Positions 1-40,433 of a stretch of DNA of 40,433 nucleotides are shown in pieces. A model generated the notes under the pieces. That model was given only the letters and a program-made list of their open reading frames with translations, was not told where the DNA came from and made no database searches. The number at the start of each line of letters is the position of its first letter. The first letter of the stretch is position 1. Position numbers and translations under genes: made by a program. Where the stretch lies: NCBI RefSeq assembly GCF_001418135.1, contig NZ_LIPQ01000233.1, positions 1 through 40,433 of the forward strand. The letters run 5' to 3'. The stretch is from Streptomyces aureus. GTDB lineage: Bacteria; Actinomycetota; Actinomycetes; Streptomycetales; Streptomycetaceae.

Positions 1-462
1 CCGCTGCACCGTGGGGGAAAGTCCCGCCCGCCCGTCGGTCACGTCCCGCAGGGCCCGTACGATCTCGTCCCCGTCCGCGTCCTTGGTCAGGTACCCGCGC
101 GCCCCGGCCCGCAGCGCGGGGAACAGCGAGTCGTCGTCGGCGTAAGTGGTGAGCACCACGATCTCCGTACCGGGGTGCCGCTCACGGATCCGGCGGGTGG
201 CCTCGACACCGTCGCAACGCGGCATGCGCAGGTCCATCAGGACCACGTCGGGCGCGAGTTCGGCGGTCAGCGCGACCGCCTCCTCCCCGTCCCGGGCGGA
301 CCCGACGACCTCGACCCCGGCGAGCAGCCCGAGCAGCATCACGATCCCCTCACGCACCACGGCCTGATCGTCGGCGACCACCACCCGCACCGCCCGAGCC
401 CCCTCCCGGGAATCGACGTCCTCCGGCCGGGACAGACCCACGGCCCTCTCGTCGGCGCTCAT
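1..462 (-). CDS. NarL/FixJ-type response regulator (partial, C-terminus outside window)
   Basis: This is the cytoplasmic output protein of a two-component system. The minus-strand frame opens at ATG 462 and stays open to base 1, giving 154 residues. The visible part is a receiver domain: an acidic pair in the motif VVVADDQAVVREG, the phosphoacceptor Asp in DVVLMDLRMPRCDG, the switch Thr in IVVLTTYADD, and Lys in the motif GYLTKDA. The LuxR-type DNA-binding domain expected at the C-terminus lies beyond the window edge. A start extension of about 25 residues precedes the receiver core. The ATG overlaps the stop of the upstream sensor kinase (ATGA), so the two are translationally coupled. The signal sensed and the target genes cannot be read from the sequence. 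The family call is firm; the LuxR-type output domain is inferred from the family and from the kinase type. Confidence 0.9.
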   Translation of the reverse strand, partial: MSADERAVGLSRPEDVDSREGARAVRVVVADDQAVVREGIVMLLGLLAGVEVVGSARDGEEAVALTAELAPDVVLMDLRMPRCDGVEATRRIRERHPGTEIVVLTTYADDDSLFPALRAGARGYLTKDADGDEIVRALRDVTDGRAGLSPTVQR

Positions 463-1673
463 GCCGGCACTCGCAGCCGCACGGCGAATCCCGGCCCGTC
501 CGGCCCCGCGTCCAGACTGCCGCCGAGCAGTTCGGCTCGCTCCCTCATCCCGACCAGTCCGTACCCGGAGCCGGACGAGCCGAGCCCGTACCCCTCTCCC
601 CCGCCCTCGGCCGTGGAGGGTGGCCCGGAGTCACATATCTCCAAGGAGATCTCGTCGGTCTCGTAGGCGAACCGAATCCGGGTCCGTGCGCCGGGGGCGT
701 GCTTGCGCACGTTCGTCAGGGCCTCCTGCGCGACCCGCCGCACCGCCTGGGAGGCCTCGGCCGGCAGGCTCCGGCGCTCTCCGCTGACATCGACCTCGGC
801 ACGGTCCTGCCGGGCCAGCTCCCGCAGGTACTCCTCGACTGGCACCATGTCACCGCGCAGTGCCGACAGCGCGTGCCGGGTCTCCGCGAGCCCCTCTCTG
901 GCCATGGAGCGGGCCGAGGTGACGAGCTTGAGGACCTCGCTCCGGCCCGCACCCGCCTCGATCTGGAGCCGTGCGACCTCCAGGTGCACCATCTGGGCGG
1001 AGAGGCTGTGGGCGAGCACGTCGTGTATCTCGCGGGCGATCCTGGCTCTCTCCGCCAGCGCGGCCGACGCGGCCTCGGCCTCCCGGGCGAGCCGCTCCTG
1101 GGCGAGCAGCTGGAAACCGGCCCCGCGGGCGTGGGCGTCGAGCCGGAGCGAGTAGCCCGCGAGCAGCACGGCCCCGGTCGTGAGGCCGGCTCCCAGGATC
1201 CCGGTCTCGTCCGCCTCCACGAAGCCGGGGACGAGCACGGCCACGGTGGCCAGGGCGAAGGGCAGCGGCAGCCGTTCCATCGCCATGATCGAGACGACTA
1301 TCCACATCACGGTCGCGGGCGTGGGCGCCCCGGCCGCGTAGGCCCCGAGGCCGCACAGGGCTATCACCCCGAGCAGCCCCAGCGAGGCCGCGGGCCGGTG
1401 GTCGAGGGTCGTGTGGTGGTAGCCGAGCGCCGCCGCCACACAGAGCCCGAAGCCGAGGGGAGGCAGCGGCGCGTACCAGCCGTCGAACCCTCCCGAGGTG
1501 TAGCAGCCGGCGAGCACCCAGACGCTCAGGGCCGTGATCATGCTGTAGTCCAGGATGATCCGGCCCCGGGGTACTCCCAGCCGGGTGAGCGCCTCCCGCG
1601 AGGGCCAGGAGCTCCAGGAGCCTTCCTGGGCCGTACCGGTCCTCGCGTCCGCCCGCTCGCGCTTCTCGTTCAC
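459..1673 (-). CDS. Two-component sensor histidine kinase, HisKA_3 family
   Basis: A 404-residue membrane sensor kinase that should phosphorylate the adjacent response regulator. The N-terminal half (about residues 38-180) is hydrophobic, with about five or six membrane segments and no large extracellular domain. The dimerization/phosphoacceptor box is at about 208-230, with the phosphorylated His at 217 in the motif ARIAREIHDVLAHSLS. The N-box (QEALTNVRKHA, about 316-326) and a C-terminal GYGLVGMRERAELLGG motif form the HATPase domain. A glycine/serine-rich insertion sits just before the G-box. The GTG start at 1673 is chosen because a strong GGAGGGG ribosome site lies six bases upstream. 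The stop overlaps the regulator start by four bases. It lies downstream of parE but a strong hairpin separates them, so it probably has its own promoter. Confidence 0.93.
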   Translation of the reverse strand: MNEKRERADARTGTAQEGSWSSWPSREALTRLGVPRGRIILDYSMITALSVWVLAGCYTSGGFDGWYAPLPPLGFGLCVAAALGYHHTTLDHRPAASLGLLGVIALCGLGAYAAGAPTPATVMWIVVSIMAMERLPLPFALATVAVLVPGFVEADETGILGAGLTTGAVLLAGYSLRLDAHARGAGFQLLAQERLAREAEAASAALAERARIAREIHDVLAHSLSAQMVHLEVARLQIEAGAGRSEVLKLVTSARSMAREGLAETRHALSALRGDMVPVEEYLRELARQDRAEVDVSGERRSLPAEASQAVRRVAQEALTNVRKHAPGARTRIRFAYETDEISLEICDSGPPSTAEGGGEGYGLGSSGSGYGLVGMRERAELLGGSLDAGPDGPGFAVRLRVPA

Positions 1674-1728
1674 GCCTGTCCCCCTCCGTCACCTCAATGC
1701 TACGGAGAGTCGAAGGGGGTGTGATCGG

Positions 1729-1761
1729 CCCGTGGGTGGAGCGTGTGGCTCCACCCACGGG
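1729..1761 (-). terminator. Hairpin terminator after parE
   Basis: A perfect 13-bp inverted repeat (1729-1741 with 1749-1761) with a 7-nt loop starts 10 bp past the parE stop codon and lies upstream of the kinase start. There is no clear U-tract, as is usual for Streptomyces terminators. Confidence 0.75.
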
Positions 1762-1770
1762 TGGAGCGCC

Positions 1771-3888
1771 TCAGGCGTCGATGCGCGAGCGGTCGAGGGT
1801 CGCCGCGGAGCCGGTGATGAACTCCTTGCGGGGCGCCACGTCGTTGCCCATGAGGAGGTCGAAGACCTGCTCCGCCGCGTCCAGGTCGCCGATGTTGATC
1901 CGGCGCAGGGTGCGGTGACGCGGGTCCATCGTGGTCTCCGCGAGCTGGTCGGCGTCCATCTCGCCCAGACCCTTGTAGCGCTGGATGGAGTCCTTGTAGC
2001 GCACTCCCTTGCGCTGGTACTCCAGCAGGGTCTGGCGCAGCTCGTTGTCCGAGTACGTGTAGACGTACTTGTCCTGGCCCTTCTTGGGCTGGACGAGCTC
2101 GATCCGGTGCAGCGGGGGCACGGCGGCGAAGACCCGCCCGGCCTCGACCATCGGCCGCATGTAGCGCTGGAAGAGCGTCAGCAGCAGACAGCGGATGTGG
2201 GCGCCGTCGACGTCGGCGTCGACCAGGAGGACGATCTTCCCGTAACGGGCCGCGTCGATGTCGAAGGTGCGACCCGATCCCGCTCCTATGACCTGGATGA
2301 TCGCCCCGCACTCGGCGTTCTTCAGCATGTCCGAGACGGACGACTTCTGGACGTTGAGAATCTTGCCGCGGATCGGCAGCAGGGCCTGGAACTCGCTGTT
2401 GCGGGCGAGCTTGGCCGTACCGAGGGCCGAGTCCCCCTCGACGATGAAGAGCTCGCTGCGCTCCACGTCGTCGCTGCGGCAGTCGGCCAGCTTCGCCGGC
2501 AACGAGGAGGACTCCAGCGCGGTCTTCCTGCGCTGCGCCTCCTTGTGCTGGCGGGCGGCGATGCGCGTCCGGGCGGCGGCGACGGCCTTGTCCAGGACGG
2601 CACGGGCCTGCGCCTTGGCGTCCCGCTTGGTCGAGGTGAGGAAGGCCTTGAGCTCCTTCGCGACCACGTTCGCCACGATCCGGCGGGCCGCGGACGTACC
2701 GAGGACCTCCTTGGTCTGCCCCTCGAACTGCGGCTCGGCGAGGCGGACCGTCACGACCGCCGTGAGGCCCTCCAGGGCGTCGTCCTTGACGATGTCGTCC
2801 TCGGCGACGCGCAGCATCTTCGAGGAGCGCAGCACCTCGTTCACGGTCTTGGTGACGGCCTGCTCGAAGCCCGAGACGTGGGTGCCGCCCTTGGGCGTGG
2901 CGATGATGTTGACGAAGGACTTGACCGTGCTGTCGTAGCCGGTGCCCCAGCGAAGGGCGACGTCGACGGCGAGCTCACGGGTGACCTCGGTCGGCGTCAT
3001 GTGGCCACGCTCGTCGAGGACCGGGACGGTCTCCTTGAAGGTGCCCTGGCCGGTCAGGCGCTGGATGTCGCAGACGGCCTTGTCCTGCGCGAGGTACTCG
3101 CAGAACTCGCTGATGCCGCCGTCGAAGCGGAAGGTCTCCTCGCTCTTGCCGATCCCCGCGAGGTCCCGCTCGTCGCGGACGACGATGGTGAGGCCGGGCA
3201 CGAGGAAGGCGGTCTGCCGGGCGCGCTGGTGCAGCGTCTCCAGGGAGAGCTTGGCGTCCTTGAGGAAGATCTGCCGGTCCGCCCAGTAGCGCACGCGCGT
3301 GCCGGTGCGGGTCTTGGGGACGCGCTTGCCCTTGCGCAGGCCGTTGCCCGGATCGAAGGGGCTGTCGGGGCCCTGCTCCGTGAAGATGCCCGGCACACCC
3401 CGGCGGAAGCTGATCGAGTGCGTGGCACTGTTCCGGTCGACCTCGACGTCGAGGCGGGCCGACAGCGCGTTGACCACGGAGGCGCCGACGCCGTGCAGAC
3501 CGCCGGACGCGGCGTACGATCCGCCGCCGAACTTTCCGCCGGCGTGCAGCTTGGTCATGACGACCTCGACTCCGGAGAGTCCGGTCTTCGGCTCCACGTC
3601 GACCGGGATGCCCCGGCCGTTGTCCTGGACCTCGACGGAGCCGTCGTCGTGGAGGACGACCTCGATGTGGTCGCAATAGCCCCCGAGGGCCTCGTCGACG
3701 GAGTTGTCGATGATCTCCCAGATGCAGTGCATCAGGCCGCGGCTGTCGGTGGACCCGATGTACATACCGGGGCGCTTGCGGACCGCTTCGAGCCCTTCGA
3801 GTACGAGCAGGTGCCGCGCGGTGTAGTTGGAAGCGTCACGGTCTGCGGTCAGCAGCGCACTGGACGGCACGGACGTTTCGGCGGTCAC
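1771..3888 (-). CDS. parE: Type IIA topoisomerase ATPase/TOPRIM subunit (ParE/GyrB2)
   Basis: The 705-residue B subunit of the second type IIA topoisomerase, expected to pair with a ParC/GyrA-like subunit encoded elsewhere to decatenate and relax DNA. GHKL ATPase motifs are EIIDNSVDEALGG (58-70), DNGRGIPVDV (89-98) and ASGGLHGVGASVVNALS (127-143). The QTK loop is at 391-393. The TOPRIM domain has Glu484 in FIVEGDSALG and Asp557/Asp559 in LLVDADVDG, with RYKGLGEMDADQL near the C-terminus. GTG 3888 is preferred over upstream in-frame codons because a GAGGAG site lies seven bases upstream and the conserved N-terminus starts here. There is no GyrB-type insertion. In S. coelicolor this locus is annotated gyrB2/parE while the true gyrB lies near oriC (established knowledge). 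The assignment of ParE over GyrB rests on locus and length, not on a distinguishing residue. Confidence 0.93.
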   Translation of the reverse strand: MTAETSVPSSALLTADRDASNYTARHLLVLEGLEAVRKRPGMYIGSTDSRGLMHCIWEIIDNSVDEALGGYCDHIEVVLHDDGSVEVQDNGRGIPVDVEPKTGLSGVEVVMTKLHAGGKFGGGSYAASGGLHGVGASVVNALSARLDVEVDRNSATHSISFRRGVPGIFTEQGPDSPFDPGNGLRKGKRVPKTRTGTRVRYWADRQIFLKDAKLSLETLHQRARQTAFLVPGLTIVVRDERDLAGIGKSEETFRFDGGISEFCEYLAQDKAVCDIQRLTGQGTFKETVPVLDERGHMTPTEVTRELAVDVALRWGTGYDSTVKSFVNIIATPKGGTHVSGFEQAVTKTVNEVLRSSKMLRVAEDDIVKDDALEGLTAVVTVRLAEPQFEGQTKEVLGTSAARRIVANVVAKELKAFLTSTKRDAKAQARAVLDKAVAAARTRIAARQHKEAQRRKTALESSSLPAKLADCRSDDVERSELFIVEGDSALGTAKLARNSEFQALLPIRGKILNVQKSSVSDMLKNAECGAIIQVIGAGSGRTFDIDAARYGKIVLLVDADVDGAHIRCLLLTLFQRYMRPMVEAGRVFAAVPPLHRIELVQPKKGQDKYVYTYSDNELRQTLLEYQRKGVRYKDSIQRYKGLGEMDADQLAETTMDPRHRTLRRINIGDLDAAEQVFDLLMGNDVAPRKEFITGSAATLDRSRIDA

Positions 3889-4321
3889 GCGGTTCGCTCC
3901 TCGCTGAATTTGAAATCTGGCCCAGTGGGGGTAAGGCCCGGCGTCGGTCACCCGTCAGAGGGTACCGATGCCTGGTAGAGCCGTTGTTACGCCACCCTCC
4001 CCGATTCTTCATGCTAGACCAGCGTCGCATGGGTGTTCGATCCCTCGATGGGGTGACGTGAACATCACGTTCCCTTCCGCGCATGAACCATTTAGGCTCC
4101 GGGCACGTCCTCATGAACAACCGGCAACCACGCCGGGGGGACCGACCACCACAAGCAACGCGAAATCCGTAGAGCGACGCAATACGGCTCATTCGCCGCC
4201 AACCGGCAGCAGACAGCCACCTGCGAAGAAGTTTGAAGGAAAAGCCGCGAGCGGGAACGTTTTCGGCCTGGTTGGATGTTGACCCTGGTACGACAGCTCG
4301 TCGAGCTAGAGAAGAGGCGAC
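3889..4321. other. Divergent intergenic region between parE and the DUF7455-like gene
   Basis: 433 bp without a gene. It must hold the promoters for parE (leftward) and the small zinc-finger-like gene (rightward), but no convincing -35/-10 pair was identified for either. Its local AT content is higher than the flanking coding DNA around 4070-4290. Two perfect dyads stand out: ACGTGA-ACA-TCACGT at 4056-4070, mid-spacer, and AGCTCG-T-CGAGCT at 4295-4307, just upstream of the ribosome site of the small gene. Both could be operators; neither matches a regulator I recognise. Confidence 0.5.
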
Positions 4322-4552
4322 GTGACTACTGTTCTGACCCCCGCGAGCCCCCTGACGGCCGCTGACCGTTGCGACCGCTGCGGCGCCCAGGCTTACCTGC
4401 GTGTCGTCCTGACCAGCGGAGGTGACTTGCTCTTCTGCGCCCACCACGGACGTAAGTTCGAGCCGGAACTCAAGAAGATCGCCGTTGAGATACAGGATGA
4501 GACGGACCGCCTGACGGACGTGCCGGCCCGCACGCAGGGCGACGACCACTGA
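4322..4552 (+). CDS. Small zinc-finger-like protein, DUF7455 family
   Basis: A 76-residue protein of unknown function that is widely conserved in actinobacteria. It has a metal-site pattern: Cys17-x-x-Cys20 (RCDRCGAQAY) and Cys39-x-His41-His42 (FCAHHGRKF), followed by an amphipathic, acidic C-terminal helix (about 46-66). It looks like a single zinc ribbon with no signal peptide or membrane segment, so it is presumably cytoplasmic. GTG 4322 is supported by a GAAGAGG ribosome site at 4312-4318. It is divergent from parE and convergent with the serine protease gene, so it is a single-gene unit. The DUF7455 name is from memory of the family pattern. Zinc binding is inferred; no role is proposed. 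Confidence 0.85.
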   Translation: MTTVLTPASPLTAADRCDRCGAQAYLRVVLTSGGDLLFCAHHGRKFEPELKKIAVEIQDETDRLTDVPARTQGDDH

Positions 4553-4596
4553 CGTCTCGCATCCACGACGAGCCCAGATCCGGCCAATGACCGGAC

Positions 4597-4640
4597 AACG
4601 GGCGGCCACCACCCGCATTCCGAGGGGGTGGCCGCCCGTT
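4597..4640. terminator. Bidirectional terminator between convergent genes
   Basis: A 14-bp perfect inverted repeat (4597-4610 with 4627-4640, core CGGGCGGCCACC) with a 16-nt loop lies between the converging zinc-finger-like gene and the serine protease gene. It should serve both strands. Confidence 0.75.
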
Positions 4641-4666
4641 CGCGTACCGCCACTGTCCGCCGTGGA

Positions 4667-5485
4667 TCAGAAGCTCTCCGGCAGCACCGCCGAGACGCGG
4701 GTGTAGACCCCCGGGTTCTCCGCCTGCCCACAGCCGCTGCCCCAGGACACCAGGCCGACAAGGAGCCCCTTCGCCACGAGCGGGCCTCCGCTGTCGCCCT
4801 GGCAGGCGTCCCTGCCGCCGCGCGGGTCGCCCGCGCACAGCATCGTGTCGCCCCGATAGGGGACGCCGAACCCTCCCGGGTACGCGCGCTCGCACGCGCT
4901 GTCCGGCAGCACCTGGACCCGCGCCGTCCGCAGCGTGGAGGCGTAGGTCCCGTTGCCGGTCGTGTCGCCCCAGCCGTAGACGTCCGCCTCCGCGCCGGGC
5001 GTGTACGCCGCGTCTCCCGTGCGGGCGACGCCGATGACGTACGACTGCGGCAGCGCGCTCACCAGCGTCAGTACCGCGAGGTCGCCCGAGTTCGTCGTCG
5101 GGTCGTAGTCGGGATTGACCCAGGTGTCCGAGATCCGCACCTCCTGCCCGCCCTGCCCGCGCAGCGCGGCGCGGCCCGCGATGACCACGAAGTCGCGCAC
5201 CTCCCACGGCTCGCCGCCGAGGACCTCACGTCCCAGGCAGTGGGCCGCCGTGAGCACCTTGGTCGGCGCCACGAGCACGCCGCCGCAGAACTGCCCCGCG
5301 CGCGTACCCCCGAACCGGTCACGGCTGGACAGCGCCACGACCCAGGGCGCTTCAGTGATCTGGGCCTGCCGGCCGCCCACCACGACGCTGTCGGCGGCCA
5401 CGGGTGCGGCCGTGGCCAGCTGCCCCGCCGCCGCCGCGATCAGGCCCAGAGCACCCGTCAATGCTCGGGTGAGGGAACCACGCAT
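4667..5485 (-). CDS. Secreted trypsin-like serine protease (S1 family)
   Basis: A 272-residue chymotrypsin-fold protease, probably secreted. Residues 1-31 form a signal peptide: basic MRGSLTR, an alanine/leucine-rich core and an Ala-x-Ala-like site near APVAADS. The mature chain begins close to VVVGG, the position of the activated N-terminus in this family, with little or no propeptide. The catalytic triad is visible: His82 in LTAAHC, Asp135 in SGDLAVL and Ser232 in CQGDSGGP. Asp226, six residues before Ser232, is at the S1-pocket position that gives Arg/Lys specificity. Cysteine pairs are placed as in trypsins. The ATG at 5485 is followed by a typical signal sequence. The gene follows hrdB on the same strand but is isolated by a strong hairpin. 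Physiological substrates are unknown. Confidence 0.93.
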   Translation of the reverse strand: MRGSLTRALTGALGLIAAAAGQLATAAPVAADSVVVGGRQAQITEAPWVVALSSRDRFGGTRAGQFCGGVLVAPTKVLTAAHCLGREVLGGEPWEVRDFVVIAGRAALRGQGGQEVRISDTWVNPDYDPTTNSGDLAVLTLVSALPQSYVIGVARTGDAAYTPGAEADVYGWGDTTGNGTYASTLRTARVQVLPDSACERAYPGGFGVPYRGDTMLCAGDPRGGRDACQGDSGGPLVAKGLLVGLVSWGSGCGQAENPGVYTRVSAVLPESF

Positions 5486-5566
5486 GGAGCCTCCTGACTC
5501 TCCGGTGATGTCGCTTCACCCAGAGTCCAGCACACGGCCGCGCGGTGCATCCCGCGCGCAGCCGGA

Positions 5567-5597
5567 GGGCCCGGCTCCCCCTCGGGGAACCGGGCCC
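5567..5597 (-). terminator. hrdB terminator
   Basis: A long stem (5567-5580 with 5584-5597, GGGCCCGGCTCCCC against GGGGAACCGGGCCC) with a 3-nt loop. The one non-complementary pair is C/A on the plus strand but becomes a G-U wobble in minus-strand RNA. The fold is therefore uninterrupted only for the leftward hrdB transcript, which fits its position 58 bp past the hrdB stop. Confidence 0.8.
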
Positions 5598-5654
5598 TTC
5601 CGCGTACCGCTCCTGACTCGCGTCCGCCACTCTCGCGGACTGCCGAGGTACGGA

Positions 5655-7202
<1,548 letters not shown>

Positions 7203-7579
7203 GAACAACCTCTCGGAACGATGGAAACGGCTTCCGGCCCCGCCCTGGAGGGCTGGAGCCGACGACCGTCGACGGGGAATGTGCCGACGGCGCGGGCTGG
7301 ACCGGGGAACTGCACAGCGCCTCCATCGGCTGCTGTATTCCTTCCTCGGCTGTCACCTCTTAGGTCATCGCACGGCTCGGAGGAGTGTTACGCCCAATCT
7401 TCGTGGCCCGAGTCACACCTCATGTGCGACAAACCACCGCAGAGGGATATATCAGCGTACATTCACGCCGCCGGAATCCTGGCACCGGCCGGGGAAACCC
7501 TTCCGGGCTCCCCGGGCGGTGCTCGGATCCGGCGGCGCGCGACGTCCACACCTCCGCGCTCCCGGCCACGGCCCGCGGG
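7203..7579. other. whiH-hrdB spacer and long hrdB leader
   Basis: 377 bp without a gene between the whiH stop and the hrdB start, both on the minus strand. It contains the candidate hrdB promoter at 7365-7391, so the hrdB mRNA would have a leader of about 155 nt. No clear terminator hairpin follows whiH. I see no riboswitch motif in the leader. Confidence 0.5.
7365..7391 (-). promoter_or_regulatory. Candidate hrdB promoter of ShbA (ECF sigma) type
   Basis: Read leftward, GTAAC (7391-7387) and CGATGA (7370-7365) are separated by 16 bp. This resembles the -35/-10 pair I recall for hrdB promoters driven by the ECF sigma factor ShbA in Streptomyces. The implied transcription start is near 7358. 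The match is by eye and the consensus is from memory. Confidence 0.5.
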
Positions 7580-8467
7580 TCAGTGTTCGCGGGGGGCGGG
7601 AACGACGCGCTCCACCTCGGGGTGGACCGTGAGCAGGGCGCGCATGGCCGCCTCGGCCCCGAGGGCGTCGCCCGCGGCGAGCGCGTCCACGATCCGTGCG
7701 TGGTGCGCGAGACAGGCCTCGCTCGGGCGGTCGCAGCCCGTGACGGGACCGCCGGACACCTGGAGCGCCGCGCCGACGATGCCGGAGAGGTGCTCCAGCA
7801 TGCGGTTCCCGGCGAGCTGGATGAGGAGCGAGTGGAACTCGGTGTCGGCGCGGGAGAACGTGATGCCGTCCCCCTGGGCGAACGCGTGGCCCATGATCTC
7901 GACCATGTCGGCGAGACGCTGCTGCACGTCCTCGCGACCGTGCCCGGCGGCCAGGCGGGCGGCCAGGGGCTCGATCGTCCAGCGGAGCTCGTTCAGCTCA
8001 CGGCGCTGGTTGTCGCGCTGCGGGCCGAAGGCGCGCCACTCGATGATGTCGGGGTCGAGGAGGTTCCAGTCACTGACGGGCCTGACGCGGGTGCCGACGT
8101 TCGGGCGGGCGCTGACGAGCCCCTTGGCCTCGAGCACGCGCAGCGATTCGCGGACGACGGTGCGCGAGACCTCGAACCGCTGACCGATCTCCTCGGGGAC
8201 GAGCGGACGGTCGGCGCCGAGATCGCCGGAGACGATCATCTGGCCGAGCTGCTGGACGAGCTGGCCGTGCAGCCCGCGCCCCCGGTTGCCGGCGCTGCGG
8301 CGGCCGACGCGGCCCAGGTCGGTGTCCACCCCCTCCCAGGAGGGCGGGCCCACGCGGCCGGCGGCGGGCGCCTCCGCGTAGGGGTAGCGGTCGAGATCGC
8401 CCGGGGCGCCGACGCCGGAGTCGACGGAGCGGGCGGCGGTCATCATGGTGTGCGCAAGGGTACTCAC
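7580..8467 (-). CDS. whiH: GntR-family sporulation regulator WhiH
   Basis: A 295-residue GntR/FadR-type transcription factor. In S. coelicolor, WhiH acts late in aerial hyphae and is needed for proper sporulation septation (established knowledge; identity here rests on family plus position next to hrdB). Residues 1-60 are a variable, probably disordered arm. Residues 65-130 form the winged helix: LVQQLGQMIVSGDLGADRPLVPEEIGQRFEVSR, then ESLRVLEAKGLV and the wing PNVGTRVRP. Residues about 140-280 are an all-helical FCD ligand-binding domain, with RADTEFHSLLI and AHHARIVDALAAGD as typical motifs; its Asp/His residues suggest a metal or carboxylate ligand. GTG 8467 is chosen over the longer upstream frame because AAAGGA precedes it by five bases and the N-terminus MSTLAxTMM matches WhiH from memory. 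It has its own promoter region. Confidence 0.88.
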   Translation of the reverse strand: MSTLAHTMMTAARSVDSGVGAPGDLDRYPYAEAPAAGRVGPPSWEGVDTDLGRVGRRSAGNRGRGLHGQLVQQLGQMIVSGDLGADRPLVPEEIGQRFEVSRTVVRESLRVLEAKGLVSARPNVGTRVRPVSDWNLLDPDIIEWRAFGPQRDNQRRELNELRWTIEPLAARLAAGHGREDVQQRLADMVEIMGHAFAQGDGITFSRADTEFHSLLIQLAGNRMLEHLSGIVGAALQVSGGPVTGCDRPSEACLAHHARIVDALAAGDALGAEAAMRALLTVHPEVERVVPAPREH

Positions 8468-8558
8468 GCATCCTTTGTCGGCGCTGCTTCCGTGACCCTT
8501 GAGGTCTTTGGTGAAAAGCACACGAAAGGGTGATCGGCACCCCCTACACAATTGACGA

Positions 8559-8586
8559 TTAATCGGACATAGCAGGCAGCTTTCAA
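8559..8586 (-). promoter_or_regulatory. Candidate sigma-WhiG-type promoter for whiH
   Basis: Read leftward, TTGAAA (8586-8581) and CCGATTAA (8566-8559) are 14 bp apart. They resemble the FliA/WhiG pattern TAAA-N15-GCCGATAA with one extra base in the -10 and a short spacer. WhiG dependence of whiH is established for S. coelicolor. A perfect 10-bp palindrome CGATTAATCG overlaps the -10 and could be an autoregulatory operator. Confidence 0.4.
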
Positions 8587-8627
8587 GGGAGTTGACCGCG
8601 AACCGGAACCTTTAGGTCCGAAAGTGA

Positions 8628-10436
8628 TCACCAACGCGCCTTGCGACGAAGGCCGGTGAACACATACGCACAGAGCAATCCGGTCAACGTCAGCGAGAGA
8701 GCCACTCCCGCGGGCTGCCCGAGCACCCGCAGCCCGCCCGCCAGCCAGCGATCCACCGCCGGGGACCACTGCGGACCGGCGAGTTCCCGGAGTCGCGAGG
8801 GCAGTCCGGCGGCCGACCGCACCGACGGTCCGGTCAGCACCTTCTGGAGCAGCGGGACGAAGGCGACCGGTACCGCGAGGACCGCCGCCACACCGGCCGC
8901 GGCAGCCCGGAAGACCCCGGCGCCGAGGACTCCGGCCCAGGCGCAGCCGACGATCAGCCCCAGCCAACTCGCACAGAGAGCCGGCCAGTTCTTCGGTACG
9001 GAGATCAACTCTCCGCCGTAGACGAACCGCAGAACCTCAAGATCCACCACGACGACGGCCGCACCGAGCACCAGGGCGACTCCCGCCGCCACGGCCAGTT
9101 TCGCCAGTAGCAGGCCGGGCCTGCGCGGCACGGCTCCCCGGCCCGTGGTGAGCGCGGGATAGCGGTACTCCTCGCCGAAGGAGAAGGCGCCGAGCAGTCC
9201 GGCCCCGAGCGCCGCGGGCGGCAGCGGGGAGAGCGCGGGCCAGCCGGCCACGACCGCGGGCAGGGCGGCGCTCCCGCCCCGTCCGAGGAGCAGGGCGATG
9301 GTCACGGAGCCGAGCAGGACGGCCGCGGCGACCAGCGGTGTGGACGGCACGCCCAGGAGGCGATGGATCTCGTACCGCAACGGCCGCAGGGGCGAGCGGG
9401 CGGGCCGCCGGGCCCCACCCCTCTCCCCGGCGGCGGGGGCACCGGTCACGGGATCAGTGGCTACGGGGTCAGCGGGTACGGGACCGCCGGCTTCGACCTC
9501 ACGACCCGAGCCGGACTCCGGGCCGCCCTCTCCCGTCGTGGTACGCGGAACAGGCAAGGCGCCGGCGGTGTCGCCGGTCTCGGCGGCGAGCAGGTGGATC
9601 GGTACGCCATGCCGGAACGCCGTGTCGCCGACGGCCGCGCAGTCGCTCCCGTAGACGGACAGTCGGTTGCCGTCCTCGGCGACGACCTCCACCGGCCGAC
9701 GGGCCGCCCTGGCCTCCTGGGTCACGACCGCGGCGAGCCGTGCGGCCTGCGGGGTGCGGACGGCGACGCGGGGGCGCAGCCGGGTACGGGCGAACTCGGC
9801 GACGTCCTGGTCGGCGACGAGTCGCCCGCCGTCGAGCGTGACGACCCGGTCGGCGTTGCGGACGGCGTCCTTGGGGTCCGCCGTGGTGTACAGCACGGTT
9901 CCCCCTTCGTCCGCGTGCGCCCGCAGCAGCTCGTACAGCCAGGCGCTCTCGGGTACGGAGAGGCCGGCACCCGGCTCGTCGAGCAGCAGCGTGTGAGGGT
10001 CACCCAACAAGGCGGAGGCGAGCCCGAGTCGGCGATCGGCCCCGATCGGCAGGGTCCCGATCCGCCGGCGCTCCAGGCCGTCGAGACCGACGGCCCGCGA
10101 GAGTTCCCCGGCCCGCGATGCGGGAACCCCCGTGGCGGCGCAGAGCATCCGCAGCTGGCCCCGGAGTGTGCGGGAGGGGTGCCCGGGGATGTCGCCGAGG
10201 AGGACGCCGACCTCGCGCGGAGGGTGGGCGATGCGGTGCAGCGGCCGGCCCCGGAAGTAGGTGATCCCGCGGCCCGGCTCGAGTTCGAGCATGAGCCGGA
10301 GCGCGGTGGTCTTGCCGGAGCCCGCGGCACCGAGGAGAGCCGTCACGGCACCCGGCCGGGCCTCGAAGGTCAGGTCGTCCACGGCGGGCGGGCGATCGCG
10401 GCGGGGAGTGCTGGTCAGTCCGATTGCCTGGAGCAT
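8628..10436 (-). CDS. ABC transporter, fused ATPase-permease
   Basis: A 602-residue protein with the ATP-binding domain in front of the membrane domain, the reverse of most fused exporters. The N-terminal ATPase has Walker A GAAGSGKT (36-43) and Walker B HTLLLDEP (148-155). The expected LSGGQ signature is replaced by LPIGADRRLG (129-138), a strong deviation. A proline/glycine/threonine-rich linker (about 270-345) follows. The C-terminal third has about six hydrophobic segments, ending in KARW, as in ABC-2 type permeases. ATG 10436 is preferred over GTG 10460, whose ribosome site would be only two bases away. Substrate unknown. It lies between whiH and a Nudix gene with about 120-160 bp gaps, so it is not clearly in an operon. 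Confidence 0.85.
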   Translation of the reverse strand: MLQAIGLTSTPRRDRPPAVDDLTFEARPGAVTALLGAAGSGKTTALRLMLELEPGRGITYFRGRPLHRIAHPPREVGVLLGDIPGHPSRTLRGQLRMLCAATGVPASRAGELSRAVGLDGLERRRIGTLPIGADRRLGLASALLGDPHTLLLDEPGAGLSVPESAWLYELLRAHADEGGTVLYTTADPKDAVRNADRVVTLDGGRLVADQDVAEFARTRLRPRVAVRTPQAARLAAVVTQEARAARRPVEVVAEDGNRLSVYGSDCAAVGDTAFRHGVPIHLLAAETGDTAGALPVPRTTTGEGGPESGSGREVEAGGPVPADPVATDPVTGAPAAGERGGARRPARSPLRPLRYEIHRLLGVPSTPLVAAAVLLGSVTIALLLGRGGSAALPAVVAGWPALSPLPPAALGAGLLGAFSFGEEYRYPALTTGRGAVPRRPGLLLAKLAVAAGVALVLGAAVVVVDLEVLRFVYGGELISVPKNWPALCASWLGLIVGCAWAGVLGAGVFRAAAAGVAAVLAVPVAFVPLLQKVLTGPSVRSAAGLPSRLRELAGPQWSPAVDRWLAGGLRVLGQPAGVALSLTLTGLLCAYVFTGLRRKARW

Positions 10437-10558
10437 CGCTTCTCTCGCGGTAGATGACACCGCTCCGCGGCAGGGCGGTGCTATCGCAGCAAGATAACGC
10501 TACATTTCGGACTTTCGGTGCAGGGTTGGCGCCCAGGAGCGCCGGAAACACCGGTCTG

Positions 10559-11392
10559 TCAGACCTCGGGGCGCAACATCGGCGGGTTGAGGAGAGTGGC
10601 CCCACCTGCTCTGAAGAGCTGGGCCGGGCGCCCGCCCTGACGAGTCGTGGTGCCACCGGCCGGCACGAGGAAGCCGGGCGTGCCGGTCACCTTCCGATGG
10701 AAGTTGCGCGGATCCAGGGCCACACCCCAGACGGCCTCGTAGACGCGCCGCAGCTCTCCGACCGTGAACTCCGGCGGGCAGAAGGCCGTGGCCAGGGAGG
10801 AGTACTCGATCTTGGAGCGGGCCCGCTCCACCCCGTCGGCGAGGATCCGGGCATGGTCGAAGGCGAGCGCCACCGGGCCGCCTTCCTTCTCGTCACCTGC
10901 CGCCTCACCGGAGCCCCCGGCGCCGGCGCCATGGGCCGCTCCGGCCTCCGCGGTCCCGGCGAGCACGTCCTCGCCGAGCAGCTCCTCGACAGGTGCCCAC
11001 CGGGCGCTGTTCGCGTCGCCACCTGCCCGAGGCGCGGGAAGGTCCGGGGCGAGCGCCAGATGCGCGACGCTGACCACCCTCATGCGGGGGTCACGGTCGG
11101 GCGCCCCGTACGTCGCCAGCTGCTCCAGGTGCGCGCCGTTGCTCGGTACCGGCGGCGGGGCGGCCGGATCGTGGGCACAGAGGCCCGTCTCCTCGACCAA
11201 CTCACGCGCGGCGGCACCGCTGAGGTCCTCGTCCTCCCGCACGAAGCCACCGGGGAGCGCCCAACGCCCCTGGTACGGCGCCTCTCCCCGTCGCACGACC
11301 AAGGTGCAGAGCGCATGGCGGCGCACGGTGAGCACGACCAGATCGACGGTCACGGCGAAGGGCGGAAAGGCCGACGGGTCGTAGGGAGGCAT
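10559..11392 (-). CDS. Nudix protein with C-terminal winged helix (NrtR-like)
   Basis: A 277-residue protein with an N-terminal Nudix domain and a C-terminal winged-helix-like region. The Nudix box is complete (G49-x5-E-x7-RELVEETGL, residues 49-71), so hydrolysis of a nucleoside-diphosphate-linked substrate is possible. In NrtR regulators this domain binds NAD-pathway metabolites (established for that family). The C-terminal part (about 190-277) contains FTVGELRRVYEAVWGVALDPRNFHRKV, typical of the NrtR/COG4111 winged helix. A glycine/alanine/glutamate-rich insertion (about 148-182) separates the halves and looks disordered. ATG 11392 begins the conserved sequence MPPYDPSAFPPFAVTVD, though its ribosome site is weak. 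No nicotinamide-pathway gene is adjacent, so a role in NAD control is only an inference. Confidence 0.83.
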   Translation of the reverse strand: MPPYDPSAFPPFAVTVDLVVLTVRRHALCTLVVRRGEAPYQGRWALPGGFVREDEDLSGAAARELVEETGLCAHDPAAPPPVPSNGAHLEQLATYGAPDRDPRMRVVSVAHLALAPDLPAPRAGGDANSARWAPVEELLGEDVLAGTAEAGAAHGAGAGGSGEAAGDEKEGGPVALAFDHARILADGVERARSKIEYSSLATAFCPPEFTVGELRRVYEAVWGVALDPRNFHRKVTGTPGFLVPAGGTTTRQGGRPAQLFRAGGATLLNPPMLRPEV

Positions 11393-11501
11393 GCCGCGAT
11401 CATAGTCGTCTTCCTGACGATAAGCACGCCCCTCGGAAGCATCCGCGCCGACTTCCACGCCCCGCCGCGAGGCTTCCGTCGTGTCTGTGCCCGGCATCCC
11501 G

Positions 11502-13586
11502 TCACACCCCCAGTTGAAGGCCCTCTGCGGCCTCCTCGACCATACCGAGACCGAGCCTGCCGACCCGCACGGCGAAGGGCTCACCCGCGACCACGAGACC
11601 CGAGAACCGGATCGCTCCGAGCGGCGCCGACCGCAGAGGATGCGTCGACACGGACCGACCCGGCGCGTCCGGCCGGATTCCGGCGAGGGCGAGCAGCGCG
11701 TGGACGGCTCCGGCGGCCGAGACGGCCGCCGGCCGGCACGCTGCGGGGTGCGGCACCGGCCGCCCGCCCGCCGTGCGCTGCTCCCCCGCGTACATCTCGG
11801 GCAGCCGGTACGTGAAGGCCTCCGCCGCGTCGAGCAGCCCACGGAGCAGTGAGGCGGCCTCCTTCTCGTGGCCGAGGGCGGCGAGTCCTGCCACGGCGAC
11901 CGCCGTCTCGTGCACCCGCACCGCACCCGCACGGTGGCCGAAGGGGTTGTGTCCCGGCTCCTTGGCGCCCAGACCGCGCAGCCCCCAGCCGGAGTCCAGG
12001 GCAGGGGTGCCGAGCAGTCTGGCCACCTGTTCGGTCTCCGTCCTGTCCAGCAGCCCGTGGGCGAGTCGGCCGCCGCCCAGCAGCCCGGTGTCGAGAAGAT
12101 GCGCGGCCCAGCCACCGAGATGGGGCCAGGTCCGGCCGTCCGGTCCACGGGCGACGGCAGGCCGACCGCCGGCCCGGTCGTCGAGCCAGAACTCCCGCCG
12201 GAAGCGCTCGCGCAGCGTCTCCGCCGCATCGCGCAGGGCGTCTCCCCCGGGCCTGCCGCAGGCGTCGAGCAGATCCGCTCCGAGCAGCGCCGCGCGATGC
12301 GCGTGTGCCTGCGTCTCGGCGCGCCAGGGCCCGGCGGGCCCCGGGTCCGGCACGAGCCCGCTCGCGCCGGCCGTCCGGCGCAGCCAGTCGAGGCAGCGCT
12401 CCGCCACGGGCAGCAGCTCTTCCAGGTCCGCCGCCGGGAGCCCCCAGCGGCGGGCCTCGGCGAGCACGACCGGACAGGCGAGGGTGGCCTCGATGCCGGT
12501 GCAGCGGGGTGGCAGGTGCGGGCCGGCGTCCCTGAGTGGCCCCTGGATGCGGCCGGACTCGGCTCCGGCGTCCGAGAGTTGGGTGCGCCCGAGAGCACGC
12601 AGGGTGGTGACGGCGAGCCGGGTGCCGAGGGGCAGGGCCATCCGGGCCGCCCAGAGCGCCTCGGCGGTGACGGGTCCGCAGCGCCATGGGACGCCTGCGG
12701 CGAGGTGGACGTCCGCCGGGTGCGCCGGGTCGCGCTGGAGCAGGGCCCGCAGGTCCTCGACGGAGGCGTGCAGCAGCTCCCCGGGACGGGTGTCGTCGCC
12801 CTCGGCGCGGGCTTCGGAGAGGACGTGGCCTCCGGGCCGCCCGGCACCGCCCGGGGAGCCGGTGGGACGACCGGACGAGCCGTCGCGTACCCGCAACCGG
12901 ACCGTGAACGTGCCCCCGGCCGCCAGCTCGGCCTCCCAGCGGAGGACGCCCGCCGCCGCCAGGGCGTCCATGGGAGGCGGGTCCGCCGTGACGGTGACGG
13001 ATCGTCCGCCGTCGCCGGTCCAGCGCAGGCCTGTGCCGTGAACGCTCGCGGTGAGCTCGGGTCCGGGCCGGCCGGACGCCACCGCGCCCAGGTCCGCGAG
13101 ATCCGACCCCAGAGCGATTTCCACGGGGAGCCGGAGGGGGCGGGGGACGGCGCTGCGCAGGGTGATCCGTTCGGTGCCGTCGGCGCTCCGTGTGCGTTCG
13201 ACGGTGAGCCCGGGATCGGGGCCCGGGTCCCCGGGGACACGGAGGACCCCGAGGAACACCGCCCGATCCGCGGCCGCCATACGGCCCTGGAGGGCGACCG
13301 GCTCACGCCCCGCCACGCGCAGGACGCAGCGGGAGAGGAGCCGTCGCCCCGCCGTGTACACGCCCTCGGGTCCCTCGCCGGTGAGCTGGCCGTGCCCGGC
13401 GCAGACGGCGAGGGCGGGCAGGGCCACGCAGAGAAGCGCGTCGTGCACCGAGGGGAGCTCCGCGGGCCGGGCCGCGCGCGGCGGCCCGGCGCCGGTCCCG
13501 GGGTGGCGCCCGGTAGGGCGTCCCTGCACGTGACCGATCGGGGGGCCGGTGGGGCGGCCTGGGGCCGGGACAGGGCTGAGGGCCAT
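11502..13586 (-). CDS. Glycogen-debranching-enzyme-like protein
   Basis: A 694-residue protein with the two-part layout of bacterial glycogen-debranching-like proteins: an N-terminal beta domain (about 40-290, starting PSVHDALLCVALPALAVCAGHGQLTGEGPEGVYTAG in pieces) and a C-terminal helical barrel (about 310-690). Barrel landmarks are IEATLACPVVLAEARRWG, FRREFWLDDRAGG and SGWGLRGLG, followed by HNPFGHRAGAVRVHE. In typical members the last block reads YNP-x-SYHxGSVWPHD; here WPHD is replaced by RVHE, so catalysis may be altered. ATG 13586 gives a family-like length, but the ribosome site is weak and upstream in-frame GTG codons exist. No glycogen gene is adjacent. Intracellular location is likely, since no signal peptide is visible. 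Confidence 0.78.
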   Translation of the reverse strand: MALSPVPAPGRPTGPPIGHVQGRPTGRHPGTGAGPPRAARPAELPSVHDALLCVALPALAVCAGHGQLTGEGPEGVYTAGRRLLSRCVLRVAGREPVALQGRMAAADRAVFLGVLRVPGDPGPDPGLTVERTRSADGTERITLRSAVPRPLRLPVEIALGSDLADLGAVASGRPGPELTASVHGTGLRWTGDGGRSVTVTADPPPMDALAAAGVLRWEAELAAGGTFTVRLRVRDGSSGRPTGSPGGAGRPGGHVLSEARAEGDDTRPGELLHASVEDLRALLQRDPAHPADVHLAAGVPWRCGPVTAEALWAARMALPLGTRLAVTTLRALGRTQLSDAGAESGRIQGPLRDAGPHLPPRCTGIEATLACPVVLAEARRWGLPAADLEELLPVAERCLDWLRRTAGASGLVPDPGPAGPWRAETQAHAHRAALLGADLLDACGRPGGDALRDAAETLRERFRREFWLDDRAGGRPAVARGPDGRTWPHLGGWAAHLLDTGLLGGGRLAHGLLDRTETEQVARLLGTPALDSGWGLRGLGAKEPGHNPFGHRAGAVRVHETAVAVAGLAALGHEKEAASLLRGLLDAAEAFTYRLPEMYAGEQRTAGGRPVPHPAACRPAAVSAAGAVHALLALAGIRPDAPGRSVSTHPLRSAPLGAIRFSGLVVAGEPFAVRVGRLGLGMVEEAAEGLQLGV

Positions 13587-13701
13587 GGCGGGTACGGGGT
13601 GCTCTCTGTGCGGACCGGGCGGCCGGCGAAGTGTCGGCGGGTCGGTTCGGACGACTCCGCCAGAGAGCTGAACGCGCCGACGGGCGGCCGGGTCACGGTC
13701 G

Positions 13702-15120
13702 TCATCGCCCGCTCCTGGTGCCACGCTGCCCGCCGCGCCTCGGACTTCCGCTCCCCGGCTTGCCCGCGGCAGGCCCGCCGGGCCGGACGCCGGCCGCGGA
13801 ACGGCGCTCCGCTCCACCGGTCTGGCGACCGGGCTTCCTCAGGGTCTGCCGACTGCTCCGCGGGCGGGCGACGTGCGTCCGGACCTGCGGTGACGCGCCC
13901 GGAGCGGCCTCGTTCGAGGCGATCCGGCTGTCCCGCTCGGTCCGCAGACAGGAGCGGAGCGACTCGGGGTCGAGCCCTTCGTTGCACGCCTGGTGCAGCA
14001 GCCGGGCGAACACGTACTCGGGGTCGATGTCGAGTGCGAGCCCCAGGGCGACCCGGGCGGTCGGCTCGTCGCCGGTGGACCAGGCCGTCCAGCCCGCGAG
14101 GGTGAGCGGTGCGGCGGCGTGCTCCTGGTAGGGGGCGACGCAGCGCCGGGCAAGCACGCGCCAGAGGCGCAGGGCGGCGGTGCCCTCCCAGCCCTCCATC
14201 CATTCGGCGGCGCGGTCCCGGGTGACCCGGTCCTGGAGACCGAGGATCAGCGCGGCCGCTTCGCCGGTCTCGACCAGGGCGTCGTCGGCCGCGTCGCTCT
14301 CGGCGGTGCCCGCGACGCCCGCCCGCACGGTCCTCGGGGCGCTCGGGCTGCCGGTCTGGCCGGTCGGCCCGGCCTCCCCCGTCGGATTGACGAACCGGCG
14401 GAGGACGGCCCGTGCCAGGCGCAGAGTCGTCTCGCGCACCTCCGTGCGCCCCCTGCCCTCGGCGTCCTCGAGGATCCGGGGGACGATCACGGCGGCGCTC
14501 GCGTCGAGTGCCGCTCGTTGTTCCTCCTCCCGGGGGCCGCCGGAAGGCTGGAACCGCCTCTCCATGTCCCGCAGGGACCCCCGCACCTGAACTCCGGCGT
14601 ATGCCGCGGTCGCCGCCATCACCGACGTACCGCTGAGGGCGAGCGGGGTGCCGTCGGGCGGGCAACAGCGGGCGTCGGGGCAGCAGTAGGAGAAGTAGAG
14701 ACCGTCGGAGATGCAGAGGGCCTCGTAGACGGGGATGTCGAGAGCGCCGCACGCCGTGCGCAGCCGCTGGGCGAACGGGCGCAGTCGCTCCATGACCCTG
14801 CGGCCCGTCTCACCCGCCGCGGGGTCCTGGCAGAGGAAGACGACGATGCCGTCGGGCCGGGTGCCGCTCCTTTTGCCTCCCTCGACGAGACATTCGGCGA
14901 GGTGATCGGCGGTGGACGCCCATTCGCGGGGGGAGCTGGGAATGCCCAGCCTGACCCGGCCTCCGAAGCGGCCGTGCTCGCCGTGGAGGGCGACCAGGAC
15001 GACGGAGTCGGTGGGGTGGAAGCCCAGCACGAACGGCAGGGCGTCGGCCAGTTCCGCCGGGCCGCGCAGGGTGATCCGGGTACGGGTGAGGTCACTGGAT
15101 TCGTGGTGATTCGCGTTCAT
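13702..15120 (-). CDS. DUF4192 domain protein
   Basis: A 472-residue actinobacterial protein of unknown function. The DUF4192 hallmark near the N-terminus is [28 protein letters not shown] (in the span 18-45), followed by alternating alpha/beta sequence with IVVFLCQDP at about 92-100. Residues 145-154 carry a dense cysteine cluster, [10 protein letters not shown] (Cys146, 147, 152, 153), which may bind a metal or form disulfides. The C-terminal half has TPR-like helical sequence ([22 protein letters not shown]). The last 70 residues are an Arg/Pro/Gly-rich basic tail, probably disordered. ATG 15120 begins the conserved region; its ribosome site is poor. It is divergent from the RecQ-type helicase gene with a 141-bp spacer. 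Function is not known. Confidence 0.85.
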
Positions 15121-15261
15121 GGTCAGGACGGTCTCGTGATCTACCGAAATCCGAAACCCCTGTGGATAACTCCCGGAACGGGGCTTCCGTCGATCTGTCG
15201 AGTTGTCCACAGGTCCGGCGCTCATTCGCGCGATGTCCGATGCATCGGGTTGCATGGAGTC

Positions 15262-17445
15262 ATGACCCACGCAGACCCCCTGGAAGACCGCGCCGCACTC
15301 CGGACCGCCGCCGATGCCGTGCTCGCCCGTCTCGTCTCGGACCCGACAGGCACGGCGAGACTGCGCGAGGACCAGTGGCGGGCCATCGAGGCCCTGGTCG
15401 CGGACCGGCGCCGGGCCCTGGTCGTGCAGCGGACGGGCTGGGGCAAGTCGGCCGTGTACTTCGTGGCGACCTCGCTGCTGCGTGAGCGCGGCAGCGGCCC
15501 GACCGTGATCGTCTCCCCGCTGCTCGCGCTGATGCGCAACCAGGTGGAGGCGGCCGCTCGGGCGGGCATCCGCGCCCGGACGATCAACTCGTCGAACACG
15601 GAGGAGTGGGACACCGTCCAGGAGGAGGTGGCCGCCGGTGAGGTGGATGTGCTCCTGGTGAGCCCCGAGCGGCTCAACAATCCGGACTTTCGTGACCAGG
15701 TGCTTCCCCGGCTCGCTGCCGCCACCGGGCTGCTCGTGGTCGACGAGGCGCACTGCATCTCCGACTGGGGGCACGACTTCCGGCCCGACTACCGACGACT
15801 GCGCACGATGCTGGCGGACCTGCCGTCCGGGGTTCCGGTACTCGCCACCACGGCCACGGCGAACGCCCGGGTGACGGCGGACGTGGCCGAGCAGCTCGGT
15901 ACGGGCGCCGGCACGGACGCCCTGGTTCTGCGCGGCGCGCTGGACCGGGAGAGCCTGAGCCTGGGTGTGGTCCGGCTGCCGGACGCGGCCCACCGGCTGG
16001 CCTGGCTGGCCGACCACCTCGGCGAGCTGCCCGGTTCCGGCATCATCTACACGCTGACGGTCGCCGCGGCGGACGAGGTCACGGCCTATCTGCGCCAGTG
16101 CGGGCACACGGTCTCCTCGTACACGGGCCGCACGGAGAACGCCGACCGGCAGCAGGCGGAGGACGATCTCCAGGCCAACCGGGTCAAGGCCCTGGTGGCG
16201 ACCTCCGCCCTCGGCATGGGCTTCGACAAGCCCGACCTGGGGTTCGTGGTGCACCTCGGGTCGCCGTCCTCCCCGATCGCGTACTACCAGCAGGTCGGCC
16301 GTGCCGGGCGAGGTGTGGAGCACGCCGAGGTGCTGCTGCTGCCCGGGCAGGAGGACGAGGCGATCTGGCGCTACTTCGCCTCGGTCGCCTTCCCGCCGGA
16401 GGAGCAGGTGCGCCGCACGATCGACGTGCTCGCGCAGGCGGGCAGGCCCTTGTCCCTGCCCGCGCTGGAGCCCCTGGTGGAGCTGCGCAGGACCCGGCTG
16501 GAGACGATGCTCAAGGTCCTCGACGTGGACGGCGCGGTGCGACGTGTGAAGGGCGGCTGGGAGAGCACGGGCCGTCCCTGGGTGTACGACACCGAGCGGT
16601 ACGCCTGGGTGGCACGGCAGCGGGCGTCCGAACAGCAGGCGATGCGCGACTACGCGGCGTCGTCGGGCTGCCGGATGGAGTTCCTGCGCCGTCAGTTGGA
16701 CGACGAGGAGGCCGCGCCGTGCGGTCGTTGCGACAACTGTGCGGGGAGCCGCTTCGATCCGAAGGTCTCCGACGCGGCGCTGGACGCGGCCAAGGGCGAG
16801 CTGGGCCGGCCGGGTGTGGAGGTCGAGCCCCGGAAGATGTGGCCGACCGGACTCGCAGCGGTCGGGGTCGATCTGAAGGGTCGGATCCCGGCGGGCGAGC
16901 AGGCCTTCGGCGGCCGCGCTCTGGGGCGGCTCTCGGACATCGGCTGGGGCAACCGGCTGCGTCCGCTACTGGCCGACACCGCCGCCGATGGTCCGGTTCC
17001 GGACGATGTCGTGCAGGCGGTGGTGCATGTGCTCGCCGACTGGGCGAAGGGGCCCGGCGGTTGGGCCTCCGGGGCGCCCGACGCACCTGCCCGGCCGGCC
17101 GGTGTGGTCACGGTCGCCTCCCACCGGAGGCCTCGTCTGGTGGGTTCGCTCGGACAGCGGATCGCCGAGATCGGCAGAATGCCCCTGCTCGGAGCGGTGG
17201 AGTACGCGCCCGAGGCGGAGGACGTACGACTGTCCCGGACCAACAGCGCCCAGCGGGTGGTCGGACTGCAGCGCACCCTGACGGTCTCCGCCGAACTGGG
17301 TGAGCGGCTGGCCGCGGCGGGTGGGCCGGTACTCCTCGTCGACGATCTGTCCGACAGCGGTTGGACCTTGGCGGTGGCGACCCGGCTGCTGCGACGGGCT
17401 GGAGCGGAAGGGGTGTATCCGCTGGTACTTGCCGTCCAGGGGTGA
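15262..17445 (+). CDS. RecQ-type helicase fused to a phosphoribosyltransferase-like domain
   Basis: A 727-residue superfamily 2 DNA helicase. RecQ features: motif 0 around [12 protein letters not shown], Walker A QRTGWGKS (56-63), [17 protein letters not shown] (161-177), ATTATAN (195-201), [16 protein letters not shown], and motif [13 protein letters not shown] (341-351). The zinc site is Cys470, Cys487, Cys490 and Cys493. The C-terminal ~110 residues are not RecQ-like. They resemble a type I phosphoribosyltransferase of the ComF kind: [17 protein letters not shown], then the PRPP-loop-like [13 protein letters not shown] (690-702). ATG 15262 has GGAG close upstream and starts the protein just before the helicase core. 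It unwinds DNA, presumably for repair or recombination; the role of the added domain is unknown. The gene following may be cotranscribed (228-bp gap). Confidence 0.9.
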
Positions 17446-17673
17446 AACGGGAGGGGAAACGGGGAGTGAACAATGGGCAACTGGGCAGGGATATGAAAGG
17501 CATACCGCCGCAATCCCGTCAGCGGCCTCAATTGCTCGTTGCCGCTCGCCCACGGGCCCGCAAGAATTGGGAAACCGCCTCGCACGCCCCGCCAGCGGTC
17601 CGGACGGGCTGTGCTGTGGTGCGCCCTCACCCGACCTTGCCCGCCTCGCGGGCGCGTATCCGAAGGGAGGACC

Positions 17674-18303
17674 GTGACCCTCGGATTCGCTCCGCCCACA
17701 GCCGCCTCGCTCAGATCGCCGTCCGAGTCCACCAACCGCCTCGCTCGGATACTCGAACCGGCCGAGTGGGCCGCGGCGGGGATCCCCCTGTTGAGCAATC
17801 CGCGTGAGGTCGTCGGCGGACTGCACTCACGCCACACGCCCACGCCCTCGATGGCGGTCCTGGCGATCCTGGACCACGAGGAACGGATCGCCGCCAGCGC
17901 CTCGTTCGTCCGTCGCCCCACCCCGGCGGACGGCTGGGAGTTCCGCAACGCACTGCTCGCACATCTGCGGCGGGTCATTCCGCACGACCTCCGCAGGCGC
18001 ACACCGGTACGGACCGCGGTGCTGATGTACTGCCGTGAGGGCGACGAGCGCTGGACCGAGGAGGACGGGGCCTGGATGTGGGGCCTCCGGGACGCCTGCA
18101 CTCTGCACGGTCTCCGCTGCGGCGCGTACATCACGCTGACCCGAGCCGGTTGGCAGGTGCTCGGTGAAGGCCGGGGCGGCCGCCGTCCGAGCTCCGATTC
18201 ACTTCCCCTGCCGCTCGGCGAGGGGCAGGCCGAGCTCGGCCGGCTGACGCCGAGAACCGCGAGTGGCGCGACCGAGCCCCTGCGCCGGGCCGCCGCGCGC
18301 TGA
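17674..18303 (+). CDS. Hypothetical protein, possible metal-less RadC/JAB-like domain
   Basis: A 209-residue protein without a firm family. GTG 17674 is chosen because AAGGGAGG lies three bases upstream. Residues about 48-165 resemble the layout of RadC/JAB domains: a strand MAVLAILDHEERIAAS, a helix, then TAVLMYCREGDERWTEEDGA, where RadC proteins carry the metal motif HNHPSG-x-PSxxD. Here the histidines are missing (YCREGD) and only the acidic ED pair is kept. It continues with GLRCGAYITLTRAGWQVL, like the DHLII strand of RadC. The last 40 residues look disordered. It follows the RecQ-PRTase helicase on the same strand and converges with the next gene. The RadC-like reading is an inference from pattern and would make it a pseudoenzyme. 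Confidence 0.75.
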   Translation: MTLGFAPPTAASLRSPSESTNRLARILEPAEWAAAGIPLLSNPREVVGGLHSRHTPTPSMAVLAILDHEERIAASASFVRRPTPADGWEFRNALLAHLRRVIPHDLRRRTPVRTAVLMYCREGDERWTEEDGAWMWGLRDACTLHGLRCGAYITLTRAGWQVLGEGRGGRRPSSDSLPLPLGEGQAELGRLTPRTASGATEPLRRAAAR

Positions 18304-18324
18304 TCGCGCGGCGCGGGGCGTCGG

Positions 18325-18357
18325 CCCCCGCCGGACCCGGTGCGGTCCGGCGGAGGG
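18325..18357. terminator. Bidirectional terminator
   Basis: A 10-bp GC-rich stem (18328-18337 with 18344-18353), extendable with a bulge into flanking C/G runs, lies in the 61-bp gap between two converging genes. Confidence 0.7.
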
Positions 18358-18364
18358 GCGTTCG

Positions 18365-18997
18365 TCAGACTCCGGCGCCCGATCCGAGGAGCGCCGTGAC
18401 GCGCTGCGGGTCACCGCAGACGACGAGCAGGGCTCCGGCGCGGGCCATGGCCGACGGCAGGGCCTTGGCGGCCGTCTCGTCGTCTCCGCCGTTGACGGCG
18501 ACGATCACCACGGGGCGGGCGGTCGCCCGCTCCACGGCGGCGGCGTGCGCGAAGAACACGTCGTCACCGGTGTCCTGCTGAGCCCAGTAGGCGGCCTCAC
18601 CGAAGGACAGCTCGTGCGTGGCCCAAGGGTGCGGGTCGCCGGTGGTGAGCACCAGGACCTCGCCCGGCGCCCGGCCGCTCTCCAGGAGCAGGTCCAGGGC
18701 CTCTTCGGCGGCGTCGAGTGCGCCGTCCGCGGAGGCCGGGATCAGCTGGAGCTGTGGCGCGGAGCGCTGATCGGAACGATTCTCCGGGGCGTTCGCCGGA
18801 GACGGCCCGGGGCCGGGGTGCGGGCGCGGCACCGCGGGCCTGGCAGGGCCGGGAACGGGGCGTCCGGGACGCGGTGAGGCCGCGGTACGCGGGCCGGGTA
18901 CGGGACGGGGGGTCGACGCGGGGCGGCCGGCGGCCGCGGTGGCGCGGGGACCCTGGGCGCTCTCGTGAATCTGAGGCTCCTCGGGGATGAGAGGCAT
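18365..18997 (-). CDS. Orphan protein resembling the C-terminal domain of UvrD-type helicases
   Basis: A 210-residue protein with a disordered Pro/Arg/Gly/Ala-rich first half (about 15-90) and a folded second half. The latter reads like the UvrD-helicase C-terminal segment: GEVLVLTTGDPHPWA, then DTGDDVFFAHAAAVERATARPVVIVAVNG (in pieces), and finally MARAGALLVVCGDPQRV. In helicases the equivalent stretches are the VFYGTVxxFKGLExxVVxL and LSRARxxLxVVG motifs. No Walker A or DExx domain is present in this protein or beside it, and the catalytic Arg of motif VI is replaced (MARAGA in place of LSRARx). ATG 18997 lacks a ribosome site. A -10-like TAGACC at 19010-19005 would start transcription at the ATG, so it may be leaderless. 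It precedes nothing on its strand but lies after rnhB. Confidence 0.7.
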   Translation of the reverse strand: MPLIPEEPQIHESAQGPRATAAAGRPASTPRPVPGPRTAASPRPGRPVPGPARPAVPRPHPGPGPSPANAPENRSDQRSAPQLQLIPASADGALDAAEEALDLLLESGRAPGEVLVLTTGDPHPWATHELSFGEAAYWAQQDTGDDVFFAHAAAVERATARPVVIVAVNGGDDETAAKALPSAMARAGALLVVCGDPQRVTALLGSGAGV

Positions 18998-19114
18998 GAG
19001 TAATGGTCTATCAAACGCCGCTGCGTGAGGCACCGGCGGGTGGGCACACATGTGCACCCCGGTCGCGCGGAAGACCCGATCCTTGGACAGGGCCAGGGTC
19101 CCGCGACCGGAAGT

Positions 19115-19825
19115 TCAGAAGTCGAAGCCGAGTTGGCCCCCGCTTTCCAGCGCGACCGCCTCGGCGGAGAGGCGGACCTTTTTGAGGTGGCGCCACCTGG
19201 GCATCGCGTCCATGTACGACCAGGAGAGACGGTGGTGCGGGGTGGGCCCCAGCTCTTCGAGCGCCGCTTTGTGGACCGGCGAAGGGTAGCCCGCGTTGGC
19301 ACCGAAGGCGTACGCCACGTAGCCCTCGTCGTCGACGCCCAGCTCCGCCATGGCGGCATCGCGCCGGACCTTGGCGATCACGGAGGCGGCGGCCACGGCG
19401 ATGCAGGACTGGTCACCCTTGATCACCGTACGGACCTCCCAGGGGCTGCCGAGGTAGTCGTGCTTGCCGTCGAGGATCACCGCGTCGGGCCGCACGGGGA
19501 GGCCTTCCAGGGCCCGGACGGCCGCGAGCCGCAGCGCTGCGGTCATGCCGAGCTCGTCTATCTCCTGCGGAGAGGCGTCGCCCAGCGCGTACGCCGTGAC
19601 CCAGTGCTCCAGTTCCGCGGCGAGCGCGGTACGGCGCTTGGGGGTGAGCAGTTTGGAGTCGGTGAGTCCTTCGGGCGCCCGGCGCAGTCCGGTGACGGCG
19701 GCGCACACGGTGACGGGGCCGGCCCACGCCCCGCGTCCGACCTCGTCGACTCCGGCAACGATCTTGGCGCCGGTGGTGGCTCGGAGCGATCGCTCGACGG
19801 TGTGGGTGGGTGGTTCGTACGGCAT
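19115..19825 (-). CDS. rnhB: Ribonuclease HII
   Basis: A 236-residue RNase H type 2 that nicks RNA-DNA hybrids, including single ribonucleotides in duplex DNA. The signature [14 protein letters not shown] holds catalytic Asp27 and Glu28. The other acidic ligands are Asp119 ([10 protein letters not shown]) and Asp138 ([21 protein letters not shown]). DSKLL (56-60) and the C-terminal HHRLSWSYM are family features. The length is typical. ATG 19825 has a modest AGG site upstream and a standard N-terminal arm. It shares the strand with the orphan UvrD-like gene downstream (117-bp gap), a plausible genome-maintenance pairing. Confidence 0.96.
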
Positions 19826-19953
19826 GGCGCCTGACAGGTTACGCCGGTAGGTGCCGGGTGCGATACCCGGATTCCCGGCGGGAGCCCGAGGGGGCGGCGC
19901 GGCGCACCCCCGGGCCCGTGCGCATCACCCCTCGGGGGGCTGCCCGCCCCAGG

Positions 19954-20571
19954 TCAGGCGCGCAGCAGCGGCACCATGATCCGGTCGATCAGATCGGCGA
20001 TCTCACGGTCCGGCCATTCGCTCGCGCACACCTTCGAGCGATACATCATCATCGCGGGTACGACGTCGACCACCAGGTCGTTGTTCGCGTCCGCACGCAC
20101 CTCACCCCTTGCGATTCCGCGGCGCAGCACATCCCGGAAGAGCCGGGCCGAAGGCTCGACCACCCCGGTGACGATCAGGCTGTGGAACCGCTCGGCGGCG
20201 TCGGAATCGCATTCGTGAAGGACGGCGCGCAGAGCGAAGCCGGGCTTGGAGTACATGACGTCCCGGACGCGGCGGCACAGCTCGTACAGCTCCTCCCGCA
20301 CATTTCCCAGATCCGGGGCCTCGTCGAGGGCCGGAAGTCCGGCCTGGAGCGCGTCAGCGACGAGGTCTTCCTTCGAAGGCCATCGCCGGTACACCGCGGC
20401 TTTGCCCGTCTGCGCGCCGACCGCGACACCTTCCATCGTCAGACCGTTCCAGCCGACGCTGCCCAGCTGCTCGAGCGTGGCCTCCAGGATGGCCCGTTCG
20501 AGTACGGGGCCACGGCGTCGCAGTGCCACCCCTGCCGGCCGGGCGGCGGCCGTGGAGCGCGAAGTAACCAT
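19954..20571 (-). CDS. TetR-family regulator of the adjacent MFS exporter
   Basis: A 205-residue TetR-type repressor. The N-terminal helix-turn-helix spans about 25-70 (ILEATLEQLGSVGWNGLTMEGVA and TGKAAVYRRWPSKEDLVADAL in pieces). The rest is a helical ligand domain of the TetR_C_11-like type (LVVDVVPAMMMYRSKV). The start is ATG 20571. The gene is divergent from the MFS exporter gene, and the 133-bp spacer holds two near-identical palindromes, the classic arrangement for a drug-responsive TetR repressor controlling itself and the pump. The inducer cannot be predicted. Confidence 0.92.
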   Translation of the reverse strand: MVTSRSTAAARPAGVALRRRGPVLERAILEATLEQLGSVGWNGLTMEGVAVGAQTGKAAVYRRWPSKEDLVADALQAGLPALDEAPDLGNVREELYELCRRVRDVMYSKPGFALRAVLHECDSDAAERFHSLIVTGVVEPSARLFRDVLRRGIARGEVRADANNDLVVDVVPAMMMYRSKVCASEWPDREIADLIDRIMVPLLRA

Positions 20572-20615
20572 CAGGATCTCTCCGTTGAGGCAGTGTCATG
20601 TCTTCGGCAGTGCTC

Positions 20616-20635
20616 AGTGAACGGTTGCGTTCACT
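20616..20635. promoter_or_regulatory. TetR operator 1
   Basis: The palindrome AGTGAACGGTTGCGTTCACT has 8-bp perfect arms (9 bp counting the flanking C/G) and lies in the divergent spacer. TTGCGT inside it (20625-20630), with TACCGT at 20649-20654 (18-bp spacer), is a candidate promoter for the MFS gene. A bound repressor would then cover the -35. Confidence 0.8.
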
Positions 20636-20661
20636 GCGGGGGACTCACTACCGTGATGAAC

Positions 20662-20681
20662 AGTGAACGGGTGCGTTCACT
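20662..20681. promoter_or_regulatory. TetR operator 2
   Basis: AGTGAACGGGTGCGTTCACT differs from operator 1 at one central base. The centres are 46 bp apart. It sits at the predicted transcription start of the MFS gene, 23 bp before its start codon. Confidence 0.8.
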
Positions 20682-20704
20682 AATTCTTCCGTGGGGGATC
20701 CATA

Positions 20705-22258
20705 GTGACAACTTCTCCGGTCGACACACAGACCAAGGACGGACCAGCTCGCGCCGGAGGACGGCCGGGCATCGCCTTGACGGTCATCGCCGCCTGCCAG
20801 CTGATGGTCGTCCTCGACGCCACCATCGTGAACATCGCCCTGCCGCACATCCAGGACGCGCTCTCCTTCTCGACCACCGATCTGTCGTGGGTGCTCAGCG
20901 CCTACACGCTGACCTTCGGTGGTCTGCTGCTCCTCGGCGGACGGGCCGGGGACATCCTGGGGCGCCGCCGGGTGTTCATGGTCGGCATCCTGCTCTTCAC
21001 CTTCGCCTCACTGCTCGGCGGCTTCGCCCAGGAGCCCTGGCACCTGCTCGCCGCGCGGGCCCTGCAGGGTGTCGGCGGCGCCATCGCCTCGCCCACCTCG
21101 CTCGCGCTGATCACCACGACGTTCCCCGAAGGGCCGGAGCGGAACCGGGCGTTCGGCGTGTTCGCCGCCGTCTCCGCCGGTGGCGGCGCGATCGGTCTGC
21201 TCGCCGGCGGCGTCCTCACCGAATGGCTGGACTGGCGCTGGGTCCTCTTCGTCAACGTCCCGATCGGTCTGCTGATCGCCTTCCTGACCCCGCGCTACAT
21301 CGCGGAGTCCGAGCGCCATCCCGGCCGGTTCGACATCGCGGGAGCCGCGACCTCGACACTCGGTATGGCGGCGCTGGTGTACGGCTTCATCCGCGCGTCC
21401 GAGAAGGGCTGGGAGGACGCGCTGACCATCGGTTCCTTCGTTTCCGCCGTCATCCTGCTCATCGCCTTCGCGGTCGTGGAGTCCCGCGCGAAGGAGCCGA
21501 TCACCCCGCTCCGGATGTTCGCGGACCGCAACCGCTCAGGCACGTACATCATCATGCTCAGCCTGGCGGCCGCCATGTTCGGCATGTTCTTCTTCATCGT
21601 GCTCTGGGTCCAGGACGTCCTGGGCTACACCCCGATCCAGTCCGGACTCGCCTTCCTTCCCGTGACCTTCGCGATCGGCGCCGGCGCGGGGCTCGCCCAG
21701 CGGCTGCTGCCGGTGCTCGGCCCCAAGCCGTTCATGGTGAGCGGTGCGGCGATCACGGGCGCGGGCCTGTTCTGGCTGACGTTCATCAGCTCGGACAGCA
21801 GCTACGCGAGCGGTGTGCTCGGCCCGATGATCCTGTTCGGCTTCGGCATGGGCCTCAACTTCGTGACGCTCACGCTCACGGCCGTCTCCGGAGTGGCCCA
21901 GCACGAGGCGGGAGCCGCGTCGGGCCTGCTCAACGCCACTCAGCAGGTGGGCGGTTCGCTGGGCCTGTCCATCCTGGTCACGATCTTCGGCACGGCGAGC
22001 CGCGAGGAGGGCGAGAAGCAGATGCCCGACTTCCTCGCGAACTCGACGCCCGAGCAGCAGGCCGCGGCGATGAAGACGCAGGAGCTGCCCCCGCCGTGGG
22101 GCCACGAGGTGCTGACCTCGGGCATCTCCTCGGCCTTCACGGCCGCCGTCGCGATGGTGCTGATCGCGCTGGTGACGGCCGTCCTGGTGATCCGGGTCCG
22201 CAAGAGCGACCTGGAAGCCCTCAGCGGCCGGGCGGAGGCCGCCGGGCCGGTGACCTGA
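20705..22258 (+). CDS. MFS drug exporter, DHA2 family (14 TM)
   Basis: A 517-residue inner-membrane proton antiporter of the drug:H+ antiporter-2 family, with about 14 hydrophobic segments. Motif A is GGRAGDILGRRRVFM. Motif D1 is in LDATIVNIALPHIQ. Motif C follows in GVGGAIASPTSLALI and SAGGGAIGLLAGGVL. The TM1 start (LTVIAACQLMVVLDATIVNIALP in the span 25-47) is typical of the EmrB/QacA subfamily. GTG 20705 has GGGGGA upstream. A TetR gene is divergent and two palindromic operators overlap its promoter, so expression is probably induced by an exported compound. The drug is unknown. Confidence 0.94.
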   Translation: MTTSPVDTQTKDGPARAGGRPGIALTVIAACQLMVVLDATIVNIALPHIQDALSFSTTDLSWVLSAYTLTFGGLLLLGGRAGDILGRRRVFMVGILLFTFASLLGGFAQEPWHLLAARALQGVGGAIASPTSLALITTTFPEGPERNRAFGVFAAVSAGGGAIGLLAGGVLTEWLDWRWVLFVNVPIGLLIAFLTPRYIAESERHPGRFDIAGAATSTLGMAALVYGFIRASEKGWEDALTIGSFVSAVILLIAFAVVESRAKEPITPLRMFADRNRSGTYIIMLSLAAAMFGMFFFIVLWVQDVLGYTPIQSGLAFLPVTFAIGAGAGLAQRLLPVLGPKPFMVSGAAITGAGLFWLTFISSDSSYASGVLGPMILFGFGMGLNFVTLTLTAVSGVAQHEAGAASGLLNATQQVGGSLGLSILVTIFGTASREEGEKQMPDFLANSTPEQQAAAMKTQELPPPWGHEVLTSGISSAFTAAVAMVLIALVTAVLVIRVRKSDLEALSGRAEAAGPVT

Positions 22259-22267
22259 GAACGCGCC

Positions 22268-22304
22268 GATGGCCCCTGAACCCGGAAGGGGTTCAGGGGC
22301 CATC
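22268..22304. terminator. Strong terminator between convergent genes
   Basis: A perfect 16-bp stem (22268-22283 with 22289-22304, core GATGGCCCCTGAACCC) with a 5-nt loop lies between the MFS gene and the ADP-ribosylglycohydrolase gene. Confidence 0.88.
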
Positions 22305-22312
22305 GTGCCGTT

Positions 22313-23221
22313 TCAGGCCGTCTCGACCGGAACCCACTCCGGCAGGTCCTCGGTCTGCCGCAGCCAGTCCGCCGGCGGCCCACCGGTCGCCGCCGCGGCC
22401 ACCACGCCTCCGGCGATGGCACAGGTCGTGTCGACGTCGCCACCGACCTGGGCGGTCGTCCAGAACACCCGCTCGAAGTCACCGAGGCCGCGGGCCGCCG
22501 ACCAGAGCGCGAACGGAACCGTGTCGTGTGCGCTCGTCCGCCGGCCGCTGCCGAGGACCGCGGCGACCGTGCCCGCATCGCCGTAGTCGAGCATGTCGCG
22601 CGCGCGGCGCAGTCCCGCCCCGACCGCACTGCGCGGCACCAGGGCGACGACTCCGTCGAGCAGCGCCTCCGGAGTGGGCGGCCCGGCCGGGTCGGCGGCA
22701 AGGGCGGCAGCGGCGGCGACGGCCATGGCACCCACCACGGCCTCGCGGTGCTGGTGGGTCGTGTAGGCGGAGATCTCGGCCTGGTGCGTCGCCTGCTCCG
22801 GGTCGTCCGCGTACCAGGCTCCGAGCGGCGCGATCCGCATCGCGGCGCCGTTGCCCCAGGAGCCCTGTCCCTGGAAGAGCGCGGCGGCCAGCTCCCGCCA
22901 GTCGCCCCCCTCGCGGATGAGCCGGAGCATGCGGTTGACCGCGGGGCCGTAGCCCCGGTCGAAGTCGTGGTGCTGAGCGAAGGACATGGCCAGGGCGTCC
23001 TGGTCGATCCGTTCGTGGCGGGCGAGGACAGCCAGGACGGAGCAGGCCATCTCGGTGTCGTCGGTCCACTGCCAGGGGCCGTCGGGCAGTTCGCGCCGCT
23101 TCAGCAGGGGATAGTTGGCGGGTACGAAGAACTGGGAGCCCAGGGCGTCTCCCACGGACAGCCCGCGCAGGCTGGCCAGGGCGCGGTCGAAGCGCCGGTC
23201 GAATGAGGAGTCAGCGGTCAT
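22313..23221 (-). CDS. ADP-ribosylglycohydrolase family protein
   Basis: A 302-residue all-helical enzyme of the DraG/ARH family, which removes ADP-ribose from proteins or other acceptors using two metal ions. The metal ligands are visible: Thr53-Asp54-Asp55 in WTDDTEM, and Asp262/Asp264 in VGGDVDTTCAI. GSWGNGAAMRIAPLG (from about 120) is the family's substrate-site block. GLSVGDALGSQF near the N-terminus is also typical. The start is ATG 23221. It follows the histidine phosphatase gene by 12 bp on the same strand, suggesting cotranscription with it and the ABC-F gene. The substrate is unknown; no partner ADP-ribosyltransferase is nearby. Confidence 0.93.
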   Translation of the reverse strand: MTADSSFDRRFDRALASLRGLSVGDALGSQFFVPANYPLLKRRELPDGPWQWTDDTEMACSVLAVLARHERIDQDALAMSFAQHHDFDRGYGPAVNRMLRLIREGGDWRELAAALFQGQGSWGNGAAMRIAPLGAWYADDPEQATHQAEISAYTTHQHREAVVGAMAVAAAAALAADPAGPPTPEALLDGVVALVPRSAVGAGLRRARDMLDYGDAGTVAAVLGSGRRTSAHDTVPFALWSAARGLGDFERVFWTTAQVGGDVDTTCAIAGGVVAAAATGGPPADWLRQTEDLPEWVPVETA

Positions 23222-23233
23222 CGGTCTGCCACT

Positions 23234-23893
23234 CTATCCGGTAGGGCCGTACGGTTCCGGGGTACGCCAGCGTTCGAACGGCCTGTCCAGTCGGTATCGC
23301 CCGTCCGCGTCGAGCAGGAGCATGCGGGTCTCGGCGTTGCCGGGGTTCGACAGCGACTCGAAGTCCGCGACCGTCCAGTGGAACCAGCGCATGCAGAACA
23401 GCCGCATGGTCAGCCCGTGGGTGACGATCAGGACGTTGGGCGGATGGTCGGGCGCCTCGAAGCTGCGGTAGAGGCTCTCCAGGAACGCCCCGACCCTGTC
23501 GTACACGTCCGCCCCCGACTCGCCCTGGGCGAAGCGGTAGAAGAAGTGCCCGTACGCGTCCCGGTAGGCCTTCTGCAGTCGTACGTCCTCCCGCTCCTGC
23601 CAGTTGCCCCAGTCCTGCTCCCGCAGGCGGGGCTCCTCACGCACCCTGACCTGCTCCGGAGGCAGCCGGAAGGCGCGAAGGGTCTCGTGGGTGCGGCGGT
23701 ACGGCGAGACGTAGACGCTCACCGCCTCGTCGCCGAAGAGTTCCCGCAGCCGCTCCCCCGTCTCCTCCGCCTGTCGCCACCCGGTCTCCGTGAGCCGCAG
23801 GGCGTGGTCGGGCTCCCGTTCGTACACCGTGTCATCGACATTGCCCTCGGACTCTCCGTGCCGTACGAGAACGATGCGCCGCGGTCGTGCCAT
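23234..23893 (-). CDS. Histidine phosphatase (phosphoglycerate-mutase-like)
   Basis: A 219-residue branch 1 histidine phosphatase. The catalytic RHG motif is LVRHGESEGN with the phosphorylated His12. The second histidine is in VLIVTHGLTMRLF. VYVSPYRRTHETL carries the usual phosphate-binding Arg, and LREQDWGNWQ holds the general acid region. Its N-terminal part is closest to the broad-specificity phosphatases in this superfamily rather than to true mutases (inference from length and motif style). It is the middle gene between ABC-F (33-bp gap) and the ADP-ribosylglycohydrolase (12-bp gap). The substrate is unknown. Confidence 0.9.
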   Translation of the reverse strand: MARPRRIVLVRHGESEGNVDDTVYEREPDHALRLTETGWRQAEETGERLRELFGDEAVSVYVSPYRRTHETLRAFRLPPEQVRVREEPRLREQDWGNWQEREDVRLQKAYRDAYGHFFYRFAQGESGADVYDRVGAFLESLYRSFEAPDHPPNVLIVTHGLTMRLFCMRWFHWTVADFESLSNPGNAETRMLLLDADGRYRLDRPFERWRTPEPYGPTG

Positions 23894-23926
23894 ACCCCGA
23901 CCCTAGATCGCCGGTCCTGGGCGGGC

Positions 23927-25537
23927 TCAACCGAGGAGGCGTCCGGAGTCCATCCGGCGTATGTGCCCGGTGAAGCGGTGGCGCAGCGCACGGTCGTGCG
24001 AGACCACCACAAGGGCTCCGGTCCACTGCTCCAGCGCGGCTTCCAGCTCCTCCACGAGCCCCAGGGCCAGGTGGTTGCCCGGCTCGTCGAGCAGGAGGAG
24101 GTCGGCGGGCCGGGCCAGCAGCCGGGCGAGCGCCAGTCGGCGGAGCTGGCCCGCGGAGAGACCACCGACCGGCACCCTCAGGTCGGCCGGGCGGAACAGT
24201 CCGTACGACAGGAGCAGTTCGGCACGCTCGTCCTCGGCGAGGGCGAGCCCGCGTCCGAAACAGGCCAGCAGCCGCTCCTCCGGGCGCCGGACGGTGACGT
24301 CCTGGGCCAGGTACCCGATCCGTCCGGCGCGCCGGACGTCCCCGGCGTCGGGGTCGACCGTCCCCGCCATGACCCGCAGCAGCGTGGACTTCCCCGCGCC
24401 ATTGCCGCCGTGGACGAGCAGCCGCTCCCCCGCCCGCACGGTGAGCGTGTCCACGGAGAGACGGTCCGCGACCCGCACTCCGGTCAGGGTGACGAGCGCT
24501 CCCTCGGCTCCGCCCGCCAGGGGTCGGGCCGAGAAGGAGAGGGGTGGAGGCGGCTGGTGCACGGGCTCGTCGCGGAGTCGCCTCAGTCGCTCCCGGGCGT
24601 TACGGACCCGCCCCGAGACAGAGGCCTGGACGCGGCCTGCCGCCCGGTCGAAGGCCATCTTGTTGTTGTCCTTCATCTCCCTCCCGAGTGCGACTCCGTG
24701 CGCCGTGGTCGCGGCGTACGCCTCCAGCCGTGCCGTCTCCTCGCACCACTCCTCGTAGTCCTCCTCCCAGCGCCGCCGCGCGGCCGCTCGTGCCGCGCGG
24801 TAGCCGGCGTATCCGTCGCCGTACCGCACGAGCGCCCGCCGGTCGGCGTCCACCTCGACGATCGCGGTGGCGACGCGCTCCAGGAAGGTCCGGTCGTGGG
24901 AGACGGCCACGACAGTCCCGCGGTGCGCGAGGAGGGCGCCCTCCAGCCAGTCCAGCGCCTGCGCGTCGAGGTGGTTGGTGGGTTCGTCGAGCAGGAGCAC
25001 TTCGGGGCCCGCCGCGACCGCGCAGGCGATGCCGAGCCGGGCGAGCTCACCGCCGGAGAGGCTGCCGAGTCTCCGCTCACGACCGGTGCCCGCGAGGCCC
25101 AGTCCGTACAGAGCCTTGTCGACCCGGGCGTCCGCCTCGTACCCACCCCGCAGTTCGTAGGCGGTGAGGAGTTCACCGTAGGCGTCGAGGTCCGCCCCGT
25201 CCGCCGTGTCGAGCCCGGCTTCGAGTGCGCGCAGCCGCCGTTCCATGGCGCGGAGCTCGGCGAGCGCGGCGTCGATCGCATCACCGACGGTGGCGCCGGA
25301 AGGCAGGTCGGGTGTCTGGGCGAGCATCCGCAGACCGCCGTCGGCGACGGTGACGACACTGCCCTCGTCGGGCTGCTCCACCCCGGCCAGGAGGCGCAGC
25401 AGAGTCGACTTCCCCGCGCCGTTCTCCCCCACGATCCCGATCCGCTCCCCGGGGCGCACGGAGAGCGAGACCTGATCGAGGAGCAGTCGTTCACCACGGG
25501 ACACCACGACGTCGTGCAGTGAGATCTGAGTGGGCAA
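23927..25537 (-). CDS. ABC-F family ATPase
   Basis: A 536-residue soluble protein with two ATPase domains and no membrane segments, the layout of ABC-F proteins that act on ribosomes; some of these give antibiotic resistance by ribosome protection. NBD1: Walker A GENGAGKS (37-44), LSGGE, and VLLLDEPTNHLD. NBD2: GGNGAGKS, LSAGQ, and LLLLDEPGNHLA, where the usual DEPTNHLD is changed. A charged helical linker (about 255-335) with many Arg/Glu residues connects them. The start is TTG 25537, supported by GGAGG five bases upstream and by the conserved start of NBD1; no ATG or GTG fits. A TetR gene is divergent and a palindrome lies between. Resistance to an antibiotic is plausible but unproven. Confidence 0.9.
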   Translation of the reverse strand: MPTQISLHDVVVSRGERLLLDQVSLSVRPGERIGIVGENGAGKSTLLRLLAGVEQPDEGSVVTVADGGLRMLAQTPDLPSGATVGDAIDAALAELRAMERRLRALEAGLDTADGADLDAYGELLTAYELRGGYEADARVDKALYGLGLAGTGRERRLGSLSGGELARLGIACAVAAGPEVLLLDEPTNHLDAQALDWLEGALLAHRGTVVAVSHDRTFLERVATAIVEVDADRRALVRYGDGYAGYRAARAAARRRWEEDYEEWCEETARLEAYAATTAHGVALGREMKDNNKMAFDRAAGRVQASVSGRVRNARERLRRLRDEPVHQPPPPLSFSARPLAGGAEGALVTLTGVRVADRLSVDTLTVRAGERLLVHGGNGAGKSTLLRVMAGTVDPDAGDVRRAGRIGYLAQDVTVRRPEERLLACFGRGLALAEDERAELLLSYGLFRPADLRVPVGGLSAGQLRRLALARLLARPADLLLLDEPGNHLALGLVEELEAALEQWTGALVVVSHDRALRHRFTGHIRRMDSGRLLG

Positions 25538-25562
25538 GGGCGCCTCCAGAAGTAGACCGTCA

Positions 25563-25617
25563 AACGCAACTTCGATTGCGTTAAGCCGAGTGTGGCAGAC
25601 TCGAACCACTAACGCAA
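25563..25617. promoter_or_regulatory. TetR operator between ABC-F and TetR genes
   Basis: The inverted repeat AACGCAA-CTTCGA-TTGCGTT (25563-25582) lies 26 bp upstream of the ABC-F start. A further half-site AACGCAA is at 25611-25617, just before the ribosome site of the TetR gene. This arrangement fits repression of both divergent genes. Confidence 0.65.
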
Positions 25618-25629
25618 CGGGAGTAGCAA

Positions 25630-26262
25630 TTGAATGACTCGATCGAGGAGCGCCCGACCCCGGCCCCCGGCAACGCGCGCCCCGGCGGCCGCACCGCCCG
25701 CACCCGGGCGGCCGTCCGCGACGCCGTCCTGACCGGTCTGTCCGAGCACGGCTACCCCGCCCTGACCGTGGAATACGTGGCGGAGCACTCGGGCGTCCAC
25801 AAGACGACGCTCTACCGCCGCTGGGGCAGCGTCGAAGGCCTCCTCGCCGACGCGCTCGACCTGGCGAACGAGGACGCCTGGACGCCACCGGACACCGGGA
25901 GCCTCTCCGGAGATCTGCACGCACTCGCGCACGAGGTCGTCGGCGCCTTCGGAGATCCGGCCGCAGGGGCGGCCCCCACCGCGTTCATCGGCGCGGCGTT
26001 CCAGTCCCCCCGGGCAGCGGAGGCCCTGCACACCTTCTACACCGAGCGCTTCCGGCGCTGCGAGGCCGTCGTCACCCGGGCCGTCGCCCGCGGCGAGGCA
26101 CCGCTGGGAACCGACGCGAACGCGGTCGTCCAGGGGGTCTCCGCACCGCTGTTCCTGCGGCTCTTCGTCACCCGCGAACCGATCGACGGCGCGCTCGCGG
26201 ACCAGACGGCACGCGTGGTTCTGGCGGGGGTCGAAGCGGGCGCGTACGTCGTCCCGGCGTAG
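25630..26262 (+). CDS. TetR-family regulator of the ABC-F operon
   Basis: A 210-residue TetR-type repressor. The helix-turn-helix is at about 25-70 (AVLTGLSEHGYPALTVEYVAEHSGVHKTTLYRRWGSVE, in pieces). The C-terminal ligand domain resembles TetR_C_11. The start is TTG 25630 (encoding MNDSIEERP), with GGGAG seven bases upstream; the ATG at 25634 is out of frame. It is divergent from the ABC-F gene and shares an operator region with it, so the ABC-F operon is its likely target. Confidence 0.9.
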   Translation: MNDSIEERPTPAPGNARPGGRTARTRAAVRDAVLTGLSEHGYPALTVEYVAEHSGVHKTTLYRRWGSVEGLLADALDLANEDAWTPPDTGSLSGDLHALAHEVVGAFGDPAAGAAPTAFIGAAFQSPRAAEALHTFYTERFRRCEAVVTRAVARGEAPLGTDANAVVQGVSAPLFLRLFVTREPIDGALADQTARVVLAGVEAGAYVVPA

Positions 26263-26317
26263 CTTTTCTCAGCCTCGACGCGTCAGGCCTCTCAGACCCT
26301 GCGGGGGCCGATGGCCC

Positions 26318-26506
26318 GCTCAGACCGAACGGCCGGCCCCGGTCGCTCAGACCGAACGGCCGGCCCCGGTCGCTCAGACCGAACGGCCGGCCCCGGTCGC
26401 TCAGACCGAACGTTCGGCCCGGTCCGCTCAGACCGAACGGCCGGCCCCGGTCGCTCACATCGAGCAGCCAGCCCGGATCCAGTCAGACCGACGGCCGGCC
26501 CCGGTC
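26318..26506. repeat. 27-bp tandem repeat, about seven units
   Basis: Seven head-to-tail 27-bp units fill the gap between the converging TetR and DUF4937-like genes. Units start at 26318, 26345, 26372, 26399, 26426, 26453 and 26480. Units 1, 2, 3 and 5 are identical, starting GCTCAGACCG, containing the palindrome GGCCGGCC and ending CCCCGGTC; units 4, 6 and 7 have diverged. Each unit can form a small ACCG...CGGT hairpin, so the array may also act as a termination zone. The length is a multiple of three and the array is open on the plus strand, but no ribosome site or homology supports translation. Confidence 0.93.
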
Positions 26507-26508
26507 GC

Positions 26509-27114
26509 TCAGACCGTCCAGGCCGGCTCGAGCTGCACCACGTCCCCGGCCAACGCCGCCACATCGGCCGCCGTCCTGGCCCGGAGCCCGAGCCGCTCGA
26601 TCCGCTCCACCCGGTACTTCCCGTGCTCCGCGGCGGACTGCCACATCGACAGCACCAGGAACTCGCTGCCCGGCGCCTCGCCGAACAGGCCCCGCAGCAT
26701 GCCGGGGGACCCGGCCATCGCCGGGTTCCACACCTTCTCCTGCATCAGCGCGAAGTGCTCGGCACGGTCCTCGTGGACACGGCAGTGCGCCACCCTCGCC
26801 ACGTCGGCGTCGGAGAACTTCGGCTCGAACCCGGTCTTCACGTCGAAGCGGTGGTCGAACAGCTTGACCTGGACGTCTTTGTAGGTGCCCATCTGCGCGG
26901 CCGCCAGACGATCATGCGAACGCGCCATGAACGAGTCGTAGAAGGCGCGGCTCTCCCAGAACCCGAAGACATGGGCGACGTCCGGCCGAGCCCGGCTCCA
27001 CCCGCCGCCCTGTCCCCGGAATCCCGGCTCACCGAGCAGCCCCGCCCATTTCCGCTGTCCCCGCTCGAACCCTCGACGGTCCATCACGGTGCAGCGAATC
27101 CACTTGACCAGCAC
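26509..27114 (-). CDS. YdbC-like DUF4937 protein
   Basis: A 201-residue protein made of two related alpha/beta halves like the antibiotic-biosynthesis-monooxygenase fold. The N-terminal half begins LVKWIRCTV and contains a Gly/Trp-rich segment (GFRGQGGGWSR) and HVFGFWESRAFYDSFM. The C-terminal half (about 105-200) holds VHEDRAEHFALMQEKVWNPAMAGSPGM and EFLVLSMWQSAAEHGKYR. This fold often binds haem or acts as a dimeric lyase or monooxygenase, but no function is assigned for DUF4937. The start is GTG 27114; the family usually starts M-x-KWIRC, which supports it even though the ribosome site is weak. Its last codons resemble one unit of the adjacent tandem repeat. Confidence 0.82.
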   Translation of the reverse strand: MLVKWIRCTVMDRRGFERGQRKWAGLLGEPGFRGQGGGWSRARPDVAHVFGFWESRAFYDSFMARSHDRLAAAQMGTYKDVQVKLFDHRFDVKTGFEPKFSDADVARVAHCRVHEDRAEHFALMQEKVWNPAMAGSPGMLRGLFGEAPGSEFLVLSMWQSAAEHGKYRVERIERLGLRARTAADVAALAGDVVQLEPAWTV

Positions 27115-27156
27115 CGCGCCATCGTACGGGCCCGGAGACCGCCCCGGCAGACCCCG

Positions 27157-27987
27157 TCAGTGTCCCGCCGGATGCATGCGCTCGAGCCCCGTGCGCTCCT
27201 CGTCGTCCAGTTCGATCCCGAACCGGCTCTCCAGCGTCGCGATCAACTCGTCCACAGGTACGGCACGTTCCTCCACGACACCATCCGTCCGTACCGTCGT
27301 CAGCGTGTCGCGCACCAGCGCCCTGCGCTCGTCCGCCCCCGGCCGCTGGGCCACGACCTGGCCGAGGAAGCGCGACTGCGGATGGCTGGAGCTGTAGTGG
27401 TTCATGACGGTGAAGTCACCCGGGTAAAGGGTCTGCGGGGAGAAGGCGTACAGGTCGGTCCACCCCTCCGGGCGCAGGGACCGCAGCACATGGATGCCCT
27501 CGTCCTCCACGACCGTCCCGAAGGTCCAGCCGCTCTGCTCGACGCGCGCCCCGTCGCCCAGGGGCACCGGCTCCAGCGGTCCCTGCCAGCCGAACCCCAC
27601 GTCGGCGAGCCACTGTTCGTGCTCGATCGTGACGACGAGGAGCGCGTGCGTGACGGGCGGCAGCGTCGCGCCTCGCGAACGGTTCCGAGCCCCGCGGGCG
27701 GCCACCGTGAAGCCGATCCGTTCGAGCACCGCGGCGAACAGGGAGTTCTGCTCGTAGCAGTAGCCCCCACGGCGTCGCTCGACGAGCTTGGCCTGAAGGC
27801 TCTTCAGATCCAGCGGAACAGGTCGCCCCAGGGCGACGTCGAGGTTCTCGAAGGGCACCGCTCGGACGTGCGCCCGGTGAAGGGCCGTCAATGTCCTGAG
27901 GTCAGGCGCGAGTTCCCCGTCCCGCTCAGCCTCGTATCCGATTCGAGCCAGATATGCGTCGAGATCCAGCTCCTCACCACTCCACAA
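27157..27987 (-). CDS. Arylamine N-acetyltransferase
   Basis: A 276-residue cytoplasmic enzyme that transfers acetyl from acetyl-CoA to arylamines or hydrazines. The catalytic triad is present: Cys77 in RRGGYCYEQN, His114 in PPVTHALLVV, and Asp129 in LADVGFGW. VPFENLDV near residue 45 is the family signature. The start is TTG 27987, with GGGGGAG six bases upstream and a start matching MWSGEELDLDAYL; the upstream GTG has no ribosome site. The length fits the family (about 280). It lies 42 bp upstream of the DUF4937-like gene on the same strand, so the two may be cotranscribed. The physiological substrate is unknown. Confidence 0.94.
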   Translation of the reverse strand: MWSGEELDLDAYLARIGYEAERDGELAPDLRTLTALHRAHVRAVPFENLDVALGRPVPLDLKSLQAKLVERRRGGYCYEQNSLFAAVLERIGFTVAARGARNRSRGATLPPVTHALLVVTIEHEQWLADVGFGWQGPLEPVPLGDGARVEQSGWTFGTVVEDEGIHVLRSLRPEGWTDLYAFSPQTLYPGDFTVMNHYSSSHPQSRFLGQVVAQRPGADERRALVRDTLTTVRTDGVVEERAVPVDELIATLESRFGIELDDEERTGLERMHPAGH

Positions 27988-28129
27988 ACCGTTCTCCCCC
28001 TCAACCCCCGGGTCCACTGTCGTAGCCCCATGACACCATGAGCAATCGGCCCACGACCAAGGGCTTTTGAGCGGGTGGACGGTTCGACGCGAGGCGTGCG
28101 CGGGGGCGCACGCGGAGAGGGGAAGCACC

Positions 28130-28660
28130 ATGAGCGGACTCAACAAAGGGGTGGGCCGGGTCGAGGTCACGCTCAAGTGGGACCCTGCCCCGACGGGCGC
28201 GCCGGCCCACGACCTCGACATCGTCGCCGGTGTCTTCGACGCGGACGACCCTCACGGAGCCCCGGTCCAGCTGGTGCACTTCGGCAGTCGGTCTCCCGAC
28301 GGCACGATCACGCTCCACCGGGACAGCCGCACGGGTCAGGGATTCGGCTACGACGAGGCCATGACCCTGGAGCTCGACCGCCTGGCACCGCGGTACGCGC
28401 GCGTGGTGGTGGGCGTCGCCATACAGCAGGGCGGCGGGCGGCGGTCCTTCGGCGACGTGGCGAACACGGGCGTACGGGTCCGCGAGGGCTACACGGACCT
28501 GCTGGTCCACGACTTCGCGGACGTGCCGGACGCCCTCGCGGCGACGGTCGTGGAGTTCACGCGGGACGGCGCCGACGGCTGGACGTACCGCCCGATCAGC
28601 CACGGCTTCGACGCCGACCCCCAGGTGTTCGGCACCGTGCTGGGTTCCATACGCGCCTGA
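28130..28660 (+). CDS. TerD family protein
   Basis: A 176-residue protein of the TerD/TerZ/CABP family, calcium-binding beta-sandwich proteins linked to tellurite and stress resistance. The start is ATG 28130 with GGAGAGGGGA upstream. Family blocks are LNKGVGRVEVTLKWDP, the Asp-rich DLDIVAGVFDADD and a second acidic loop. It differs from classic TerD proteins in the opening residues but keeps the core. No other ter genes are nearby, so it is a single-gene unit; Streptomyces encode many TerD copies. Role not known. Confidence 0.9.
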   Translation: MSGLNKGVGRVEVTLKWDPAPTGAPAHDLDIVAGVFDADDPHGAPVQLVHFGSRSPDGTITLHRDSRTGQGFGYDEAMTLELDRLAPRYARVVVGVAIQQGGGRRSFGDVANTGVRVREGYTDLLVHDFADVPDALAATVVEFTRDGADGWTYRPISHGFDADPQVFGTVLGSIRA

Positions 28661-28709
28661 AGCCCGGACGCACGCGCCCGGACAACAGCGCCCCCGCCCG
28701 GAGACGGCA

Positions 28710-28738
28710 AAGGGGACCGGCACAAGGCCGGTCCCCTT
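28710..28738. terminator. Terminator between terD and nrdJ
   Basis: A perfect 12-bp stem (28710-28721 with 28727-28738, AAGGGGACCGGC) with a 5-nt loop lies in the gap between convergent terD and nrdJ; it should serve both. Confidence 0.88.
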
Positions 28739-28758
28739 CATGAAGCGCCTACTCGATG

Positions 28759-31653
28759 TCAGCTGCAGCCGCTGGTCGAGCCGCAGCCCTCGCAGATGTA
28801 GCAGGAACCGGCGCGCTGCATCTTCGTCCCGCAGGAGAAGCAGAGCGGGGCGTCGGCGCTGATGCCGAGCTGCATCTCGACGAGCTCCGCCGAGGTGTGC
28901 GCCTGCTTCGGGGCCGGGACCTCGGTCCTCGGGGCCGGGGCCGCGACGGCCTTCAGCTCCTGGGCGCGGGGAGCGGACTGGGCCAGCGCCTCGACGTCGA
29001 CCTCGTCCTCGTCGGACTGCTCGTACGAGCCGGTGTCCAGGTGGCGCTGACGCTCCTCGGCCGAGTGGATGCCGAGCGCGGAGCGGGTCTCGAAGGGCAG
29101 GAAGTCCAGCGCCAGGCGGCGGAAGATGTAGTCGACGATCGACTGCGCCATCCGCACGTCCGGGTCGTCCGTCATGCCGGCCGGCTCGAAGCGCATGTTG
29201 GTGAACTTCGAGACGTACGTCTCGAGCGGGACGCCGTACTGCAGGCCGACGGAGACGGCGATGGAGAAGGCGTCCATCATGCCGGCGAGCGTCGAACCCT
29301 GCTTGGACATCTTGAGGAAGACCTCGCCGAGACCGTCGTCCGGGTAGGAGTTGGCGGTCATGTAACCCTCGGCGCCGCCGACGGTGAAGGAGGTGGTGAT
29401 CCCCGGACGGCCCTTGGGCAGACGCTTGCGGACCGGGCGGTACTCGACGACCTTCTCGACGGCCTCGCGGATCGTCGCCTCGGTCTTCGCGGTGACCTCG
29501 ACCTTCTCCTCCTCCTTCTTCTTGGCGGAGAGGGGCTGGCCGACCTTGCAGTTGTCGCGGTAGATCGCGAGCGCCTTGACGCCCATCTTCCAGGCCTCGA
29601 AGTAGACCTCTTCGACGTCCTCGACCGTGGCCGTCTCCGGCAGGTTCACGGTCTTGGAGAGGGCGCCCGAGATCCACGGCTGGATGGCTGCCATCATGCG
29701 GACGTGGCCCATCGCGGAGATGGAGCGCTCGCCCATGGCGCAGTCGAAGACCTCGTAGTGCTCGGTCTTCAGGCCGGGGGCATCGATCACATTGCCGTGC
29801 TCGGCGATGTGGGCGACGATCGCCTCGATCTGCTCCTCCTGGTAGCCCAGGCGGCGCAGGGCCTGCGGGACGGTGCCGTTGACGATCTGCATCGACCCGC
29901 CGCCGACGAGCTTCTTGAACTTGACCAGGGCGAGGTCGGGCTCGAGGCCGGTGGTGTCGCAGGACATCGCGAGACCGATGGTGCCGGTCGGGGCGATGAC
30001 CGAGGCCTGGGCGTTGCGGAAGCCGTTCTTGGCGCCGAGGCGGATCACGTCCTGCCAGGCCTCCGTGGCGGCGGCCCAGATCGGCGAGTCCAGGTCGTCC
30101 ATGCGGACGGCCTTGGTGTTCTCGTCGGCGTGCTGCTGCATGACGCGCTGGTGCGGCTCGGCGTTGCGGGCGTAACCGTCGTACGCGCCGACGACCGCGG
30201 CGAGCTCGGCGGAGCGCTTGTACGAGGTGCCGGTCATCAGGGAGGTGATGGCACCGGCGAGGGCGCGGCCGCCGTCGGAGTCGTACGCGTGGCCGGTCGC
30301 CATCAGCAGGGCGCCGAGGTTGGCGTAGCCGATGCCGAGCTGGCGGTAGGCGCGGGTGTTCTCGCCGATCTTCTCGGTGGGGAAGTCGGCGAAGCAGATG
30401 GAGATGTCCATCGCGGTGATGACGAGCTCGACGACCTTGGCGAAGCGCTCGACCTCGAAGGACTGGTTGCCCTTGCCGTCGTCCTTGAGGAACTTCATCA
30501 GGTTCAGCGAGGCGAGGTTGCAGGACGTGTTGTCCAGGTGCATGTACTCGCTGCACGGGTTCGAGCCGTTGATACGGCCGGACTCGGGGCAGGTGTGCCA
30601 GTGGTTGATCGTGTCGTCGTACTGGATGCCCGGGTCGGCACAGGCCCACGCGGCCTCGGCCATCTTGCGGAAGAGCGACTTGGCGTCGACCTCCTCGATG
30701 ACCTCGCCGGTCATGCGGGAGGTGAGACCGAACTTCCCGCCGGACTCGACGGCCTTCATGAACGTGTCGTTCACGCGGACGGAGTTGTTGGCGTTCTGGT
30801 ACTGGACGGACGTGATGTCGTCGCCGCCCAGGTCCATGTCGAAGCCCGCGTCACGGAGGGCGCGGATCTTCTCCTCCTCCTTGACCTTGGTCTCGATGAA
30901 GTCCTCGATGTCGGGGTGGTCGACGTCGAGGATGACCATCTTGGCCGCGCGGCGGGTCGCGCCGCCCGACTTGATCGTTCCGGCGGACGCGTCGGCGCCG
31001 CGCATGAACGAGACCGGGCCGGAGGCGTTGCCGCCGGAGGAGAGCAGCTCCTTGGAGGAGCGGATGCGGGAGAGGTTCAGGCCGGCGCCGGAGCCGCCCT
31101 TGAAGATCATGCCCTCTTCCTTGTACCAGTCGAGGATGGACTCCATGGAGTCGTCGACGGCCAGGATGAAGCAGGCGGAGACCTGCTGGGGCTGAGGCGT
31201 GCCGACGTTGAACCAGACCGGCGAGTTGAAGCTGAAGATCTGGTGCAGGAGGGCGTAGGCCAGCTCGTGCTCGAAGATCTCGGCGTCGGCGGGCGAGGCG
31301 AAGTAGCCGTACTCCTCGCCGGCCTTCGTGTACGTCTTCACGATCCGGTCGATGAGCTGCTTGAGACCGGTCTCGCGCTGCGGGGTGCCGACGGCCCCGC
31401 GGAAGTACTTGCTGGTGACGATGTTGACCGCGTTCACCGACCAGAAGTCGGGGAACTCGACGCCACGCTGCTCGAAGTTGATCGAGCCGTCGCGCCAGTT
31501 GGTCATGACGACGTCACGGCGCTCCCACGCCACCTCGTCGTACGGATGCACGCCGGGGGTGGTGTGGATGCGCTCGATACGCAGGCCCTTGCTCGTAGTC
31601 TTGGCTCCCTTGGAACGAGAACCACGTGCCGGACCGCTCGCCGTCTCTGTCAT
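28759..31653 (-). CDS. nrdJ: Vitamin B12-dependent (class II) ribonucleotide reductase
   Basis: A 964-residue adenosylcobalamin-dependent reductase that makes deoxyribonucleotides. The thiyl-radical cysteine is Cys367 in NPCSE (365-369). The redox pair is Cys161 (VSACFILAVDD) and Cys378 (DNTSCNLASLN). A glycine-rich nucleotide-binding loop, FKGGSGAGLNLSRIRSSKE (184-202), precedes. The C-terminal tail has a zinc ribbon-like CFSCGTKMxxxxSCYICEGCGS and ends GCS. The start is ATG 31653 with GGGAGG upstream. It lies 169 bp downstream of nrdR, forming the nrdRJ unit described in S. coelicolor. Class II enzymes need no oxygen. No B12 riboswitch was seen here. Confidence 0.97.
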   Translation of the reverse strand: MTETASGPARGSRSKGAKTTSKGLRIERIHTTPGVHPYDEVAWERRDVVMTNWRDGSINFEQRGVEFPDFWSVNAVNIVTSKYFRGAVGTPQRETGLKQLIDRIVKTYTKAGEEYGYFASPADAEIFEHELAYALLHQIFSFNSPVWFNVGTPQPQQVSACFILAVDDSMESILDWYKEEGMIFKGGSGAGLNLSRIRSSKELLSSGGNASGPVSFMRGADASAGTIKSGGATRRAAKMVILDVDHPDIEDFIETKVKEEEKIRALRDAGFDMDLGGDDITSVQYQNANNSVRVNDTFMKAVESGGKFGLTSRMTGEVIEEVDAKSLFRKMAEAAWACADPGIQYDDTINHWHTCPESGRINGSNPCSEYMHLDNTSCNLASLNLMKFLKDDGKGNQSFEVERFAKVVELVITAMDISICFADFPTEKIGENTRAYRQLGIGYANLGALLMATGHAYDSDGGRALAGAITSLMTGTSYKRSAELAAVVGAYDGYARNAEPHQRVMQQHADENTKAVRMDDLDSPIWAAATEAWQDVIRLGAKNGFRNAQASVIAPTGTIGLAMSCDTTGLEPDLALVKFKKLVGGGSMQIVNGTVPQALRRLGYQEEQIEAIVAHIAEHGNVIDAPGLKTEHYEVFDCAMGERSISAMGHVRMMAAIQPWISGALSKTVNLPETATVEDVEEVYFEAWKMGVKALAIYRDNCKVGQPLSAKKKEEEKVEVTAKTEATIREAVEKVVEYRPVRKRLPKGRPGITTSFTVGGAEGYMTANSYPDDGLGEVFLKMSKQGSTLAGMMDAFSIAVSVGLQYGVPLETYVSKFTNMRFEPAGMTDDPDVRMAQSIVDYIFRRLALDFLPFETRSALGIHSAEERQRHLDTGSYEQSDEDEVDVEALAQSAPRAQELKAVAAPAPRTEVPAPKQAHTSAELVEMQLGISADAPLCFSCGTKMQRAGSCYICEGCGSTSGCS

Positions 31654-31822
31654 GCCGCCTCCCATATACGGGCAAAACACACTTTGGCACCCAGAAAGTC
31701 CCAGGGCACCGTCTTCTGTACGTCGTTCTGTACTGCTGCCACGAACGCCACGGGGGTCGCTCGGGGCACGTCTGCCAGGCCGCTCGGCGGCCGGCCGCCG
31801 GGCACGCGGCCCGGACCGCCGG

Positions 31823-32332
31823 TCAGTCGGCGGCGGTGGCGGGAACGGGGACCTCGGGGGTCGCACCGGTCCCGCGGTTCTCAGCGGGAGGCCGCACGCG
31901 GAGTTCCGCGATGGCGGCCTCGAAGTCTTCGAGGCTGTCGAACGCCTTGTAAACGGACGCGAAGCGCAGGTACGCGACGAGGTCGAGCTCCTGCAACGGG
32001 CCGAGGATGGCCAGACCCACGTCGTGGGTGGTCAGCTCGGCGCTGCCGGTGGCGCGCACCGCCTCCTCGACCCGCTGGCCGAGCTTGGCGAGGGCGTCCT
32101 CGGTGACCGGTCGCCCCTGGCACGCCTTGCGTACGCCGGAGATGACCTTGGTACGACTGAAGGGCTCGGTGACACCGGACCGCTTCACCACCATGAGCGA
32201 GCACGTCTCCACCGTCGTGAAACGACGGGAGCAGTCGGGGCACTGGCGACGGCGCCGGATCGACGTCCCGTCGTCGGTGGTGCGACTGTCTACGACGCGG
32301 CTGTCGGGGTGCCTGCAGAAGGGGCAGTGCAT
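31823..32332 (-). CDS. nrdR: Transcriptional repressor NrdR
   Basis: A 169-residue repressor of ribonucleotide reductase genes. An N-terminal zinc ribbon (Cys3, Cys6, Cys31, Cys34; CPFC...CPDC) is followed by an ATP-cone domain (about 46-136; [27 protein letters not shown], in pieces). The ATP-cone senses dATP/ATP in this family. The tail after 150 is short and Pro/Ala-rich. The start is ATG 32332. It is the first gene of the nrdRJ unit, and two putative NrdR boxes are found about 110-155 bp upstream, consistent with autoregulation. Confidence 0.96.
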
Positions 32333-32440
32333 TGGTTCCGACCCTCCCTCACGGCACGACTGGTGAACCTCGCCCGACCGTCAAGGCCCTGCGAAGCGAC
32401 CACCAGCATAGGCGATGCGGGCACCCCCGGCAGACCGGGG

Positions 32441-32488
32441 ACCACTACCCCTGGGTGGCCGGTGTCATCCAACCACTAGATCTTGGGT
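32441..32488 (-). promoter_or_regulatory. Pair of putative NrdR boxes upstream of nrdRJ
   Basis: Two sites start with ACCACTA, at 32441-32456 (ACCACTACCCCTGGGT) and 32472-32487 (ACCACTAGATCTTGGG). They are 31 bp apart, three helical turns, the spacing known for paired NrdR boxes. The right-hand site is the better match to the AT-rich palindromic consensus (established for NrdR); the left one is degenerate. Confidence 0.6.
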
Positions 32489-32685
32489 TGGCGGCGATTC
32501 CGGGCGTTCCGCGTGTCGCGACGCGTCCGCTCCCGGGATTCAGCCTCTCCGGGTGCGACACTGGGAGGGTGCACCGCGCGCGACCCAGCGGCGAAGGCTA
32601 CCGTAACGACTGAATTGGGACGGCGGCGCGAGAGTGCTCATACACCCGCATGCGTACACGCGTAAGGCAATCTGCGAATTTTCAC

Positions 32686-32701
32686 TCGAACGTGTGTTTG
32701 G
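32686..32701 (+). promoter_or_regulatory. LexA-binding SOS box upstream of lexA
   Basis: TCGAACGTGTGTTTGG matches the actinobacterial SOS box TCGAAC-N4-GTTCGA in 14 of 16 positions (counting the N4), 66-81 bp upstream of the lexA GTG. It fits negative autoregulation of lexA. Confidence 0.7.
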
Positions 32702-32766
32702 CGCAACCTTTCGAAAGCCACTACCGTTGTGCCAGCCAGGGAGACCATTCGAGAGGGGCCGACGAC

Positions 32767-33555
32767 GTGACCACCACCGCAGACAGTGCCACCATCACCG
32801 CCCAGGACCGCTCCCAGGGCCGACTCGAGCCGGTGCACGCCATGAACGACACAAGCATGAACGGTGAGGACCCCGGGCGACCCGCCCGCGCCCTCCCCGG
32901 GCGACCTCCAGGCATCCGAGCCGACAGCTCCGGTCTCACCGACCGGCAGCGCAGGGTCATCGAAGTCATCCGCGACTCGGTCCAGCGGCGCGGCTACCCG
33001 CCGTCGATGCGCGAGATCGGGCAGGCCGTCGGCCTGTCCAGCACGTCCTCGGTGGCGCACCAGCTCATGGCGCTGGAGCGCAAGGGCTTCCTCCGCCGAG
33101 ACCCGCACCGGCCCCGGGCGTACGAGGTGCGCGGCTCCGACCAGCCGAGCACCCAGCCGACGGACACCACGGGCAAGCCCGCAGCCTCGTACGTGCCCCT
33201 CGTCGGCCGGATCGCGGCCGGTGGCCCGATCCTCGCCGAGGAGTCCGTCGAGGACGTCTTCCCTCTCCCCCGGCAGCTTGTCGGTGACGGCGAGCTGTTC
33301 GTCCTCAAGGTCGTCGGCGACTCGATGATCGAGGCCGCCATCTGTGACGGCGACTGGGTCACCGTCCGCCGTCAGCCCGTCGCGGAGAACGGCGACATCG
33401 TCGCGGCCATGCTGGACGGCGAGGCCACGGTCAAGCGCTTCAAGCGCGAGGACGGTCACGTCTGGCTGCTCCCGCACAACGCGGCGTACCAGCCCATCCC
33501 CGGCGACGAGGCGACCATCCTCGGGAAGGTCGTGGCGGTACTGCGGCGGGTCTGA
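32767..33555 (+). CDS. lexA: SOS-response repressor LexA
   Basis: A 262-residue repressor of DNA-damage genes, self-cleaving when activated by RecA. The N-terminal arm (1-55) is longer than in E. coli. The helix-turn-helix domain is at about 57-120 ([37 protein letters not shown] in pieces). The Ala151-Gly152 cleavage site is in [10 protein letters not shown]. The catalytic dyad is Ser186 (VVGDSMIEA) and Lys223 (EATVKRF); the Ser-Lys spacing of 37 and the 35 residues from the cleavage site to Ser equal those in E. coli LexA. GTG 32767 has GAGAGGGG eight bases upstream; a downstream ATG (MNDTSM, residue 26) is possible but less likely. It is convergent with the dinG-type gene. Confidence 0.97.
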
Positions 33556-33576
33556 CTCACCTCGCCGGCTCTGACC

Positions 33577-33611
33577 GGGCCCCGGGACCCACTGCGCCGG
33601 TTCCGGGGCCC
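33577..33611. terminator. Terminator 1 between lexA and dinG
   Basis: A 9-bp perfect stem GGGCCCCGG/CCGGGGCCC (33577-33585 with 33603-33611) with a 17-nt loop lies 22 bp past the lexA stop. Confidence 0.65.
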
Positions 33612-33619
33612 TGCCGTGT

Positions 33620-33654
33620 CCCTGTCGAGCCAGGGTACACCGGGCTCGACAGGG
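33620..33654. terminator. Terminator 2 between lexA and dinG
   Basis: A 12-bp perfect stem CCCTGTCGAGCC/GGCTCGACAGGG (33620-33631 with 33643-33654) with an 11-nt loop lies next to the dinG stop codon. With terminator 1 it separates the two convergent genes. Confidence 0.75.
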
Positions 33655-33661
33655 TGACGCC

Positions 33662-35635
33662 TCAGGCCTCCGCCGACTTCGACGCGGCATCGATGGCGGC
33701 AAGCGACTTCCGTACCTGATTGCGGTCGGTCGTGTACCAGAAGTCGGGCAGCGAGGCCTTCAGATAGCTGCCGTACCGGGCCGTCGCCAGCCGGGGGTCG
33801 AGAACCGCCACGACACCCCGATCGCCCGTGGCCCGTACGAGCCGACCGGCGCCCTGTGCCATGAGCAGGGCCGCGTGGGTCGCCGCGACCGCCATGAAGC
33901 CATTGCCCCCGGCCTCCTCGACGGCCTTCTGCCGGGCACTCATCAGCGGGTCGTCCGGGCGCGGGAACGGGATCTTGTCCATGACGACCAGCTGGCAGCT
34001 GGCCCCCGGGACGTCCACGCCCTGCCAGAGCGACAGCGTGCCGAAGAGACAGGTCTTGGGGTCGGCCGCGAAGTTCTTGATCAGCTCGCCCAGCGTGTCC
34101 TCGCCCTGGAGCAGGATCGGCAGCTCCGGAACGCGGATCCGCAGCTCCTCCGCCGCCTGCTGTGCCGCGCGCATCGAGGAGAACAGGCCGAGGGTCCGCC
34201 CGCCGGCCGCCTGCATCAGCTCGGTCAGCTCGTCGAGCATGTCGCCCCGGTCCCCGTCCCGCGCGGGGCGGGAGAGGTGCTTGGCGACGTAGAGAATGCC
34301 CTGCTTGGGATAGTCGAACGGGGAGCCGACGTCGATCCCCTTCCAGACGGGCAGGTCGTCACCCGTGGTGCCCTCCGGAGCGAGACCCAGCGACGCTCCG
34401 ACACCGTTGAAGTCGCCGCCCAGCTTGAGCGTCGCCGAGGCCAGGACCACGGACCGCTCCGTGAACAGCTTCTCGCGCAGCAGGCCCGAGACGGAGAGCG
34501 GCGCCACCCGCACCGACGCGCCGAAACGGTCGTGGCGCTCGTACCAGACGACGTCGTACTCCGAACCGTGCGTGATCCGCTCCGCGACACCGTGGACGGT
34601 CTCCACCGAGGCCATGGCCTGCTTGCGCACCGCGTCCTCGTCCTGCACCGACCGGTCCCGGGTGGAGCCCAGCGCCGTGATCACCGCGCGGGCGGCGTCA
34701 CGCAGCGCCATCAGGGCGTACGCGAGGTCCTCCGGGATCTCCTCCAGGCGCCCCGGAAGGGCCAGCTCCATGACCCGCTCGAAGCCCTCGGCGGCGGTCT
34801 GCAGCTGGTCGGCGACCTTCTCGTCGACCAGTTTCGCGGACCGGCGCACGGCGCGGTTGACCTGGCCGGGGGTGAGCTCGCCGGTGGCGACCCCGGTGAC
34901 CCGGGAGACCAGCTCGTGGGCCTCGTCGACGATCAGTACCTCGTGCTGCGGGAGCACGGGGGCACCCTCGATGGCGTCGATCGCGAGGAGGGCGTGGTTC
35001 GTGACGACGACGTCGGCGAGCTTGGCCCGCTCGCGGGCCGACTCGGCGAAGCACTCCGGCCCGTACGCGCACTTGCTCGCGCCGAGGCACTCCCGGGAGG
35101 AGACCGAGACCTGGGCCCAGGCCTTGTCGGAGACGCCGGGCGTCAGATCGTCCCGGTCGCCGGTCTCCGTCTCGTCCGACCAGTCCCGGAGCCGCATCAG
35201 GTCCTGGCCCAGCTTGCTGGTGGGCGCGGCCGCCTCGAAGGGGTCGAAGAGACCGTCCTCCTCGTCCTGCGGGACTCCTTCGTGGAGCCGGTGCAGGCAG
35301 AGGTAGTTCGACCGGCCCTTGAGCATGGCGAACTGGGGGCGGCGACGCAGCTGCGGGTGCAGCGCGTCGACCGTGCGCGGGAGGTCACGCTCGACGAGCT
35401 GGCGCTGGAGCGCCAGGGTGGCCGTGGCCACCACCACCCGCTCGCCCTGGGCCAGCGCCGGCACCAGGTAGCCGAGCGACTTGCCCGTGCCGGTGCCGGC
35501 CTGGACGAGGAGGTGGGAATTGTCGTCGATGGCCTCGGCCACGGCCTCGGCCATGGTGACCTGGCCGGGCCGCTCCGTGCCGCCGACGGCGGTGACGGCG
35601 GCGTGGAGGAGGTCGGGGAGGGATGGCTTCGTCAT
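33662..35635 (-). CDS. DinG/XPD-type ATP-dependent DNA helicase
   Basis: A 657-residue superfamily 2 helicase with an iron-sulfur cluster. Walker A is AGTGTGKS (46-53). The four cluster cysteines are Cys113 (NYLCLHR) and Cys183, Cys189 and Cys195 (SRECLGASKCAYGPEC). The DEAH box is in VLIVDEAHEL. Motif V/VI sequence includes GTLSLWQGVDVPG, KIPFPRPDDP and QGAGRLVRATGDRG. DinG proteins unwind 5'-tailed DNA and resolve R-loops and G-quadruplex structures (family knowledge). The start is ATG 35635 with GGAAGGG upstream. It sits beside lexA, but no SOS box was seen in the short space upstream of its start, which the siderophore gene occupies downstream on the same strand. Confidence 0.93.
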   Translation of the reverse strand: MTKPSLPDLLHAAVTAVGGTERPGQVTMAEAVAEAIDDNSHLLVQAGTGTGKSLGYLVPALAQGERVVVATATLALQRQLVERDLPRTVDALHPQLRRRPQFAMLKGRSNYLCLHRLHEGVPQDEEDGLFDPFEAAAPTSKLGQDLMRLRDWSDETETGDRDDLTPGVSDKAWAQVSVSSRECLGASKCAYGPECFAESARERAKLADVVVTNHALLAIDAIEGAPVLPQHEVLIVDEAHELVSRVTGVATGELTPGQVNRAVRRSAKLVDEKVADQLQTAAEGFERVMELALPGRLEEIPEDLAYALMALRDAARAVITALGSTRDRSVQDEDAVRKQAMASVETVHGVAERITHGSEYDVVWYERHDRFGASVRVAPLSVSGLLREKLFTERSVVLASATLKLGGDFNGVGASLGLAPEGTTGDDLPVWKGIDVGSPFDYPKQGILYVAKHLSRPARDGDRGDMLDELTELMQAAGGRTLGLFSSMRAAQQAAEELRIRVPELPILLQGEDTLGELIKNFAADPKTCLFGTLSLWQGVDVPGASCQLVVMDKIPFPRPDDPLMSARQKAVEEAGGNGFMAVAATHAALLMAQGAGRLVRATGDRGVVAVLDPRLATARYGSYLKASLPDFWYTTDRNQVRKSLAAIDAASKSAEA

Positions 35636-35685
35636 AGCCCTTCCACCCTACGGGGCGCCACTGACAGCCAAGGCACGCGCGCGTG

Positions 35686-37557
35686 TCACGCGAGCGGGTT
35701 GGGCACGGTCCCGTGGACGGCCGCGTGGGGTCGCTCGGGGCGGTCCCGGTAGCCGTCCAGGTGCAGACGGTTGCGGTTGAGGCAGAGCCGCTCGATCCGG
35801 GGGGTGAGGAGGTCGAAGAGCTCGAACCGTTCCTTCAGCTCGGGGAAGCGCGCCTGGTGACGCACGATCTCCGCACGGACGAGGGACCAGAAGTCCTCTT
35901 CCGGCACGCCGAGTTGTTCCTCGCAGAGCGGTGCCAGATAGCGGAAGACACCGACGAAGAGCCCCGAATGGATGAACTGGACGAGGAAGTCGGGCTCCTC
36001 GGTCAGGAGGACGGCGCGCACGTCGTCCGGCAGGGTGTCGTGCTCGGGAAGCGGCTGGGCGCTGATGTTGACGTCGTCGACGAAGTCCTTGATCGCCAGG
36101 CGTACGGGCACGTCCTCTCCGTCGTAGACGACGATGGCGTTCTCGCCGTGCGGGGAGAAGACCGTGCCGTAGCGGTAGAGGAAGTGCAGCAGCGGAGGCA
36201 GCAGCGCGGCGAAGAGGCGCTGGAGCCAGACGGCCGGAGCGAGTCCGGAGCGCTCGACGAGTTCGGCGACGAAGGCCCGGCCGACGGGGTCCGTGTGGAG
36301 CAGGGAGGCGAGGGTGCGGGCCCGCTCGCCCGGGGGCAGCCGCAGCGGTTCGCGCCAGATCGCGCCGAGGAGTTCCTTGTACTGGTACGGGACTTCGGGC
36401 AGCCGGTCGTACAGGGGGTGCTCGACGGTGACGGAGGCTACCTCGCCGAGGAGGATCACCCCGCACTCGTCGCGCAGGAACGGGTCGGCGTCGCGGAGGC
36501 CGTGGACCCAGGCGGTGACGGCCGGGGCGGCGAGGGTGCGTTCGGTGGGCAGGCCGCGCCAGACGAGGGTGTTGAGCACGGACAGCGGGAGTTTGACGGT
36601 GTGCCGGTCGGGGCGGCTGGTGTTGAGGAAGGTACGGACAGACTGCTGCGGCAGCCGTAGGTCGCCGTCCGCGAAGAGCGGGACGACGGTCCCGGCGGCG
36701 ATGGCCGGGGCGTAGAGCGGAAGCAGGACCTCGTCCCACTGCCAGGGGTGGACGGGCAGCAGGAGATAGCCGTCCGGTTCGTGGCCGCGGGCGGTCAGTT
36801 CGGCGCGGAACGCGGCGTGGACCTCGGGGTCGAGCTCCTGGGCGTAGAGACGGTCGGGTGTGCCGAGCCCGGACACGCCGCGGTAGGCGGCGAGGCGGTT
36901 GCTGACCGCGATCCACGGCAGCCGCGTCGCGCGGCGGGCCTCGGGTGCCCACTGGGCGGCATCGGTCGCGGAGAAACCGATGCGGCCCTTGTTGAGGACG
37001 AGCCAGGGGTGGCCGGTCTGGTGCCCTTCGAGCTCGGCGTAGGAGAGGTCGGCGAGCCGGGCGGCGGAGAGGGCGGTGTGGTCGAGGCGGGCGTCGGCGG
37101 CCAGGGTGGCGGAGAGCTCGCGGATGAGGTGGCCGAGGGTGGCGCCGTCGAGCCGGAGGAGGCGGCGGGCCCGGACCAGGAAGTCGAGGACGTCGGTCAG
37201 GGGCCGGCCCTCGTGGGTGATCGAGCCGGGGGCGACGTACCAGCTGTCGTAGGCGCCTCGGCGGGCACGGAACGTGAGGGTGGTGCCGTCGTCGAGCCGC
37301 AGGGTGTGGAGGTCCGGTTCGCCTGCCACCGGTGCGGGCTCGACGATCTCCTCGTAGGCGAACTCGGCGAGGGCCTTGGCGAGGAGCCGGGAGGAGGCCC
37401 TCGTCCATGCGGCGGCGTTCAGCTCGGGGGGCGCGAGCAGTTCAGGGGACGTGGGGAGTGCGGGCGCCGGCGACGGTTCGGCCCGGGAGGAAGGGGCGGG
37501 CGCTGTGGCGGACTGGGTGGGCTGTGCGGAGTCGTGGGGTGCAGGGGACATCGACAC
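35686..37557 (-). CDS. IucA/IucC-family NIS siderophore synthetase (second in operon)
   Basis: A 623-residue NRPS-independent siderophore synthetase, joining a carboxylate (often citrate or a succinyl derivative) to an amine using ATP. Conserved blocks are LPVHPWQWDEVLLPLY, SVRTFLNTS, KLPLSVLNTLVWRG, HGENAIVVYDG and the KDFVDDVNIS ATP-site segment. The first ~40 residues are a Pro/Ala/Ser-rich arm. GTG 37557 is chosen because GAGGAG lies five bases upstream; ATG 37551 is an alternative. It lies 61 bp downstream of the acetyltransferase gene. The 50-bp gap after it leads to dinG. It probably performs the last condensation(s) of the pathway; the product cannot be named from the sequence. Confidence 0.93.
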   Translation of the reverse strand: MSMSPAPHDSAQPTQSATAPAPSSRAEPSPAPALPTSPELLAPPELNAAAWTRASSRLLAKALAEFAYEEIVEPAPVAGEPDLHTLRLDDGTTLTFRARRGAYDSWYVAPGSITHEGRPLTDVLDFLVRARRLLRLDGATLGHLIRELSATLAADARLDHTALSAARLADLSYAELEGHQTGHPWLVLNKGRIGFSATDAAQWAPEARRATRLPWIAVSNRLAAYRGVSGLGTPDRLYAQELDPEVHAAFRAELTARGHEPDGYLLLPVHPWQWDEVLLPLYAPAIAAGTVVPLFADGDLRLPQQSVRTFLNTSRPDRHTVKLPLSVLNTLVWRGLPTERTLAAPAVTAWVHGLRDADPFLRDECGVILLGEVASVTVEHPLYDRLPEVPYQYKELLGAIWREPLRLPPGERARTLASLLHTDPVGRAFVAELVERSGLAPAVWLQRLFAALLPPLLHFLYRYGTVFSPHGENAIVVYDGEDVPVRLAIKDFVDDVNISAQPLPEHDTLPDDVRAVLLTEEPDFLVQFIHSGLFVGVFRYLAPLCEEQLGVPEEDFWSLVRAEIVRHQARFPELKERFELFDLLTPRIERLCLNRNRLHLDGYRDRPERPHAAVHGTVPNPLA

Positions 37558-37618
37558 GAGGACTCCTCGGAGTGGGAACCGCTGTGGGTCGGGCGGTGTA
37601 TAGAAGACAGAGGGTTGT

Positions 37619-38305
37619 TCACAGAACGTGACGGAGGGCGCGGTCACGCATCATGAGCGCCGCTCGCTTGTCAGGGAGGTCGACTTCCGCCGCATAGCGG
37701 AAGCCGCCGCTGAGGAAGGCCGAGACGGAGGGGGTGTTACGGATGTCGGGTTCGGCGACGACGCGGGTACAGCGGGGACGGTGGTCGAGGACGAGATCGG
37801 CGACGGCGCGCAGCAGTGTGCTGCCGACGCCGCGGCCCCGGTCGGTGACGCCTCCGATCAGCAGATGGATACCGGTGTCGTGGGGGCGCGCCGGGTAGTG
37901 GCGGGCGAGCGGGTCGAGGTCGGCGCGGTAGATCTCGAAGTAGCTCATGGGCGTGCCGTCGAGCACTCCGAGGCAGGGGACGCTGCGGCCGTCGCCCTCG
38001 AGTTGGGTACGGATGTGCTCGGCGGTCACGGTCTCGGGTCCGGCCAGTTCCCAGAAGGCGGCGACGGCGGGGTCGTTCATCCATCGGGCGACGAGCGGCA
38101 GGTCTCGTTCGAGACGCACGGGGACGAGCTGGAAGACCCCGGCGGACGTGTGGGCCGGGGTCCAGGAGGCGACGGAGTCCAGCAGGTCGCCGTCGAAGAG
38201 TTCGGCGTCGATGTGGCCGCCTTCGAGGAGGGTGACGAGCTCGTCGAGCCTCAGGTCGAGGGTGTCGTCACCGGGCGGGTCGGCCGGTGGGCGGGTGGGT
38301 GACAC
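37619..38305 (-). CDS. IucB/AlcB-like siderophore acyltransferase (GNAT)
   Basis: A 228-residue acyl-CoA N-acyltransferase of the lysine N-acyltransferase type used in hydroxamate siderophores (acetylates or succinylates an N-hydroxylated diamine). Family features are RWMNDPAVAAFW, the substrate motif SYFEIYRADLDPLARHY, GIHLLIG and GRGVGSTLLRAVADL for CoA binding, and AEPDIRNTPSVSAFLSGGF. The first ~50 residues are an extra N-terminal helix-like arm. GTG 38305 has GAGAGGAGAG seven bases upstream; a longer frame overlaps the upstream synthetase and is less likely. It is the middle gene of three. An N-hydroxylase and a diamine-making enzyme are expected upstream, outside the window. Confidence 0.9.
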   Translation of the reverse strand: MSPTRPPADPPGDDTLDLRLDELVTLLEGGHIDAELFDGDLLDSVASWTPAHTSAGVFQLVPVRLERDLPLVARWMNDPAVAAFWELAGPETVTAEHIRTQLEGDGRSVPCLGVLDGTPMSYFEIYRADLDPLARHYPARPHDTGIHLLIGGVTDRGRGVGSTLLRAVADLVLDHRPRCTRVVAEPDIRNTPSVSAFLSGGFRYAAEVDLPDKRAALMMRDRALRHVL

Positions 38306-38360
38306 GGTGTCGCTCTCCTCTCGGCGGTGCGGTCGGGGCGTGGGTTCTCCGAAGGCGGGT

Positions 38361-40433
38361 TCAGGCGCGAAGGGGGTTGGTGACGGTGACATAGACGGAC
38401 TGGGTGTCGACGGGTCCGACGAGTTCGTCCATGCCGTGCAGGCGGGTGAGGAGGTTGGCCTTGCTGCGGAGGGTCGCGGCTTCCAGGAGGCGGTGCGGCA
38501 GGGGTGAGCCGAGGCTGGTGGCGGAGGTGAGGAAGCTGCGGAAGGCCGCGAGCAGGACGCGCTCGTCGGCGAGGTGCTGGGCGCCGAAGGCGCCGATCAG
38601 GCCCAGGACGTTGTTGATGCCGAGGTAGTAGGCGAATCGCTCGTCGGTGACCTGGTCGGAGACGAAGGTGTCGCTCGCGGCGCCGATGCCGGGGAGGCGG
38701 CTCTCCAGCTCACTCCGGTGGGACTCGCGGAAGTAGTAGCCCTGGTTGTCCCGGTAGCGCCCGCCGACCGGCCAGCCGTCGGGGTCGAGAAGCACCAGGG
38801 TGTTCTGCTGGTGGGCCTCCAGGGCGATGCCGGCGTGTCCGTCGAGCCAGAGGACAGGGCGGACGACCTGGTCGAGATAGCGGAGGAACCACTCGGCTGC
38901 GACAGCCGTGGTGGGACGGCCGGTGCGGAGGGCGAGGCGGCCGATGACGTCGGCGAGGCGGGAGCGCATGGCACTGGTTCCCGGCCAGGGCCGGGGGGCG
39001 GTGAGGGAGGCGATGCATACGGCGTCGTCGCCGGGCCCGAAGGGGTTGTGGCGAATCATCAGGTCGAGGCCGGGGACGGGGGCGCCGTCCGGGGTGTCGA
39101 CGGCGAGCCACGCGGGGTCGCGGACGATGTCGAAGCCGGGGTGGGCGGCCTGCCATTCGTCGACGAGGCCGGTTCGGAGCAGCCGGTGGACCTCGACGCC
39201 GCGGTGGAGTTCCTTGCGGAGGTTCTCGCGGCGCGAGTTGGTGATGCGCAGGCCGAGGGAGAGCTTGAGCATGGCCCGCGCGCCGGGGCGGTGCACGGTA
39301 CGGACGGAGGAGGTGGGGTGCCACGGGCTGCCGTGGAGACCGAGGTCGTGGAGGAGGCCGGCGTCGAGGAGTGCGCGGATGTCGGGGCGGTGCAGCAGCT
39401 CTCGGGCCTGCCAGGGGTGGACGGGCAGGGGTGCGGTTCCGGCGGGGAGCGCGAGCCCTTCGGCGAGGCCGATGGCGAGTTGCTCGGCGCTGACGGGACG
39501 GCCCTGTTCGGTCCAGCCGGAGTCGGAGGCCAGGAGGGAGGCGTCGACGGCGAGCCAGTGGAGGGGGAAGGAGCCGTGCAGTTCGGGTGAGTAGAGCCGG
39601 GCCTCCGCGTCGGAGAGGCCTTCGCGGCTCTTGGGCGTGGGGTGGAGGGGGTGGCCGAGCAGCAGGGACTGTTCCGCGGCGAGGAAGAGGTCGGCGTCCG
39701 GGTGCGGTTGAGGCGAGCGGCGGCGCTCGGTGAGGAAGTCGGCGGTGCGACGGGCCGAGTCGGCGACCCTGCCGACGAGTTCGGTGCCCTCGGGGCGGCC
39801 GGTCTCCCGGCTGAGCAGGGCGGCCACGGTCACGGCGTCGACGGCGGGGGCCGTGGCGGGGAGGCCTTCGAGGGCGGGCGCGCCGAAACGGTGCCAGCCG
39901 GTGGGCGACCAGTAGCGGACCGGGACGAGGAGGGCGGTGCCGCTGGCGTCGAGGGGGATGCGCAGGGTGGTGGAGCCGGGGGCCGGCAGGTTCTTCTCGC
40001 GGACCCAGCAGCGGAGGAGGTTCTCGACGGTGGCCGCGTCGGCGGCGCGCTGCGGATCCGGGTCGTCCAGGGGGTCGGCGCCGACCGGGAGGTGCGGGTT
40101 TGGGGCGGCGTCGCTCAGCGGGTCGGCTCCCGTGGCCGGGCGGTGCGGTCGTGGGTCGTACGGGCCGATGTGCTGGCGCGGGACCGTGACATCGGCGTGG
40201 CGGGGTGCGGCGGCGCCGGGCTCCGTGACATCGCGCTCCGTGGCGCCGGGGACCGCGGAGCCGGGGTCCGTGGAGCCGAGGTCCGTGGAGCCGAGGTCCG
40301 CGGAGCCGGGGACGGTACCGCCGAGGTCCGTGGAACCGGGGACCGTACCGCCGAGGGCTGGGGCGCGGAGGTCACCGTTGCCGAGGTCCGAGGGGCGGAG
40401 GTCCCCGTTGTCGAGGTCCGAGGTGGGGAGGTC
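38361..40433 (-). CDS. IucA/IucC-family NIS siderophore synthetase (partial, start outside window)
   Basis: The visible C-terminal 690 residues of a NIS synthetase. The frame is open to the window edge with no in-frame ATG, GTG or TTG between 39834 and 40433. The internal GTG 39833 cannot be the start, because family-conserved sequence lies upstream of it (TVENLLRCWVREKNLP and VRYWSPTGWHRFG, near 39870-40060). Other blocks are PVHPWQARELL, SVRTVHRPGARAMLKLSL, NSRRENLRKELHRG, EAHQQNTLVLLDPDG and RDNQGYYFRES. Before the conserved part lies a low-complexity segment (40200-40433) of repeats such as LGSTD and LGGTVPGSTD. The stop is at 38361, 55 bp before the acetyltransferase start. This is the first visible gene of the siderophore operon. 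Confidence 0.9.
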   Translation of the reverse strand, partial: DLPTSDLDNGDLRPSDLGNGDLRAPALGGTVPGSTDLGGTVPGSADLGSTDLGSTDPGSAVPGATERDVTEPGAAAPRHADVTVPRQHIGPYDPRPHRPATGADPLSDAAPNPHLPVGADPLDDPDPQRAADAATVENLLRCWVREKNLPAPGSTTLRIPLDASGTALLVPVRYWSPTGWHRFGAPALEGLPATAPAVDAVTVAALLSRETGRPEGTELVGRVADSARRTADFLTERRRSPQPHPDADLFLAAEQSLLLGHPLHPTPKSREGLSDAEARLYSPELHGSFPLHWLAVDASLLASDSGWTEQGRPVSAEQLAIGLAEGLALPAGTAPLPVHPWQARELLHRPDIRALLDAGLLHDLGLHGSPWHPTSSVRTVHRPGARAMLKLSLGLRITNSRRENLRKELHRGVEVHRLLRTGLVDEWQAAHPGFDIVRDPAWLAVDTPDGAPVPGLDLMIRHNPFGPGDDAVCIASLTAPRPWPGTSAMRSRLADVIGRLALRTGRPTTAVAAEWFLRYLDQVVRPVLWLDGHAGIALEAHQQNTLVLLDPDGWPVGGRYRDNQGYYFRESHRSELESRLPGIGAASDTFVSDQVTDERFAYYLGINNVLGLIGAFGAQHLADERVLLAAFRSFLTSATSLGSPLPHRLLEAATLRSKANLLTRLHGMDELVGPVDTQSVYVTVTNPLRA
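40233..40433 (-). repeat. Degenerate coding repeats at the synthetase N-terminus
   Basis: Short in-frame repeats, 15 bp (GTGGAGCCGAGGTCC on the plus strand, encoding LGSTD-type units) and 30 bp (units like LGGTVPGSTD and SDLGNGDLRA), run to the window edge. Unit copies differ at a few bases, as expected for replication-slippage repeats. Confidence 0.8.

What the first reader, a model, noticed from the sequence alone, without database searches (positions are those of the whole stretch)
26318..26511. 27-bp minisatellite that appears to grow from the 3' end of the neighbouring gene
Seen: each unit read on the minus strand ends GGTCTGAGC. The real 3' end of the DUF4937-like gene (…ACG GTC TGA GC) has the same TGA in the same register, with matching GCCGGC upstream. 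The gene end is thus a diverged unit, and four units are identical, implying recent expansion or homogenisation. The array fills the convergent gap and may work as a terminator.
Basis: partly seen in the sequence, partly recalled or inferred. Interest (0 to 1): 0.6.

Follow-up and report, generated by a model that had tools for sequence, protein, structure and literature searches.

The report
Tandem repeat spanning a gene end
In this Streptomyces genome the last few bases of a gene, its stop signal and the short DNA behind it appear to have been copied head to tail about eight times into the gap before the next gene, an ordinary kind of fast-changing repeat of which sampled Streptomyces genomes hold many other examples.

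Summary
Between convergent TetR and DUF4937 genes lie eight tandem units (26-28 bp, mostly 27; four identical), each ending in TGA in register with the DUF4937 stop. The unit is not dispersed: among 392 Streptomyces genomes searched it occurs only here, apart from two single 3-mismatch hits. The gene end is older than the array, being conserved across the genus. A sister species without the array carries, across its stop codon, a block matching one window unit at 17 of 18 bases; 0 of 828 unrelated gene ends score as well. So the unit is best read as gene end plus adjoining spacer. Two close relatives have related arrays with unit variants of their own.

Gene ends are not a special growth point: in 276 Streptomyces gaps of at least 130 bp, stop-spanning repeats occur 14 times and repeats at a mid-gap control point 18 times. 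Best explanation: a neutral slippage/recombination minisatellite, tolerated because the copied block carries the stop codon. A terminator role is possible but not shown: predicted folding is only modestly better than expected and the array has no hairpin-plus-U-tract site. No transcript or within-species copy-number data were available.

The parts
26292..26508 (-). Tandem array: eight units of 26-28 bp, each ending in TGA on the minus strand
26509..26516 (-). 3' end of the DUF4937 gene (CGGTC TGA), the coding part shared with the unit
26483..26508 (-). Unit 1 (26 bp), next to the gene stop
26455..26482 (-). Unit 2 (28 bp), diverged
26428..26454 (-). Unit 3 (27 bp), major type
26401..26427 (-). 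Unit 4 (27 bp), the variant that matches the stop-spanning block of the sister L099 at 17/18
26320..26400 (-). Units 5-7 (27 bp each), major type, identical to unit 3
26292..26319 (-). Unit 8 (28 bp), diverged, next to TetR
26263..26291 (.). Non-array spacer next to TetR; by eye similar in L098 and L102
   Evidence: sequence shown
26509..27114 (-). DUF4937 family gene (PF16291, E 4.7e-30), 201 aa, source of the gene-end part
25630..26262 (+). Convergent TetR-family regulator gene (longest ORF; start not settled)

Best explanation
A single-locus bacterial minisatellite. In an ancestor of this species group a block of about 26-27 bp spanning the DUF4937 stop codon (some 8 nt of coding end including TGA, and adjoining spacer) was tandemly duplicated into the convergent gap; this is inferred, mainly from the sister without the array. 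Because the block carries the stop codon, the protein stayed unchanged and the duplication was tolerated. Slippage or unequal recombination then changed copy number and homogenised units separately in different species, and the array was lost, replaced or never present in others (inferred). No host function is needed to explain it.
For: Units in register with the stop. Gene end older than the array: TGGACGGTCTGA in 53 of 133 distinct ortholog ends. The stop-spanning block of L099 matches window unit 4 at 17/18, score 31; 0 of 828 unrelated gene ends (best 30) and 0 of 143 orthologs outside the clade (best 29) reach 31. A five-species clade with support 100/100 has gaps of 246, 138, 135, 16 and 137 bp. 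L098 (27-28 bp units) and L102 (31-32 bp units) carry related units; mean unit identity is 0.80 within WINDOW and 0.77 within L102, against 0.66 between them. Duplications that take in the TetR stop are visible in the same gap of L025 and L053. Unit not dispersed. In 857 Streptomyces gene ends 28 carry a stop-spanning repeat, against 5 of 2571 with shuffled downstream DNA, so such events are common in the genus. In co-directional gaps 17 of 50 repeats span the upstream stop (9.3 expected by random placement) and 1 spans the start (9.3 expected), as expected if tolerance decides.
Against: The margin is thin (31 against 30 and 29), unit 4 was the better of two unit types tried, and with the major type L099 scores 25, reached by 1 of 828 unrelated ends and 7 of 143 orthologs. 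Global identity of gene end to window units is only 0.62-0.68. Unit identity within L098 (0.67) is lower than between L098 and WINDOW (0.71), so homogenisation is not seen there. L099 may have lost an array. No strain-level copy-number data; slippage is inferred. In convergent gaps stop-spanning repeats are not above random placement (10 of 27, 12.9 expected). Pairing of 4 bp around TGA sites in the arrays (13 of 16; other array positions 91 of 408) is not predicted by a purely neutral reading, although hairpins may promote slippage.
Confidence: 0.75

Rival explanations
1. The array is kept by selection as a bidirectional structural terminator or insulator: neighbouring units form GC-rich hairpins on either strand, with TGA in a small loop, that stop or protect both convergent transcripts.
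For: Two units fold to -36.5 and -36.4 kcal/mol on the two strands; repeats of shuffled units do as well in 38 of 500 and 3 of 500 cases. 13 of 16 TGA sites in the three arrays have 4-bp pairing around them, against 91 of 408 other array positions (G-U allowed; Watson-Crick only 7 of 16 against 11 of 408). Structured, U-poor 3' ends are reported in S. clavuligerus (PMC8269248, passages seen).
Against: A single unit is no better than shuffled (262 of 500 and 123 of 500 as good); five units: 34 of 150 and 9 of 150. Terminator scan: 1 found, outside the array, 0.6 expected. 14 of 46 convergent orthologs have gaps of 16 bp or less, with no room for an array. The gap sequence differs strongly between close relatives.
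Confidence: 0.15
2. The in-frame TGA copies are fail-safe stop codons against read-through.
For: In the window, in-frame stops at +54, +81, +108, +135, +162, +189 and +240 nt (first 240 nt examined).
Against: The nearest unit's TGA (+26) is out of frame; L098 has one in-frame stop and L102 two. A systematic study reports no compelling evidence of such selection in eubacteria (PMC6764699, abstract and outline seen).
Confidence: 0.02
3. A copy of a dispersed or mobile repeat family landed here.
For: None found.
Against: All 5 hits of a unit pattern in its own genome lie in the array. Of 392 genus genomes searched, 3 have a hit with up to 3 mismatches: this one and two with a single 3-mismatch hit. 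No Rfam family reaches its gathering score.
Confidence: 0.01
4. The visible copy number is partly an assembly product of a fragmented genome.
For: 707 contigs; three identical units in a row and a fourth nearby.
Against: Units 1, 2, 4 and 8 differ from the major type, and related arrays exist in the assemblies of two other species. This would affect the count, not the existence.
Confidence: 0.07

Closest known systems
Prokaryotic minisatellites / VNTR and MIRU loci (e.g. the rnc-fpg1 VNTR3239 of Mycobacterium tuberculosis, PMC2734929, passages seen)
   Same: Head-to-tail units of tens of bp between genes, imperfect copies, copy number differing between lineages.
   Different: Here the unit takes in a gene's stop codon in a convergent gap; within-species variation and a link to expression have not been tested. 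The M. tuberculosis locus lies upstream of a gene and its length was linked to expression.
Tandem repeat regions of archaeal Borg elements (PMC9879509, passages and section 9 seen)
   [quoted passage not shown] 4 legend).
   Different: Borg repeats are described as perfect and A-enriched and lie on extrachromosomal elements; this one is GC-rich, imperfect and in a bacterial genome.
Survey of satellites in prokaryotes (PMC6749651, passages seen)
   Same: Lists S. coelicolor with 38 satellites in 9.05 Mb.
   Different: The words 'stop codon' do not occur in its main text.

Membership tests
Bacterial minisatellite / VNTR | Head-to-tail array of units of about 10-100 bp | tested here: met
   Period 27, 7.4 copies; eight units by stop register
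Bacterial minisatellite / VNTR | Copy number varies between strains of a species | not testable with these tools
   Differs between species (eight units; about four in L098, about three in L102, none in L099); several strains of one species were not compared
Bacterial minisatellite / VNTR | Locus-specific unit, not a dispersed element | tested here: met
Intrinsic terminator | GC-rich hairpin followed by a U-tract | tested here: not met
   No such site in the array on either strand; one at 26245-26261 (+), at the TetR gene end, with 0.6 expected
U-poor (I-shaped) terminator | Stable hairpin at a mapped transcript 3' end | not testable with these tools
   Hairpins predicted with modest excess; no transcript-end data
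MIRU-like or mobile repeat family | Same unit at several loci | tested here: not met

The most novel reading that the evidence does not exclude
Gene 3' ends in Streptomyces recurrently seed tandem arrays that place a copy of the stop codon in the loop of each repeated hairpin, and these arrays evolve in concert as structural terminators or insulators of convergent transcription.
Probability: 0.12. Interest if true: 0.55.

Novelty: new member of a known kind. Interest (0 to 1): 0.33.

Why it matters
It offers an orthology-controlled case of how a bacterial minisatellite may be born: a duplication that carries the stop codon leaves the protein untouched. In the sample, 28 of 857 Streptomyces gene ends (3.3%; 18 of 857, 2.1%, at the higher score) carry a stop-spanning repeat, so such gaps may serve as fast strain markers, and gene-end repeats should not be read as conserved terminators without evidence.

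Tried and rejected
Rejected: dispersed repeat; Rfam RNA (three matches at E up to 1, all below their gathering scores); hairpin-plus-U-tract terminator. A first gene-end test gave 52 of 857 Streptomyces ends at score 28 or more, but it let strong arrays drag in a mismatching stop (18 of 52 kept a stop triplet in the second copy), so I replaced it with a strict test (at least 8 of 9 core bases; 28 of 857 at score 20 or more, 18 of 857 at 28 or more). The idea that gene ends are a hotspot failed: in the 276 gaps of at least 130 bp, 14 stops and 18 mid-gap points carry such a repeat at score 20, 12 and 16 at score 28 (two of the 276 rows are the window's own gap, and without them 13 and 17 of 274), and convergent gaps show 10 stop-spanning repeats against 12.9 expected by random placement. 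The ortholog lists come from the looser test: DUF4937 stop L001, L098 and L102 (of 45 convergent) and L055, L092 and L175 (of 101 co-directional); TetR stop L001, L025, L053, L071, L086 and L148. I rely only on those whose letters I saw. A covariation count of the TGA hairpin was not run, because the loop length varies (alignment made). Genes in the sampled stretches come from my own simple caller; for E. coli it found fewer genes than are annotated, so 0 of 152 is rough. The CDS-interior control did not check that every anchor lay inside the gene. The random-placement test used the repeats with z over 4. The eight paper searches that ran listed no paper that I recognised as an account of stop-spanning arrays in Streptomyces; I saw listings only, plus the parts of five papers named in the report.

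Full report
What is there. The window lies in a genome of 7.9 Mb in 707 contigs whose relatives are Streptomyces. A TetR-family gene (25630-26262, +) and a DUF4937 gene (26509-27114, -; PF16291, E 4.7e-30) converge on a gap of 246 bp. TRF finds a 27-bp array at 26317-26516 with the best score in the window. Read on the minus strand, the gene stop TGA is followed by eight more TGAs at spacings 26, 28, 27 x5, 28; four 27-bp units are identical. The eight units fill 217 bp.

Does the gene end belong to the array? Anchored at the stop, the last 30 nt score 21 against the doubled unit; 0 of 719 TGA-ending 30-mers elsewhere in the window do as well, although 523 of 80184 arbitrary 30-mers do. The upstream GCCGGC match alone is uninformative (14% of arbitrary 23-mers score as well). 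Of 828 unrelated Streptomyces gene ends, 3 end in CGGTCTGA. The gene end is old: 53 of 133 distinct ortholog ends finish in TGGACGGTCTGA and 130 of 133 use TGA. So the gene end most likely came first and the unit took it in.

Relatives. I gathered 177 loci carrying the gene, duplicates included; 148 were unique with at least 250 bp downstream: 46 convergent with TetR, 101 with a co-directional phosphoglycerate-mutase-like gene (name recalled from its sequence, no family search run), 1 other. In a tree of 28 rows, WINDOW, L098 (S. flavochromogenes), L102 (Streptomyces sp. CB02980), L099 (CB02009) and L071 (unnamed G309) form a clade with support 100/100; inside it only WINDOW with L098 is grouped (93/91). 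Their gaps are 246, 138, 135, 16 and 137 bp in that order. L098 and L102 have related units of 27-28 and 31-32 bp; L099 has none; L071 has short repeats (lag 14) resembling the TetR gene end. The stop-spanning block of L099 matches window unit 4 at 17 of 18 bases, score 31; 0 of 828 unrelated ends (best 30) and 0 of 143 orthologs outside the clade (best 29) reach that. With the major unit type L099 scores 25, reached by 1 of 828 and 7 of 143. Mean unit identity is 0.80 within WINDOW, 0.77 within L102 and 0.67 within L098, against 0.71 (WINDOW-L098), 0.66 (WINDOW-L102) and 0.65 (L098-L102) between species. That fits homogenisation in WINDOW and L102, not in L098.

Is the unit elsewhere? In its own genome 5 of 5 hits of a 24-bp pattern with up to 3 mismatches lie in the array. 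In 392 genus genomes, 3 have a match to a 27-bp unit with up to 3 mismatches: this one (4 hits) and two with a single 3-mismatch hit.

How special is it? I sampled 400 kb from each of two Streptomyces genomes, 230 kb of this genome plus the window, 200 kb each from two more distant actinobacteria and 250 kb of E. coli K-12. In 540 Streptomyces gaps of 20-500 bp, strong direct repeats (z over 4) occur in 27 of 99 convergent, 15 of 110 divergent and 50 of 331 co-directional gaps; the window array scores highest of the 540. Under the strict test 28 of 857 Streptomyces gene ends have a stop-spanning repeat, against 5 of 2571 with shuffled downstream DNA and 44 of 3412 anchors upstream in the genes; the two other actinobacteria gave 2 of 156 and 1 of 165, E. 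coli 0 of 152. Like for like, in the 276 gaps of at least 130 bp, 14 stops and 18 mid-gap points carry such a repeat. In co-directional gaps 17 of 50 repeats span the upstream stop (9.3 expected) and 1 spans the start (9.3 expected); in convergent gaps 10 of 27 span a stop (12.9 expected). The gap is thus a permissive zone, and a stop-spanning block is a tolerated case of it, not the sign of a separate growth engine.

Function. Two units fold at about -36.5 kcal/mol on either strand; repeats of shuffled units do as well in 38 of 500 (DUF4937 sense) and 3 of 500 (TetR sense). One unit is no better than shuffled (262 and 123 of 500), and five units give 34 of 150 and 9 of 150. TGA sites in the three arrays show 4-bp pairing around them in 13 of 16 cases, other array positions in 91 of 408, stops of unrelated genes in 81 of 856, and the DUF4937 stop of 29 of 148 orthologs; the units are related to each other, so these are not independent. 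The terminator scan is at chance level. Structured, U-poor 3' ends are reported in S. clavuligerus (PMC8269248, passages), so a terminator role cannot be excluded, but 14 of 46 convergent orthologs have gaps of 16 bp or less and manage without an array.

Comparison. This is a bacterial minisatellite. Repeats that start within an ORF end have been described in Borg elements (PMC9879509, section 9), and S. coelicolor appears in a survey of prokaryotic satellites (PMC6749651, passages). The eight literature searches that ran showed no account of stop-spanning arrays in Streptomyces, judged from listings only.

Shown: the array, its register with the stop, no copies elsewhere at the tested stringency (beyond two single 3-mismatch hits), the conserved gene end, the matching block in the sister, and related arrays in two relatives. 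Inferred: duplication of a stop-spanning block as origin, slippage or recombination as engine, and neutrality.

Noticed in passing
L071, gap downstream of the DUF4937 gene: In this close relative the same gap holds short repeats (lag 14) resembling the TetR gene end instead of the DUF4937 end (looser test).
   Followed up: partly
L025 and L053, same gap: Two-copy duplications that include the TetR stop codon are visible in two other Streptomyces species.
   Followed up: partly
L216:2202-2339, L199:1071-1124, L207:12891-13066, L225:2044-2517: Other Streptomyces gaps with repeats that span a gene's stop codon.
   Followed up: partly
window 6716-6820: 30-bp coding repeat in a gene with sigma-70 domains (regions 1.2 to 4); a weak match to histone H1-like HC2 lies below its curated cut-off.
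   Followed up: partly
window 40210-40433: 15/30-bp repeats at the contig end, in the N-terminal part of a long ORF (38361-40433, -); family not searched.
   Followed up: no
DUF4937 orthologs, C-terminus: Most of the 133 distinct ortholog ends code for Trp-Thr-Val and 130 of 133 use TGA.
   Followed up: no
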